Positions 1-64,000 of a stretch of 64,000 nucleotides of DNA are shown here, piece after piece. This DNA comes from Hoyosella altamirensis. GTDB lineage: Bacteria; Actinomycetota; Actinomycetes; Mycobacteriales; Mycobacteriaceae. The position numbers were made by a program, and so were the translations under genes. The notes below the pieces were generated by a model. It worked only from the letters and a program-made list of their open reading frames with translations, was not told where the DNA came from and searched no databases. Numbering within the stretch: position 1 is the first letter of the stretch; each line of letters begins with the position of its first letter. The stretch lies in assembly GCF_014191505.1 (NCBI RefSeq), contig NZ_JACHWS010000003.1:186001-250000 (forward strand), written 5' to 3'.

Positions 1-87
1 TTGTCCCTTAGGACCCAGCACACACGAGTGCTCCGGCCCCGCTTGCGGGCTGCCGCCGATAGCTCTATGGTTAGTTACATCAGTAAT

Positions 88-113
88 GAACCGCTTAAGC
101 AGTTAAGCAGTTC
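88..113. promoter_or_regulatory. Putative operator of the GntR/YtrA regulator
   Basis: Two 11-bp arms, GAACCGCTTAA (88-98) and TTAAGCAGTTC (103-113), form an inverted repeat with one mismatch and a 4-bp spacer. It lies 15 bp before the chosen start of the GntR gene. YtrA-type regulators commonly repress their own operon through such sites; binding here is an inference from position and symmetry. Confidence 0.6.
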
Positions 114-128
114 CCCTTGGGGAAGCAG

Positions 129-494
129 GTGACGATGGACGATGGACGCCCGCTGTTTCAGCAGATCGCCGAGATGGTCGAAAACTCGATCATTGATGGG
201 ACGCTCGCGGAAGAAGAGCAAGCACCTTCGACGAATGAGCTCGCAGCGTTCAACCACATCAATCCAGCAACCGCCGCCAAAGGGCTGAACCAACTCGTTG
301 CCGACGGGGTTCTCTACAAGAAGAGGGGCATCGGGATGTTCGTCACGACTGGCGCTCGGGATCAGCTCCGCCGTCGGCGCCAGGAGGGATTCGCGCGCCA
401 ATACGTCGAACCCCTGATCACCGAAGCACGCAAGCTGGGCATTTCGCTCGCCGACCTCAAGAAGATGCTTGACCAGCAGGAGGTAAACCAATGA
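129..494 (+). CDS. GntR-family (YtrA subfamily) transcriptional regulator
   Basis: A 121-aa protein: an N-terminal winged-helix GntR domain (about residues 5-75, with the PSTNELAAF recognition-helix region) and a short helical tail of about 40 residues, the size and shape of the YtrA subfamily rather than FadR or HutC types. The frame is open from a TTG at 117. GTG 129 follows GGGGAAG at short spacing, and ATG 135 is the alternative start. It overlaps the ABC ATPase gene by ATGA, so the three genes 129-2094 form one operon. YtrA proteins usually repress ABC exporter operons induced by cell-envelope stress or antibiotics; the effector here is unknown. Confidence 0.85.
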   Translation: MTMDDGRPLFQQIAEMVENSIIDGTLAEEEQAPSTNELAAFNHINPATAAKGLNQLVADGVLYKKRGIGMFVTTGARDQLRRRRQEGFARQYVEPLITEARKLGISLADLKKMLDQQEVNQ

Positions 495-1369
495 CCGCAC
501 CCGCCGCGCGCTGCCGCGCCGTGACCAAGAAATACGGCTCCGTGCTGGCAGTCGACGACGTGAGCTTCGAATTGAAGCCGAACACTATTCACGGACTTCT
601 CGGCCGCAACGGCGCTGGTAAAACCACTCTGATGCGCATGATGACCGGCCAGGAGTTCCTCACCAGCGGTTCAGTGGAAGTACTCGGTGAAACGCCAACA
701 GAGAACGCCAGCGTCCTGTCACAGATCAGCTTCATCCGGGAAAGCCAGAAGTACCCGGACGACTACACCGTCAAGCACGTACTCTCCACGGCCAGCTACC
801 TGCTTCCCCATTGGGACCAGAAACTGGCGGATACCTTGCTCGACGACTTCCAGCTGCCGCTCAAGCGAAAGGTCAAGAAACTATCGCGCGGCATGCTGTC
901 CGCACTCGGTGTCATTGTCGGACTCGCCTCCCGCGCACCGCTGACATTTTTCGATGAACCGTATCTCGGCCTCGATGCCGTGGCCAGGCACATGTTCTAC
1001 GACCGGCTCCTCGCCGATTACGCGGAGCATCCCCGCACCGTGGTGCTCTCCACGCATTTGATCGATGAAGTAAGCAACTTGATCGAGCACGTCATAGTGA
1101 TCGATAAGGGGCGTATCTTGCTCGACGATTCGGCCGACAACCTGCGGTCCCGCGCAGCGGTCGTTACCGGGGAAGCCTCATCGGTCGCGGAATTCGTCGG
1201 TTCCGCACCCGTTCTGGCCCGGGAAACGCTCGGCAGCCAGGCGAGAGTGACGGCTGAACTCTCCTTCAGCGAGTTGCGCAAGGCTGACGCGCATCGCGGC
1301 GGCCTCACCGTAGAACCCGTGTCATTGCAGCAACTGGTCGTCCACACCACCACGAAGGGGGCAGCATAA
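491..1369 (+). CDS. ABC transporter ATP-binding protein (YtrB-like)
   Basis: A 292-aa ATPase that would power the partner permease encoded next. Walker A GRNGAGKT lies at residues 38-45 and Walker B FFDEP at 153-157, followed by an H-loop in VLSTH. The signature motif is degenerate, LSRGM at 131-135 instead of LSGGQ, as often seen in YtrB/CcmA-type exporters. The last 80 residues form an accessory C-terminal domain. The gene overlaps the regulator upstream (ATGA) and the permease downstream (TAATG), which implies translational coupling. Substrate unknown. Confidence 0.9.
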   Translation: MTAPAARCRAVTKKYGSVLAVDDVSFELKPNTIHGLLGRNGAGKTTLMRMMTGQEFLTSGSVEVLGETPTENASVLSQISFIRESQKYPDDYTVKHVLSTASYLLPHWDQKLADTLLDDFQLPLKRKVKKLSRGMLSALGVIVGLASRAPLTFFDEPYLGLDAVARHMFYDRLLADYAEHPRTVVLSTHLIDEVSNLIEHVIVIDKGRILLDDSADNLRSRAAVVTGEASSVAEFVGSAPVLARETLGSQARVTAELSFSELRKADAHRGGLTVEPVSLQQLVVHTTTKGAA

Positions 1370-2094
1370 TGGCAACGACAACACTCACCCGCACGTCAGC
1401 CACCCAGCGCATCCAGCGGTCGATGCACCTGCACACCGCTACCCTGCCGCAGATGGTCCTGTGGATCGCCGCGATTCTGGCTGCAATCTTCGTCGTCCAG
1501 TACGCGATCGTCGTCGCGATCGGCAATGCGGATGCCTCGATGAACACATCCACCCCGATCGTGCTGTCAATTTTTCTGTTCGTATTCGGGGTGCAGGCGT
1601 TAGCGCAGACCTTGCCATTCGCGCTGAGCCTCGGGCTGACCAGGCGTGCCTTCTTCTGCAGCACGATCCTCTACATCGCCGCGCTGAGCATCATCCTGTC
1701 GCTCGCCACGGGAATAATGGCTTCTCTCGAGGAGGTCACCGGCGGGTGGGGTCAAGAATTCACCTTCTTCCGGGCGGCGACGATAGTCCCTGTTGTCCCC
1801 ATCGCCCAGTGGATGCTGGTCCCACTCGTACTCATCACAGGCGGTCTGCTCGGCATGTTCTTCGGTGCCGTCTACCAACGATGGAGCACCACCGGGGTAT
1901 GGAGCGTCGCACTCACTCTCGTGCTGTTTGGCGGATTGGTCACGGTCGTCAACATCTGGCAGGGCTGGTGGCCCGCCATCTGGCAGTGGCTGAACGACAT
2001 TCCACTCGAAACGATTGTGCTGGGCGGCCCAGCGCTGATCGCTCTGGTCGCGGGGATCGCCGCCTACGTCATCACGCGCAGATCGCCCGTCTGA
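1369..2094 (+). CDS. ABC transporter permease, multi-pass membrane protein
   Basis: A 241-aa protein with about six hydrophobic segments (first near residues 30-55, last near 215-235) and a short cytoplasmic N-terminus. It has no recognisable domain beyond an ABC-2-like membrane topology. Its start overlaps the stop of the ATPase gene, so it is almost certainly the membrane partner. Export of an envelope-active compound or a small hydrophobic molecule is inferred from the YtrA context. The gene converges on the diacylglycerol kinase gene 33 bp away; I see no clear terminator hairpin between them. Confidence 0.8.
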   Translation: MATTTLTRTSATQRIQRSMHLHTATLPQMVLWIAAILAAIFVVQYAIVVAIGNADASMNTSTPIVLSIFLFVFGVQALAQTLPFALSLGLTRRAFFCSTILYIAALSIILSLATGIMASLEEVTGGWGQEFTFFRAATIVPVVPIAQWMLVPLVLITGGLLGMFFGAVYQRWSTTGVWSVALTLVLFGGLVTVVNIWQGWWPAIWQWLNDIPLETIVLGGPALIALVAGIAAYVITRRSPV

Positions 2095-2127
2095 GCAGCC
2101 CAGCAGTCCGCTCCGCCAAGAGGCAAG

Positions 2128-2994
2128 TCAGCGCATAACCTGCAACGCATGTTCCCGGATTGTCGCCGTCACGGGGAGCGGTGCGAGCCAGTCACCGTCC
2201 CCGTACGCGTCAACCGATCCTTCGCACTCAACTGTGACTTCTTTGCCTCGCACCCAGATCACCTCGGGGCGGCCGAGGTGTGTGCCTTTGTACACAGTCG
2301 GCATCGCCGCGATTAACCGCATCCGTGACGAAGCGGCGATCATCACCACATCGAGCAGTCCATCGGTGGGGTCCGCGCGAGGAGCGACATGCATCCCGCT
2401 GCCATAGAAACCTGAGTTCGCTACTACGACAGTGCAACCCGTGAATCGACTCCGGTTGCCATCCACGGTCACGACATAGCGCTGTGGCGGAAAGGTCGCA
2501 AGAGCCCGGACCGCCGCATATGGGTATTGCAGCGGACGCGGCAGCCATTGGGCCCTGTCAACAAGAGCCGACGCGAGAGAGTCGACACCGGCGTACACAC
2601 TGCCGACAACCGTCTCCCCCGCCGCTTCGATGATGTCGACTGGCTGCGGCTTCCCGCCGAGCAGGACGCGAGCGACGCCTTCTGGATCTTTCGGCAAACC
2701 CAGCTGCCGCGCGAAGTCGTTCCCGCGCCCGGTGGGGACGATGCCAAGCGTTCCCCCTGCTTTGGCCACCGCCCCCGCAAGGGAGCCGACCATTCCATCG
2801 CCGCCCACCGCCACGATGACCTCTCCGCGCGAGACGGAATCAGGAATCATTTCCCGGGATCGTTCTTTGCCGGTGCTGTACGTGACGGTGACGTTCGCGC
2901 CTGCGTCTCGGAGACGTTCTGCCACCGGCTTCACCGCCTCGATTGCGCTGCCACCACCCGATGCGGGGTTAACAAGCAAATGGAACGACCTCAT
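2128..2994 (-). CDS. Diacylglycerol/lipid kinase family protein (YegS/DagK-like)
   Basis: A 288-aa lipid kinase of the DAGK catalytic family. The N-terminal nucleotide-binding motifs are NPASGGG (residues 9-15) and VGGDGMV (about 62-68), followed by the PTGRGNDFAR loop typical of DgkB/YegS enzymes. It would phosphorylate a diacylglycerol or similar lipid, returning it to phosphatidic acid synthesis. Its ATG overlaps the stop of the FAD oxidase upstream by ATGA, so the two are co-transcribed and probably share a lipid role. Exact substrate uncertain. Confidence 0.85.
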   Translation of the reverse strand: MRSFHLLVNPASGGGSAIEAVKPVAERLRDAGANVTVTYSTGKERSREMIPDSVSRGEVIVAVGGDGMVGSLAGAVAKAGGTLGIVPTGRGNDFARQLGLPKDPEGVARVLLGGKPQPVDIIEAAGETVVGSVYAGVDSLASALVDRAQWLPRPLQYPYAAVRALATFPPQRYVVTVDGNRSRFTGCTVVVANSGFYGSGMHVAPRADPTDGLLDVVMIAASSRMRLIAAMPTVYKGTHLGRPEVIWVRGKEVTVECEGSVDAYGDGDWLAPLPVTATIREHALQVMR

Positions 2995-4577
2995 GGGATG
3001 AGCACCCCCGGGTTCAAGATGCCCGCGGGATCGACCCGGCCCTTAACAGCTCGCAGGATGTCGACTCCCACTGGTCCGATTTCCTGCGCGAGCCATGGCT
3101 TATGATCCCTGCCGATCGCATGATGGTGGGTGATCGTCGCACCGCTTGCGATCATCGCATCCGACGCCGCCTGTTTCGCCTTTTCCCATTGGGCGAGAGG
3201 GTTGTCCAGCTGGCGTGCGGCCACTGTGAAGTACAGCGACGCGCCCGTCTCATACACGTGCGAAATATGGCAGAGCACGATCGCTGGGGTTCCCTGATCG
3301 CTGAGCGACGACTCTATCGCTGACTTCACGCTGCTGTAGAGGGCGTCCACATTCGACCAGAAAGTGGCAGTTTCGAGCGTTTCAACGAGTACACCGCGGT
3401 CGAGCAACACGTCCCGGAGATACGGCCCGTGGAAGCGGCCATCTGCCCACTGCTGCCCATCCTCAGCACCGAGCGCTTCACCGCCGAGCACCGTGAGTTC
3501 TGCGGTGACTGCGGCGCGGAGCCGCGCCACGCGCTCCTCCGTTCCCTCATAACCGGTAACCATCAAACACCCACCCGTCGAGGAACTGCCAACTTCGGAT
3601 GGTTTCGCCAGATTGATCGCTGTCTCGGCCTCATCCGACAAACGGATCACTGTTGGCCGCAGGCCATCCTGGGTGAGCTTGCGCATCGCGTCGCGGCCCG
3701 CAGTGAATGACCCGAACCGCCACGTCTCGTAGATGCGCACGTCGGGCACGGGATGTATCCGCACGGTGACTTCGGTGATGACGCCGAATGCACCCTCAGA
3801 TCCCAGAACGAGTTGACGGAGGTCAGGCCCGGCAGCATTCGACGGCGCCGAGCCGAGAACGAGGGTGCCGATTGGCGTCGCGACTTTAAGGCCCACGACC
3901 ATCGCGTCGAACCGTCCGTACCCCGAAGATGCTTGCCCACTCGACCGAGTCGCAGCGAAACCGCCGATGCTCGCATACTCAAAGGACTGCGGGAAATGCC
4001 CGAGGGTGAAGCCCTCAGCGGCAAGAAGTTCCTCAGCGTGCGGTCCAAGCAGCCCAGCCTCGAGGGTGGCCACGCCAGCAAGTTTGTCAAGACTGACCAG
4101 GCGATCCAGCCGTGCCATGTCGAGCGTGACTACGCCGCTCAAACCATTCCGTCGTGCCGCAAGCCCCCCGACCACCGAGGTGCCGCCACCAAACGGGACC
4201 ACCGCGACGCGGTGCTCAGCGCATATCTCCAGCACCTTTGTGACGTCACTGTGGCTGCCAGGCCGCAGAACCGCGTCGGGCGCGTCGGTGACGTCGCCAC
4301 CCCGGATCTTCAACAAGTCGGGAGTGGACTTGCCGCGCGTGTGCTGCACACGAGCCGCGTCATCGAGGAGTACGTTGCCGTCACCAAGCACCTCATGGAA
4401 TGCGCTGAGCGCTTCTGGCGGCAGCGCCGAGGGCGGCAGCGTGAGGGACTCGAACGGTACCGCAGGGGTCTCGCGTGGCGGCCCGAACGCTAATTCGAGC
4501 AGCTTCCACGCGGACTCGGGGAGTTCGGTGCGGTGGGCTGGGTTGCCCCAGCGGGACCAGTGCATCAGATCTGCCAT
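2991..4577 (-). CDS. FAD-binding oxidase, alkyldihydroxyacetonephosphate synthase-like
   Basis: A 528-aa protein of the FAD-linked oxidase (PCMH/VAO) family. The FAD pyrophosphate loop VVPFGGGTSVVGG is near residues 127-139, and the C-terminal THHHAIGRDHK cluster near residue 490 matches the histidine-rich active site of eukaryotic ADPS. Mycobacterial homologues are annotated agpS, but ether-lipid synthesis is unproven in these bacteria, so the reaction is an inference. It forms an operon with the downstream lipid kinase. It is divergent from the TetR gene with only 17 bp between start codons. Confidence 0.8.
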   Translation of the reverse strand: MADLMHWSRWGNPAHRTELPESAWKLLELAFGPPRETPAVPFESLTLPPSALPPEALSAFHEVLGDGNVLLDDAARVQHTRGKSTPDLLKIRGGDVTDAPDAVLRPGSHSDVTKVLEICAEHRVAVVPFGGGTSVVGGLAARRNGLSGVVTLDMARLDRLVSLDKLAGVATLEAGLLGPHAEELLAAEGFTLGHFPQSFEYASIGGFAATRSSGQASSGYGRFDAMVVGLKVATPIGTLVLGSAPSNAAGPDLRQLVLGSEGAFGVITEVTVRIHPVPDVRIYETWRFGSFTAGRDAMRKLTQDGLRPTVIRLSDEAETAINLAKPSEVGSSSTGGCLMVTGYEGTEERVARLRAAVTAELTVLGGEALGAEDGQQWADGRFHGPYLRDVLLDRGVLVETLETATFWSNVDALYSSVKSAIESSLSDQGTPAIVLCHISHVYETGASLYFTVAARQLDNPLAQWEKAKQAASDAMIASGATITHHHAIGRDHKPWLAQEIGPVGVDILRAVKGRVDPAGILNPGVLIP

Positions 4578-4594
4578 GTGTTACAGTGTTACAC
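4578..4594. promoter_or_regulatory. 17-bp shared operator between oxidase and TetR genes
   Basis: The whole gap between two divergent ATG codons is GTGTTACAGTGTTACAC. It is a tandem repeat of GTGTTACA and also an imperfect palindrome (two mismatched pairs around a central base). This is the likely TetR binding site controlling both directions. There is no room for a ribosome binding site on either side, so leaderless mRNAs are implied. Confidence 0.55.
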
Positions 4595-5215
4595 ATGACG
4601 ACCGAACGTCACAAGGCCAAACTTTCCACCATCGACCGCCAGAAGGGCATCGATGTCGACGCGGTACTCGACGCGGCTCGCGAGTGCGTCATTGCCGTGG
4701 GGTGGCGACGCACGACGCTCACCGATGTCGCCCGTCGAGCGGGGATCTCGCGCATGTCCATATACCGCAAATGGCAAGACATGACGCGACTGATGAGTGA
4801 CGTCATGGCGCGCGAATGGTCGAACTTCGCTGGGGTGCATCTCCTTTCAGGGAGCGACACCGCCAGCCTGACGCCCGCGAAAGTCAGCGCCGCAATCGTC
4901 GAAGTTGCCACCGCTGTGCGAGAAAATCTTCTCTTCCAGAAAGTCGTGGAGGTCGATCCCGAACTTCTGCTGCCGTACGTCCTTCACCGGCGCGGACGGG
5001 CACAGAATTCGCTGCTCTCCGTCCTTGAAGCCGCCGTCAAAGCCGGTCAGGATGCGGAAACACTTCGGCAAGGCGACCCGCGCGGCGTCGCGCGCACTGT
5101 ACTGACTGCCATGCAGGGATTCGTGTTCAGCGGAAAAACAATGACAGATTCACTCACCGCCAACGAGCTTTCCGAGCAGTATCGCCAGCTCATCGAGAGG
5201 TACCTGACGCCATGA
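4595..5215 (+). CDS. TetR/AcrR-family regulator of the glycerol/lipid module
   Basis: A 206-aa protein with an N-terminal TetR helix-turn-helix (about residues 20-68; TLTDVARRAGISRMSIYRKW contains the recognition helix) and an all-helical ligand domain. ATG 4595 is chosen because it directly abuts the putative operator; longer starts would overlap the oxidase gene. Its stop overlaps the glpD start (ATGA), so it is co-transcribed with glpD and divergent from the oxidase/lipid kinase pair. It probably senses a lipid or glycerol-derived metabolite (inference). Confidence 0.88.
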   Translation: MTTERHKAKLSTIDRQKGIDVDAVLDAARECVIAVGWRRTTLTDVARRAGISRMSIYRKWQDMTRLMSDVMAREWSNFAGVHLLSGSDTASLTPAKVSAAIVEVATAVRENLLFQKVVEVDPELLLPYVLHRRGRAQNSLLSVLEAAVKAGQDAETLRQGDPRGVARTVLTAMQGFVFSGKTMTDSLTANELSEQYRQLIERYLTP

Positions 5216-6759
5216 CGAAAACCGGCCTAGACAGTGCTCTCAACGCCAGCCGCCGGGAGCGCGAACTCAGCGAAGCCACCGACGGCCGCACCGTCGACGT
5301 ACTCATCATCGGCCTGGGCGTCACCGGCGCGGGAGCCGCGCTGGACGCCGCCTCGCGTGGGCTTGACGTGGTCGCCGTCGACGCGTTCGACCTCGCCTGG
5401 GGGACTTCTCGGTGGAGTTCAAAACTTGTTCACGGCGGCCTGCGGTACCTGGCAAAGGGGCAGGTTGGCGTCGCATATGAGAGCGCAGTAGAGCGTGGCA
5501 TTCTGATGACGCGAACGGCGCCCCACCTCGTCCGGCCCCTTCCTATGCTCCTGCCACTGCTCCCCGAGGTCACCCGCTCGCAAGGGGTGCTGGCCGGAAC
5601 CGGATTCGTGGCGGGCGATGTGCTCCGCCGGGCAGCCCGCACACCGGCGGCTGTCCTGCCCACGCCGCGCAGGCTTTCGATCGCCGAAACAGTGCTGATG
5701 ACCCCCGGCATCAACCGGAGCGAACTCCGCGGCGGTCTGCTGTCCTGGGACGGACAACTCGAAGATGACGCCCGTCTCGTTGTCGGTCTGGCCCGTACCG
5801 CCGCTGCTATCGGCGCACGCGTGCTCACCCGCACACGCGTACTCTCCGCATCGGGCACCGAGGCCGAAGTTCGTGACGAACTGACCGGCACAACTCACAC
5901 CATCAGGGCCCGATCGGTCATCAACGCCACTGGCGTGTGGGCAAGCGACATCGACCCGGACGTCACGCTGCGGCCCTCCCGCGGCACCCACATAGTGCTT
6001 CGCCCCGAAACTCTTGGACGTCCCACCGCCGCCATCACCATGCCTGTGCCGGGAGAAACGAATCGATTCGTCTTCGCACTTCCGCAGCCTGACGGGCTCG
6101 TATACATCGGTCTCACCGACGAGCCGACCGATGGCGCGGTGCCCGATGTGCCTGAGCCGACCGAAGCCGAGATCGACTTTCTCCTCGACGTTATCGGACC
6201 CGCGTTCGCAGCCCAGCCCCGTCGTACCGATGTCGTGGGAGCCTTCGCCGGTTTGCGGCCGCTGCTCGCCTCTGAAGGCAGGACCGCTGACCTTTCCCGA
6301 AAGCACGCGATCCTCGTCTCCAGCACCGGGGTTGTGACGGTCGTCGGAGGCAAGCTCACCACTTACCGGCAGATGGCTGAAGACGCCGTTGATGCGGCGG
6401 TCACTCATGCTGCGCTGAGCGCTGGGCCGTGCCAGACCCGCAACCTCCCACTCGTCGGTGCAGCGAATAGGCGAGCGCTCGCAGCCATGAGCGAGCCATC
6501 CCGTCTTGTGAGGCGATACGGGCGGGATGCTGAAACCGTTTCCGCAGATCCAGACTTACTCGCGCCGATCCATGATCGGGTGCCTGTCACCATGGCGGAA
6601 TTGGTGTTCGGCGCAACACATGAAGGCGCCACAACGGTGGGTGACCTGCTCGACCGGCGCACCCGGATCGGCTTGGTTCCAGCAGACCGGGCCGTTGCGG
6701 AAGACGCAGCGCGTGACGCGTTCCGGCTCGCGGAACAGCCTCTAGGTGCGAAGCCGTGA
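5212..6759 (+). CDS. glpD: Glycerol-3-phosphate dehydrogenase (FAD-dependent)
   Basis: A 515-aa membrane-associated flavoenzyme oxidising sn-glycerol-3-phosphate to dihydroxyacetone phosphate and passing electrons to the quinone pool. The Rossmann motif GLGVTG is at 34-39. The family motif ending [12 protein letters not shown] (69-80) and the C-terminal [14 protein letters not shown] segment are diagnostic. Length is normal for actinobacterial GlpD. It is translationally coupled to the TetR gene. Its 3' end overlaps the convergent cobQ gene by 18 bp. Confidence 0.93.
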
Positions 6760-8274
6760 ACCAAGGATGGGCTGACGCGCCGGTAGTCCGTCGTTGATCA
6801 AACTGAAGAGCCGCTCTACATCGACGTGCTGAGCCAGGGCATCCGCCATCAGGTCTAGCTGAGCCGCACGCTCTTCGGCGGCACTGACATTTGACGACAC
6901 CACAAACCCGTTCAATCCCGCCAGAGCAGCTGTGTGCGTGAGGAAGGCCCTCCGGTACTCGTCGTTCTCAAGCAAGCCGTGCCAGTGAGTGCCGAAAACT
7001 CCAGGCCGCTGGCTTCCTTCGAAAGCATCGCCGGAGCGCAGCAGCGGGTCGTCGGCGCTGCGAGTAGCCTCACCGTGATGGATTTCGTAACCCGTCACCG
7101 CCAGATCGGCGCCGAATCCTTGTCCAGTGCCGGTAGCGACGGCGAGCGTCTTCACCGGCCCGAACACGATGTCAAGGTCGAAAATGCCCAGGCCATTGTG
7201 CTTTCCGCGCCCCGATTCCAGGTCATCATGGATGGTCTTGCCGAGCATCTGGTACCCGCCACAAATACCGAGGATGGGCATCTCCTTCTGCGCACGCCTG
7301 GTAAGCACATCCGCGATTCCGGTCGCTCGCAGCCATTCCAGATCCGCGACTGTTGCCTTCGAACCCGGCAGTACCACCAGATCTGCGTCGTGTATTGAGC
7401 CTGGGTCATCGACCCATCGCACAATCACTCCGGGTTCACTAGCGAGCGCTTCGACGTCGGTCGCGTTCGATACCCGCGGGAGCCTGACGGCAGCGACGCG
7501 CAGCCACTGCTCCCCGATCGGTGGCTTCGGCATACCAACCACGCGGCCCACTGGACTCGAAAGCGAGTCCTCCGCATCGATCCAGATGTCCTCGAGATAA
7601 GGCACCGCCCCGAAAACAGGACGTCCAGTGCGTTCCGCTATCTGCTCCAGACCGGGCGCGAGTAGCGCAGGATCGCCGCGGAACTTGTTAATCAAGAAGC
7701 CGCAGATCAGCTGCTGATCCTCCGGATCCAGAACGGCGAGAGTGCCGAAAAGATGCGCGAGAACGCCACCCCGATCAATGTCCCCCACCACCACGACAGG
7801 GATCTGCGCAGCCTGTGCGAGCCCCAGGTTCGCAACATCGGATGCACGCAGATTGATCTCCGCCGGCGAGCCCGCGCCCTCGCACAGCACGACATCGAAA
7901 TCATCGCGCAAATCGCGCAACGTGTCCGCCGCGATTCGGCGAAGGTGCGCGCGATGAGTCAGGTAGTCCCCCGCCCGCAGCTGTCCTTCTGCTTTCCCCC
8001 GAATCACAAGCTGCGACGAGCGATCGCTGCCCGGTTTGAGCAGGATCGGGTTGAAACGGACGCTCGGTGGAAGGCCGCACGCCTGCGCTTGCAGGCCCTG
8101 CGCGCGGCCGATCTCGCCCCCGTCGAGCGTCACAACCGAGTTATTCGACATGTTTTGTGCTTTGAACGGCGCAACCTTCACACCTTGCCGCGCGAGCAGT
8201 CGGCACAGCCCAGCGACAACAAAACTCTTGCCCGCATCAGACGTCGTGCCGGCGATCAGCAGCGCACCCTTCAT
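6742..8274 (-). CDS. cobQ: Cobyric acid synthase
   Basis: A 510-aa glutamine-dependent amidotransferase that amidates adenosylcobyrinic acid a,c-diamide to adenosylcobyric acid in cobalamin synthesis. The N-terminal ATP-binding domain carries GTTSDAGKS (9-17) and the family block [10 protein letters not shown]. The C-terminal class I-like glutaminase domain has [10 protein letters not shown] with Cys338 as nucleophile, plus the GYEIHHGE histidines. It sits alone among unrelated housekeeping genes, 10 bp downstream of map on the same strand, so it may be transcribed with it. Confidence 0.95.
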
Positions 8275-8284
8275 GAGCGGGCGC

Positions 8285-9142
8285 CTACGGGAGCGTCAGC
8301 ACTTCAGCGCCCGAGTCGGTGACCACCAGCGAATGTTCAAACTGCGCCGACCAGCTGCGGTCCTTCGTCACCACTGTCCACCCGTCCGGCCACATCTCGT
8401 AGTCGATGCCGCCGAGATTGATCATGGGCTCGATTGTGAACGTCATGCCCGGTTCCAGCACCGTATCGACACTCGGATCGTCGTAGTGAAGAACGACGAG
8501 GCCATTGTGGAACGTCGTGCCAACGCCATGGCCCGTGAATGCGCGGACTGTGCCGTAGCCGAAACGATTCGCGTACGACTCGATCACTCTGCCAACCACA
8601 TTCAGCTGGCGGCCCGGCTTCACAGCTTTAATCGCTCGGTCGAGCGCCGACTTCGTGCGTTCCACCAGGAGACGGTGCTCATCGGAAACGTCACCAGCAA
8701 GGAACGTCACGCAGGTGTCACCGTGCACCCCGTCGATGTACGCGGTGACGTCGATCTTCACAATGTCACCGTCTTCGACCACGGTCGAGTCTGGAATTCC
8801 GTGGCAGATCACTTCATTCAGCGACGTGCAGCACGACTTCGGAAAGCCCCGGTACCCAAGCGTCGACGGGTAGGCACCGTGGTCGAGCAGGAACTCGTGG
8901 ACGATGGCATCCAGCTCGTCGGTGGTCACACCGGGCTGCACCGATTTGCCCGCCTCCTGAATGGCCTGCGCGGCGATTCTGCCAGCGACTCGCATTCCCT
9001 CGATCGTTTCGGGGGTCTGCACCCACGGTTCGCTGCCTTCCTTCGCTGTTTTCTTCCACGCGTACTCAGGAGGATCAATTGACGCGGGGACGTTCCGCGT
9101 CGGCGACACGGTACCGGGGCTCAGCAAAGAACGGGTAGGCAT
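8285..9142 (-). CDS. map: Methionine aminopeptidase, type I
   Basis: A 285-aa metalloprotease that removes the initiator methionine. The metal ligands are visible in [16 protein letters not shown] (two Asp), GHGVG (His), FTIEPM (Glu) and FEHSLVV (Glu). The roughly 40-residue N-terminal extension with a PPEY-type proline segment is typical of the mycobacterial MapB form, whose length this matches. It is followed at 10 bp by cobQ and preceded by a GNAT gene on the same strand. Confidence 0.95.
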
Positions 9143-9185
9143 GATTACGAGAGTAATGTGTGATCAGCCGTGATGCTAAAGCGCG

Positions 9186-10022
9186 TCAATCCACCAGCAC
9201 TGTGGCGAAAGTCGCTACTTGGGTGAAACCGACTTTCGAGTACATCGTCCGCGCGGCCCCATTGAAACCATTGACATACAGGCTGGCGGTCCTCCCGGTA
9301 CGGATAATCCACTCCGCGACCGTCGCGGTGCCCGCTGCACCGATCCCACAACCCCGGAACTCAGGATTGACCCACACTCCATGGATCTGCCCAACCCGAT
9401 TCGACATCGAACCGACCTCAGCTTTGAACGCGATCGTGTCGCCCTCGATTCGAGCCCATGCGCGGCCCGCTTCAATCAGGCTGCGAACTCTGTAACGGTA
9501 CGAGCGACCCCCGTCGTGCGCGCACGGATCAACCCCCACCTCTTCAATGAACATCTTTACAGCAGCATCAAGGTACAGCTCGAACTCGTCCAAACGGACG
9601 CGGCGCGTCACTGGGTCGGGCAAACACGCCGGTGCGCCCCGCAACGCGAGCATCGGCTGGTCAGCGCGGATTTCCCGGGGCTGTCCCCAGTCGCCCTCGA
9701 GCTGCTCCCATAGCGGCAGGACCAGCTCCGCCCGGCCCACGAGCGATGAGCATGCGCGAGGGCTGCGGCAAGCACGATCAGCAAAAGACCGAATATCGTC
9801 TTCGTCGCCGAGCAGCGGTATTAGATTCACTCCGGAAAAGCAGAGGGACTCGCCGGGCTTGCCGCGACTCCACAGTTCTCCGCGCAGAAACCTCGGATCG
9901 ACGCCGAACTCCTCGATCCGCGAAGCCACCATGCACGAAGCGATTGGGTCCGAGTCCAGCGCGCGTAAGACAGCTGGGGTGTCACGCAACCCCAGTGGCT
10001 TCGCACCCAGCAACTTCAGCAC
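9186..10022 (-). CDS. GNAT-family N-acetyltransferase, DUF4081-containing
   Basis: A 278-aa protein. The C-terminal half is a GNAT fold with the acetyl-CoA loop VWVNPEFRGCGIGAAG and a YVNGFNGAARTMYSKVGF tail. The N-terminal half resembles the DUF4081 domain of mycobacterial proteins encoded next to gcpE/ispG. GTG 10022 is chosen because it begins a conserved-looking LKLLGAKPLG; a TTG 14 codons upstream gives an atypical cysteine-rich leader. Substrate unknown. Confidence 0.8.
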   Translation of the reverse strand: MLKLLGAKPLGLRDTPAVLRALDSDPIASCMVASRIEEFGVDPRFLRGELWSRGKPGESLCFSGVNLIPLLGDEDDIRSFADRACRSPRACSSLVGRAELVLPLWEQLEGDWGQPREIRADQPMLALRGAPACLPDPVTRRVRLDEFELYLDAAVKMFIEEVGVDPCAHDGGRSYRYRVRSLIEAGRAWARIEGDTIAFKAEVGSMSNRVGQIHGVWVNPEFRGCGIGAAGTATVAEWIIRTGRTASLYVNGFNGAARTMYSKVGFTQVATFATVLVD

Positions 10023-10139
10023 ATCACCAGATTGCCACGCACAACATGACGAGCGGTAGCCCAACTTTGAATCGATCGATGAAACGCCGTGATAATCCGG
10101 TTCCCTGACCGTTATATGGAAGCCCTCCGGCGTAATGGC

Positions 10140-11354
10140 TCAGCTCACCGTTACTACGGGCGCGCCGGCACCTTCGCCGTCCGATTCCATTTCCTCCGCG
10201 ATGCGCATGGCTTCTTCGATCAGGGTCTCGACGATCTGCGCTTCTGGGACTGTCTTGATTACCTTGCCCTTAACGAAGATCTGGCCTTTTCCGTTGCCTG
10301 AGGCCACACCGAGGTCTGCTTCCCGCGCCTCACCGGGACCATTGACTACGCAGCCCATTACTGCGACACGCAACGGGACTTCCATGCCTTCCAGGCCAGC
10401 GGTCACTTCGTTCGCGAGGGTGTACACGTCGACCTGGGCCCGTCCGCAGGAGGGACAGGACACGATTTCGAGTTTGCGTGGACGCAGATTCAGTGACTGC
10501 AGAATCTGGTGCCCCACCTTTACTTCTTCTGCGGGCGGCGCAGACAGCGACACACGAATCGTGTCGCCGATCCCCTTCGAGAGCAGCGCACCAAAGGCGA
10601 CCGCCGACTTGATCGTTCCCTGGAAAGACGGGCCCGCCTCAGTCACGCCGAGGTGCAACGGATAATCCGATTGCTCAGCTAGCAATTCGTACGCCCGCAC
10701 CATGACGACTGGATCATTGTGCTTCACGGAAATCTTGAAATCCCCAAAACCGTGTTCCTCGAACAGGCTCGCCTCCCACAGCGCGGACTCGACGAGCGCT
10801 TCAGCGGTCGGTTTGCCGTACTTCGCGAGCAGGCGCGGATCCAGCGAGCCAGCGTTGACGCCGATGCGGATCGGCGTGTTCGCCTCAGCGGCGGCCTTAG
10901 CGACCTCCTGGACTCGGCCATCGAACTCTCTGATGTTGCCCGGGTTGACGCGCACCGCCGCACAGCCAGCTTCGATCGCGGCAAAGATGTACCGGGGCTG
11001 AAAGTGGATGTCCGCGATGACCGGGATCTGGCTCTTCTTCGCGATAGTTGCCAGCGCGTCAGCGTCTTCCTGACGTGGACAGGCAACTCGCACGATGTCG
11101 CACCCGGAGGCAGTCAGTTCGGCAATCTGCTGCAAGGTCGCGTTGATGTCATGCGTCTTGGTTGTGGTCATCGACTGGACTGATACTGGATAGTCACTGC
11201 CGACACCCACGTCGCCGACCATCAACTGCCTGGTCTTGCGCCGCGGAGCCAAAGTTGGCGCTGGACCAGCCGGGATTCCCAGACCCACAGATCCAGACGG
11301 CGGAGTGTTCGGATTCGGGGTGGTGTTCAGTTCAGCTGAACTGGGGCCAGTCAC
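10140..11354 (-). CDS. ispG: 4-hydroxy-3-methylbut-2-enyl-diphosphate synthase (flavodoxin)
   Basis: A 404-aa iron-sulfur enzyme of the non-mevalonate (MEP) isoprenoid pathway, converting MEcPP to HMBPP. The N-terminal TIM barrel is followed by a C-terminal [4Fe-4S] domain with [11 protein letters not shown] and [10 protein letters not shown] supplying the cluster ligands. The GTG start has AAGGAAGG 6-7 nt upstream. It lies just downstream of rseP and dxr, the standard Mycobacteriales arrangement, so two MEP-pathway genes are co-transcribed. Confidence 0.97.
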
Positions 11355-11373
11355 AGAAACCTTCCTTACGTGC

Positions 11374-12630
11374 TCACCGGAACGTGATCGGGTTGACGAT
11401 GTCAGCGGTGATAGTCAACAGCATAATCCCGGCACCGATCACCATCACAACGAAAGTGATAGGCATCAACTTGGTGTAATCGACCGGTGGCCCGTTGGGC
11501 TTGCCCATCAGCCGCCGCAGCCGGTTGCGGATCGCCTCATAGATCGTGACCGCCATGTGCCCACCATCGAGTGGCAGCAACGGGAGGAGGTTGAACAAAC
11601 CGACGAAGAGGTTCAGTACCGCGAGCAGCAGAATGAAAACCTGCCACAGGCCCATATCGACGACCTCGCCGCCGAGACGGCTCGCTCCCACAACGCTGAT
11701 CGGTGTATCAGGGTCTCGATCCTCGCCCATGATCGAGCGGGCAACAGCAGGCAGACGCTCCGGGAACCTGAGGAGCGCTTCCCAGGTCTGAACCGTCAAT
11801 TCGCCGGTAAAGACGAATGTGGCTGGCACTGCTCCCAGCGGCCCATACTGCCGGATCTCGGAAGCCTCCGCGCGAGTTTCGAGGTCCTGCGCTACGCCGA
11901 TAGCCCCCACGGTCGCGAGCTCCGGTTCCGCACCCGCCGAACCAATGACGTACCGTTCGACCGGCTGGACCGCGACCGGGATTTCCCGCGTTTCCCCGTC
12001 ACGCTCCACAGTCAGAACGGCGGTGCCGTCGGTCGCCTGAACACGCTGAACAACCTCACCAAAGTTGCGCATCCGGTCGCCATTCACGGCAACGATAAGG
12101 TCGCCCGGTTCGATACCGGCAGCCTCAGCAGGCCCCCCACCGCCGCAGGGCGCAAGCTCGCCTGCAACCCATCTCCCGTTGTCCTGCTCTGGCGGGGCTT
12201 GTGTGGGTGCTACGCACGTGGTTTCTCCGACCACCGCGTCATTGAAGGCGAGTTTCGGCAGACCCCAGCCCAGCGCGAGGATAAAGACCAGCGTGAGACC
12301 GATGATCGCGTGGCTGATCGGGCCGCCCAGCATGACAAGAAGCCGTTTCCATGTGGCCTGCTTGTACATTGCCCGGTCATGCTCATCGGGTTCGAGTTCG
12401 TCAAGCGCTGTCATTCCGGCGATGTCACAGAAGCCGCCAGCCGGGATCGCTTTGAGGCCGTATTCGGTCTCGCCACGTTTGAACGCGAAGATCTTTGGCC
12501 CGAACCCAATGTAGTACCGGCGAACCTTCATCCCGAAGGCCTTGGCCATGGCTAGGTGGCCGTATTCGTGGATCGCGATGGAAATACCGATCCCAAGCGC
12601 GAACAAGATCACACCAAGGGTGAACATCAT
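11374..12630 (-). CDS. rseP: Site-2 intramembrane zinc metalloprotease (RseP/Rip1)
   Basis: A 418-aa membrane protease. The catalytic HEYGH motif is at residues 21-25 inside the first membrane segment. A PDZ domain occupies about 165-290, and the C-terminal [11 protein letters not shown] motif supplies the third zinc ligand. The mycobacterial orthologue Rip1 cleaves anti-sigma factors and PBP3-related substrates to control envelope lipid genes; the same role here is inferred from orthology and gene order. Its start overlaps the dxr stop (ATGA). Confidence 0.95.
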
Positions 12631-13808
12631 GAGCGGGGTCTGGCCTCCTGTGTGATGAGCTCACGGGCACGCGCACGCGCCCAACCCTCGGCGGCGAGTA
12701 CATCGTCAACGGTACTCGGTGCGCTCGACCATTCGTGCGCACCGTCAAGCACATGCTCCACGATACGGACGATGCGCGGGAACGGCAGGTCGCGCTGGAG
12801 AAACGCAGCCGCAGCCTCTTCGTTCGCCGCGTTGTACACCGCGGGAAGACAGCCGCCCCCAGTACCGGCCTCGCGCGCGAGCCGGACAGCCGGGAACACC
12901 TCATTGTCTAGTGGCTCAAAATCCCAGTGGCAGCCCGCCGCGAAATCGAGAGGCTTTGTCGCGCCGCGAACGCGGCCCGGCCAGCCCAGCGCGAGCGCGA
13001 TGGGCAGGCGCATATCGGGGGGACTTGCCTGGGCGATCGTCGAACCATCCACGAACGTCACCATGGAATGCACGATCGATTGCGGATGGACCACGACGTC
13101 GATCCGGTCGTATGGGATCCCGAACAGCAGATGCGTCTCAATAAGCTCCAGCCCCTTGTTCACGAGAGTGGCCGAGTTCAGCGTATTCATCGGCCCCATC
13201 GCCCAGGTGGGGTGCGCACCCGCCTGTTCGGGAGTTACCTCGGCCAGGTCTTCAGCCTTGCAGCCCCGGAACGGGCCACCGGATGCCGTGAGCACGAGAC
13301 GAGCGACTTCGTCACCGGTCCCGGATCGCAAACACTGCGCGAGCGCGGAATGTTCGGAGTCGACCGGAACGATCTGGCCTGGCCTGGCCGCCGCAGTGAC
13401 GAGCGGGCCGCCCGCTACGAGCGATTCCTTGTTCGCAAGCGCGAGGCGAGCTCCCGTCTTCAGCGCCGCGAGCGTTGGCTGCAGCCCTAGCGAACCGACC
13501 AGCGCGTTCAGGACGACGTCGGCCTCCACTGACTCCACAAGCGCAGTGACCGCATCCCCTCCGCTGCGGACACCGGGCACGTGCAGTTTCGCTGCCGCAG
13601 CCGGATCCGCCACCGCCACCGCATCGCCCGGCACCCCGGTCTGTTGAATCTGTTGTTCAAGGAGAGCCGTGTTGCCGCCTCCCGCTGCGAGTCCGGCCAC
13701 TGTGAACAAGTCGGGGTTAGCGCCGATCACATCGAGCGCTTGGGTCCCGATCGAGCCGGTGCTGCCGAGTATCAGTACACGCTGGGGGGATTGCGGTGAG
13801 GACGTCAC
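12627..13808 (-). CDS. dxr: 1-deoxy-D-xylulose 5-phosphate reductoisomerase
   Basis: A 393-aa NADPH-dependent enzyme forming MEP from DXP, the second step of the MEP pathway and the fosmidomycin target. The Rossmann motif [11 protein letters not shown] lies close to the N-terminus; [11 protein letters not shown] and the SGGPFRG active-site loop follow. GTG 13808 is chosen because it gives the usual short leader before the NADPH motif; the frame is open to 13916. First gene of the dxr-rseP-ispG operon, divergent from the DUF2631 gene. Confidence 0.96.
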
Positions 13809-14019
13809 CGAGTCATTGTCACTGATGAACGTCGGCAACTCACACAAGGGTGAGGCACCCAACGTGGCACGTCGCGTCCGACACGAATCGGCGACCCAAA
13901 TGCACTCAGCCCGCATCGGTATGTCAGGATGATCCCAGTGAGCTGCGTGTGGCGCGGGAGTCTAGATCACCAGCAGCCTGCGCAGGGCGATTTTTTTGAA
14001 GCGATCAGGAGGGATCACA

Positions 14020-14301
14020 GTGGCCGACGCGAACGTGGATCCAGGTTTGGAACGCGCGATTGTGCGCTCGAACGTCAACCCTGCTGATGAGCCATCAGTA
14101 GGCTGGGGCTGGCACGGCGAAGCTCCGAAGGCGTTTCAGATTGTCGGCTGGCTCTTCACGATCCTGGTCTTCGCCTACCTGATTGGCAACCACGACGGCA
14201 ACGTGGAGAACATGTGGATCATCGGCGTGGGCGTGGCACTCGTGTTCTTGCTGGTCCGATACAACATCAGTACCCGCAAGGAACGGAAACGCCGCATTTA
14301 G
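14020..14301 (+). CDS. DUF2631 small membrane protein
   Basis: A 93-aa actinobacterial protein of unknown function. A polar N-terminus (ending near GWGWHGEAPK) precedes two membrane helices at about 45-62 and 67-85 and a basic tail (STRKERKRRI). GTG 14020 is preceded by AGGAGGG at ideal spacing. Orthologues sit next to dxr in Mycobacteriales. It converges on rlmN with 3 bp between stops. Confidence 0.85.
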   Translation: MADANVDPGLERAIVRSNVNPADEPSVGWGWHGEAPKAFQIVGWLFTILVFAYLIGNHDGNVENMWIIGVGVALVFLLVRYNISTRKERKRRI

Positions 14302-14304
14302 CGG

Positions 14305-15414
14305 TTAGTTCTCCGCAGCAAGCTGGCCGCATGCCGCGGCGATTTCCTGACCGCGAGTATCACGAACGGTGCACGGAACTCCCTGAGCCTGCACGCGGCG
14401 CACGAATTCCGTCTCGACTGCCTTCGGGCTAGCATCCCATTTGCTGCCAGGCGTGGGATTTAGCGGTATGACGTTGACATGCACGAGGTGGCCGAGCGCT
14501 TTGCGCAGCTTTTTACCTAGCATGTCGGCGCGCCAGCCCTGATCGTTGATGTCGCGGATGAGGGCGTACTCGATTGAGACGCGTCGGCCTGTGGTGTCGG
14601 CGTAATATTTTGCGGCGTCGAGCACCTCAGCGACGGCCCATCGATTGTTCACCGGCACCAACGTATCCCTAAGCTCGTCGTCAGGGGTGTGCAGCGAAAC
14701 CGCGAGCGTCACGTTCAGGTCCTCCTCCGCGAGTTTCCGGATCGCGGGAGCTAGACCTACTGTCGACACCGTGACGTTCCGCTGCGACAGGCCGAGTCCC
14801 TCTGGTGCGGGAGCAGTGATGCGCCGGACCGCCGCAATCACTCGCTTGTAGTTCGCGAGCGGTTCGCCCATGCCCATGAACACAACGTTGGAGAGGCGGC
14901 CGGGTCCTCCTCCCACCTCACCGTCGCGCATGGCCGCAGCTGCGGCACGGACCTGATCCACGATCTCGGCTGTCGATAGGTTCCGCGTCAGGCCGGCTTG
15001 GCCAGTAGCGCAGAACGGACAGGCCATACCGCACCCGGCCTGACTAGATATGCACACCGTCGCGCGATCCGTGTAGCGCATGAGCACGCTTTCGAGCAAC
15101 GTGCCATCATGCGCCTTCCACAGCGTCTTCCGCGTCTCACCAGCGTCACAAGCCAGATGGCGGACGGTGCTGAGCAGCGGAGGAAACAGCGTCTCCCCAA
15201 TCTTCTCGCGAACATTGGCAGGAAGATCGGTCATCGCTGCGACGTCAGCTTCGAGGCGACCGTAGTAATGGCGAGCGAGTTGGTCGGCGCGAAAGGGCTG
15301 CATGCCCAGGTCCGCGACAGCTTTGCGACGCTCGTCGCGATCGAGATCCGCGAAATGTCGCGGGGGCATTCCGCGGCGCGGCGCATTGAATACAAGTGGA
15401 ATATCGACGCTCAT
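14305..15414 (-). CDS. rlmN: Dual-specificity 23S rRNA/tRNA adenine C2 methyltransferase
   Basis: A 369-aa radical SAM enzyme that methylates A2503 of 23S rRNA and A37 of some tRNAs. The CxxxCxxC cluster is at Cys128, Cys132 and Cys135. [10 protein letters not shown] supplies the SAM-binding glycine segment, and the C-terminal Cys in [11 protein letters not shown] is the methyl-carrier position. Normal length. Divergent from the LapA-like gene 77 bp away. Confidence 0.95.
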
Positions 15415-15491
15415 GATGCGACCAGTGTCCCACGGAAGGTGTACATCCGAGAATTCGTGCGTGGCAGCGCTAAATACGTCATGATCATGTC

Positions 15492-15926
15492 ATGGCATCA
15501 AAATCAGGCGAGCCGTCCAAGGACCATGGCACACCACAGCCTGACTTGGACGATACGCAGTCCGGATATGAGGGTTGGTCCGAGCCGGAAGAAATGGCGG
15601 ATCTGCCGCAGTCAGGCTCGGAATTGCCTGTCTCGGCAACCTCCACTCCGCCGCATGGCAAGGCGCATTCCACGGCTCTGCCACATACGCGTGCGGGCGC
15701 CTGGTGGTCAGCTCTGATCATTGGGGCCCTGCTTCTGATTTTGCTCCTTGTGTTCATTCTTCAGAACTTGGCATCGACAACGATTTTTGTCCTGTTCTGG
15801 GAGTGGGACATGCCGCTGGGAGTTGCTCTGCTCGGCGCTGCAATACTCGGCATCTTGATCGCCGCCTGTATCGGCGGTGTCCGCATTCTGCAACTGCGCC
15901 GCACCGCTCGTAAGGGGCTGCGCTAG
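15492..15926 (+). CDS. LapA/DUF1049 domain membrane protein
   Basis: A 144-aa protein. A roughly 65-residue acidic, proline- and serine-rich cytoplasmic N-terminus precedes two membrane helices at about 73-95 and 105-130. The linker FILQNLASTTIFVLFWEWDMPLG is the LapA/DUF1049 hallmark (NxxxxxFxFW pattern). In other bacteria LapA helps assemble lipopolysaccharide; in actinobacteria the role is unknown. No good ribosome binding site precedes ATG 15492. Confidence 0.8.
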   Translation: MASKSGEPSKDHGTPQPDLDDTQSGYEGWSEPEEMADLPQSGSELPVSATSTPPHGKAHSTALPHTRAGAWWSALIIGALLLILLLVFILQNLASTTIFVLFWEWDMPLGVALLGAAILGILIAACIGGVRILQLRRTARKGLR

Positions 15927-15961
15927 GCGAACGCTCCCCTCCCCAGCACCCAGCAAGCCGC

Positions 15962-16687
15962 CTAGCTCAGTGTGTTGCGCAGCCAGTGAATCCGGTATCG
16001 GACATCAAGAGTCACACCCGTTGTTTCGCGGCGGGCGCGTGCCGCCACTCTGGGACTGAATTCAATCGCCAGAACCTCGTCTAATAGTGCGCGTGTGGGG
16101 AAGACCCAACGCGTATCGACGCGACGGAGAGAGAACCCCTGGCGACGGAAAAAGTCCTCCACAAGGAGCGGCTGATACTTCGGCAGATCGTCACACATCC
16201 ATGCGCCGTATGGAAATGCTGTCGCATCAAGATCAACGATTGTCAGGATGCCGCCATGGCGCAGCACCCTCAGCGCTTCCTGGATGCCTGGTTCACAGCC
16301 GGGCCCGAAGAAGTATGCGGTCCTCGCATGCAGCAAATCTGCTGACCTGGACTCCAGGGGTAACCGCGCCGCCTCGCCCTGGAGGACGTTGACGTGATCG
16401 AACTCCGCGATACGGTTGCGGGCGTGTTCGAGAAGCGGACTGTAGGGCTCGACGCCGATCACTGACCGGGCGGTCTCGGCGAATCGCGGGAGATGAAATC
16501 CGGTACCGCAACCAACATCAACGACATCGCGGCCGATCCAGGGTGCAATGACCGCAAGCTCTGACCAGATCGCACCATCTGCGTCCTGCGCGTGATTCTC
16601 TACCTCGTAGGTATCTGGCCACTTCCAGATATTCGGGCTCGCTATGACTGAGTCGCGCCGGCTGTCTTTGGAACGCAGCCAGGACAT
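15962..16687 (-). CDS. Class I SAM-dependent methyltransferase
   Basis: A 241-aa methyltransferase (Methyltransf_11-like). Motif I VVDVGCGTGF is near residues 54-63, the acidic motif II GVEPYS near 77-82, and the post-II region has LLHARTAYFFGPG. Substrate unknown. It lies 1 bp upstream of the cdsA stop in coordinates, i.e. directly downstream of cdsA on the same strand, so it is probably the last gene of the rpsB-cdsA operon; a lipid-related substrate is possible but unsupported. Confidence 0.85.
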   Translation of the reverse strand: MSWLRSKDSRRDSVIASPNIWKWPDTYEVENHAQDADGAIWSELAVIAPWIGRDVVDVGCGTGFHLPRFAETARSVIGVEPYSPLLEHARNRIAEFDHVNVLQGEAARLPLESRSADLLHARTAYFFGPGCEPGIQEALRVLRHGGILTIVDLDATAFPYGAWMCDDLPKYQPLLVEDFFRRQGFSLRRVDTRWVFPTRALLDEVLAIEFSPRVAARARRETTGVTLDVRYRIHWLRNTLS

Positions 16688-16688
16688 G

Positions 16689-17603
16689 TCACACCGTCAT
16701 CTGATATCCAAGCACCGCTACGATCCCCCAGACGACCACAGCTGAGATCAGGAGGGAGTCGAGGCGATCCATGAGGCCGCCGTGCCCAGGAAGCAGCGTT
16801 CCCATGTCCTTGATACCAAGATCGCGTTTGAACTGTGACTCGATGAGGTCTCCCAGCGTCCCAGACACGACGAGTGCCGCCCCGACCAGAATCCCCAGCA
16901 ACGGCGATTCGTCGAGGAACACCGAGACGGTAATGACGCTGCCGATGATTCCCGCGATCATCGAACCCGCGAAACCTTCCCAGGATTTCTTCGGGCTGAT
17001 CTGCGGCACCATTGGATGCTTGCCGAAAAGCACGCCCGCGGTATAGCCGCCAATGTCCGAGCACACGACGGCGATCATCAACACCCAGATGGGTCCGGCG
17101 CCCTGCTCTGTGAGGACAAGGAGAGCACCGATGCCACCGAAAAGGATGACCCAGGTTGCAACAAAAAGGGTGATCGCCGCGTCACGCACATAGTTCTCGG
17201 GCTTACCGTCGAGTCCGTTGTGGAGTAGACGCCACACCATGGAGACCGCCGCAGTGATGGCGAATCCCGTCAGAACCCCCTGCACGCCGTAAGGCAGCGC
17301 TGAGAGGGTCGTCAACGGCGCCCCGACGATCAGTGGCACCAGGGGGAGATGGAAGCCCTGCTGGCGCAGACGCTTGAACAGTTCCCAAATCGCGAGCGTA
17401 AGCGCCGCGGCCACGACGACGACCCAGCCGCGAGGCTCGATCACGAGCGTGGCAATGACCAGAGCGCCGAGGGTAGCTCCAACACCTATGGCTGCTGGGA
17501 GATTACGGCCAGCACGGGACTTCTTCTGCTGCTCTGCGGCGGAGGCGTTGGCGGGTTGCCCTGACCCCGTCATAGGATGACTGGGCTCACGGTCTTCTGC
17601 CAC
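16689..17603 (-). CDS. cdsA: Phosphatidate cytidylyltransferase
   Basis: A 304-aa integral membrane enzyme forming CDP-diacylglycerol from phosphatidic acid and CTP, the branch point of phospholipid synthesis. About eight membrane helices. The signature KRDLGIKDMGTLLPGHGG with the following MDRLDS lies near the C-terminus, and PKKSWEGF precedes it. GTG 17603 is favoured by GGGAG five bases upstream; GTG 17621 and ATG 17615 are in-frame alternatives. Part of the rpsB-tsf-pyrH-frr-cdsA series. Confidence 0.95.
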   Translation of the reverse strand: MAEDREPSHPMTGSGQPANASAAEQQKKSRAGRNLPAAIGVGATLGALVIATLVIEPRGWVVVVAAALTLAIWELFKRLRQQGFHLPLVPLIVGAPLTTLSALPYGVQGVLTGFAITAAVSMVWRLLHNGLDGKPENYVRDAAITLFVATWVILFGGIGALLVLTEQGAGPIWVLMIAVVCSDIGGYTAGVLFGKHPMVPQISPKKSWEGFAGSMIAGIIGSVITVSVFLDESPLLGILVGAALVVSGTLGDLIESQFKRDLGIKDMGTLLPGHGGLMDRLDSLLISAVVVWGIVAVLGYQMTV

Positions 17604-17657
17604 AACTTCTCCCATCTCCACACCGAGGTTTCCAAGAACATTTCTTAGCTGTTGAGG

Positions 17658-18215
17658 CTAGACCTCCATGAGCTCAGATTCTTTATGTTTCACCAACTCG
17701 TCAACCTGGGCGCTGTACTTCGCGGTGAGTTTATCGATCTCTTTTTCCGCGCGACCCACTTCATCCTCGCCAGCCTCGCCGTCCTTCTGAATGCGGGACA
17801 ACTCATCCATTGCTTTCCGCCGGACGTTACGAACCGCAACTCGGGCGTCCTCGCCCTTCGAGCGCGCCTGCTTAGCTAGGTCGCGGCGTCGCTCCTCTGT
17901 CAGTTGAGGGACCGCAATGCGAATTATCGCGCCGTCATTTCCCGGGTTGACACCGAGATCTGAATTGCGGATCGCGGTTTCGATTGCGCTCAACTGCGAT
18001 GTGTCGTACGGCTTGATGACGACAAGCCGCGCTTCAGGGACGTTGATACTTGCGAGTTGCGTAATCGGGGTTGGCGCGCCGTAATAGTCGATGACGATGC
18101 GCGAGAACATCCCCGGATTAGCACGACCCGTTCGAATGGAGCCGAGTTCGTCCTTCGCTACCGATACAGCTTTTTCCATCTTCTCTTCGGCGTCGAAGAG
18201 CGCTTCATCAATCAC
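17658..18215 (-). CDS. frr: Ribosome recycling factor
   Basis: A 185-aa protein of exactly the usual length that dissociates post-termination ribosomes together with [16 protein letters not shown] and [20 protein letters not shown] are family-invariant blocks, and the KAMDEL and KEIDKL helices form the tail of the three-helix domain. Starts at GTG 18215 after AAGGTG. Between pyrH and cdsA in the standard order. Confidence 0.97.
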
Positions 18216-18303
18216 GGCACACCTTCTTCTGGTCTTTTTGCCTAATCTCCACTATCGCATCTCGCCTAAACAACAAACCTACCTTGCGTGCGCGCAACGA
18301 TTT

Positions 18304-19035
18304 CTAGGGTCTCACGAGGGTGCCGACGTGCTCCCCTGCTACCGCACGGGCGATATTGCCGTGCTTGAGCAGATTGAAAACAATGATCGGCATGTCGTTG
18401 TCCATGCAGAGGCTGAAGGCCGTCGCGTCGGCAACCTTCAGGCCACGCTCAAGCGCCTCCCGATGCGTTATCTCGTCAAACATGGTGGCGTCTGGATCTA
18501 GTTTCGGGTCTGCGGTGTAGACGCCGTCAACTGACTTAGCCATCAGCACGACCTCCGCGCCAATCTCCAGGGCGCGTTGCGCGGCAGTTGTGTCAGTGGA
18601 GAAGTACGGCATGCCCATGCCGGCACCGAAAATCACCACCCGGCCCTTTTCGAGGTGCCGTATGGCGCGCAACGGGATGTACGGTTCGGCCACTTGGCCC
18701 ATGGTTATCGCGGTTTGTACGCGAGTGTCCACACCCACCTGCTGCAGGAAGTCCTGCAGTGCTAGGCAGTTCATGACGGTTCCGAGCATGCCCATGTAGT
18801 CAGCCCGTGAACGGTCGAGTCCGCGCTGCTGCAATTCAGCGCCGCGGAAGAAGTTTCCACCACCGATTACGATGGCGACTTCAACTCCGTCCCGGACGAT
18901 TTCCCCGACCTGCTCCGCAACCATATGGACAACATCCGGATCGACGCCGATCTTGCCGCCGCCGAACATTTCACCGCCGAGCTTGAGCAAGACCCGCTTG
19001 TACTTCTGCCGCTCCGAAACTGTGTCTTCAGCCAT
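18304..19035 (-). CDS. pyrH: UMP kinase
   Basis: A 243-aa hexameric kinase phosphorylating UMP to UDP. Amino-acid kinase fold with [10 protein letters not shown] near the N-terminus, [12 protein letters not shown] (phosphate loop) and the C-terminal INDMP-like segment [15 protein letters not shown] 19035 is preceded by GAGGAGAGAA. A 137-bp gap containing an inverted repeat separates it from tsf. Confidence 0.97.
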
Positions 19036-19083
19036 TTCTCTCCTCGCTGGTCACCGAGTGCAGTGTCGCCGCTGGACACGCGA

Positions 19084-19129
19084 ATGCGGGGCTGCCCGAT
19101 GGTTTTATCGCCACCTTGCAACCCCGCAT
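19084..19129. repeat. Inverted repeat between tsf and pyrH
   Basis: ATGCGGGG (19084-19091) and CCCCGCAT (19122-19129) are perfect 8-bp complements separated by 30 bases. In the minus-strand transcript this stem lies after the tsf stop and before pyrH. There is no U-run, so it is not a classical terminator; it may be a processing or attenuation structure. Confidence 0.4.
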
Positions 19130-19172
19130 ATCTTGCCTCATCGTTCTCGTTCGGTTTGGTGAGGCGCTCCGG

Positions 19173-19997
19173 TCAGGACTGGCCGACTTCGAATCGCGCA
19201 AAGCGCGTGATCGTTGCGCCAGCCTCGTCGAGGAGAGACTTAACGGTCTTCTTCGAGTCCTTCACGTACGCCTGCTCCGTGAGAACCATGTCCTTGAAGA
19301 ACCCGTTGACACGGCCTTCGATGATCTTCGGCAGTGCCTGCTCAGGCTTGCCTTCCTCACGGGCGGTCTGCTCGGCGATGCGCCGCTCGTTCTCGACGAC
19401 GTCCGAAGGAACATCGTCGCGGGTGACGTAACGCGCCTTTAGTGCTGCGACCTGCATCGCAGCTTCGCGGGCAGCGTTAGCAGCGCCTTCACCTTCACCG
19501 GTGTACTCGATGAGGACACCGACGCCAGGAGGAAGATCACCGCTGCGCTTATGCAGGTAGGTTGCGACCTGACCGTCGAAAGCGACGACGCGGCGCAGTT
19601 CAAGCTTCTCACCGATACGCGCGGCGAGTTCCTGAACAGCGGCATCGACAGTACGACCGTTGACGTCCGTTGCCTTCAGTGCTTCGAGGTCTGCTGGCTG
19701 AGACGCGGCTGCAGCGGCCACGATCTCGTCCGCGAGGCCCTGGAAGTCCGCGTTTTTCGCGACGAAGTCTGTTTCGCTGTTCAGTTCGATCATGACGCCG
19801 CCAGATGCTGCGACGAGACCTTCAGCTGTGGCGCGCTCAGCGCGCTTGCCGACGTCCTTCGCACCCTTGATGCGCAAGATCTCAACTGCTTTGTCGAAGT
19901 CGCCGTCAGTTTCGACCAGAGCGTTCTTGCAGTCGAGCATTCCGGAGCCGGTGAGCTCTCGCAGCCGCTTCACATCTGCGGCGGTGAAATTCGCCAT
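19173..19997 (-). CDS. tsf: Elongation factor Ts
   Basis: A 274-aa guanine-nucleotide exchange factor for EF-Tu. The N-terminal UBA-like domain has [16 protein letters not shown]; the core motif [10 protein letters not shown] contacts EF-Tu. ATG 19997 gives the canonical [14 protein letters not shown] start; AGGAGG lies about 12 bases upstream. Follows rpsB, as in most bacteria. Confidence 0.97.
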
Positions 19998-20043
19998 GGT
20001 GGGGCGAGCCTCCTCTATTTCACTTCTCACGTGTCTGGCGAGA

Positions 20044-20070
20044 CTGGCCCCGAAACGTGTTCGGGGCCAG
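20044..20070 (-). terminator. Strong hairpin between rpsB and tsf (attenuator-like)
   Basis: CTGGCCCCGAA (20044-20054) pairs perfectly with TTCGGGGCCAG (20060-20070), an 11-bp stem with a 5-base loop, starting 8 bases past the rpsB stop. There is no T-tract after it on the minus strand, so it may act as a partial, U-less terminator or RNA-processing site that sets the rpsB:tsf ratio. Confidence 0.6.
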
Positions 20071-20078
20071 CGCTCAAG

Positions 20079-20951
20079 TCAGTTTTCGGTGGTGGTTGCT
20101 TCCGCAGCCGGTGCCTCGGCAGGAACCTCGGCAGGAACCTCGGTGGGCGCCTCTGCAGGAGCCTCCGTGCCTTCCGCTGCCGGGGATGCTGACTCGAGAA
20201 GTTCCTTCTCCCAGTCAGCGAGCGGCTCTGCCTCGCCCTTCTCGTCACCGGAGGTATTCAGGCCAGCGCGCGCCTGAAGACCATCAGCAACCGCCGCTGC
20301 GACGACGCGAGTGAGCAGTGCAGCCGACCGGATCGCGTCGTCATTGCCCGGAATCGGGTAATCAACGAGGTCCGGGTCGCAGTTCGTGTCGAGGATCGCG
20401 ACAACCGGAATGTTCAGCTTCCGCGCCTCGCCCACGGCGATGTGCTCCTTGTTGGTGTCAACGATCCACACCGCGCTCGGAACCTTGGCCATGTCACGGA
20501 TGCCGCCCAGGGTGCGCTCGAGCTTGGTCTTCTCACGGGTCAGCATCAAGATTTCCTTCTTGGTGCGCCCCTCGAAGCCGCCGGTCTGCTCCATGCTCTC
20601 AAGTTCCTTGAGGCGCTGAAGCCGCTTGTGGACGGTCTGGAAGTTCGTGAGCATGCCACCGAGCCAGCGCTGGTTCACGTACGGCATACCAACGCGGGTT
20701 GCCTCGCCTGCGATCGACTCCTGGGCCTGCTTCTTTGTGCCAACGAAAAGGATTGTGCCGCCGTGCGCGACTGTCTCCTTGACGAACTCGTATGCCTTGT
20801 CGATGTACGACAGGGTCTGGCGCAGGTCGATGATGTAGATACCGTTGCGGTCGGTGAAGATGAAGCGCTTCATCTTGGGGTTCCACCGACGGGTCTGGTG
20901 TCCGAAGTGCACGCCGCTGTCAAGCAGCTGCTTCATGGTTACAACAGCCAT
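20079..20951 (-). CDS. rpsB: 30S ribosomal protein S2
   Basis: A 290-aa protein: the S2 core (residues 1-230, with [19 protein letters not shown] and [20 protein letters not shown]) plus an acidic, alanine/glutamate-rich C-terminal tail of about 50 residues made of imperfect PAEAP/PAEVP repeats, common in actinobacterial S2. ATG 20951 gives the expected [10 protein letters not shown]; the frame is open further upstream without homology. GGAGG precedes it by about 14 bases. Confidence 0.97.
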
Positions 20952-21349
20952 AGCGATTATCAGACCTCCGTGAGAGGTCTTCGCTCCTTCTCTCGTGTTC
21001 CGGTTGATGCGGCAAGCCACGTTGGCTTCCGCCCTGGTCCCCGTCCGGACACCCAACCCGTTCAGCACGGGACCGAAGGGCGCCTGGCCGCCTCACCATC
21101 GGAAACAGCGCGAACCGGATGGTTCAGGCCGTACCCTCAGTGTGGCTGCACGCGGGGACGCGAAGTACGGTGCGCTCACAGCACACCGCCAAGCAGTGTA
21201 CGCCGAGTTGGGGTCAACTAGGTAACCGAGATTGTCAGCAGGTTCAATCCGCCCGTGTAACCCTGTGGATAACGCCTCCTCGCAGCCGTTTTATCCACAT
21301 TTCCACGCGCGGAGGCCACCCGTTCAGCGGGAGCGGCATTCTCAATGAC
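20952..21349. promoter_or_regulatory. Divergent control region, rpsB / M23 peptidase
   Basis: A 398-bp gap with no supported gene. On the minus strand it must hold the rpsB promoter and a long leader; a TACACT -10-like hexamer lies at 21195-21200 and a small inverted repeat AGTTG-GGGT-CAACT at 21206-21219. Two perfect DnaA-box 9-mers in opposite orientation are at 21264-21272 (TGTGGATAA) and 21291-21299 (TTATCCACA). I saw no ribosomal leader structure I could name. Confidence 0.5.
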
Positions 21350-21946
21350 ATGCATCCCGGCCGCCGCCCCACGCTTCCCTGCCTGCTGCTCGTTGCGTTG
21401 CTGACCTTTGGTGGGGCTGCCGGGCTGCCCCATGAACCGGCTAACGCCGCGCCCAGCACCACGCCCCGGCATGAAAGGCACGAGTGGCCCATTCAGCCTG
21501 CCCCCAAAGTTACGCGCGACTTCGACCGGCCAGCGCATCCCTACGGCCCTGGGCATCGCGGCGTTGATCTCGCCGCGGCACCCGGAACCACCGTGTACGC
21601 CTCGCACGAGGGCGTGGTTGCGTTCGCGGGGCCAGTAGCTGGCCGAGGGGTCGTGTCGATCGACCACCGATCTGGAGTGCGCACCACGTACGAGCCCCTT
21701 CAGCCGCTGGTGCATAGAGGCGACCATGTAAGAACGGGAACACCTATCGGCACACTCGATGCATTGCACGCTGGTTGCACCGCGACAGCGTGCCTGCATT
21801 GGGGTGCGCGTTTGGGAAACGACTACCTCGATCCCCTTCTCCTACTGAGCCTGCTGAAAATCGTGCTCAAGCCGGTGGAGCCCGAACATACCGCGCTCAT
21901 GCCCTCGGGTGGGCTTGCTCGTGGACGGCCCGCAGTCGGCCGATAG
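21350..21946 (+). CDS. Secreted M23-family peptidase-like protein
   Basis: A 198-aa protein with a signal peptide (hydrophobic core about residues 9-26, probable cleavage after ANAA at 31-34) and a LytM/M23 domain (about 55-165). The HRGVD motif gives His69 and Asp73. The second motif is CLHWG: the zinc-ligand His150 is present but the usual first His of HxH is Cys148. Mycobacterial homologues next to xerC look the same. ATG 21350 is chosen to give a normal signal peptide; longer starts overlap the promoter region. The 3' end overlaps convergent xerC by 50 bp. Confidence 0.82.
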
Positions 21947-22898
21947 AGACATGCGTGTAGAGCTGTGTAGTCGCAAGACTGGCGTGCCCAAGCAATTCCT
22001 GAACGACTCGCAGATCTGCACCACCTTCCAGAAGGTGGGTCGCTGCGGAGTGCCGAAGGCCGTGCGGTCCTAGGTCAGGCACGTCCCCCGCAGCGGACAG
22101 GACGCGGTGGACAGCCCTGCGGGCTTGCCGTTGATCGAGGCGGCGGCCTCGCTTCCCTAGCAGCAGCGCGTCCCCTGATGCAGGCAAAGCAAGCAACGGC
22201 CGCCCCTCCCGCAGCCACGTGTCCAGCGCGTCCCGGGCAGGCCGACCGAAGGGCACCACCCGCTCTTTGTTGCCTTTCCCAAGCACTCGGAGCACATTGT
22301 TCCCAAGATCGAGGTCAGCGACGTCGAGGCCACACAACTCGCCGACCCGTATTCCGCATGAGTAGAGCAGTTCGACGATCAGTTGATCCCGGATTTCGAT
22401 CGCGTCCGCTGAACCGTCGGTCCGGTCTTCCGCGCGCTTCTTTGCCTGGTCAAGCGCGGATGCTGCCTGCTCCTTGCGCAAAACCGCAGGGAGCTCGCGG
22501 TACGGCCGAGGGCTCTGAAGCCTGGCCGCTGGGTCGTCCGCGATCAGACCCACATGCTGCGCCCAGGCTGTGAAGGTCTTCACCGACGACGCCCGCCGCG
22601 CCAGTGTTGACCTCGCAATTCCGCTGGCCGATTGTGCAGCCTGCCATGATCGCAGCACCCGCAGATCAAGATCTGTGAGACTGCCGCGTCCGGGATCCGC
22701 GCAGAGGTGGGCTAGAAGTGACCGTACATCCGAGCGGTATGCCCGGATCGTGTGCTCCGATCGGCCTTTGCGCAGCCGAAGGTGCTCCTCGAATGTCCGC
22801 AACACACGCTCGTATTCCTCGGGGAGTTGCGCGGTGTCGTCCTGGGCGGCCACACCCTCAGCGTGCCCAGGAGGGTGGGGGTGCGCAAGCGATGACAC
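21897..22898 (-). CDS. xerC: Tyrosine recombinase XerC
   Basis: A 333-aa site-specific recombinase resolving chromosome dimers at dif with XerD. N-terminal SAM-like core-binding domain ([17 protein letters not shown]), then the catalytic domain with Arg in [10 protein letters not shown], Lys in [41 protein letters not shown] and its nucleophilic Tyr. The frame is open to 23120; GTG 22898 lies just after the dprA stop, and GTG 22853 is an equally possible start nearer the homology (which begins about 15 residues later). Downstream of dprA on the same strand. Confidence 0.94.
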
Positions 22899-22929
22899 CA
22901 AACAGTGACCCCGGAAGTCGCCGAAACTG

Positions 22930-24114
22930 CTAACAGCGCCTTTTCGCTCGCCTCCAGCCAGCATCGCCGCGCTGCGCAAGACCACCGATCTCGAGTACCG
23001 CCAACGCTGCCTGCACTGATGTCGCAGGCACACCCGAGGAAACAGCGATCTCAGCAAGACTCGCACCTCCACGCATCGGAAGGCTGTCGAAAACGCGCAG
23101 CTGGGTCCGGTCAAGGCCATCGGTCACGCGGTCGAGCTTTGTCTCGGTTTCGATGCCGGGCCCCACCAGCATGCGCTGAGCCGCACGCTCACGCAGACCG
23201 GTGTCTGAAAGCACCTCGCTGCCACACGTGACCAGACTTGCCTCACCAGTACGGATCATCTGATGGCACCCGACTGAACTCACGGAAGTCACCGGGCCCG
23301 GCATCGCATAGACGGGTTTGCCGAACAATCGCCCCCATCGTGCCGTATTGCGTGCACCGCTGCGTTTCCCGGCTTCCGTGACAAGGACAGCGTCAGATAG
23401 CGCTGCGACAAGTCTGTTCCGCGCGAGAAAGCGGAAGCGGGCCGGGCGCGTTCCAGGCGGATACTCAGTCACGACAGCACCGTTCCGAACGATTTCGCTC
23501 AGCAACCTGTCGTGACCTGATGGGTACACCTGGTCGATCCCGCACGCAAGGACAGCAACTGTGGGCATCTGTCCTGCGAGCGCAGCACGATGTGCGCACG
23601 CGTCGATTCCGTATGCTGCGCCTGACACAATCGTGCAGCCCGCCGCGCTGAGTTCGCACGCCATGTCAATCGTGGATTGTTCGCCATAAGAACTTGGTGC
23701 ACGCGTCCCAACAACGGCGACAGCGGATGAAGAAACCTCGTCGATCGAGACCGCACCACGTTTCCACAGCGCGATCGGGGCTATAGCGTCGGGATCCTGG
23801 CGCACTTCCTGCTGATCGAAGGCCAGCATTCGCCATGCGGGCCACTCCCGACTATCCGGCGTGACTAGCTCACCTCCCATATCGATCAGCAGTTCGAGGT
23901 CCCGAGCGGAGTGATCATCCTGACGCCGTGCACGCGTCGGGCGGTCCAGTACCTGCGGCAGCCCGCCGCTTTGGACGGCGCGGGCCGCGTCCTCCGGCCC
24001 AACCTGATTGATCAGGGCTAGCAATTGGCGGCATGGTCCTTCCACGACGCGTGAGAGGTAAGCCCACGCGCGGAGCCGAGGATCACGCGGGTCTTGCAGA
24101 TTCGTCGATATCAC
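22930..24114 (-). CDS. dprA: DNA-processing protein DprA/Smf
   Basis: A 394-aa Rossmann-fold protein that loads RecA on incoming single-stranded DNA in competent bacteria; its role in non-transformable actinobacteria is unclear. The family motif [26 protein letters not shown] and [22 protein letters not shown] are visible; a winged-helix DprA_WH domain closes the protein. GTG 24114 has a weak AGAAAG upstream; TTG 24138 is the alternative. It follows comM in the comM-dprA-xerC run. Confidence 0.92.
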
Positions 24115-24145
24115 GGTTTCGCTTTCTGAAAGAAGCAAGTGTTAC

Positions 24146-25660
24146 TCAGAGATCTCGGGACAATCGATAAGAGAGCGCTGTCTGCACGTCCTCAACATTC
24201 GGACTGGTTCTGCCGTGCAGATCAGCGATGGTCCACGCGACGCGGAGAGCTCGGTCGGCGCCGCGAGCGCTTATGGCTCCGCGTTCGATCGCGAAGTTGA
24301 TTGGGATCATTGCCTCGGCGGACCGGCCAAGTTTTGCGCGCAGCTTGGGCCCAGGCACTTCACCGTTCGTGGCGCACCCAAGTTGCGCCCACCGCTCGCG
24401 TGCGGCCTGCCGGGCGGCGATGACACGTTGTCTGACGACAGCCGTGGATTCAGGGTCGTCCCCCATCGTGGTTGCTTCTCGCGCACGATTAGTCTCCATC
24501 TCCACGCACAGATCAACGCGATCCAGCAACGGACCCGACAATCGGGAGCGGTAGTGACGGCGCACTCGAGACGAGCATTCACAGTCAATCGCTCGCACGG
24601 CGGCACACGGACACGGATTCGTGGCCAGCACCATCAGAAATCGAGCAGGATACGTCGCCAGCCCGCACCTGCGGCTGATGCGTACTTCGCCTTCTTCAAG
24701 CGGAGTCCGCAGCGAGTCCAGAACCCGGGGCGGCATCTCGGTGCATTCGTCCAGAAAGAGCACACCGCGGTGCGCTCGGCTGACAGCTCCCGGTTTGGCG
24801 TAACCCGCTCCCCCGCCGATGAGAGAGACAGCTGTCGCAGAATGGTGCGGCGCCACAAAAGGTGGATCGGCAATGAGGGGGCAGTCGTGTGGCAGTTCCC
24901 CCGCGATGGAATGTATCGCTGTGACTTCCAGCGATTCGTCCTCGGTCAGCGGTGGCAGCAACCCCGGAAGCCGATGCGCGAGCATTGTTTTGCCCACGCC
25001 GGGCGGTCCCGTCAAGAGCAAGTGATGACCGCCTGCAGCTGCCAGCTCTACCGCGCGGCGTGCCATGAATTGCCCCTCTACATCGCCGAGATCCGGTGAT
25101 ATCCGCCTTGGGGGTGGCGGAAGTGCCGGGGGCGCGATGAGATCCCCGCTTCGGTTCAGCCACATCACCAGGTCGCGTAGTGTCGCAGCGCCAACGACCG
25201 TCACGCCCGACACAAGCGACGCTTCAGCCAGGTTGTCCGCAGGAACGACGATTCGCTTCCACCCTTGATCCCGCGCAGCGAGAACAGCCGGCAAAATGCC
25301 GTTAACCGCGCGAAGGCGACCGTCCAGAGCCAGTTCTCCGAGCAGAACTGTGCTGTGAATCCTCGCGCAGCTTGCGAGTCCACTTGCGTTGAGCACTGCA
25401 CACGCTAGTCCAGCGTCGTACAGGGATCCGACTTTGGGAAGATCCGCCGGAGAAAGCGATAGCGTCGTCCTCCCGGGCGGCCAGCGATATCCCGAGTTGA
25501 CAATTGCCGCACGAACACGATCCCGGGCTTCTTGCAAGGTGGTGTCGGGCAATCCGACTAGATGCATCCCTGGGAGGCCGCGTCCCACATCGGCTTCGAT
25601 CTCAACGATCGAACCGGTGATGCCCGTGACAGCCACTGCAAAAGCACGCCCAAGCGGCAT
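24146..25660 (-). CDS. comM: YifB/ComM-family AAA+ Mg-chelatase-like ATPase
   Basis: A 504-aa hexameric helicase-like ATPase. In Vibrio, ComM promotes branch migration during integration of transforming DNA. N-terminal ChlI/Lon-like domain (GLPGMHLVGLPD), then AAA+ core with Walker A GPPGVGKTM, Walker B GVLFLDECTEMP and a C-terminal Mg_chelatase_C domain. ATG 25660 overlaps the yraN stop (TGATG); GTG 25663 is also possible. Confidence 0.93.
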   Translation of the reverse strand: MPLGRAFAVAVTGITGSIVEIEADVGRGLPGMHLVGLPDTTLQEARDRVRAAIVNSGYRWPPGRTTLSLSPADLPKVGSLYDAGLACAVLNASGLASCARIHSTVLLGELALDGRLRAVNGILPAVLAARDQGWKRIVVPADNLAEASLVSGVTVVGAATLRDLVMWLNRSGDLIAPPALPPPPRRISPDLGDVEGQFMARRAVELAAAGGHHLLLTGPPGVGKTMLAHRLPGLLPPLTEDESLEVTAIHSIAGELPHDCPLIADPPFVAPHHSATAVSLIGGGAGYAKPGAVSRAHRGVLFLDECTEMPPRVLDSLRTPLEEGEVRISRRCGLATYPARFLMVLATNPCPCAAVRAIDCECSSRVRRHYRSRLSGPLLDRVDLCVEMETNRAREATTMGDDPESTAVVRQRVIAARQAARERWAQLGCATNGEVPGPKLRAKLGRSAEAMIPINFAIERGAISARGADRALRVAWTIADLHGRTSPNVEDVQTALSYRLSRDL

Positions 25661-26028
25661 CACACCACCCGCTCAACATGATCAAAGGTTGGTCCGTCAG
25701 GCCCCCAGAGAACACCGATGACATCGAACTGCACGACCGCGACGGGGTGCGGGTGCTGGCTGAGCCATTCCACCGCCGCCAGCCGCATGCGGTGCAGCTT
25801 GATCGGAGTGACGGCTTCGACAGGTTCACCGAACGCATCGCCGCGGCGAGTTTTGACCTCGACGAATACCGTGGCGCCGGAGGGGGCACGGCATATCAGA
25901 TCAATTTCGCCGTTCCGGCAGCGCCAGTTCCGGTCGAGCACCGTATATCCATGTGCACGAAGATAATCCGCTGCGGCCTGTTCCCCGCGCCGGCCAAGCG
26001 CAATACGTGTACTGATGACATCCTCCAC
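25660..26028 (-). CDS. YraN/UPF0102 family protein
   Basis: A 122-aa protein with a PD-(D/E)xK nuclease-like fold: GEIDLI and VFVEVKTRRG give the Asp and the E-x-K pair. A housekeeping family often found between rnhB and comM; biochemical function not established, probably DNA repair or processing. The start must be GTG 26028, since no other in-frame start precedes the conserved LGRRGEQAAADYL. Confidence 0.9.
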   Translation of the reverse strand: MEDVISTRIALGRRGEQAAADYLRAHGYTVLDRNWRCRNGEIDLICRAPSGATVFVEVKTRRGDAFGEPVEAVTPIKLHRMRLAAVEWLSQHPHPVAVVQFDVIGVLWGPDGPTFDHVERVV

Positions 26029-26343
26029 AAGTGATGAGAGCGATCACGACGATCGCGCAACACCCTCAACAATGCGGAGATCAAGCGCGGGCCAACAGCT
26101 GCAATCCGCGAAATGTGGACAATTACGATCCTGTGGACAACTCACCCTGGAACGACGGTGCCGGAACGCTTCTGTCAGTGCCGCGAGCTAGGGTCGCGGG
26201 GGGCGCTCTCAGTCTCTTGCGACGCAGAACCGTTCCCGGGCCGCGCCCAATTGACACTGATCGAACTCAGCCCGGACCGCTCACCGATCCGGAAGCGCAG
26301 GTCGACCAGGCCGAGTAACCGCCGTCGGTAGTCCATATGACTC
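26029..26343. promoter_or_regulatory. Intergenic region with two tandem DnaA-box sequences
   Basis: A 315-bp gap upstream of yraN and downstream of the DUF2469 gene, with no credible ORF. It contains two identical TGTGGACAA 9-mers (26114-26122 and 26132-26140; reverse complement TTGTCCACA, the mycobacterial DnaA-box consensus) in direct orientation, 18 bp apart. It probably also holds the yraN-comM-dprA-xerC promoter. Confidence 0.5.
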
Positions 26344-26667
26344 CTACCCGAAGTGTCCGCCACCAGGCGGAAGATTGATGTCTGGCTTCTCGAGCTCTTC
26401 GATGTTGACGTCTTTGAAGGTGAAGACGCGAACATGGCTGACGAAGCGCGCCGGGCGGTACATGTCCCATACCCAGGCGTCGGACATGCGGACTTCGAAG
26501 TAGACTTCGCCCTCTGCGTTACGAGGAATCAACTCGACAGCGTTAGCCAGGTAAAAGCGGCGCTCAGTCTCGACGACATACGCGAACTGTCCCACAACGT
26601 CGCGGTACTCCCGATACAGCGACAGCTCCATCTCGGTGTCGTACTTCTCGAGATCCTCGGCACTCAT
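26344..26667 (-). CDS. DUF2469 protein
   Basis: A 107-aa acidic protein of an actinobacteria-specific family of unknown function. Sequence features: MSAEDLEKYDTEMELSLYRE start, the YVVETERRFYLAN core and the aromatic MSDAWVWDMYRPARF block. ATG 26667 follows GGAAGGA at good spacing. It sits downstream of rnhB, as in mycobacteria. No membrane segment or signal peptide. Confidence 0.9.
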   Translation of the reverse strand: MSAEDLEKYDTEMELSLYREYRDVVGQFAYVVETERRFYLANAVELIPRNAEGEVYFEVRMSDAWVWDMYRPARFVSHVRVFTFKDVNIEELEKPDINLPPGGGHFG

Positions 26668-26708
26668 GGGGAAGTCCTTCCTTCTCTTCTCAGCGATCCT
26701 CGCACGTT

Positions 26709-27392
26709 TCAGCCGAGGAGGACCGCATCGCGGTCACCGCGCGGGGCGGCAGCGCAAGCAACGTTGGCAAATGACAGCCTGTGCTCAGGACAGGGGCCCC
26801 TCATCGTGAGCGCTGCACTGTGCGCCGCGGTGGAGTATCCCTTATGGATCGCGAATCCGTATCCCGGCAATTGCGCATCGAGTGCGACCATAAACCGGTC
26901 ACGCGTCACCTTCGCCAGAATGCTCGCTGCTGCGATACATGCGGCGGATGCGTCACCGCCGATAACGGGCAGCGATGGGCACGGCATGCCTGGCACGCGA
27001 AACCCATCCGTGAGCACATATCCTGGCCTATCGCGCAGACCCGCGACCGCACGCCGCATACCCTCGATGTTGGCCACATGGACGCCACGCGTATCCACCT
27101 CAGCGGCAGGAATTTCGATGATGCAGAAATCTTCCGCGTGGCGAAGTATCAGCGGAAAGAGCTCCTCACGCGCCCGCTCAGTCAACCGCTTTGAATCGTC
27201 AAGCCCGGCGAGAGTACGGTGCTGCTTCGCGCCAAGCACACATGAGGCGACCACGAGAGGGCCCGCGCAAGCTCCGCGCCCTGCTTCATCGACCCCCGCT
27301 ACGGGACCAAGCCCTCTACGGTGGAGTGCTGATTCGAGTGCCCGCAATCCGGTGTCACGCCGGACCAGGGCCCGCGGTGGCCAACGCGTCAT
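26709..27392 (-). CDS. rnhB: Ribonuclease HII
   Basis: A 227-aa endonuclease that removes ribonucleotides and RNA primers from RNA-DNA hybrids. [17 protein letters not shown] carries the catalytic Asp-Glu pair, [12 protein letters not shown] follows, and [22 protein letters not shown] contains the third Asp region. ATG 27392 overlaps the lepB stop (ATGA). It has a C-terminal extension of about 20 residues beyond the HRLSF motif. Confidence 0.95.
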
Positions 27393-28213
27393 TCTCGTGA
27401 AGCTACCGGCTCTTGAATCTCCGGCGCACTGATCGATCCCCATCGCGCCGGCGGAAGAATGATCCATCGCGCTTTCCCGACTACGTTTTCGACGGGCACT
27501 GCGCCGTCGCTCTCATCGCCAACGTACCAGCGAGAGTCCTTCGACTGGTTCCTGTTGTCGCCCATCATCCATATGTGGTCCTCAGGGATGCGGACCGGAC
27601 CGAAGCAGCGCCCGGAGCGCACGTCGGTGTCGCAGTCGATCTGCCCGGGTGTGTACGGGAAATCCGAGACGACGTACGGCTCATCGACTGGCCGACCGTC
27701 AACGAGGACACTTCCGTCATCGTCACAGCACTCGACGGTTTGGCCACCCACGGCGATCACACGCTTGACGAGATCGTTCTCATCCGGTGGAACAATGCCG
27801 ACCGCAGAACCGATCTCCTGGAGCCCGCGGACTACAACATTCTCCGAGCGGGTCGACACATAGTCCTCCGCCCAAGGGCCCGTTCCGCGGAACACCAGAA
27901 CGTCACCGGGACGGGGATCAGAGAACCGGTAGCTCACCTTTTCCACCAAGATCCGGTCGCCCGTGCATCCCGGGCATCCATGCAGCGTCGGCTGCATAGA
28001 TTCGGACGGGATGAGATATACCCGCGCGATGAAGGTTTGGATGACGAAACTCAGGACCAGCGCGACGAGAATGAGAATCGGCAGTTCGCGCCAGAAGGAA
28101 CCCCCGTCTTTCTTGCTGGATTCCTTCGCGGCGGCGTCCTGCCGATCTGCGGTATCTGTTTTGCTGGCGGGCTCGTCGCCCTGTCCCTCGTCGGCTCCCC
28201 GCGGCTCAGTCAC
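27389..28213 (-). CDS. lepB: Signal peptidase I
   Basis: A 274-aa membrane serine protease that removes Sec/Tat signal peptides. A cytoplasmic acidic N-terminus (about 40 residues), one membrane helix (about 44-66), catalytic Ser72 in [12 protein letters not shown] and general-base Lys150 in [11 protein letters not shown]; box [12 protein letters not shown] is intact. GTG start. Coupled to rnhB, downstream of rplS by 42 bp. Confidence 0.96.
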
Positions 28214-28255
28214 GAGACCAGGTTAGTCACGTTGGGACTCAAAACGCGGTAAGCC

Positions 28256-28597
28256 TCAGCGCTTTTCTTTGATCTTCGCTGCCTTGCCGCGGAGATCGCG
28301 CAGGTAGTACAGCTTCGCGCGACGCACGTCACCGCGAGTGACGACCTCGATTTTGGCCAGGTTGGGGCTGTGAACGGGGAACGTACGCTCGACACCAACA
28401 CCGAAAGAGACCTTACGAACGGTGAATGTTTCGCGGATGCCACCGCCCTGGCGGCGGATAACGACTCCCTTGAACTGCTGGATTCGTTCCTTCTGGCCTT
28501 CAATAACCTTCACGTGGACATTCACCGTGTCGCCGGGACGGAAGGCGGGGATGTCATCACGTAGGGACTGCGCGTCGAGTGCGTCCAGGGTGTTCAT
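28256..28597 (-). CDS. rplS: 50S ribosomal protein L19
   Basis: A 113-aa protein of normal length at the 30S-50S interface. [22 protein letters not shown] begins the conserved core (quoted part only), followed by the [19 protein letters not shown] loop and the basic C-terminus [15 protein letters not shown] 28597 has GAGGAA about nine bases upstream. The 163 bp upstream (28598-28760) hold its promoter; nothing else was recognised there. Confidence 0.97.
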
Positions 28598-28760
28598 TAC
28601 TGTCTATTCCTCGCGTTTTCGCGTTTCTGAGCAGAGGAACCGAGTGGCCTGACGACTCGTCTGGTTCGTACTCCCGTGTTGGTGCACCTAGACCTTATGG
28701 TCCGGGCAACCCTGCCATCATGCCAGATGCGGTCGCTGACAGGAAATCCGGCATCTGCGC

Positions 28761-31160
28761 CTACTTGGAGTATCCCGCGCGCCGTAGTGCGTCGGCAAGG
28801 GACCCGGATTTAGCGTTACCACCGCCTTGATTCCGCTGGCCTTTCGCTTGCTGTTTCGGCGATTTGCCAGGTTGCTGATTCTTGGGCGGCTGATTCTTGG
28901 GCTGCTCGTTCTTGGGGGGCTGATTTTTGGCAGGCCGCCGTTCGCGACGCGGCTGGTCCGAGCCGCTGCCAGCCGTCTCATCGTCGAGTCGCAGTGTCAA
29001 CCCGATTCGCTTACGGTCAACGTCTACTGTCATAACCTTCACCTTGACGATGTCACCGCTCTTCACGATCTCGCGCGGATCCGATACAAAGCGCGACGAC
29101 ATCGCTGAAACGTGCACGAGCCCATCCTGGTGCACCCCTACGTCAACGAACGCACCGAAAGCTGCGACGTTCGTGACAACACCCTCCAGAACCATCCCTG
29201 GCTTGAGGTCGCTGACACGCTCAACACCTTCCGCGAACTGGGCGGCACGGAACTCCGGACGTGGGTCGCGACCAGGCTTGTCGAGCTCAGCAAGAATGTC
29301 ATTCACCGTAGGGACTCCGAAGGTGTCATCGGTGAAGTCGCTGGGCCGCAGTCCGGCGAGCACCTGCGAGTTGCCGATCAGTTCGCGCACTCGCAGACCA
29401 CACGAACTCACGATCCGGCGAACCACGGGGTACGCCTCCGGGTGCACGGCGCTCGCGTCGAGTGGGTCATCACCGTCAACGATGCGGAGGAATCCCGCGC
29501 ACTGCTCGAACGCTTTCGGACCGAGCCTCGGTATGCCCTTCAGCGCCGTGCGCGAACCGAACCTTCCGTGACTGTCCCGGTGTGCCACGATGTTTTCGGC
29601 AATGGTGGCACTGACACCAGAGACCCTGGCCAGCAAAGGCACCGACGCTGTGTTGACGTCGACGCCCACGGCGTTCACCGCGTCCTCCACGATCGCATCG
29701 AGCGACCTCGCAAGCAGTCCCTCGGCAATGTCATGCTGATACTGGCCCACTCCGAGCGACTTTGGATCAATCTTCACGAGTTCCGCGAGGGGATCCTGCA
29801 ACCGTCGGGCGATCGACACCGCCCCACGCAGCGAAACGTCGAGTTCCGGTAACTCGCGGGAACCGTATTCGGACGCTGAGTACACGGAAGCTCCCGCCTC
29901 AGAAACCACCATCTTCGTGAGTTTCGTTTCCGGCATGCGCTTCAGCAGTTCGGCGGCGAGTGCGTCCGTCTCACGGGAAGCTGTCCCGTTACCTATCGCA
30001 ACGAGGTCTACGTTGTGGCGAGTGACCAGTTCTGCGAGGGCACCGAGCGCGGCGTCCCACTGTGACTGGGGTTTATGCGGGTAAACGGTGGCGGTTTCGA
30101 GCAGCTTCCCCGTGCCATCCACGACGGCGACTTTGACCCCGGTGCGGTACGCGGGGTCGAGGCCCATCGTGATCCGCGGGCCAGCAGGCGCAGAAAGCAG
30201 CAAATCCCGCACGTTCCGGGCAAACACGTCCACAGCATCCGCCTCAGCGGCCTGCCGCAATCGTGCGCGCACATCGATGCTTGAGCTGACTTGCAATTTC
30301 GTCTTCCAGGCCCACCGGACCGTGTCGGCGAGCCAGCGGTCACCCGGCCGCCCCTGGTCGCGCACACCCAGCGCGACTGCGATTTTCTGTTCGTAGAGAG
30401 AGGGGCCTGGAGCGCCCTCGGCGTCCGGTTCAGGGTCGAATTGCACCGACAGGAACTCTTCTTTCCCACCCCGTAGTAGGGCAAGGACACGATGTGACGG
30501 GAGCGAAGTGAAGGGTTCCGCGAAGTCGAAGTAGTCAGCGAACTTAGCGCCGTCAGCTTCTTTTCCTTTGCGAGCCGAGGCGACAATTCGTCCGCGCCGC
30601 CACATCAACTCTCGTAGTTCACCCACAAGATCGGCGTCTTCGGAAACCCGCTCAATCAGGATCGCGCGCGCGCCGTCGAGCGCGGCCGCAGCGTCCGCGA
30701 CGCCTTTTTCCTCATCTACGAAGCTCGTAGCCACCGATGCGGGATCTTGGGAAGGGTCGGACAGCAGCCGTTCAGCCAGTGGTTCCAGGCCCGCTTCACG
30801 GGCGATCTGAGCTTTCGTCCGGCGCTTGGGCTTAAACGGCAGGTAGATGTCTTCGAGTCGCGACTTCGTCTCCGCTCCGACAAGCTGCGCTTCGAGTCCG
30901 TCGTCGAGTTTGCCCTGCTGCCTGATCGACTCGATGATCGCGCTCCGCCGCTCATCGAGTTCTCTGAGATACCTCAAGCGCTCCTCGAGCTGGCGAAGTT
31001 CAGCGTCATCAAGCCCGCCCGTCGCTTCCTTCCGGTAGCGGGCGACGAACGGTACCGTCGATCCCCCGTCGAGAAGCGCAATGGCAGCGGCTACTCGCCA
31101 CTGCGCCACGTTCAGTTCTTCCGCGATCCGGTCAGTCACAGGCCTCACAGCGATACTCAC
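28761..31160 (-). CDS. tex: Tex-family RNA-binding transcription accessory protein
   Basis: A 799-aa protein: N-terminal Tex helical domain (FVARYRKEATGGLDD), YqgF-like RNase H fold (GLDPAYRTGVKVAVVD), helix-hairpin-helix (KGIPRLGPKAFEQCAGFLRI), and an S1 domain near 640-720 (GMVLEGVVTNVAAFGAFVDV). Tex binds nucleic acids and affects transcription and virulence genes in other bacteria. Unusual feature: a roughly 60-residue tail of repeated PPKNQ/PKNEQ-type units before the final SLADALRRAGYSK. GTG 31160 is chosen; 77 further codons upstream are open but non-homologous and would overlap trmD. Confidence 0.93.
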   Translation of the reverse strand: MSIAVRPVTDRIAEELNVAQWRVAAAIALLDGGSTVPFVARYRKEATGGLDDAELRQLEERLRYLRELDERRSAIIESIRQQGKLDDGLEAQLVGAETKSRLEDIYLPFKPKRRTKAQIAREAGLEPLAERLLSDPSQDPASVATSFVDEEKGVADAAAALDGARAILIERVSEDADLVGELRELMWRRGRIVASARKGKEADGAKFADYFDFAEPFTSLPSHRVLALLRGGKEEFLSVQFDPEPDAEGAPGPSLYEQKIAVALGVRDQGRPGDRWLADTVRWAWKTKLQVSSSIDVRARLRQAAEADAVDVFARNVRDLLLSAPAGPRITMGLDPAYRTGVKVAVVDGTGKLLETATVYPHKPQSQWDAALGALAELVTRHNVDLVAIGNGTASRETDALAAELLKRMPETKLTKMVVSEAGASVYSASEYGSRELPELDVSLRGAVSIARRLQDPLAELVKIDPKSLGVGQYQHDIAEGLLARSLDAIVEDAVNAVGVDVNTASVPLLARVSGVSATIAENIVAHRDSHGRFGSRTALKGIPRLGPKAFEQCAGFLRIVDGDDPLDASAVHPEAYPVVRRIVSSCGLRVRELIGNSQVLAGLRPSDFTDDTFGVPTVNDILAELDKPGRDPRPEFRAAQFAEGVERVSDLKPGMVLEGVVTNVAAFGAFVDVGVHQDGLVHVSAMSSRFVSDPREIVKSGDIVKVKVMTVDVDRKRIGLTLRLDDETAGSGSDQPRRERRPAKNQPPKNEQPKNQPPKNQQPGKSPKQQAKGQRNQGGGNAKSGSLADALRRAGYSK

Positions 31161-31209
31161 GGCGGGCAGAGTACTCCGTGGCACCGACACAATCGAGTGT
31201 GGCGGGGAA

Positions 31210-31959
31210 TTAGTCCTCGAATTCGCCGTGATCGCTACGGTGCGCGTCGAGAACCGCCGAGTCCGCTTGCGCGAGGTCGATCTGGGCGAGAAGTTCTGGG
31301 CGGCGGTCAGCGGTCCGCCGGAGGGCTTGATCTCGTCGCCATCGAGCGATTCGCGCATGATCACCCGACAACAGCACTGCCGGAACGTCAAGTCCTCGCC
31401 AGGACGCTGGGCGTGTATAGGAGGGGCCCTCGAGCAGGCCGTCGGAGAATGAATCCTCCTGATGCGATTGCTGGTTTCCCAGCACGCCCGGCAGGAGGCG
31501 CACCACAGCCTCCGCCATCACGAGGACCGCGACTTCCCCACCGATCAGGACATAATCGCCGAGGGAGACTTCCGCGACCCGGACTCGGCGCCTCGCGTCA
31601 TCGACAACACGCTGGTCGATGCCCTCGTAGCGCCCGCATGCAAACACGAGGTGCGATTCTTCGGCCCATCGCTCGGCTGTCGCCTGAGTGAAAGGCACGC
31701 CGCTCGGCGTGGGGAACACGAGCAGCGCGTCGTCGGGGCAGACGTCATCGAGTGCCGGTCCCCAAACGGAGGGTTTCATGACCATTCCAGGGCCACCGCC
31801 GTACGGCGAATCGTCGACCGACTTGTGGACATCATGGGTCCAGTTCCGTAGGTCATGGACACTCACTTTGATGAGGTCCTTCTCCCGGGCTTTACCGAGG
31901 AGGGAGACGCGCAGCGGCTCGAGATACTCGGGGAAGATGGTGATGACGTCAATCTTCAC
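31210..31959 (-). CDS. trmD: tRNA (guanine37-N1)-methyltransferase
   Basis: A 249-aa SPOUT methyltransferase that prevents +1 frameshifting. The trefoil-knot motifs [11 protein letters not shown] and [17 protein letters not shown] are intact; [16 protein letters not shown] is the standard N-terminus (GTG start). Directly downstream of rimM in the rpsP-KH-rimM-trmD order. Confidence 0.97.
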
Positions 31960-31967
31960 CGCGGTGG

Positions 31968-32483
31968 TCAGAGCTCCAGCAAGCCGTCGGGGGGCGTCAC
32001 TTCGACGAACCCGCCAGGCACATCCACGATGGGCACAAAGTCGGTAATGAAGGGAATCAGCACTTCCCTACCGTCAGTGGCCTCAATGGAGAGGGTCTCC
32101 CCTGCCGCTGTGTGCAGAACCTCGCGGATCACACCCAGGTCTCCACCCGACGCGATTCGGACAACCAATCCTTCAAGTTCGTGGTCGTAATACTCGTCGT
32201 CCCCACTCGCTGGCAGTTCAGAGGAGTCCACGACGAACAGCAATCCCCGCAGTGAGTCGGCGGACTCTCGGTCCGCAACGCCTGCCAAGCGCACAAGAAG
32301 CCGCCCGGAATGCTCCCGGGCGGCTTCTACGGTAAACGATGTGACGGCACTTGAACGCGGTGCACGGGCCCGCAGTTGCGCGCCCACAGCGAAGCGCTGC
32401 TCTGGCTCGTCCGTACGGACCTCCACGACGATTTCGCCCCGGATGCCGTGTGACTTCGCGATACGACCGATCACGAGTTCCAT
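31968..32483 (-). CDS. rimM: Ribosome maturation factor RimM
   Basis: A 171-aa 16S processing factor binding S19 in the 30S head. N-terminal RimM domain [19 protein letters not shown], the [14 protein letters not shown] region and a PRC-barrel domain ending in the conserved [20 protein letters not shown] (partly quoted). Between the KH protein and trmD. Confidence 0.95.
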
Positions 32484-32500
32484 GTGGATGCCTGGCTCAG

Positions 32501-32743
32501 TCAGTTATCCGTGTCGACAACGTCGACGCGGATGCCTCGGCCACCGATTCCCGAAACAAGCGTTCGCAGCGCAGTCGCAGTGCGTCCTCCGCGACCGATG
32601 ACCTTACCCAGGTCGTCTGGGTGCACATGAACCTCGATCGTGCGACCACGCCGCGTGGTGCTCATGCCAACACGAACATCGTCAGGGTTGGAAACAATCC
32701 CCCGCACGAGATGTTCGACAGCATCGATGAGGACTGAACTCAC
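32501..32743 (-). CDS. khpA: KH-domain RNA-binding protein (KhpA-type)
   Basis: An 80-aa protein consisting of one KH domain with the GxxG loop in [14 protein letters not shown]. In other Gram-positives KhpA pairs with KhpB to bind RNA and affect division. Starts at GTG 32743, overlapping the rpsP stop (GTGA), so translation is coupled to rpsP. Confidence 0.92.
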
Positions 32744-33198
32744 TGCTGTGCAGCCTCATCCGACGCAGCGGCAGCTTCTGCGGCTGGGGCTTGCTCGGCC
32801 TCATCCTTCTTAGCTGCCTTCTTCTTCGGCGTCGCAGCAGGAGCGGGCGAACCACCATCGGCTTCCGCGAGGGCAGCCTGGAATAGCTCGAGCTTGGTCG
32901 GCTTCGGAGCCTTGACCTTCAGCGTTCCTTCGGCACCGGGGAGGCCCTTGAACTTCTGCCAGTCACCGGTGATCTTCATGATTGCGAGGACCGGTTCGGT
33001 CGGCAGGGCGCCAACACCGAGCCAGTACTGAGCGCGCTCCGAGTCGAGTTCGATGAAGCTCGGCTCTTCCTTTGGCCGGTACTTTCCGATCGTCTCGATG
33101 GCACGACCGTCACGACGGGTGCGCGAATCGGCTACGACGATGCGGTACTGAGGGGTGCGGATCTTGCCGAGCCGCTGAAGTCTGATTTTGACAGCCAC
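32740..33198 (-). CDS. rpsP: 30S ribosomal protein S16
   Basis: A 152-aa protein: S16 core in the first ~85 residues ([28 protein letters not shown]-type region) and a roughly 60-residue low-complexity tail rich in Ala, Lys and Glu, usual for actinobacterial S16. GTG 33198 has AGGAG about 11 bases upstream; codons further upstream show no homology. First gene of the rpsP-khpA-rimM-trmD operon. Confidence 0.97.
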
Positions 33199-33396
33199 GA
33201 ATGTAGCGCTCCTTGTTCTGTTCACGGTGCAATTCAGCGATGCACACGGTTTAGTGCACCCGGTTTTGCGGTTTCGTGGTTCGCTGGGCAGCGCGCAGTG
33301 AGACACCACGCAAGTTGCTGCGGCGAACAGCGGATCATTCTGCCAGATACCGGCGAGTTGCGGAAATCTGCCTCCCACATCCCGGTTGCCGTGCCG

Positions 33397-34323
33397 TCAC
33401 GGCATCACGTCCGGCAGCACGAGCACGCTGAGAGCGGGCAGGGTGTTGTTCACAATGTGCGCAACTGTCGAGGACAGGACAGAACCCGTGTAGAGGCGAG
33501 CCAGCCCGAACATCGCGCCCGCGAATAGAAGGATGGCCAGGCGCCAGAACTCCACATGCCAGAGCGCGAAGACGACCGTGGTGACGGCGAGAACTGACCA
33601 GTTACTGCTCAGAGCAACTAGGACGCCGACCCTGCGCCTGACGAATCGGTACCGCTCGAGCGCCCCCCACAAAATGCCGCGGAAGATGACCTCTTCGGCG
33701 ATCGGTGCGCCGATCCACACCCACATCACGAGCGCGATGCGCACACTCATAGGCATGCAGCCCGTTTCCTCGAGTACCGACGACGGCACGTCATCCACCA
33801 CGAGGAAGAGGAGGAACGCAAGAATTATCCCGCCGACCACCGCTCCGCCACCAAATGCTAGTCCAGTGGCGCACTGCCTCGCGAACTCGCGCATCTTGGT
33901 GGGCAGACCGAAGTCGACTACCGGGCCGTTTCCGCGCGTGAAAGTGATCAGGACGGCTACCAGCGCCGCAGAGAGCGTGGGGAGGATGATCGCGAGAAGG
34001 ATCGCGGGCGATGCGGGATCCTCCACGAGAAATGCGCCGATGGCGAAGCCGAACAGGTTGACAGCAAGGACAAATGCCGCCGCCCCTAGTCCCCATCGCT
34101 GACCAGGCTGTCTGCGCTGGGCCGCTTCGTCGGATCGCCACCAGCGACTGCGCTGGGAGGACATTTCGCGCCCGGCGGGAGCGCCTCCTACCGTCGTCGG
34201 CTCGACCTGGGCTGCGCTTCCGGTGCTCGTCGGATACCACCAGTCAGCAGGTACCGGCGGAAAAGGTTCACGGGGTTCGTCGCGAGGATCGGGAGTACCA
34301 CTGCCGTCATCGGCACGCCTCAC
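33397..34323 (-). CDS. CPBP-family intramembrane metalloprotease
   Basis: A 308-aa protein with a roughly 75-residue proline-rich cytoplasmic N-terminus and about eight membrane helices. CPBP/Abi motifs: EEVIFRG (motif 1, with two Glu and Arg), a His in ALWHVEF (motif 2) and HIVNN (motif 3). Roles range from CAAX processing to bacteriocin immunity; none can be assigned. GTG 34323 overlaps the amidohydrolase stop (GTGA), so they are co-translated. Confidence 0.88.
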   Translation of the reverse strand: MRRADDGSGTPDPRDEPREPFPPVPADWWYPTSTGSAAQVEPTTVGGAPAGREMSSQRSRWWRSDEAAQRRQPGQRWGLGAAAFVLAVNLFGFAIGAFLVEDPASPAILLAIILPTLSAALVAVLITFTRGNGPVVDFGLPTKMREFARQCATGLAFGGGAVVGGIILAFLLFLVVDDVPSSVLEETGCMPMSVRIALVMWVWIGAPIAEEVIFRGILWGALERYRFVRRRVGVLVALSSNWSVLAVTTVVFALWHVEFWRLAILLFAGAMFGLARLYTGSVLSSTVAHIVNNTLPALSVLVLPDVMP

Positions 34324-35399
34324 GCAACCACCCTGCCGGCGCACACGACACGAACTGGCTCACGGAGAGTGTCGAGGTTTACCCGTGGATCCTCTCGATA
34401 GACCACGAAGTCAGCTCGCTCGCCAGGCATGTAGTTCTGTGCCGCGCCAAGCCAGCTCCGCGCGCCCCACGAACCTGCCGCGATCGCATCTTCCGCTGTC
34501 ATACCCACTCGCACCAGAGACGCGATTTCGTCGACAACCCGGCCATGCTCAATCATCCCGCCGGCATCGGTCCCGGTGTAAACACGTACCCCAGCTTCGA
34601 TAGCTGCGCTTATCGTGGCGTCTCCACGCGCGTGAAGGGCGCGCATGTGGTCGGCGTACATCGGGAAGCGCGCCGCGCTTTCCGCGATTTCGGGGAAGTT
34701 CTCGATGTTGATCAGCGTCGGCACCAGGGAGACATGGTTGCGTGCCATGAATTCGATCGTTTCTTCGGTGAGCCCCGTGCCATGCTCAATGCAGTCGATC
34801 CCCGCAGCAAGCAGGCCGGGGAGCGCGTCACTTCCGAAGACGTGCGCAGTCACCCGTGCCCCTTCATCATGTGCGGCGGCGATGGCTTCTTTCAGGACGA
34901 CGTCACTCCAGAGCGGCGTCAGATCACCGACTTCCCGGTCGATCCAATCGCCGACGATTTTCACCCAGCCGTCACCAGACTGAGCCTGACGCCGAACTTC
35001 ACCGGGCAAGTCCGCTTCGTCATCCAGGTCGACTCCCAGGCCTCGGATGTAGCGTTTGGGAGCCGCGATGTGGCGCCCGGCCCGGATGATGCGCGGCAGC
35101 CCCGGTTCCTCGTCCAGAAACCGGGTCGGTACGGGCGCGCCCGCATCACGTGCCAGGAGAACACCAGCGCGGGCCTCGGTTATTGCCTGCCAGCGCGCAC
35201 CGTCTGGATTCTCGTGTCCACCGCCGTAGCGGATACCCACATGGCAATGCGCATCGACCAGGCCCGGGAGAATCCAGCCGTCGTCTGTGAGCGATTCCGC
35301 ACCGGGAATGGGGCCGTCCTGGAAGACCCCGTCACGGAACCAAAGCTCCCGAGTTTCCTCTTCGGGGAGCGCGACCCCGCGCACGACAAAGGCACTCAT
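34320..35399 (-). CDS. Amidohydrolase-family protein (imidazolonepropionase-like)
   Basis: A 359-aa metal-dependent hydrolase. Metal-binding HCHVG follows LPGLVDA near residue 50; VKIVGDW supplies the bridging Lys region; AHVFGSD and IEHGTGL give two His; TGTDAGG has the catalytic Asp. Orthologues lie between ffh and rpsP in mycobacteria (Rv2915c type). Substrate unknown. 6 bp downstream of ffh on the same strand. Confidence 0.87.
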   Translation of the reverse strand: MSAFVVRGVALPEEETRELWFRDGVFQDGPIPGAESLTDDGWILPGLVDAHCHVGIRYGGGHENPDGARWQAITEARAGVLLARDAGAPVPTRFLDEEPGLPRIIRAGRHIAAPKRYIRGLGVDLDDEADLPGEVRRQAQSGDGWVKIVGDWIDREVGDLTPLWSDVVLKEAIAAAHDEGARVTAHVFGSDALPGLLAAGIDCIEHGTGLTEETIEFMARNHVSLVPTLINIENFPEIAESAARFPMYADHMRALHARGDATISAAIEAGVRVYTGTDAGGMIEHGRVVDEIASLVRVGMTAEDAIAAGSWGARSWLGAAQNYMPGERADFVVYREDPRVNLDTLREPVRVVCAGRVVA

Positions 35400-35405
35400 G
35401 GATCG

Positions 35406-36965
35406 CTACTTCTTCTTCCCCTGGTTCGGAAGGTTCAGCTGAGACAAATCGAGACCTTCGAGCCCCGGTGGCAGTTCATCGAGACCCTTGGGCATGCCCG
35501 ATAGATTCGGCATGCCGGCGGGGAGGCCACCGGGCATACCACCGCGCACCTTCGGTGGCGTCGGGCCGCGCCCGCGGCCCTTGCCCTTCTTTCCTTTTTT
35601 CGTTCTCCTGCGCTGCGAGCCGGGGAGACCCATACGCCCAGCCATGGCAGACATCATTTTGCGTGCTTCGAAGAAGCGATCAACCAGCTGGTTGACATCG
35701 GACACCTTGACGCCTGAACCGTTTGCGATCCGTAGACGACGGGACGCGTTGATGATCTTCGGATTAGCCCGCTCAGCTGGGGTCATGCCCCGGATGATCG
35801 CCTGGATTCTGTCGAGCTGCTTCTCATCGACCTGGTCGAGCGCATCCTTCATCTGTCCGGCACCGGGGAGCATGCCCATCAGATTTGCGATGGGGCCCAT
35901 CTTGCGGATTGCCATGAGCTGGTCGAGGAAGTCCTCGAGGGTCAGCTCACCCGAACCGATCTTCTGGGCAGTGGCCTCAGCCTCCTGCGCGTCGAAAACC
36001 TGTTCCGCTTGCTCGATGAGGCTCAGCAAGTCACCCATGCCGAGGATTCGGCTCGCCATCCGGTCAGGATGGAAAACGTCGAAGTCCTCGAGCTTCTCGC
36101 CCGTCGACGCGAACATGATCGGACGACCGGTCACCTCACGAACGCTGAGGGCTGCACCACCGCGAGCGTCGCCATCGAGCTTCGTCAGTACGACACCGGT
36201 GAATCCGACGCCGTCTGCGAACGCGTTAGCGGTGCTCACCGCGTCCTGACCCACCATTGCGTCTAGGACGAAGAGCGTTTCGTCAGGCTGAACTGCGTCG
36301 CGGATGTCCGAAGCCTGCTGCATCAACTCTTCATCGATGCCCAGTCGCCCAGCGGTATCCACAATGACGACGTCATATTGCTTCGCACGGGCCTCCGCGA
36401 CACCGTCGCGAGCGACGTTCACCGGATCGGAAGCGGTAATACCGAGCGGGTTCTCTCCGCCGCCGATAGAAGTGCCTGGATGCGGCGCGAAAACATTCAC
36501 ACCCGCCTTCTCACCCACGATTTGCAGCTGGGTGACAGCACCGGGCCGTTGAAGGTCGCACGCGACAAGCATCGGAGCGTGGCCCTGCGCTTTGAGGTAC
36601 TTCGCGAGTTTGCCCGCCAGCGTTGTCTTACCCGAGCCCTGCAGACCTGCGAGCATGATCACGGTCGGCGGGTTCTTAGCCAGGGACAGGCGACGGGTTT
36701 CCCCACCGAGGATCCCTACGAGCTCCTCGTTGACGATCTTGATGACCTGCTGTGCGGGATTCAGAGCGCCGTGGACTTCAGCGCCTTTCGCCCGCACCTT
36801 GATTTGCTTGATGAACTCACGCACGACGGGAAGCGCGACATCAGCTTCGAGCAGCGCGAGCCGAATTTCACGGCAGGTGGCATCAATATCCGCGTCAGTC
36901 AGCCGCCCCTTCCCGCGCAGACCCTTCAGCGCGCCGTTCAATCTGTCAGAAAGGGAATCGAACAC
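35406..36965 (-). CDS. ffh: Signal recognition particle protein Ffh
   Basis: A 519-aa SRP54 GTPase that delivers nascent membrane proteins to FtsY. N domain, then G domain with GLQGSGKTTLAGKL, DTAGRLGIDEEL and TKLDGDARGGAA, and a methionine-rich M domain (MLPGAGQMKDAL onward). The C-terminal ~70 residues are glycine/proline/methionine-rich. GTG 36965 is chosen for its AGGAG eight bases upstream. Confidence 0.97.
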   Translation of the reverse strand: MFDSLSDRLNGALKGLRGKGRLTDADIDATCREIRLALLEADVALPVVREFIKQIKVRAKGAEVHGALNPAQQVIKIVNEELVGILGGETRRLSLAKNPPTVIMLAGLQGSGKTTLAGKLAKYLKAQGHAPMLVACDLQRPGAVTQLQIVGEKAGVNVFAPHPGTSIGGGENPLGITASDPVNVARDGVAEARAKQYDVVIVDTAGRLGIDEELMQQASDIRDAVQPDETLFVLDAMVGQDAVSTANAFADGVGFTGVVLTKLDGDARGGAALSVREVTGRPIMFASTGEKLEDFDVFHPDRMASRILGMGDLLSLIEQAEQVFDAQEAEATAQKIGSGELTLEDFLDQLMAIRKMGPIANLMGMLPGAGQMKDALDQVDEKQLDRIQAIIRGMTPAERANPKIINASRRLRIANGSGVKVSDVNQLVDRFFEARKMMSAMAGRMGLPGSQRRRTKKGKKGKGRGRGPTPPKVRGGMPGGLPAGMPNLSGMPKGLDELPPGLEGLDLSQLNLPNQGKKK

Positions 36966-37105
36966 CGAGTGCACTCCTTTACGCGGTTCTCGCCGAACGT
37001 CCATACGGATGCTGAGCGACCAGCATGACCGACGATCTGTACCAGGGTAACGGCAGCGGACGCTCGGCGGTGCCGCGTGGGTCCGCCGTCAGCGTGCCGT
37101 CTTCC

Positions 37106-40103
<2,998 letters not shown>

Positions 40104-40129
40104 GTAACTAGATTCCATCAGACAGTCAA

Positions 40130-41380
40130 TCAGACGAGGTCGTATGCCGTTTCAGCGTGTTCAGCCTCATCGATTCCACTGTGCTCTTCCTCGATCGTGA
40201 CTCGCCAGCCGAAGGGCTTGAGGATGAGCGCGATGACCAGGGTGACCACCGCCGCGAAGACCACTGCCACGATCGCGATCAGGGTCTGGACGACCAGCTG
40301 ACCAATTCCACCGCCGTAGAGGAAGCCCGTCTCGGTAGCGAGTGCACCAATCGCGACGGTGCCCCACAGACCGGCGACGAGGTGGACGCCCACAACATCA
40401 AGCGAGTCGTCGTAGCCGAACTTGAACTTGAGCCCGACAGCCAGTGCGGACAACGCGCCAGCGATGACACCGAGCGCGATCGCGCCGACGGGGCTGATCG
40501 AACCTGCTGCAGGAGTCACTGCGACAAGACCCGCGACGATACCGGAGGCGGCACCAAGGCTTGTGGCCTTGCCATCGCGGATACGCTCCACTACAAGCCA
40601 GCCGAGGATTGCCGCTGCAGTCGCAGTCGTGGTGTTGACCCAGGCGAGGCCAGCCATACCGTCGGCTTCATACGCCGAACCAGCGTTGAATCCGAACCAG
40701 CCGAACCACAGCAGTGCCGCGCCGAGCATGACAAACGGGAGGTTGTGCGGACGGAACGCAGTCTTACCGAAGCCCTGACGCTTACCGATGATCAGCGCGA
40801 GCACGAGCGCCGCGACACCAGCGTTGATGTGAACGACTGTGCCACCCGCGAAGTCGATTGGCTCAATGCCCTCGAACATGTCTGCGAACGGGCCATCTTC
40901 TGAGAGCAGCCCGCCACCCCAGACCATGTGAGCGAGTGGGAAGAACGAGAACGTCACCCAGAGTGCGGCGAACGCCAGCCAGGTGCCGAACTTCACGCGT
41001 TCGGCAAGCGCGCCGCTGATCAGCGCCACGGTGATGATGGCGAAGGTCGCCTGGAAGCCCACATCGACAATCACTGGGAGACCGTCGGCGAGGAGGAACT
41101 CTCCCTCGCCATCGTAAATTGCCCCGTTCAAGCCGAACTGCTCAAACGGATTTCCGAAGATCCCGCCGATGCTCTGCTCCGCGTACGACATAGACCAGCC
41201 CCAGAGCACGTAGATCACGCTGACTACGCCCAAGGTTCCGAATGACATCATCATCATGTTCAGCACTGACTTCTGCCGGGACATGCCGCCATAGAAGAAC
41301 GCCAGGCCCGGGGTCATGAGCAGGACCAATGATGCGGACACCAGCATCCATGCTGTGGTGCCGTAATTGATCTCTTCCAC
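40130..41380 (-). CDS. amt: Ammonium transporter
   Basis: A 416-aa Amt/MEP/Rh channel with 11 predicted membrane helices. The N-terminus MTPGLAFFYGGMSR and the pore histidine segments (VVHINAGVAALVLAL and VVGVHLVAGLWGT) are conserved. GTG 41380 is preceded by GGAGGAATTA. First gene of the amt-glnB-glnD nitrogen operon; a GlnR-like site lies about 90-120 bp upstream. Confidence 0.97.
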   Translation of the reverse strand: MEEINYGTTAWMLVSASLVLLMTPGLAFFYGGMSRQKSVLNMMMMSFGTLGVVSVIYVLWGWSMSYAEQSIGGIFGNPFEQFGLNGAIYDGEGEFLLADGLPVIVDVGFQATFAIITVALISGALAERVKFGTWLAFAALWVTFSFFPLAHMVWGGGLLSEDGPFADMFEGIEPIDFAGGTVVHINAGVAALVLALIIGKRQGFGKTAFRPHNLPFVMLGAALLWFGWFGFNAGSAYEADGMAGLAWVNTTTATAAAILGWLVVERIRDGKATSLGAASGIVAGLVAVTPAAGSISPVGAIALGVIAGALSALAVGLKFKFGYDDSLDVVGVHLVAGLWGTVAIGALATETGFLYGGGIGQLVVQTLIAIVAVVFAAVVTLVIALILKPFGWRVTIEEEHSGIDEAEHAETAYDLV

Positions 41381-41463
41381 CTAATTCCTCCTCCCGGCGC
41401 GCCCGTCAGCACGCCGCTTGGGGAAAGACTGCTCACCCGTTGTTTCCACGGTGGCGCCCCCGT

Positions 41464-41500
41464 GTTTCAATGACGTGAACGAACGTCCAGAATGTGTTAC
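41464..41500 (-). promoter_or_regulatory. Possible GlnR-type binding site upstream of amt
   Basis: Read on the minus strand: GTAAC-(6)-TGGAC, then TTCAC-(6)-GAAAC. The second pair matches the actinobacterial GlnR a/b-box pattern in 9 of 10 key bases; the two pairs are 21 rather than 22 bp apart. Position before amt-glnB-glnD fits nitrogen control. Prediction only. Confidence 0.35.
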
Positions 41501-41532
41501 TTCGACATTGCACCTGGGGGTATTCGTCCGTA

Positions 41533-42843
41533 TTACTGGTCATCCTCGAAGGTGTCGCCGTTCAGAATCGTGTGATCGGGATCATCGAGGCCGTGTTCGA
41601 TTTCCGGGCCCACTTCTTCTTCGGGCACCTCGACGACTTCATAGACGCCGTAATATTCCGGCGCCGGTTCTCCTGGGAAAGCTGGGGAGCCGATGCCCAG
41701 CCACGCTGGCACACGGCGGCTTTCGCCATCTGGACTAATTCCGGGACTGCATACAGCGTCTTCGAGTTCTGGACATGCCCCGGCTGGGGCTGCCCCGTCA
41801 TATACACCCTGTCCCGCCCAGAACACTCCACTGTGCCGGTGCACCAGCAGCGCCGACGATCCTCCACTGTCGAGCTGAACACCCATCGCAGCACCAAGCC
41901 CCCGCAGCAAATCGCCCAACTCCGCCTGGGTAAGACCGGATTCTGGATCCATATTCGATCCCGCCTGAATCAGGAAGAGCCGATCGTACTTGGGGCTATA
42001 TCCGATCGCGCTGCGTCCAGTCCTTGCTTCGTCCGGCATGTCGACGTCCCCGGAGGGATGCAGGAGCGACAGGCCGGCGAATGCGACGAATGCCCTCCCC
42101 GACGCCTCAAGTTCATCGAGGCGCTGCTCAGCCGCGGGGTTCTCGAAAGGACGGGGCGCCACCAGCATTTCGATGGTGCTCGCGCCAGAGCCATCACCGC
42201 TGATGAGGAACGTAGCGAGCCGGCCCCACCCATTCTCGAGCTCACCGGTGAGCCCCATCGGTCCGCGATAGAAACGGCCAGTGCCGTCAGACCGGATCCC
42301 ACCGTCAAGACGTTCACGCCCCGGATCATCGTGGTTGTCGTAATACACCCCGAACGGGGTGCTGCAATTCGTGTCGCGCCATCCCTGGCCTCCGAGCTGG
42401 GGACGTACGTCGAAGAAGTTGGTGTTGATCAAGATCGCTGGGCGCTCCAGCGCATCCCACGCCTCCCGCGCCGTGAAGAGTGCTGACTGCTGCACGGTGC
42501 CGTCAGCCGTCTGGGCATTGGGGTTCCCGGCACACCGGGCGGATCCGCCATGCGCGTCGAGAAGCAGCCGCCCGGTTATCGACTGCGACGCGTTCGGAAC
42601 GACGACGATACGGACATCGTGGGCCGTCGAATACCAACTCAAGTCCGACGATTGCATCGGAGCGGGGAAATCGGGCCCCGCTTGGTAGGCAACGACGCGC
42701 CCGCCCGCGTCATCAATCGCCGCGGCTACGAGTGTGCGCGCATCTGGCTCCTGCGCTACTGCCTGACCTGCCGCCATCACGGTACAGGCGGCGACGGCGA
42801 GACAGGCAGCAACAGTGAGGTAGCGACGGGACCAAGTACGCAC
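41533..42843 (-). CDS. Secreted phosphodiester glycosidase-family protein (NAGPA-like)
   Basis: A 436-aa exported protein: signal peptide (hydrophobic about 9-25, cleavage near GQAVAQ), then an NAGPA/DUF2233 domain with the hallmarks INTNFFD, RSAIGYSPKYDRLFLIQAG and LTQAELGDLLRGLGAAMG ending in QLDSGGSSAL. The family cleaves GlcNAc-1-phosphodiesters or related bonds; in an actinobacterium the target could be cell-wall glycan or sporulation-like polymer (inference). A very acidic C-terminal tail of about 40 residues is unusual. GTG 42843 has GGAGG eight bases upstream. Inserted between ftsY and amt, where many relatives have nothing. Confidence 0.82.
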   Translation of the reverse strand: MRTWSRRYLTVAACLAVAACTVMAAGQAVAQEPDARTLVAAAIDDAGGRVVAYQAGPDFPAPMQSSDLSWYSTAHDVRIVVVPNASQSITGRLLLDAHGGSARCAGNPNAQTADGTVQQSALFTAREAWDALERPAILINTNFFDVRPQLGGQGWRDTNCSTPFGVYYDNHDDPGRERLDGGIRSDGTGRFYRGPMGLTGELENGWGRLATFLISGDGSGASTIEMLVAPRPFENPAAEQRLDELEASGRAFVAFAGLSLLHPSGDVDMPDEARTGRSAIGYSPKYDRLFLIQAGSNMDPESGLTQAELGDLLRGLGAAMGVQLDSGGSSALLVHRHSGVFWAGQGVYDGAAPAGACPELEDAVCSPGISPDGESRRVPAWLGIGSPAFPGEPAPEYYGVYEVVEVPEEEVGPEIEHGLDDPDHTILNGDTFEDDQ

Positions 42844-43013
42844 GGGTCAACCTCCAGCGCTGGGCACTTTAAGAGGGCAGATTCCTCTTGCCTGTCCAAT
42901 CTCGGCCGGAAGTCCATATTCGCGCGCGTGTGACACTCATCGCGCCATCTTTGTCGTTCGATCGTGACCGGGGCTTTATCGGAAACGCCGCACGGTGGCC
43001 AGTGGCGACTCTC

Positions 43014-44402
43014 CTACAGCAGCGCATCCACGAACGCGTTCGGCTCGAACGGGGCGAGGTGGTCCGCGCCCTCACCGAGACCGACGAGCTTCACTGGCAC
43101 ACCGAGTTCGTGCTGCACCTGGAAGACAATCCCACCCTTTGCGGTGCCGTCCAGTTTGGTGAGGACCACCCCGGTTATGTCCACGACGTCGGCGAATACG
43201 CGCGCCTGGGTCAGCCCGTTCTGTCCGATCGTCGCGTCGAGCACAAGCAGCACCTCATCGACGGGTGCCTTTTTCTCGACTACCCGCTTAACCTTGCCGA
43301 GTTCGTCCATCAAGCCTGTCTTCGTGTGGAGACGCCCGGCGGTGTCGATGAGGACCGAGTCAACACCAAGCTCGATTCCGCGGCTGACGGCGTCGAAGGC
43401 CACCGATGCCGGGTCTGCGCCCTCACGGCCGCGCACTACCTCGGCACCAACGCGCTCGGCCCACGTCTGCAACTGGTCTGCCGCAGCGGCGCGGAATGTG
43501 TCGGCCGCGCCAAGCAAGACGCGGCGGCCATCAGCGACGAGCACCCGGGCGAGTTTGCCGGTGGTCGTCGTCTTTCCTGTTCCGTTGACTCCGACGACAA
43601 GTGTCACCGATGGGCGATCACCATGCGGCAGGACGCGAATGGAGCGATCCAGCTCAGGACGAAGCGCGTCGACGAGCACTTCCTTGAGCAGTCCGCGCGC
43701 TTCGGCCTCGGTCCGGATCGTTCGGGATGCCATCTCTTCCCGTAGTCGGTCCACGATCTTTGTGGTCGTCGCCGAGCCGAGGTCCGCAATAAGGAGCGTG
43801 TCCTCGACCTCTTCCCACGAGTCTTCGTCCAGATCGCCGCCGCCGAGCAGGCCTAGCAAGCTCTTTCCGACAGCGTTCTGCGATCGTGACAGCCGTCCGC
43901 GCAGCCGGTCGAGGCGGCCCTCGGTGGGTTCGATTTCCTCGATTTCGGTGACGGGTGCTTGTTCAGAAGGGGCTGCTTCGGGAGCCTCTTCCGCAGGCTC
44001 AGCCTCAGCGGGTTCGGCTGGCTCCGTGGCGGGACGCGGCGTAGGTGCTTCCGGGATCTCGACATCGCGGATCAGCCGTTTGGGTGCGTCACGCGGAATT
44101 GCGGCGTCGTCTCCGACGTGTGGTTGGCCCTCGGTGTCAGTGCGTTCAATGATCGGAGGTTCCGGCGGGGCTGCAGGGCCTGATGGTTTTCCGGGAGGCG
44201 GTTTGAGTGCGGTCGAGCCAGACGGCCCCGTGGTGAAACTGAAGCTTCCTTTCGCCTGGTAACCGCCAGACTTGTCTTTCTCGACTTCAGGCGGCTTCGT
44301 GAGCGAGATCTGCCGGCGCCGATAAAGGACAGCGCCAGCAACCAGCGCCACGAGGATGATGGCGGCAATAGCCGCAACGACAATCCAGAGTTCGGTGGTC
44401 AC
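43014..44402 (-). CDS. ftsY: Signal recognition particle receptor FtsY
   Basis: A 462-aa SRP receptor GTPase. One N-terminal membrane helix (about 5-26), an acidic Ala/Glu/Pro-rich linker (about 45-145), then the NG domain with GVNGTGKTTTTGKLA, DTAGRLHTKTGLMDEL and TKLDGTAKGG. GTG start. In mycobacteria smc lies directly upstream; here a nitroreductase does. Confidence 0.96.
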   Translation of the reverse strand: MTTELWIVVAAIAAIILVALVAGAVLYRRRQISLTKPPEVEKDKSGGYQAKGSFSFTTGPSGSTALKPPPGKPSGPAAPPEPPIIERTDTEGQPHVGDDAAIPRDAPKRLIRDVEIPEAPTPRPATEPAEPAEAEPAEEAPEAAPSEQAPVTEIEEIEPTEGRLDRLRGRLSRSQNAVGKSLLGLLGGGDLDEDSWEEVEDTLLIADLGSATTTKIVDRLREEMASRTIRTEAEARGLLKEVLVDALRPELDRSIRVLPHGDRPSVTLVVGVNGTGKTTTTGKLARVLVADGRRVLLGAADTFRAAAADQLQTWAERVGAEVVRGREGADPASVAFDAVSRGIELGVDSVLIDTAGRLHTKTGLMDELGKVKRVVEKKAPVDEVLLVLDATIGQNGLTQARVFADVVDITGVVLTKLDGTAKGGIVFQVQHELGVPVKLVGLGEGADHLAPFEPNAFVDALL

Positions 44403-44461
44403 CCGGGCAGTATTCCAAACCTCAGGCCGAAGTGCCGCATGCGTTCACCGGGAAGCCGCAA

Positions 44462-45139
44462 TCAGGGAGTGAAGCCGTCGAACTGAACGATCTCGCTGAG
44501 CGGTGCGCGCTCAGCCATGAATGCGTTGGCGGGGTCTGCTGTGTCTGCATACCCGATGGCCATTCCGCAGAACAACATGTGTTCGTCCGGCGGTTTGATG
44601 ACCTCCGCGACGGAGCGATGGTAGATCGACCATGCCTCTTGCGCGCAACTCGCTAGGCCTTCCTCTTCGAGCAGGAGCATCAAGGTCTGCAGGAACATTC
44701 CGAGATCGGACCATTGCGCCGCACCCATCTGACGGTCCACATAGCAGAAGAGCCCGACGGGAGCACCAAACAATTCGTAATTGCGGGCGAACCAGCGCAG
44801 CCGGTCTGTTTTGTTCTCGCGCGGGATGTTCAGCGCGCCGTACAACTGCTCGCCCAGCCGGAACCGGCGATCCCGGTACGGTGCGCTGAGTTTCGGTGGA
44901 TAGACCGCGTAGTCCGGGGCATCACCGCCAGCGCCCTCGTTCAGCCGATTCAGGACGACCGAACGGAGCCGGTCGAGTGGTTCACCTGTGAGGACGTGAA
45001 TGTGCCAGGGCTGGAGGTTGCCGCCAGACGGTGCGCGCAGCGCCGTTTCGAGCACCCGCTCGAGAGCTTCCCGTTGCACCGGCTTATCGAGAAACGCTCT
45101 CGTCGACCGTCTAGTTAGCACTGCTTCACGCACGTCCAT
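44462..45139 (-). CDS. Nitroreductase-family flavoprotein
   Basis: A 225-aa FMN-dependent oxidoreductase fold. RRSTRAF (FMN phosphate contact) and APSGGNLQPWHIHVL near the N-terminus and the EEGLASCAQEAWS segment mark the family. Substrate unknown; such enzymes reduce nitroaromatics or quinones or act in flavin/cobamide chemistry. ATG 45139 gives the expected N-terminus and has AGAGG about 10 bases upstream. Flanked by ftsY and a decayed transporter gene. Confidence 0.88.
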   Translation of the reverse strand: MDVREAVLTRRSTRAFLDKPVQREALERVLETALRAPSGGNLQPWHIHVLTGEPLDRLRSVVLNRLNEGAGGDAPDYAVYPPKLSAPYRDRRFRLGEQLYGALNIPRENKTDRLRWFARNYELFGAPVGLFCYVDRQMGAAQWSDLGMFLQTLMLLLEEEGLASCAQEAWSIYHRSVAEVIKPPDEHMLFCGMAIGYADTADPANAFMAERAPLSEIVQFDGFTP

Positions 45140-45229
45140 CCCGGTGCACCTCTTTCTGCGCTCGATCACGACCGAGGTTATGCGGGCGCGAAGCGGTTAT
45201 GCGAGCCGCCCCCTTGAGGGGCGGGGACA

Positions 45230-45545
45230 TCAGTGGGCTGCGTCAGGCTGTGTGTCGGGGCTATCAACCGAATCCGCGCCAAACCCGTCGGGACGATGGG
45301 GCATCAGCACAGACACCGCGACGATCCCGACCCCGAGGATCGCACCGACGCCGAAGGCCCACTGCATACCGCCGACCTGGGCGGCGGTGTCGTTCGCCCC
45401 GGCGTCGGCGAGCGCTTGCGAACGTACCGCCAGGACCGTCATGGCGATGGCGGTGCCCATCGCCGCTGCTACCTGTTGCAACGTCGCCAGCAGTGAACTG
45501 CCATGCGAGTACAGGTGCTGCGGGACGGCCGCATCCAGGGACCCG
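45230..45545 (-). pseudogene. Remnant of a DHA2-type MFS transporter (C-terminal end only)
   Basis: Roughly 105 codons encode VPQHLYSHGSSLLATLQQVA and the final two membrane helices plus tail of a 14-TM drug exporter of the EmrB/QacA type. The first ~380 residues expected for the family are absent: upstream of codon DAAVPQ the frame becomes non-homologous and no start with a ribosome binding site is present. A clear deletion relic between the nitroreductase gene and the Mrp operon. Confidence 0.75.
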
Positions 45546-45546
45546 C

Positions 45547-45569
45547 AACATCTTTTTTTACGCGATGTT
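45547..45569. repeat. Short inverted repeat at the pseudogene break
   Basis: AACATC (45547-45552) and GATGTT (45564-45569) flank TTTTTTTACGC, exactly where homology to the MFS transporter ends. It may mark the rearrangement junction or be a small terminator for the Mrp operon. Confidence 0.35.
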
Positions 45570-45632
45570 CCTTTTGCGAAAGTTGCCGGAGCCCCGGCAC
45601 TTCCAGGAACGAGTGAAGCCAGGCGGTTCGCG

Positions 45633-46148
45633 TCATCCGGCGAGGGTCGATAGGCGTCGTTCGAGTTCGGCGAGTTGCTCAGCCGTCCGCATTGAGCGGT
45701 CGAGTACATGTACCTGAAGCTCTGTCTCTTCTAGGTTTACGGAAAGCGTGCCCGGCATCAATGAGGTTATAGCGGTGAGCGCAACCCGGCTCATATCGTC
45801 GGGCAGCGTCGTGTGGTGGGTCACCATGCCAGGGTCCAGATCGACGGGCCGTCGCACCGCGCGCACCGCGACGTCCGCACCACCACGGAAGGACTGCCAG
45901 AGAAACCAGAACAGCAGCATTGTTCCGGACAATAGTCGGCGCGGCAGCGGACCACTCCGCCCTTTCGGGGGAAGCAGAATCAACGAAAGCCCAGCTGAGA
46001 GGGGCACGACGACGAACCCGTACTGGATCATGTCTGCGGCGCCCTCCGTCAGCACCCACCACATCAGCGCGAAAACGGCGATACGGGGCACGGCCCCCCG
46101 TGCCTTGATCCAGAACGCCACAATGCCGGTGCCGGACAGACGATTCAT
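45633..46148 (-). CDS. mnhE: Mrp/Mnh antiporter subunit E
   Basis: A 171-aa protein with two or three N-terminal membrane helices and a cytoplasmic domain bearing the MnhE hallmarks GTLSVNLEETELQVHVLD. Last gene of the Mrp-type operon; ATG 46148 overlaps the preceding stop (ATGA). MnhE is an accessory subunit essential for Na+/H+ exchange in characterised Mrp complexes. Confidence 0.85.
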   Translation of the reverse strand: MNRLSGTGIVAFWIKARGAVPRIAVFALMWWVLTEGAADMIQYGFVVVPLSAGLSLILLPPKGRSGPLPRRLLSGTMLLFWFLWQSFRGGADVAVRAVRRPVDLDPGMVTHHTTLPDDMSRVALTAITSLMPGTLSVNLEETELQVHVLDRSMRTAEQLAELERRLSTLAG

Positions 46149-47920
46149 CGCAGCACCACCATGAGAACCATCGCACCACCGAGCAGAAGGACAACGACGC
46201 CGGACGCGACCCAACTGGCGAGCCGCCGCTCGATGTTCTCAAGGGCCGCCATAGGAGGAGGTATCCGGTGTGTGGTGGCGGCGATCCCAGCGGCCCACAC
46301 CGAACTTCGCCCCGTCACATAGTCCGCACCACGGATGACCACGCCCACGATGCCGCGGGCCAGCCGTTCTTCTGCCACCAGGAGGTCACCAGGCGGGATT
46401 GTCCAGCGCCGTAAGAGGGACGCAAGCGCGGCCGTCCGACCCCAGTGTGTAAGCAACCACGCCAATGCTGCTAGCCCGAGCCCCACCAAGATCGGCCAGG
46501 TCGCATCCCAGAGTGCTGACCCCTCGCGGCCGGGAACAGAAATGAGAGGCGTCCACTGCACGGCAAGCAGCCACGTCATTACAGTTCCTCCGACAATCAG
46601 AACCGACCAGCTCAGCAAAGCCCCATCCACACCCCACGCACGGTCTCGGCTGCCCGTCAGCAGCAGCCAGCCTGCCCGCAGAAGCAGCAGTGTGGACACA
46701 GTTGCCACCAAGGGCAGCAGGTCAGCAAGCTCCACGCCGAGAAGCCCGACAGGCTCGATCGCCTCTTTGGCCGCGTACTTGGCGACGGCACCCGAACCGA
46801 ACGGCGCGCCCGCAACGGCAAGAGCTAGCAGACACAGCCCGCCGATGACCCACCAGCGGACCCAGCCGTCACCGTGTGTCCGCCACACGGTGACGCCCAG
46901 GAACAAACCTCCCTTAGCCAGGCCGTGGTGCACCGCATAAACCACCGCGGCGAGCACGCACGCTGACGCGATCTCCGGCTCGGCAAGCGCCGCCCCCACG
47001 AGGACCGCGAGAAACCCCATCTGACTGATACTGCTGTACGCGAGCGCAACTTTCGTATCGTTCTGCAACAGACCTGGTACTAGCGCGGCGAACGCACCGA
47101 CCAGGGCGAGCACAACGAGGGCCTGTCCCCAGCCGGGCATAGCGACTTCGCCCAGTGGGAGGAAACGCAACCAGCCCACCAGACCAGCTTTGATCATCGT
47201 TCCGCTGAGCACGGCGCTCGCGGGGGGTGGAGCGGCGGGGTGTGCGAGCGGCAGCCACACATGCAACGGCACCGTCCCGGCCTTCACACCGAACCCGACG
47301 AGGAGCAACAGGACTATCAACTCAGTGCGCCCCGATCGCGCCACCGCTGAGGGCGCATCGGCGATCAGCAGTCCGCCCGCGTCGACCACCATCATCAGCG
47401 CGGCCAGCGTCGCCATCTCGCCAAGCAACGTCAGCACGATATAAATGCGGCCGGCGCGCACCGCTGTCGCCGTGCCTTCGTGGATCACTAGCCCATATGC
47501 GGACAGACTCATCACCGTGAACCCCAGGTAGAAAGTCACGGTGTCTGCTGCGACAAAAACCAGCGCGTTGCCCAGGAAACTGGACAGGAGGAATCCGGCT
47601 AGGACAGGAGCCCGTTCCGTACGTGAACTGTATGTCGCGATCAGCGCAGCGGCATACAGCAGCACAGCCACCAGCAAGAGTGGACGGCCGACGTCATCGA
47701 CCGTTAAGTGCGTACCGAGAAGTAGCCACGGCAATTCAATTGGGCCCGCACGCGGGCCCACGAGGGCAAGCGCTCCGAACGGCAGCAAAGCGAGTGCTGA
47801 GTACTTCGCGATGAATTCGCGTCCATTCGCTGCCATGTGCGCGCCACCGAGGCCAGCCAGTCCAAGCGCAGCGACAGTCAGGACTGGAAGCAGAATCGCG
47901 GAAACCCACAGCACAGTCAT
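46145..47920 (-). CDS. Proton-conducting membrane transporter subunit (MrpA/NuoL N-half-like)
   Basis: A 591-aa protein with about 14-16 membrane helices. Conserved complex I antiporter-type segments: FGVKAGTVPLHVWLPLAHP (with the key Lys) and KVALAYSSISQMGF. It lacks the DUF4040/MnhB C-terminal part of full MrpA, which is encoded separately at 51230. The start overlaps the upstream stop (TAATG). Third antiporter-like subunit of the operon. Confidence 0.85.
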   Translation of the reverse strand: MTVLWVSAILLPVLTVAALGLAGLGGAHMAANGREFIAKYSALALLPFGALALVGPRAGPIELPWLLLGTHLTVDDVGRPLLLVAVLLYAAALIATYSSRTERAPVLAGFLLSSFLGNALVFVAADTVTFYLGFTVMSLSAYGLVIHEGTATAVRAGRIYIVLTLLGEMATLAALMMVVDAGGLLIADAPSAVARSGRTELIVLLLLVGFGVKAGTVPLHVWLPLAHPAAPPPASAVLSGTMIKAGLVGWLRFLPLGEVAMPGWGQALVVLALVGAFAALVPGLLQNDTKVALAYSSISQMGFLAVLVGAALAEPEIASACVLAAVVYAVHHGLAKGGLFLGVTVWRTHGDGWVRWWVIGGLCLLALAVAGAPFGSGAVAKYAAKEAIEPVGLLGVELADLLPLVATVSTLLLLRAGWLLLTGSRDRAWGVDGALLSWSVLIVGGTVMTWLLAVQWTPLISVPGREGSALWDATWPILVGLGLAALAWLLTHWGRTAALASLLRRWTIPPGDLLVAEERLARGIVGVVIRGADYVTGRSSVWAAGIAATTHRIPPPMAALENIERRLASWVASGVVVLLLGGAMVLMVVLR

Positions 47921-49428
47921 TAGGCGTAGAACCTCTCCGCGATGACGCGTGCGAGTTCCACTGAAGACACTTCAAGCCCAGCGAAAATGCCCAGTGCAAC
48001 AGCAAGCCCGGCGGTTGCCAGCGTCGGTATCAACAGCGCGGGCGCCGCCTCAAGACGGGTGCGCTGAACCGCGACGCTGCCGTTCCATTCTTGGTCAGGC
48101 TGCGGGTCACCCCACCACATCGAGTAAACAGCGGGCAGGAAGTATGCGGCGTTGAGGATGCTGCTCAACAACAGAATGCCGAGAATCCACGCTTGGTCTG
48201 CTTCCAGTGCCCCCATCCCCAAATACCATTTCGACACGAATCCCGCGACCGGCGGCAGACCAATCATCCCGAGAGCACCGACAGTGAAGGCAGCACACGT
48301 CAAAGGCATTCGGTGCCCCAGGCCACTGAGCTGGCTGAACTTCTTCACGCCCAGTGTTTCTGCGAGAAGCCCTGCACAGAAAAACAGAGTGATCTTCATC
48401 AGCCCCTGGTTCACGATATGTGCGACCGCACCCGTCATCGCAATTACGCTGGGTATCGTCAGGCCCAGCGCAATGTACGAAAGCTGGCTAACTGTCGAAT
48501 ACGCGAGCCGCGCTTTGATTCCGTCCTGGCGGAGCGCCTGAATGGAACCGTAAACAATCGTGATTGCCGCGATCGCGGATAGCGGAACCAGAACACCGAG
48601 TTCGCGAGCTACTTCGACACCGAAAACACCGTTGACCACCAAGGCGATCCCGAACACGCCAGCCTTCACGACGGCCACGGCGTGCAGAAGCGCACTGACC
48701 GGTGTCGGAGCGACCATCGCTTTGGGCAACCACGTGTGCAGCGGAACCAACGCAGCCTTTACGGCAAGACCGGCGATGAGGAGACCGAAGATGAGAGCGG
48801 CGGTACCTGGCTGTTCACGTGCCAATTCAGCGACTTGAGGACTGCCACGGTCGGCGAAGTCGACAGGACCTGCGACAGCCGTGAGCCAGACAACCCCGAG
48901 CAGAAGCACCACACCCCCGGCCATCGTGTAGCGCAGGTAGGTTCGTGCGCCCGCAAGAGCCTCAGGGGTCTGCCGGTGCGCAACCAGTGGGTAGGTGGCG
49001 AGTGTGAGTAGTTCGTAGAAGACGAGGAACGTCACGAGGTTGCCTGACAGTGCAATTCCTGACGTCGCGGTGACGCAGAGGCTGAAGAACGCAAAGAACC
49101 TGCTGCGGTGTGGCGAGTTTTCCAGGTATCCGATGGCGTAAATCGTGGTCAGGAACCAGAGAACTGAGGAGAGCGTCAGGAAATAAAGGGCAAACGGATC
49201 TATTCGCAACAGAAAGTCGATGCCCGGTACAAACGGCGCCCGCAACTCCATCGTCTCGCCAGCAACCGCGAACGGAATTAGCGCAAATACGAGGACCACC
49301 TTCAGAGTGGCGCCCGCCATGTTGACGACGGTGCGCACCCGATGCTGATCGTCTCGCAGGAAGAAGATGATGGTCGCAGGCACCAGTGAAAGTGCCAGAA
49401 TCACGAGAGGGATCCACTGATAGCTCAC
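47920..49428 (-). CDS. Proton-conducting membrane transporter subunit (second antiporter-like)
   Basis: A 502-aa, 14-helix protein of the NuoL/M/N-MrpA/D superfamily. Helix motifs: AVKAALVPLHTWLPKAM, a channel Lys/His region, and KARLAYSTVSQLSYIALGL. GTG 49428 follows GGGAGG at about 10 bases. Very similar in layout to its neighbours at 46145 and 49430, suggesting a three-channel complex. Confidence 0.85.
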   Translation of the reverse strand: MSYQWIPLVILALSLVPATIIFFLRDDQHRVRTVVNMAGATLKVVLVFALIPFAVAGETMELRAPFVPGIDFLLRIDPFALYFLTLSSVLWFLTTIYAIGYLENSPHRSRFFAFFSLCVTATSGIALSGNLVTFLVFYELLTLATYPLVAHRQTPEALAGARTYLRYTMAGGVVLLLGVVWLTAVAGPVDFADRGSPQVAELAREQPGTAALIFGLLIAGLAVKAALVPLHTWLPKAMVAPTPVSALLHAVAVVKAGVFGIALVVNGVFGVEVARELGVLVPLSAIAAITIVYGSIQALRQDGIKARLAYSTVSQLSYIALGLTIPSVIAMTGAVAHIVNQGLMKITLFFCAGLLAETLGVKKFSQLSGLGHRMPLTCAAFTVGALGMIGLPPVAGFVSKWYLGMGALEADQAWILGILLLSSILNAAYFLPAVYSMWWGDPQPDQEWNGSVAVQRTRLEAAPALLIPTLATAGLAVALGIFAGLEVSSVELARVIAERFYA

Positions 49429-49429
49429 C

Positions 49430-50932
49430 TCACAAACCTCCCATTGCGGCGCCTGCCTGCAGGAGTTCCGTGAGTTCAATTGACCGTAGGCCCAAAACAA
49501 GGGTGAGTACAGCGAGTAGCAGCGCGGGATACTGCATGCGCTGAGGAATCGGGCGGTAGTCGGAACGTACCCGCGTGAACTTTCCCTGCTCTACCTTCGC
49601 TTCCTGATCGTCGGCCTCCTCAGTGTCAAGAAGGATTCGCAGGACACGTGCCGTGTACGCAAAAGTGAGAAGCCCGCCGATGAGGAGTACCGGGATCCAC
49701 CACCACTGCCCGGACGCTATGGACGCATGAAGCAGCTGCCATTTACCTACGAAGGCCAAAGTCGGCGGCAGACCCGCTAGGCTCACCCCGGCGATGGCCA
49801 TCGACATGGAGGCCACCGGCATGCGGGCCGCAGCGCCGCGCAGATGCTCGAGTTCGTCCGTTCCGTGCGCGTGAGCGAAGCTGCCCGCCGCCATGAACAT
49901 CGCGGCTTTGGCCAGCCCATGCGCGAACAGGAACACCAGCGCACCCTCCCAGGCAAGCGCGCCAGCCGCACCGTCACCAGCTACGACGAGCGGAAACAGC
50001 AGGAAGAAGTACCCCACCTGAGCGACGGTGGAGTACGCGACCACACGTTTCAGCTTGCTTTGCCGCAGCGCCAGCGCAGCGCCCCAGAGCGCGGCGACAG
50101 ATCCCACCGCACCCAGAACATAGGCAAGTTCTGCGGGTGCCGAGCCTTGCGACAGGTTGATCCACATTCGTGCCAGCACAAAGAATGCCGCCTTGATCAC
50201 CAGCGCTGACATCAGCGGACTCACCGCTGCCGGAGCCCCCGCGTGTGCTGGCGGTAACCAGGAATGCAGGGGGAAGAGCGCCACCTTGATTGCGAGACCG
50301 AGCGTCATCACCCCAAGCGCGACCAGCAGAACCAGTCCCCCGGTTGTCTCCTCTGCAGCACCGAACGTAGCTAAGGTCCCCGTCTCCGCGTACACCAGTG
50401 CGACACCGAGCAGGAAGAGAAGGGAGCCAAGAACCGCAATGAGAAGGTACCGAAGAGCCGGGAGCAGCGCGGCACGACCACCGAGAGCAACAAGCGCGAC
50501 CGCGGCGACAGTGAGAAGTTCCAGCGCCACGTAGGTGTTGAAGAGATCGGCGGATACGTACACCGCGTTGAGTCCCGCCAGCAGGAACAGCCACAGCGGC
50601 CAGAACCAGTACCCGCCAGTGATTTCCGGCGTCGTGGACGCGAATACGCATACGACGAGACCAACACCGGCCGTCATCAGAAGCATTGCCGCGCTGAATC
50701 CGTCACTCATGAGCGCGATGGCGACGGGTGTCTCCCAGCCGCCGAGCACGAGCATCAGAGGACCCGCCGAACCAACCTGGAAGGCCACAGCACCACCAGC
50801 GGCCAGCACTAACGCCGTTGTCACCGTGCTGATCAACGGCGTCAGCCGCCGTGCACCCAAGTGGGTCGTCAGTGAAGCAATGATCGCGCCCACAAGGGGC
50901 AGCAGCACAAGTACGGGCAGCAGATTAGCCAT
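49430..50932 (-). CDS. mnhD: Mrp/Mnh antiporter subunit D
   Basis: A 500-aa, 14-helix antiporter-like subunit. AIKVALFPLHSWLPPAHAGAP and KRVVAYSTVAQVGYFFLLFP are the MnhD channel motifs. ATG 50932 overlaps the mnhC stop by 8 bp, matching the usual mnhC-mnhD order. Partner of MnhA in cation/proton exchange. Confidence 0.9.
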   Translation of the reverse strand: MANLLPVLVLLPLVGAIIASLTTHLGARRLTPLISTVTTALVLAAGGAVAFQVGSAGPLMLVLGGWETPVAIALMSDGFSAAMLLMTAGVGLVVCVFASTTPEITGGYWFWPLWLFLLAGLNAVYVSADLFNTYVALELLTVAAVALVALGGRAALLPALRYLLIAVLGSLLFLLGVALVYAETGTLATFGAAEETTGGLVLLVALGVMTLGLAIKVALFPLHSWLPPAHAGAPAAVSPLMSALVIKAAFFVLARMWINLSQGSAPAELAYVLGAVGSVAALWGAALALRQSKLKRVVAYSTVAQVGYFFLLFPLVVAGDGAAGALAWEGALVFLFAHGLAKAAMFMAAGSFAHAHGTDELEHLRGAAARMPVASMSMAIAGVSLAGLPPTLAFVGKWQLLHASIASGQWWWIPVLLIGGLLTFAYTARVLRILLDTEEADDQEAKVEQGKFTRVRSDYRPIPQRMQYPALLLAVLTLVLGLRSIELTELLQAGAAMGGL

Positions 50933-51233
50933 CTGACTCCCGTGGGCTGTTTCGTACGGCCTCGGTTCGTTCAATCCGGCGGATGAGTGCAAGGGCAAAG
51001 CCCGTGATACTCACGGTGATAACGATGCCCGTGAGTACGAGAGCATGGAGCACCGGATCAGGTTCGCTGGCGTCCCGGACAGTCGCAAGTGACATGAGGA
51101 TCAAAAACACCCCGGCCCCTGCGACGTTCAGCGCAACTACTCGCCTTATCAGGTCTGCGGTTAACAGCATTCGCGCCGCCCCGAAGACGAACAGAGCGAC
51201 ACCTACAATGATGAACAATTCCGCTCGGCTCAC
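50925..51233 (-). CDS. mnhC: Mrp/Mnh antiporter subunit C
   Basis: A 102-aa NuoK-like protein with three membrane helices; VLHALVLTGIVITVSITGFAL is the conserved third-helix region (only part needed: LVLTGIVI). GTG 51233 overlaps the preceding stop (GTGA). Confidence 0.9.
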   Translation of the reverse strand: MSRAELFIIVGVALFVFGAARMLLTADLIRRVVALNVAGAGVFLILMSLATVRDASEPDPVLHALVLTGIVITVSITGFALALIRRIERTEAVRNSPRESDG

Positions 51234-52156
51234 GCGCGCTCCGGATTTCCGGCGATGAAGAGCGCCGCTAGGCCCACCCCAATGCTCACCGCCAGGGCCG
51301 CTTCGATCAGCAGGACGACAACGCCGCCCCATCCATCTGCCACATCCAGCCACGCCCGGCCAGCGGCGAATGTGCCCACACCTGCGGCCACGAAAACCGC
51401 CAAACCGATAAGGGCACCCGGCACGAGCCACTTTCCGGTCACCATGGTCCGCGCCCGCCCTGAGAGGTAAAGCAGCAAAAGTACGCCGGTCAGCATCGCG
51501 CCGGCCTGGAACGCACCTCCTGGCTGCGTGGATCCTGCGACAAGCAGCCACCCCGCGAGCATGACAACGACTGGGGCGATGAGCTTTACAAAACCAAGCA
51601 CGACAGGGCGGGTTTCGGTCACCCAGACGACACGCTTCATACCGCTATCGCACAGCAGCGCGAGTGCAGCGATCACGGCCGCAGCCAGGACGGCGATCTC
51701 CAGCAGCGTGTCATAGGCACGGAAATCCAGCAGCACCGCGGTGATGGGGTGACCAACGACCGCGTCGGCTACCGAAGCACTGGCTTGCACCTCAAGCGGG
51801 TCGGACGGAGCAATCCGGGCAGCGGAGACAGCAGCGACACCCACGAGTACGACAGCGCTCACACCAACAGCAGCCTCCAGCACCGTCAGAGTTCGCCTTC
51901 CGACGTTGCCTTCTTCGTACGACGTTTCAGGATGTCCTGTCGCCGCGGCCAGGAGGAAAGCGCCAGTGACGCCCGAAGCGATCGCCGCTTCCGCGATCGC
52001 AATGTCCGGGGCACCTAATCGGGCCCAAAGGACAGTGAGCAGCAAGCCAAGGACGAGAAAGGACATCACTCCCACGATCCGGCGCGACCCGTACAGCGCC
52101 GCCGCCGCACCGAGCAGGACAGCGATTCCGAGAAGCACATCGAAGACGTCGATCAA
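51230..52156 (-). CDS. mnhB: DUF4040-MnhB fusion (MrpA C-terminus plus MrpB)
   Basis: A 308-aa protein joining two modules. Residues about 1-75 are a DUF4040 unit (LLTVLWARLGAPDIAIAEAA), which forms the C-terminal part of ordinary MrpA; residues about 150-300 are an MnhB domain (KLIAPVVMLAGWLLVAGSTQ region and GGAFQAGA). The split of MrpA and re-fusion to MrpB is seen in some group-2-like or hydrogenase-related Mrp modules. Overlaps mnhC and mnhG. Confidence 0.85.
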   Translation of the reverse strand: MIDVFDVLLGIAVLLGAAAALYGSRRIVGVMSFLVLGLLLTVLWARLGAPDIAIAEAAIASGVTGAFLLAAATGHPETSYEEGNVGRRTLTVLEAAVGVSAVVLVGVAAVSAARIAPSDPLEVQASASVADAVVGHPITAVLLDFRAYDTLLEIAVLAAAVIAALALLCDSGMKRVVWVTETRPVVLGFVKLIAPVVVMLAGWLLVAGSTQPGGAFQAGAMLTGVLLLLYLSGRARTMVTGKWLVPGALIGLAVFVAAGVGTFAAGRAWLDVADGWGGVVVLLIEAALAVSIGVGLAALFIAGNPERA

Positions 52157-52452
52157 CTGCGCGTCCCCCCCTGCTCAGTGCCGTCGAGCGCGAGCAAAGT
52201 CGCGCTTGTCGCCGCCGCCACCAGCGCGAGCAGCCAGATCAGCACGAGCTTTAGCGCGATCGCAACTGAGCCCGCTTGCAGGATCAAGCCGAGCACGATC
52301 AAGCCCAGCCCCAGGTTGTCGGCTTTGGTCAAAGCGTGTATGCGCGTGCGAAGGTCGGGAAAGCGAAGCAAACCAACCGTCCCTGCGGTGAAGAACACGC
52401 AGCCGAGCCCGATGAGAAGAGTGGTCAGCACATCCGCGATCACCGCGATCAC
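52153..52452 (-). CDS. mnhG: Mrp/Mnh antiporter subunit G
   Basis: A 99-aa protein with three membrane helices and the MnhG motif GTVGLLRFPDLRTRIHALTK followed by DNLG. Overlaps the DUF4040-MnhB gene by ATGA-type spacing and mnhF upstream by 4 bp. Confidence 0.9.
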   Translation of the reverse strand: MIAVIADVLTTLLIGLGCVFFTAGTVGLLRFPDLRTRIHALTKADNLGLGLIVLGLILQAGSVAIALKLVLIWLLALVAAATSATLLALDGTEQGGTRS

Positions 52453-52697
52453 GCGCGCGCCTTCTCGCCGACGATACGAACGATGATGATGAGTGCGGCG
52501 AGCGCAACCAGAGCGAGTGCAGCATCACGGAGCGCGGGCACGTCCATTGCCTGAGCGAGCAAGACCAAGACCGCCGTGCCAGTTGTCGAAAGCAGCAGCA
52601 GCCCTGTGAGACGGTTTCGGGCATCCGGGCCCAACCCTATGCGGGCTGAGGCCACAACGATATTGAGCAGCAGCACGATCGCCGCACCGAACAGCAC
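52449..52697 (-). CDS. mnhF: Mrp/Mnh antiporter subunit F-like
   Basis: An 82-aa, three-helix protein resembling MnhF (ARIGLGPDARNRLTGLLLL corresponds to the RxxxGPxxxDR region). GTG 52697 is the only start because an in-frame stop lies five codons upstream; a strong GGAGG is about 18 bases away, so initiation is not ideal. First gene of the operon. Confidence 0.75.
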   Translation of the reverse strand: MLFGAAIVLLLNIVVASARIGLGPDARNRLTGLLLLSTTGTAVLVLLAQAMDVPALRDAALALVALAALIIIVRIVGEKARA

Positions 52698-52832
52698 CTT
52701 CTCGATCCCGGCTCACCTCCTAGCCGTCGCCACGAGCACATTTCGTTTCATCAATCGTTCGGACCGTCTCCCGACCAATGATCATATTCAATGCCCTCCG
52801 CGACACGGTAAATGCAGCGTAATGTCATTAAT

Positions 52833-53537
52833 ATGGTGTCGCCTCAGCACACGGTCGGTAGCTTCCGATATTGGCCTCGATCTGACCGGTGGGAGTGGTC
52901 GGACGAGGTCGCGGCAATTCACGGCTATGCGCCAGGAACTGTTCAGCCGACGACAGAGCTCATCCTGAAGCACAAGCACCCCGACGATGTCGCGGAGATC
53001 AGTGCTTTGCTCGACTTGACCAAGACCGCCAATGTGCCGTTCAGCGGGAAGTACCGGATTATCGACACCGGTGGCCGCACCCGCTACGTCGTTGTAGCGG
53101 GCCGAACGGTGTACGACGAGCAAGGCGAGCCCGACGGTACTGAGGGCTTCTACATCGACATGACCGATGCGTGGACAACCGATATGCAGTCCTCCGCCGA
53201 TGAAGCTGTCGGGAAGGTCGTGAAATCGCGCGCCTTGATCGATCAGGTCAAGGGAATGCTGATGGTCGTATACGGGATCTCCGCTGAGCGCGCCTTTGAC
53301 GTTCTGGCGTGGCGCTCCCAGTCCACGAACCGAAAAATCAGCGCCCTCGCGTCACAGATCCTGGTGGATGTCGCAGAGATTGATGGCGGAGAGGAACTGC
53401 GCGCCGCATTCGACAGTATCCTGCTCACCGCGCACGAGCGGATCGCCGAATCGCCCAAAATCGCGAAGCTCAATCATATCGGCGAGGCCACCACTCATCT
53501 CCCTCGCAAGCAAGAAGCGAGCGTTCGGTCGCAATGA
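52833..53537 (+). CDS. PAS-ANTAR domain regulator
   Basis: A 234-aa protein: a PAS_3 fold (about 10-115; WSDEVAAIHGYAPGTVQPTT) followed by an ANTAR RNA-binding domain (about 130-190; ALIDQVKGMLMVVYGISAERAFDVL, quoted in part). ANTAR proteins prevent transcription termination by binding paired hairpins in leaders. ATG 52833 is favoured because TAATGT (52820-52825) is a well-placed -10 hexamer for a leaderless mRNA; ATG 52812 is in frame. Divergent from the Mrp operon and convergent with the reverse transcriptase. Confidence 0.88.
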   Translation: MVSPQHTVGSFRYWPRSDRWEWSDEVAAIHGYAPGTVQPTTELILKHKHPDDVAEISALLDLTKTANVPFSGKYRIIDTGGRTRYVVVAGRTVYDEQGEPDGTEGFYIDMTDAWTTDMQSSADEAVGKVVKSRALIDQVKGMLMVVYGISAERAFDVLAWRSQSTNRKISALASQILVDVAEIDGGEELRAAFDSILLTAHERIAESPKIAKLNHIGEATTHLPRKQEASVRSQ

Positions 53538-53558
53538 AGGCTGACGGCGGCCGTGTCG

Positions 53559-54797
53559 CTAGCTCCAGACGATGCGCTGTTCGAGCCTTCGCAATTTCTC
53601 ACGCCGACGTGAATTCGATTCCCCTACCCAAGCGATATGCCCGCTGACGTGCTCCCGGAAATGCGTGCGGCCGTCCCGGTTCTGCGACGCGGGACCGTAC
53701 CGGACGCAGTTGTACAGCAATGCCTTCAACGCCTCATAGTCGTCGCGGCTCGCTTGCGGATGCGCGTTGACGACAAGCCCGGCCAAACGCTGACGGTGAT
53801 GAGCGCGCATCACTTTCGTCTTTGACGGGTGCACGAAGAATCCTTCGTCGCGCACGATCGCGCCCACTGTCCACAGCAACTGCTCTACGTTCACGACATC
53901 ACCGGAGAAAGCCAGATCGTCGGCGTATCTGGTGTAGTAGAGGCCTTGCGATTGCGCTAAGCCAGCGAGACGGCGATCCAGGTTCCGCGCCACCATGTTC
54001 GCGAGGGCAGGCGACGTCGGCGCACCTTGGGGCAGATGCCTGGTGCGCAGCAGCGTTGCCTGCTCGAACGGCATCCCTCGCAATATCGGCACGGGCGTCG
54101 CCGTAGTGCACAATCCCGCCAGCAGCGACGCGACCGACGGTGGATAACCGACCGCCAAAAAAACGGCCCGAACCCTCGCCGCAGTAATTGTGCTGAAGAA
54201 CCACCGCAAGTCAATCCGCACAACGAGGTCCGCGCCTGCATGGCCACTCCCGAATGTGTGCACGCTGCGGCCGCGACGAAAGCCATGCGCCGCCGCATGC
54301 ACCGGCAAGCGATCAAGGACTTTCCTCAAGATGCGCCGCTGCACTTCCCGCAACCGCACCTTCGGCGCCTCGATGAGCCTTGCGCCATTGTGATAGCGGT
54401 AGTGATGGAGTCGGCCGGGCTTACCTCGCAGCCTGCCCTGCACATCGGCGAACCACTCGAGTTCGGGCATCGTGAGATCGAAGGCCTGGCACAGCGCATG
54501 CGGTGTCTGCCACCGCGGCACGTCGAACTTCCACAGTGATGACTCGACCGTCACCTCGACCGGCCTAGCAGGCAGTTCAGGGAGTTCGGCAAGGACATTC
54601 CGGACCGTTGATTCTCCCTCTATCGGCTCCCCCGGCATCAGATCCAGCACCCGTCGGGCAAGAAGCACAGGATCTGCGGCGCCCGCCTCACCGAGGCGTT
54701 CCTCGAGGCCGCTGCGGGTCCACGGACCAGCGACAGCTGCCGCCGCAAGCAGGTCAGCCTCCAGACGCGTGAAGGCGCGGGGAGGACGCGATGGCAT
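53559..54797 (-). CDS. Retron-type reverse transcriptase
   Basis: A 412-aa RNA-directed DNA polymerase. RT core (about 130-345): GARLIEAPKVRLREVQRRIL, DLRWFF (RT motif A Asp near 196), LPQGAPTSP (255-263), active site YTRYADDLAFSG (YADD at 291-294), HPSKTKVM and LAGLVVN (338-344). Closest recalled relatives are long retron RTs such as that of Mx162 (LPVHAAAHGF matches LPVHGAAHGF). The retron hallmark NAxxH is FGSGH here (182-186) and VTG is LAG (338-340). Residues 1-95 form an unrecognised N-terminal region. ATG 54797 is chosen because homology is plausible from there and the ncRNA lies upstream. The frame stays open to 55352 through an unrelated gene. Confidence 0.9.
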   Translation of the reverse strand: MPSRPPRAFTRLEADLLAAAAVAGPWTRSGLEERLGEAGAADPVLLARRVLDLMPGEPIEGESTVRNVLAELPELPARPVEVTVESSLWKFDVPRWQTPHALCQAFDLTMPELEWFADVQGRLRGKPGRLHHYRYHNGARLIEAPKVRLREVQRRILRKVLDRLPVHAAAHGFRRGRSVHTFGSGHAGADLVVRIDLRWFFSTITAARVRAVFLAVGYPPSVASLLAGLCTTATPVPILRGMPFEQATLLRTRHLPQGAPTSPALANMVARNLDRRLAGLAQSQGLYYTRYADDLAFSGDVVNVEQLLWTVGAIVRDEGFFVHPSKTKVMRAHHRQRLAGLVVNAHPQASRDDYEALKALLYNCVRYGPASQNRDGRTHFREHVSGHIAWVGESNSRRREKLRRLEQRIVWS

Positions 54798-54821
54798 GCT
54801 CACACTCAGCCCCGTTGTGGT

Positions 54822-54988
54822 ATGCGAGGCGCGGCGCGACCATAACCTGTCGTCAGCGGCGCACGGGCGCACGCGGAGCGTGCCGAAGTGCGTCGGACGA
54901 TGTGCCCAACTTGCAACGCGCAGCCCGGGGTTACCCCGGACATGGAAAGGGCGACAGCCCTCCCACTCTCGCGCACGCGCACTCGCAT
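54822..54988 (-). ncRNA. Putative retron msr-msd RNA
   Basis: A 167-nt block ends 24 nt before the RT start. Its ends are complementary: ATGCGAG-T-GCGCG (5', 54988-54976) pairs with CGCGCCTCGCAT (3', 54833-54822), 12 bp with one bulged base, like retron a1/a2. Inside are an 8-bp G-U-containing hairpin (about 54947-54967), a perfect CCGGGG-TAA-CCCCGG hairpin (54925-54939) and GCACGC-TCC-GCGTGC (54869-54883) nested within a longer TCGTC/GACGA stem. No known ncRNA family was recognised; the call rests on position and folding. Confidence 0.5.
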
Positions 54989-55020
54989 GGGTCATAGGGT
55001 GCCATAGTTGCTCCGGAAGA

Positions 55021-55650
55021 TCATTTCGGGGCGCGGATGTCGGGAAGGTCGTCGGCCGCGCGCTGGGAAGTCGAGTCGGCTCTGCGGTGGGTTCCGAGGG
55101 CTTGGCAGAGGACTCGGTGGACATAGCCGGTTTCAGCAGGAGCGTTGTCGATAAGGATGGCGGTGCATAGGCCGTCAGACGCGGCGACGAGCGCGGCGAC
55201 AGCCTCGGGACTATCAGTGAGCGCGGCAGCGAGCGCGGCCACGTCCTCACGCCAGCGGCGCGCGATCGGCGCCAGCGCTGGGCGGCGTGCGGCCAGGGTA
55301 GACAACTCACGTTCGGCCAACGCTCGTTCTCGCCCCGCCCCGGCGGTTTCAACGATCAATTCGGCTAGGCCCCGCAGCTTGTCGCCGGGATCATCGACGA
55401 TCTGACGGATGCGCGCGCTATAGGTATCAGCGACGCTCGTCAGTGCCGCGACGAGCAAATCATCCAGGGTAGCGAAGTAATAGATGCTGAGGCTGGTGGT
55501 GATCCCGGCTTGCTTCGCGACGGTTCGGTGGGTGACCCCGGCGGCACCCTCACGGGTAACGACGGCGAGAGTGGCATCGATGATCTCAGCACGGCGTCTA
55601 TTGCCCTTAACCCGGCGCCCATCGATGGGTTCGCTCTCGTCGTCCTGCAT
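55021..55650 (-). CDS. TetR-family repressor of the MFS exporter
   Basis: A 209-aa regulator: TetR HTH at about 20-65 (GVTHRTVAKQAGITTSLSIY) and a helical ligand-binding C-terminus. ATG 55650 is preceded by AGGAGGG at ideal spacing. It lies 34 bp downstream of the exporter on the same strand; the operators at 57238-57274 suggest it represses that operon and itself. Confidence 0.9.
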   Translation of the reverse strand: MQDDESEPIDGRRVKGNRRRAEIIDATLAVVTREGAAGVTHRTVAKQAGITTSLSIYYFATLDDLLVAALTSVADTYSARIRQIVDDPGDKLRGLAELIVETAGAGRERALAERELSTLAARRPALAPIARRWREDVAALAAALTDSPEAVAALVAASDGLCTAILIDNAPAETGYVHRVLCQALGTHRRADSTSQRAADDLPDIRAPK

Positions 55651-55684
55651 GTCCCTCCTTTTTGCTCGAGGGTAGTCGAACCTG

Positions 55685-57214
55685 TTACCGCTGGTCCGTC
55701 TCTCGTTCCTGAATTTCACCGAGCGGACGTAGGTGTCGCAGAGCGACAAGACACAGCAGTACCGCGACGAGGGTGACCGCACCGGCGGCGAGGGATGCAA
55801 TGTTCACGCCCGTCGTGAAGGCCTCCTGCGCAGCCTGCACAACTCTAGGGGAAACCCGTTCACCCACCGATAGCGCACCGGAGAGGCTTCCCGTAACGCG
55901 TTCGGCGACTTCAGTTGAGGCTTGTGCGATTTCGGCCATCCTGTGGGAGTAGAGGGCGGCGGTGAGGCTGCCGAGCAATGCAACCCCGACCCCGATGCCG
56001 AGCTCCTGGACCGTTTCGGACATCGCAGCGGCCGACCCGGACTTGGAGGCAGGCGCTGCGCCGACGACGGTGTCTGTGCCGAGCGCAGCGATCGCGCCCA
56101 GACCGAGATAGATGAAGGTGAAGCCGACTACCACGCGAATCGAATCCCCAGGGCCGATTACGGCCAGCAACGCATACCCGACCACCGACAATCCGAGCAT
56201 AAGGCCCATGACAATGCCTGGGCGAGCCCGCCTGGCGATCAAAGGCGCACCGATGGCGGCGGCGAACATCGCCAGCGCTGGCGGGCCCATCCAAAGACCC
56301 GCCGCGAACGGCGTAAGCCCCTCGACGAGCTGCAGGTACTGGGTGACCAAGTACATTGTCCCGCCCACTCCGACCAGTCCGATCAGCAGCACTGTAAGCG
56401 CCGCCGAGAATGCGCGGTTAGCGAACAAGGCAACGTCCAGCAGTGGGGAGGCAAGGCGGCGTTGCCTTTTCACGAACAACACACCCGCGGCCCCGCCAAC
56501 CAGAACGCAGAGCAGTCCTAACACACCGAACCCGTAGACGGCCGTATGCTTGATCACGTATATGACCGGCAGAATGGTCGTCAGCGAGAGTGCGACGCTG
56601 ACCAGGTCAAGTCGTCCCGCTTGCGGATCGCTGTACTCGGGCAGCAGCCACCGTGCACACGCGAGCACAATCACCGCGATCGGCACGGCGAGCAAAAACG
56701 CTGCACCCCACCACAAGACCTCGACCAGTGCGCCGCCAACGACCGGGCCAGCGGCCATTCCGAGTGCGAACATAGTCGCCCACACTCCTATCGCCACGGC
56801 ACGCTGACGCACATCAGCGAACATGTGCGAAATCAACGACAATGTTGAGGGCATCAGCGTAGCGCCCGCGATCCCCAGCAGCGCGCGGGCAACTATCAGC
56901 AATTCGGCGCTCGGAGCGAAGGCTGCGAAGACTGACACCGCTGCGAATGCCGCCATGCCGACTAACAGCAGACGGCGCCTTCCTATTCGGTCACCGAGGG
57001 TCCCCATTGTGATGAGGAACCCAGCGATGAAGAACCCGTAGACATCCATAATCCACAACGTCTGCGTCGCCGACGGATCCAGGGCGGCGGACAGACTCGG
57101 CAGCACCAGGTAGAGCACCGTCACGTCGAGGCCAAGCAGCACTGTCGGCAGCCCGAGTAGCCCCAAGCCTGCCCATTCGCGCGTTCCCGCACGCCTTACT
57201 CCTACGTCGAGCAT
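55685..57214 (-). CDS. MFS multidrug transporter, DHA2 (14-TM) family
   Basis: A 509-aa proton-driven exporter with 14 membrane helices, close to QacA/SmvA/LfrA-type pumps. Motif D1 LDVTVLYLVLPSL (helix 1), motif A GTLGDRIGRRRLLL, motif C GPVVGGALVEV. ATG 57214. Substrates are probably cationic dyes or quaternary ammonium compounds by family. Its intact copy contrasts with the decayed DHA2 gene at 45230. Confidence 0.92.
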   Translation of the reverse strand: MLDVGVRRAGTREWAGLGLLGLPTVLLGLDVTVLYLVLPSLSAALDPSATQTLWIMDVYGFFIAGFLITMGTLGDRIGRRRLLLVGMAAFAAVSVFAAFAPSAELLIVARALLGIAGATLMPSTLSLISHMFADVRQRAVAIGVWATMFALGMAAGPVVGGALVEVLWWGAAFLLAVPIAVIVLACARWLLPEYSDPQAGRLDLVSVALSLTTILPVIYVIKHTAVYGFGVLGLLCVLVGGAAGVLFVKRQRRLASPLLDVALFANRAFSAALTVLLIGLVGVGGTMYLVTQYLQLVEGLTPFAAGLWMGPPALAMFAAAIGAPLIARRARPGIVMGLMLGLSVVGYALLAVIGPGDSIRVVVGFTFIYLGLGAIAALGTDTVVGAAPASKSGSAAAMSETVQELGIGVGVALLGSLTAALYSHRMAEIAQASTEVAERVTGSLSGALSVGERVSPRVVQAAQEAFTTGVNIASLAAGAVTLVAVLLCLVALRHLRPLGEIQERETDQR

Positions 57215-57237
57215 GGAATCCCCTTAACGATCGACTT

Positions 57238-57274
57238 ACTTGAACGATAGTTCAAGTAGAACGATCGTTCAAGT
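57238..57274. promoter_or_regulatory. Two TetR-type operators upstream of the MFS gene
   Basis: Site 1: ACTTGAAC-GATA-GTTCAAGT (57238-57257), a perfect 8-bp inverted repeat. Site 2: GAACGATCGTTC (57259-57270), a perfect 12-bp palindrome followed by AAGT, so the half-site GTTCAAGT recurs at 57267-57274. They lie 24-60 bp before the MFS start, overlapping any promoter. Confidence 0.7.
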
Positions 57275-57380
57275 AATTCGTTTCGTCTGCCCCGGTTCAA
57301 TCAGGAATCAAGAAGCTTGGGAGCGATGGCCGGACTACGGTCACCTCTAAAGGATCGATCAACGGCAGGAGAGAATAGCG

Positions 57381-57812
57381 ATGACCACCGAAGGCTTCTC
57401 CGAGCAAGAACGCGCAGCGATGAAGGAACGCGCCACTGAATTAAAGAAGGAGGCAAGCCGCGGTCGCGGGAAAAAGGCTGCTGCCGAGGAAGCCGACATG
57501 CTGACAAAGATCGCGCAGATGGCCGAGCCTGACCGATCTCTAGCCGAACGCATTCACAACATCGTCACCAGCAACGCCCCGAACCTCGCACCGAAGCTGT
57601 GGTACGGGCAGCCCGCCTACGCAAGGAAAGGAAAAGTTGTGTGCTTCTTCCGCAGCGGCAACGATGACAAGGAACGCTATTCGACATTCGGGTTCACCCC
57701 CGAAGCTAACCTCGACGAGCGCGGTCTGTGGCCGACCTCGTACGCTGTGACCGACTTAAGCGACGAGGAGGCGGAGGCGATCGCCGTGCTCGTCAAGAAA
57801 GCCGTGAGCTGA
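57381..57812 (+). CDS. DUF1801-domain protein
   Basis: A 143-aa cytosolic protein. N-terminal lysine/glutamate-rich helix (about 5-45), then a DUF1801/YdhG-like domain with PKLWYGQPAYARKGKVVCFF. Some family members bind iron or act in stress tolerance; no function assigned here. ATG 57381 has GGAGAG upstream. Confidence 0.8.
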   Translation: MTTEGFSEQERAAMKERATELKKEASRGRGKKAAAEEADMLTKIAQMAEPDRSLAERIHNIVTSNAPNLAPKLWYGQPAYARKGKVVCFFRSGNDDKERYSTFGFTPEANLDERGLWPTSYAVTDLSDEEAEAIAVLVKKAVS

Positions 57813-57832
57813 CGGGCCTGTCAGCTCGCGGC
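57801..57832. terminator. Bidirectional terminator, DUF1801 gene / hmp
   Basis: GCCGTGAGCTGA (57801-57812) pairs with TCAGCTCGCGGC (57821-57832), 12 bp including one G-T pair, loop 8 bases. It overlaps the DUF1801 stop codon and lies just past the hmp stop, so it can serve both convergent genes. Confidence 0.6.
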
Positions 57833-57840
57833 TCGGTGAC

Positions 57841-59061
57841 CTATGACGCGAGCCACGCGTCCGGCCCGAAAACTTCGTAGTGCACCCGGTCAGCGGCAAC
57901 GTCGAGATCGCGCAGTCCAGCACGGACTGCTTGCATGAATGGCAGCGGGCCGCACAAATAGACGTGCGCATCAGCTGGGATATCCACACCGCTTAGATCG
58001 ACGAATCCGCTGCGGACCGAGTCGGTTTCCGCTCGGTTTCCGAGATCTTCGTACCACCGATAAAGCACTGCTGTAGGTAATTGGTCTACCGCGGTTTTGA
58101 GTTCGTCACGAAATGCGTGCGCAGCTTTGTTCCGGTCGGCGTGTACCACCGTGACACGGCGTTCTGAGCCAGATTCCGCGAGATGTCCCAGCATGCTCAT
58201 CACAGGGGTGCAGCCGATCCCCGCAGTGATGAAAACCAGCGGTTCCGTTCCCATACCGTGCAGCGTGACGTCCCCGAATGGCAACGAGACTTGCAGCTGG
58301 TCGCCTTCGAAGACGTTGTTGTACAGGTAGTTCGAAACCTCGCCCGCTGGCTGATTTACACCACCATCACCCTCGAGTTGCGCGATCCGCTTCACCGTGA
58401 TGCGCCAGCGATCCGTGCGGGGCGCGGCGGAAAGGCTGTATTGGCGGATCTGGCGACCACCATCAGGAAGAGTCACGCCAACCGAGATGTACTGCCCCGG
58501 AAGAAAAGGAGGGAGCGCCGCTTCGTCAGCACCGGCCAGTACGAAGGACACCGCGTCCGCTGATTCGTAACGGCGGGCCACCACATCGACGGTGCGCCAG
58601 ACGTCACCATCCTCGACACTGGCAGCACGATAGAGCCCGCGCTCCGCCTCGATAAGTGTGTTCGCCATGTCCCAGTAGACCTCGGTCCAGGCCTCCGCGA
58701 CTTCACTGGTCACTGCACTACCGAGAACCTCAGCGATCGCGGCGAACAGGTGCTCATAGACGATCAGATACTGTTCTGCTGTCACGCCGAGGGAAGCATG
58801 CTTGTGCGCGATCCGGCTGATCAGTTCGCGCGGCGGGGGTGCGCCAGGGGTAATTAACAGCGTCGCGTACGTGGCGATTGAACCCGCGAGTGCCTTCTGC
58901 TGCTCGCCGCTGGCCTGATTGCCGCGATTGAACAAGTCGCGCTCGAGCTCCGGATGTGCTGCGAACATCTTCTTGTAGAAAAGCGGGGTGATGTCTCCAA
59001 TCGCGGCGCCGACGGCCGGTAGCGTCGCACGCACTACTTCTGTCGCTTTGTGTGACAGCAC
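57841..59061 (-). CDS. hmp: Flavohaemoprotein (nitric oxide dioxygenase)
   Basis: A 406-aa enzyme converting NO and O2 to nitrate with NAD(P)H. N-terminal globin (about 1-140) with TyrB10 at Tyr29 and proximal His88 in AHKHASLGV; FAD domain with RQYSLSAAP; NAD domain with AGIGCTPVMSML and C-terminal EVFGP. GTG 59061 is preceded by GGAGGAACC. The upstream region has two DosR-box-like repeats and an AGAACAG/CTGTTCT inverted repeat. Confidence 0.95.
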   Translation of the reverse strand: MLSHKATEVVRATLPAVGAAIGDITPLFYKKMFAAHPELERDLFNRGNQASGEQQKALAGSIATYATLLITPGAPPPRELISRIAHKHASLGVTAEQYLIVYEHLFAAIAEVLGSAVTSEVAEAWTEVYWDMANTLIEAERGLYRAASVEDGDVWRTVDVVARRYESADAVSFVLAGADEAALPPFLPGQYISVGVTLPDGGRQIRQYSLSAAPRTDRWRITVKRIAQLEGDGGVNQPAGEVSNYLYNNVFEGDQLQVSLPFGDVTLHGMGTEPLVFITAGIGCTPVMSMLGHLAESGSERRVTVVHADRNKAAHAFRDELKTAVDQLPTAVLYRWYEDLGNRAETDSVRSGFVDLSGVDIPADAHVYLCGPLPFMQAVRAGLRDLDVAADRVHYEVFGPDAWLAS

Positions 59062-59228
59062 GGTTCCTCCAGTTTGGTGCAGCTGTAATCGTTTCGGTTT
59101 CACGCGCGACAGCGAGCCGCATGACAGCGCGTAGCCGCAGGCCAGTAGGCAGCCTGACCTGTACGCGGCGAGCGTATTTCACCGCGCATCTCAGATTCGG
59201 GTTATGTGTGCTGGCTCACGACAACTAG

Positions 59229-59260
59229 TGACCAAAGACTTTTTCGGATGACCAAAGTCC
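59229..59260 (-). promoter_or_regulatory. Two DosR-box-like repeats upstream of hmp
   Basis: TGACCAAAG occurs at 59229-59237 and again at 59249-59257, exactly 20 bp apart. On the minus strand the second reads AGGACTTTGGTCAT, matching 10 of 14 positions of the mycobacterial DosR core GGGACTTTAGTCCC; the first matches 9 of 14. Located 170-200 bp upstream of hmp. Confidence 0.4.
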
Positions 59261-59263
59261 TTC

Positions 59264-59290
59264 AGAACAGAAGATTTTTGCTCCTGTTCT
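59264..59290. repeat. Inverted repeat in the hmp upstream region
   Basis: AGAACAG (59264-59270) and CTGTTCT (59284-59290) are perfect complements with a 13-base spacer, located upstream of hmp and just downstream of the DUF1707 gene stop. Could be a second regulator site or a weak terminator for the DUF1707 gene. Confidence 0.4.
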
Positions 59291-59335
59291 CACGCAATTC
59301 GGCGCTCTAGGAGCATGCGGGACGCGGGTACAGCG

Positions 59336-59917
59336 TCAGCGCATGAAGCGCCATTTCCGAGGAGGCCGCGCAACGACGTTTCCCATCCCTGCTGATCCCG
59401 TCACCCGGATCGTCGCGTCCGCTGGAGACGCAGCGTAACCAAGTTTGTTTTTGACGGAGCCCATCGTGGTCTTCACTTCATCGGTGCTGACCGTCACTCC
59501 TGGGGGAACGATCAGCACGATATTGCCCATGTTCGCTGACGCTTCGATCAGCACCTGGCCGTAAGGGAACTCTGCTTGAGTGAAATCGAGCTTGAGGGAG
59601 CCCATCGCGGTACTCGCGACGATATGGTTGGGTACTTTCCAGTACCCGTCACGTTTCAGGTCGGAAAACCCCGCGTTTAGTCGCAGTGGCTGCGCGGAGG
59701 ACTGAGCTGGAGAAACTCCAGGCAGTGCTGGAACTGGCAGGTCGGCGACGACAGCATCCAGATCAGTGTAAGTCACCGCGGAGTACACGGCCACCAGGCG
59801 CTCATCGAGTTCGCTGAGAGTAATGCGGCCCTCTGAGTGTGCCTGATTGACGATCTTCACCGCGACTTCGCGGTCTTTGTCCGACGCCCGCAGGTTTCGC
59901 CGATCCGGTTGGGTCAT
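59336..59917 (-). CDS. DUF1707 / LiaF-like C-terminal domain protein
   Basis: A 193-aa soluble protein: an N-terminal DUF1707 (SHOCT-like; LRASDKDREVAVKIVNQAHS) domain followed by a LiaF-like C-terminal domain with repeated TAMGSLKLDF / ANMGNIVLIVPPGV / TTMGSVKNKL beta-segments. LiaF proteins tune responses to cell-wall-active antibiotics in Firmicutes; the actinobacterial role is unproven. ATG 59917 follows GAAGG. No membrane helix. Confidence 0.82.
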   Translation of the reverse strand: MTQPDRRNLRASDKDREVAVKIVNQAHSEGRITLSELDERLVAVYSAVTYTDLDAVVADLPVPALPGVSPAQSSAQPLRLNAGFSDLKRDGYWKVPNHIVASTAMGSLKLDFTQAEFPYGQVLIEASANMGNIVLIVPPGVTVSTDEVKTTMGSVKNKLGYAASPADATIRVTGSAGMGNVVARPPRKWRFMR

Positions 59918-60441
59918 ACCTTCATCGTACGAAAAGATCTTGGAGGACGGGCACACACAGGACGTGAGAGCAGACGCTTCATGTTGGCTCGTTCGACGAT
60001 GAGAAATCTATCTCAGTGACTTCCGGAATGTTGCCCCCGAGTGACAACGCACGATTCTCGGGCAACCCGTCGCCAGAGCATCCTTGCGCTGAAGCGCGAC
60101 CGGTCACCGTTTGCGGGCAAACGACGTCGCCATCGCGGCCCAAGAAGACACGACCGCCAGCCCGGCTTTTAGTGACTGCACGCCGCCGACGCCACGCAGC
60201 TCCCGCAGTGTCCTATGCCCTTCACCGGCCTCAGTAGTGCGCTGCTCCCATCTCACAACGATTTTCCTCTGCTTCGGCACCTCTCCCCTCCCGCACCGCG
60301 CTTCTGGACGCACACGGCTGACCACTTAAGAACAGCATGTAATCAACAGGGGAATTACCCGAAAGGTTACGTTCTACACATGGCGAGGGCAGTCGCAGGT
60401 CACCAGTCGAGGAGCGAGCCCGGACACGCTGAGTTGCATGG
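59918..60441. other. Intergenic region without a supported gene
   Basis: 524 bp between the DUF1707 and NTF2-like genes. A 73-codon minus-strand frame (60104-60325) has no homology I recognise and no ribosome binding site. No RNA gene, repeat or riboswitch was recognised. It must contain the DUF1707 promoter. Confidence 0.4.
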
Positions 60442-60777
60442 TCAATGGCTTGGGATGCGGAACTCGCTGACCTTGCCGCCGACGACAGTAACGAACGCGC
60501 GGCTCGACCCATTGAATCGGTTGCTGCGCCAGTCGAACTGGATCTCGGTGACGTTGTCTTCTGAGCTGGCGGCCGTGACCGCGATTGTGGCGTTCTGCCC
60601 AATGGCATCCGTGTCCGCCCAACTAGCGATTCCGTCGGCGCCATTTAGAACACGGCCCCAGTCGTTGACGACACCATCAGCCGTGAATGCTGCGACAAAT
60701 GCCTCTCTGTCACCGTTGTTGATTGCGTCGACAAGCGCCTGGATAGGTGCGGGAAGCTCGCTCACTGGTTCACCCAC
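60442..60777 (-). CDS. NTF2-like (SnoaL-type) protein
   Basis: A 111-aa protein of the cone-shaped NTF2/SnoaL fold: LVDAINNGDREAFVAAFTAD opens the domain, and DWRSNRFNGSSRAFVTVVGG forms the beta-sheet with ligand pocket. Such proteins are small enzymes or ligand binders; nothing narrows this one. Starts at GTG 60777 or GTG 60765; neither has a strong ribosome binding site. Confidence 0.75.
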   Translation of the reverse strand: MGEPVSELPAPIQALVDAINNGDREAFVAAFTADGVVNDWGRVLNGADGIASWADTDAIGQNATIAVTAASSEDNVTEIQFDWRSNRFNGSSRAFVTVVGGKVSEFRIPSH

Positions 60778-61058
60778 TTACGCGGAGATGGGATAGTTTC
60801 GTGCCGACTCGTCGCCGTTACAGCATCGCCCAGCCGGAAACAGCTGCGAACAACGCATCCAGAAAGGCCTGGGAGCACGACGGTAATGGTACCCGTAACA
60901 ACGGATGGTCGTTCTCTGTCTCTCCCAGGTGGTAGCTACCAGCACCGCCTCAGCCGCGTGTAAGCAGGTGGTGCGACAGCACCCTAAGGGGCCTCCCGCA
61001 GCGCAGGCATCCAGCGGAGTATTAGCTCCACGCACCCCCTAGCAACCCGGAGGTTACA

Positions 61059-61394
61059 TTGTTCCGCACTGCCGCAAAGATCCTCGCCTCTACAACTGTC
61101 GCCACGGCCATTGTCCTACCCGGCACTGCCATCGCTGGCGCGAAGCCCGCTCCGCAGCCAGTTGGCGCGAGCACACCGCTCACCACCACTACCACGGTGG
61201 GTCTGCAGGCGGGAGCGACAGGGCAGGGTGAGACACAGGCTCAGTGCGACCGGCGCGCCGCGGCGATCAACTCCTGGTACGACGAGCTGTACACGCAGAC
61301 CATCGCAGGCAACGCCGCAGCAGCGGAAACGGCCAACAACAATGTGGCAGCCCTCGAGGATGCCGCTTTGAGCGCGGGCTGCTTCCTCTTCTAG
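61059..61394 (+). CDS. Small secreted protein of unknown function
   Basis: A 111-aa protein. Signal peptide about residues 1-27 (KILASTTVATAIVLPGTAIA, cleavage near AGA), a Thr/Pro-rich stretch, then a helical domain with two cysteines (Cys in AQCDRRAAAI and in SAGCFLF) that could form one disulfide. The start is TTG 61059, supported by GGAGG six bases upstream. No family recognised. Preceded by 281 bp without another gene. Confidence 0.7.
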   Translation: MFRTAAKILASTTVATAIVLPGTAIAGAKPAPQPVGASTPLTTTTTVGLQAGATGQGETQAQCDRRAAAINSWYDELYTQTIAGNAAAAETANNNVAALEDAALSAGCFLF

Positions 61395-61468
61395 GTCAGT
61401 CAAGGAACCGGCCGGACACAGCAATTCCTGGCTTGCAAGCTAGGCGGCACCACTCGAAGGAAGCACAA

Positions 61469-61501
61469 AAGCCCAGGTGAAACAGTGTCTCACCTGGGCT
61501 T
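61469..61501 (-). terminator. Intrinsic terminator of tRNA-Pro
   Basis: AAGCCCAGGTGA (61469-61480) and TCACCTGGGCTT (61490-61501) form a perfect 12-bp stem with a 9-base loop; on the minus strand the stem is followed by TTTTG. Seven bases past the tRNA 3' end. Confidence 0.85.
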
Positions 61502-61507
61502 CCTATG

Positions 61508-61581
<74 letters not shown>

Positions 61582-61624
61582 CCGCTGAACTAAGACGCCG
61601 AGGCGCCGTTGTTAGCTCAGCTAG

Positions 61625-61653
61625 ATTACAACAGCCCGCGTGCTGGTTGCCAA
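61625..61653 (-). promoter_or_regulatory. Promoter of tRNA-Pro
   Basis: On the minus strand TTGGCA (61653-61648) and TGTAAT (61630-61625) are separated by 17 bases, five of six matches to each sigma-70 consensus hexamer. Predicted transcription start about 35-40 nt upstream of the tRNA. Confidence 0.65.
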
Positions 61654-61664
61654 TCGCCTCGCGG

Positions 61665-63095
61665 TCAGCGCCGCGGTTTGCCGCGCTTCTCGCGCACTCG
61701 CACGCCGATCCTGATTGGGCTGCCTTCGAACCCGAATGATTCGCGTAGCCGACGTTCGAGGAACCGCCGGTAGTTTGCCTCGAGGAAGCCGGTCGTGAAG
61801 AGCACGAAAGTGGGTGGCCGTGTGGTCGCCTGGGTGGCGAAGAGGATCCGCGGGAGCCGTCCGCCACGCATCGGCGGTGGTGTCGCGGCTACTGTTTCAC
61901 GCAGCCAGGTGTTCAGCCGTCCGGTGGGGACGCGGGTGTCCCACGATTCGAGCGAGGTTTCCATCGCCGGAACGAGTTTCTGCACGGCGCGGCCCGTTTG
62001 GGCGGACACGTTGACGCGCAGTGCCCATCGCACACGCTGCAGGTCGCGATCGATTTCCTTCTCGAGCTGCAAACGCCGCTCATCGTCCACCAGGTCCCAT
62101 TTGTTGAAGGCGAGGACGAGTGCCCGGCCGGTCTCCTCAACCATGGTGATGACGCGCTGGTCTTGTTCACTGATCGGCTGGGACGCATCGATGAGCACAA
62201 CCGCCACCTCAGCGGCTTCGATCGCGGACCGGGTCCGTAGCGACGCGTAATATTCGGCGCCGCTCGCGTGGATGACGCGTTTACGCAGGCCGGCAGTGTC
62301 GACGAATCGCCAGACTTTTCCACCGAGTTCGACGAGGGAGTCGACGGGGTCGACGGTGGTGCCTGCGACGTCGTGCACGACGGAGCGTTCATCGCCGGAC
62401 AGTTTGTTCAGCAGACTCGACTTGCCCACGTTCGGCTTACCGACGAGCGCGACACGCCGCGGTCCGCCAGTAGCGCCGATGATTTCACGCGGCGTCTCGG
62501 GCAGCACTTCGAGGATCTTGTCGAGAAGATCACCTGTTCCCCGGCCATGCGTAGCACTTACGGAGAATGGTTCTCCTAGCCCCAGAGACCACAGCGCCGC
62601 GGCTTCCGCTTCGAGTTTCTGGTCGTCCACCTTGTTAGCCACCAGAATGACCGGTGTTTTGGACCGACGCAGCACGCGAGCGACCGCTTCGTCTGTGGCG
62701 GTGGCACCGACTGTCGCGTCGACAACCACGACGATCGCGTCGGCGGTGTTCATCGCCAGTTCGGCTTGCCGGGCAACGGACTGTTGCAGGCCTTTCGCTG
62801 ACGGCTCCCAGCCCCCAGTGTCCTGGATCGTGAAGCGCTTCCCTGCCCATTCGGCGTCGTAGGAGACGCGGTCGCGGGTGACGCCTGGAACGTCTTCGAC
62901 GACGGCTTCGCGGCGGCCGATGATGCGGTTGACGAGCGTCGATTTGCCGACGTTCGGCCGCCCGACTACAGCGAGCACCGGGACCGGGACGAATTCGCCT
63001 TCAGCTGCGCCTTCTAGGTCGCCGAGTTCCCACTCAGTCTCGTCGCTCCAGGTTCCGTCGGCGGACCATCCTCCGGCGAGATCATTGTCGGTCAC
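61665..63095 (-). CDS. der: Ribosome biogenesis GTPase Der (EngA)
   Basis: A 476-aa protein with two tandem GTPase domains (P-loops GRPNVGKST and [10 protein letters not shown]3 motifs DTGGW and DTAGL) and a C-terminal KH-like domain. Required for 50S maturation. The N-terminal ~40 residues before the first P-loop are an acidic extension. GTG 63095 overlaps the cmk stop (GTGA). Confidence 0.97.
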
Positions 63096-63775
63096 TTGTA
63101 CGCTCCTATCCGCTCTTCGATGAGCGTGAGAAGGTGGTCGACGACACCATCCAGCGTGAGGTCGCTGGTGTCGACGATCAGCGCGTCCTCTGCTGGCCGG
63201 AGTGGTGACACGGCTCGATTCGAGTCGAACTCGTCCCGTCTGATGACGTCTGCCAGCACTTCGTCGTAGTTGTCGCCACGGCCTTCGGCGATGTTCTGGT
63301 CGTTGCGGCGCTTAGCGCGCGCCTCGGGGGACGCGGTGAGGAAGATCTTCACGGACGCGTCCGGGAGAACGACGGTCCCGATGTCACGGCCTTCGATCAC
63401 AATGCTGTCAGCTGCGACGGAAAGCCGCCGCTGCAGTTCAACGAGTTGCTCGCGAACAGCCGGAACCGCGGCGACAGCGGAGACTGCAGCCGTCACAGCT
63501 GCACCGCGGATTTCAGTGGCGACATCGTCGCCGTCAAGCATCACTTGTTCGCTTTGCGGGTCCGAACCGATCGAGAACGGAAGGTTCGCGGTCACCGCGG
63601 CGAGCGCAACCGGGTCGTCGATGTCCGCACCGGAACGCAGCGCATGCAGCGTCGCGATCCGGTACATCGCACCGGTATCGAGGTAGCGGGCTCGCAGCCG
63701 CTCAGCAACACGGCGAGAGACGCTCGACTTGCCTGTCCCGGCCGGCCCGTCGATCGCGATCACAACGTTGCTCAC
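63092..63775 (-). CDS. cmk: Cytidylate kinase
   Basis: A 227-aa kinase phosphorylating CMP and dCMP. P-loop [11 protein letters not shown] near the N-terminus, [17 protein letters not shown] nucleotide-binding block, [14 protein letters not shown] and the SPEARAKRR lid. GTG 63775 overlaps the rluB stop. Between rluB and der as in mycobacteria. Confidence 0.97.
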
Positions 63776-64000
63776 AACCCGACCTCCTTGTACAGTGCCC
63801 CGACCTCTTGGCGGTTCAGAGCCCTGATTGTTCCAGGCCGCTGATCACCGAGATGCACGGATCCGATCTGGGTGCGCACGAGCCGGGTCACGGGGTGCCC
63901 GACGTGTTCGAGTAGTCGCCGGACAATGTGCTTGCGGCCTTCGTGCAGAACAATCTTCACAAGGGTGCTCTTGTCGAACGCGTCGACCACGGAGAAAGCA
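63772..64000 (-). CDS. rluB: Ribosomal large subunit pseudouridine synthase B (3' part, truncated by window)
   Basis: The last ~75 codons of a pseudouridine synthase; the frame continues past the window edge. [29 protein letters not shown] matches the conserved C-terminal block of RsuA/RluB enzymes (the catalytic Asp lies outside). Its stop overlaps the cmk start (GTGA). Confidence 0.9.

Follow-up and report, generated by a model that had tools for sequence, protein, structure and literature searches.

Retron reverse transcriptases (RTs) start DNA synthesis at the guanosine of a conserved AGC that adjoins the paired ends of their RNA, forming a 2′-5′ link, according to the account given in a review (PMC6868368). 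The same review describes myxobacterial retrons as common and mentions retrons predicted by bioinformatics in Actinobacteria. For RTs of the retron lineage, the figures in PMC4244168 put the exact motif VTG at 47% (26% with I or L in the first position) and NAXXH at 59%, with the histidine always kept; by these figures, an RT of the lineage need not carry either motif in its exact form. A retron-type RT has also been named in a figure legend of the genome paper on Rhodococcus ruber (PMC6498646). The RT clade considered below is itself already known, being represented in PADLOC.

Here we analyze a locus within a stretch of 64,000 nt from Hoyosella altamirensis (the window), in which an earlier reading of the sequence had proposed an msr-msd RNA directly upstream of an RT gene. 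We estimate with a probability of about 0.85 that the locus is a retron of an untyped clade, consisting of an msr-msd RNA followed by its own RT and lacking a linked effector. This assignment is based on the RT, the architecture of the RNA, and the priming site as read from sequence, with msDNA as a predicted product.

Locus layout and structure of the RNA element

The features of the locus are compiled in Table 1. The position and strand given in the original prediction for the RNA block (54822-54988, minus strand) proved exact, as did the distance of 24 nt between the end of its 3′ arm and the ATG of the RT (54797) on the same strand. The statement that no coding sequence explains the block also holds, since compensatory changes across homologs (see below) indicate a constraint on RNA structure, with the caveat that the RT frame stays open upstream across the RNA element (a mechanical ORF of 597 aa, 53559-55352, minus strand). 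At a Rhodococcus locus (L004, 4896-6200) and at L143 (4941-6041), the earliest start codon lies within the RNA. Given such start codons and the open frame, automatic annotation would tend to begin the RT within the msd or a2.

Table 1. Coordinates of the features of the locus (positions in the window)
Feature	Position	Strand	Remarks
MFS transporter	57214-55685	minus	
TetR regulator	frame end at 55021	minus	
Predicted extended -10 promoter	54996..55004	minus	TGG-CACCCT (TGN + CANNNT); ~7 nt before a1
RNA element	54988-54822	minus	
a1, 5′ arm of end helix, predicted transcript 5′ end	54969..54988	minus	fold, covariation, model match 54990-54820
Predicted priming (branch) guanosine	54968	minus	G in 80/80 aligned RNAs, column 24
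Hairpin I (msr side)	54942..54966	minus	helix 2 of consensus; fold and covariation
Hairpin II	54923..54941	minus	GGGG-YAA-CCCC type; covariation
Hairpin III, likely msd stem-loop	54860..54892	minus	helices 4 and 5 of consensus
GG directly before a2, predicted RT-template start	54840..54841	minus	GG in 80/80, columns 205-206
a2, 3′ arm of end helix	54822..54839	minus	fold, covariance model, covariation
Retron-type RT P0001	53559..54797	minus	412 aa
Region X of RT	54240..54254	minus	FGSGH here, mostly FAxPH in family, canonical NAXXH
RT catalytic motif YADD	53916..53927	minus	Y and both D in 84/84
Start of region Y	53778..53786	minus	LAG here, L[A/T]G in family, canonical VTG
PAS-ANTAR gene	52812-53537	plus	converges on RT, 21 nt between

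When folded as the minus strand, positions 54815-54995 reached -96.9 kcal/mol (z -3.35), a value equalled by 1 of 200 shuffles. In GC-rich DNA such a single-sequence z is weak evidence on its own, and homologs were therefore examined. The predicted pairing of the ends is present, but the length originally given for it (12 bp with one bulge) was too short. In the single fold, 54988-54970 pair with 54822-54838 over 17 bp with two single-nucleotide bulges, and the family model extends this helix by A54969-U54839 to 18 bp; the register of the family model has two mismatches where the single fold shows a bulge. The helix encloses the three strong hairpins that had been proposed, two of them seen in the fold (hairpins I and II) and one in the consensus (hairpin III), and smaller ones besides.

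Hairpin I differs in length between lineages, and four of its five consensus pairs are changed on both sides. Hairpin II is the best conserved stem: all cells (100%) are paired among 79 distinct sequences, and 4/8 pairs show changes on both sides. An insert of ~33 nt separates hairpins I and II at two loci of one genus (g6; L071, 4768-4965, and L079, 4778-4977). Hairpin III holds a conserved inner hairpin, GCACGC-UCC-GCGUGC, and from its position next to a2 it is likely to be the msd. An msd is not expected to be well conserved in sequence; the good conservation of the putative msd thus counts against the retron reading.

A scan of the window against Rfam 15 at the gathering score returned only tRNA and no family at the RNA element, and the region 54600-55200 gave nothing even at E up to 1. 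A known Rfam RNA was therefore ruled out, as far as Rfam 15 is concerned.

Conservation and covariation of the RNA

From 43 non-redundant upstream RNAs, two with the long insert (L071 and L079) were left out, yielding an alignment of 41 loci (A1). Its RNAalifold consensus comprises 39 pairs, 28 of which are changed on both sides. A covariance model (R1) was built from A1, which includes the copy of the window as L041. On the window, R1 scored 126.5 bits (E 1e-20) for the element, matching 54990-54820, with the reservation that this copy was part of the training set; the only other matches in the window at E up to 10 were three of ~16 bits or less.

R1 was further applied to 80 RT loci with 5 kb flanks, taken from 80 of the 113 RT-positive genomes of the family; 41 of these loci had trained the model, and the other 39 took no part in the training but are related to the loci that did. 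One element per locus was found in 80/80 loci, with 104-167 bits, in every case upstream of the RT and on its strand. Loss of the stems at loci that keep the RT would have spoken against the proposal, and no such locus was encountered among the 80.

Among the 79 distinct sequences, 95.3% of 3,059 cells are paired, and 28/39 pairs are changed on both sides, as expected if homologous loci carry the covarying pairs that the proposal called for. None of 500 shuffles reached any of five covariation measures; shuffles do not control for relatedness, as is done by sliding the pairing partners by 1-3 columns, which lowered pairing to 36-47%. Comparable values came from an alignment made without reference to the structure (94.2% paired, two-sided changes in 28 pairs, 0/500 shuffles, 37-46% after sliding). 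In the a1/a2 helix (helix 1), 13 of the 15 pairs have changes on both sides. Chance hairpins in GC-rich DNA were ruled out by the covariation with both controls and by the model matches in 80/80 loci.

Predicted promoter and priming site

The motif TGGCANNNT was found just ahead of a1 in 56/80 loci, compared with 155 of 40,000 random 34-nt windows from the same loci (0.4%). The broader form TGN[C/T]ANNNT occurred in 65/80 loci and in 520 of 40,000 random windows (1.3%), and 15/80 loci had neither form. In 54 of the 56 loci with TGGCANNNT, the hexamer ends 4-7 nt before the a1 window, which was picked by helix energy with a slack of about two bases. We take this motif to be an extended -10 element of a sigma-70-type promoter; on the sequence, it is likely that the transcript start falls on a1.

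The inner end of the a1/a2 helix closes with a G-C pair and then an A-U pair (A54969-U54839), and GAG/GGU is invariant there in 80/80 RNAs. G54968 is the first base past this last pair. It is followed by A in 69/80 RNAs (AGA), and AGC was present in 3/80. AGC also occupies the corresponding position, as placed by eye, in all three RNAs from Burkholderia described below. By analogy with characterised retrons, we infer that priming would take place at G54968, and the GG at 54840-54841 would then mark the start of the template.

The reverse transcriptase

The sequence of P0001 identifies it as a retron-type RT. Its best PADLOC models were RT_other (559 bits) and RT_outgroup ('retron'; 538 bits), and the best typed model was type XIII with 314 bits over residues 85-405. 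The RTs from Tsukamurella, Dietzia, and Burkholderia pyrrocinia also score best with RT_other/RT_outgroup over most of their length. Retron RTs by name make up 12 of the 14 best PDB sequences, the other two being labelled only RNA-directed DNA polymerase; the top match was the RT of retron Ec86 (E 1.5e-29). The NCBIfam models for retron RTs all remained below their cut-offs (St85 160.9 of 235 bits, Retron_TIR 153 of 600, Ec67 140.9 of 450), in line with an untyped clade. A group II intron was rejected as a candidate (TIGR04416 50.2 of 300 bits; tRNA as the only Rfam match in the window).

Signature residues were compared in 84 aligned RTs, a set that includes the window twice (P0001 and L041), the partial frames L043 and L085, and three plasmid RTs. 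Region X has F in 80, A in 70, P in 80, and H in all 84; at the start of region Y, L is found in 81, A in 56 or T in 28, and G in all 84. The RT of L150, from the wider family (347 aa), carries Q in place of the normally invariant histidine of region X when aligned by eye.

The ratio dN/dS was 0.08-0.17 for 13 hand-chosen pairs of homologs, indicating that the RT is under purifying selection. For the window RT and L042, the closest relative whose frame is unbroken, it was 0.09, a value obtained with synonymous sites near saturation. A structure model of the RT derived from four sequences had a mean pLDDT of 48 and a pTM of 0.31.

Distribution and co-occurrence of RT and RNA

The RT was detected in all three genomes of the genus, including the window's own, and roughly one in four genomes sampled from the family (113/401, E up to 1e-40) and from the order (68/298) carries it. 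In the class sample it was found in 11/296 genomes, four being family members. The clade defined by RT_other/RT_outgroup is thus frequent in the family and order of the window, and it is also present in Burkholderia.

When the same 401 genomes were scanned with R1, the RNA was detected in 114, among them all 113 RT-positive genomes. It lies upstream of the RT and on its strand in 112/113 genomes; 80 of these were computed, and 32 of the remaining 33 genomes were compared by eye, with the RNA within ~550 nt of the RT match. In G286 (L137), a low-scoring RNA (53.6 bits) is located ~10.5 kb from an RT fragment. The 114th genome with the RNA (G013, L136) has a copy of 43.8 bits beside a decayed RT. 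Disrupted RT frames were further noted in G268 (L139), G002 (L043), and R. jostii NBRC 16295 (L002), where the RNA scores 116-173 bits. Across the 80 loci, RNA identity and RT identity were correlated (r = 0.86), and none of 200 permutations gave a value as high.

Outside the family, 16 loci were checked from the 62 RT-positive genomes of the order. R1 matched at 15 of the 16 with E up to 0.0022, in one case (L144) over model positions 27-126 only; the sixteenth locus (L153) had a match at E 0.2. Two plasmid loci outside the training set, from Dietzia (152 bits) and Tsukamurella (129 bits), also have matches upstream of the RT and on its strand. At three Burkholderia loci, weak matches (25-30 bits, E 0.002-0.016) lie upstream of the RT on the RT strand, and one of these RNAs, when folded, had the same layout as the element of the window.

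R1 found no match beside the distantly related RTs of Methylobacterium (L125) and of L005-L009. At the Bacteroides locus L126, where RT_III-A is the best model for the RT, R1 does not match the RNA lying upstream (4655-4800); this RNA has its own 13-bp end helix, a z of -5.4, and an AGC inside.

A search of viral contigs with peptide patterns found no relative of the RT. Matches were obtained in 27 phage records; identity stayed below 60% throughout, and no match reached 80% coverage of the query. Among plasmid records, 183 had a match, again always below 60% identity, and one match reached 80% coverage; of the first nine hits, eight were inspected as loci.

Genomic context and search for an effector

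PADLOC returned no match for the four neighbouring genes. In the 5 kb flanks of the 80 loci, where genes were called by a simple procedure, no non-RT gene family was present in more than 16 loci. No linked effector was found, either by PADLOC (four neighbours) or by clustering of the flanks (80 loci), in which gene families recurred only in limited sets of loci. Since the linked effector that characterises the tripartite retron types I-XIII was looked for and not found at this locus, we do not file it under any of these types.

The most frequent flanking genes were a trmL-like gene (16 loci) and folD (15 loci), which lie close by in four genera. In 14 loci from three genera, dnaE2 is the next or next-but-one gene upstream (L082, L086-L094, L097, L105, L106, and L120), mostly with the trmL-like gene and folD on the other side. 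Twenty cluster representatives were extracted and three clusters checked against NCBIfam, with one representative each: error-prone DNA polymerase scored 1538 bits (cut-off 939) and FolD 507 bits (cut-off 401), and the trmL-like representative obtained 181 bits, below its cut-off of 282. Within a genus, the genes around the locus are often the same, which suggests vertical descent.

The N-terminal extension of the RT was also considered as a built-in effector. This idea is weakened by two RTs of the wider family that do without the extension at loci that keep the RNA: as judged by eye, L150 has ~30 residues ahead of the part that matches P0001 from residue 108 on, and L143 has at most ~22 ahead of the part that matches from residue 89 on. 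A role of the extension as a universal effector is therefore unlikely.

Proposed mechanism and alternative explanations

The retron-type RT, the covarying a1/a2 helix, the presence of the RNA in 80/80 loci, and the co-occurrence in 113/113 genomes together support the reading of the block as an msr-msd layout. Points that speak against a retron are the NCBIfam retron scores below cut-off, the AGA context in most members, the variant forms of NAXXH and VTG, the negative search for an effector, the broken RTs of some homologs, the distant RNA of G286, and the weak or partial matches at L153 and L144. In the mechanism we propose, a dedicated extended -10 promoter, suggested by the conserved motif, would start the transcript at a1, and the 5′ and 3′ ends of the RNA would pair as a1/a2, the step demonstrated by covariation. 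If the system behaves like characterised retrons, the RT would bind this RNA, prime from the 2′-OH of G54968 opposite the GG at 54840-54841, and copy the 3′ hairpin toward the msr, giving a branched RNA-DNA molecule whose DNA part would measure very roughly 50-85 nt. With no effector adjacent, the retron might act through an unlinked partner or have a role other than guarding a linked toxin. The standalone RT and RNA, the purifying selection, and the shared chromosomal positions could point to a retron that guards no toxin, a reading we hold to be rather unlikely. Under such a role, the sequence of the msDNA might be conserved as the DNA performs a housekeeping or stress function, e.g. in DNA repair or mutagenesis, or, alternatively, as it recruits one conserved unlinked partner.

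The location of the RNA would also fit a structured leader at the 5′ end of the RT mRNA, acting in cis on the translation or stability of this mRNA without being reverse-transcribed: the RNA precedes the RT on the RT strand in 80/80 loci, stops 24 nt short of the start codon in the window, and has one predicted promoter in common with the RT. However, known retron RTs use a cognate RNA with such end pairing, as outlined in the review cited above (PMC6868368), and the A-U closure followed by a G opposite GG, seen in 80/80 RNAs, resembles a priming site. The distance from the RNA to the first possible RT start also varies (median 12.5 nt; -2 to 57 nt in 78/80 loci, 276 and 448 nt in the other two), and we regard a cis-acting leader as improbable. 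Decay is documented among relatives, with broken RTs at L002 of R. jostii and in G002, G013, and G268, and region X of the window (FGSGH) departs from the FAxPH of the family, so that the locus might be a retron remnant without function in this genome. Yet the window RT has full length and an intact YADD, its dN/dS relative to L042 is 0.09 (with synonymous sites near saturation), and the RNA has kept its a1/a2 helix as well as the invariant bases, which makes a remnant quite improbable.

A structured RNA paired with an RT is likewise described for DRT systems, and the element could in principle be the template RNA of another, DRT-like class of defence RT with a different way of priming. The scores of P0001 speak for the retron clade instead: 559 bits (RT_other) and 538 bits (RT_outgroup) stand against 32.7 bits for Drt2 (cut-off 390) and 26 bits for Drt3a (cut-off 200), so that membership in these DRT families was rejected. 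Moreover, retron RTs head the PDB matches, and Drt2 appears at E 0.004. We thus consider a DRT-like template very improbable and retain the retron, with its own RNA and RT, as the preferred reading.

If the retron does produce msDNA without a linked effector, the view of retrons as toxin-guarding modules would be called into question. With the RNA and its covariance model, an untyped retron clade listed by its RT gains its RNA partner and becomes testable, as a1, a2, the priming guanosine, and the msd are predicted to the base. The RNA-RT pair might also provide GC-rich RT-DNA for editing actinobacteria.

Comparison with known systems

With the RT clade already catalogued, the novelty of this locus lies in the RNA with its predicted promoter and priming anatomy, in the variant signatures of the RT, and in a chromosomal setting where no linked effector was found. 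Our literature search, whose scope left aside the catalogue of Mestre et al. (2020) and its supplements, found no description of the RNA. The RT belongs to the same clade as the RT_other/RT_outgroup entries of PADLOC-DB, since it scores best with both models; these models cover the RT only, with no type or effector attached in their output and no RNA in Rfam 15. Among typed retrons, the type XIII RTs come nearest, yet their model scores 245 bits below RT_other.

The RT core of Retron-Eco1 (Ec86) can be aligned with P0001 (E 1.5e-29), and the two systems have in common an RNA encoded with the RT, the pairing of its ends, and a priming guanosine (predicted here), as far as Ec86 is described in PMC6868368. 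They differ in that the family of the window mostly has AGA instead of AGC, while NAXXH and VTG are replaced by FAxPH and L[A/T]G. At the window locus no effector gene was found, and P0001 has ~77 more residues before the common core (its residue 140 aligns with residue 63 of Ec86). The myxobacterial retrons, which are reportedly inherited vertically, belong to a different phylum; like the family described here, they are stable chromosomal retrons maintained across a taxonomic group.
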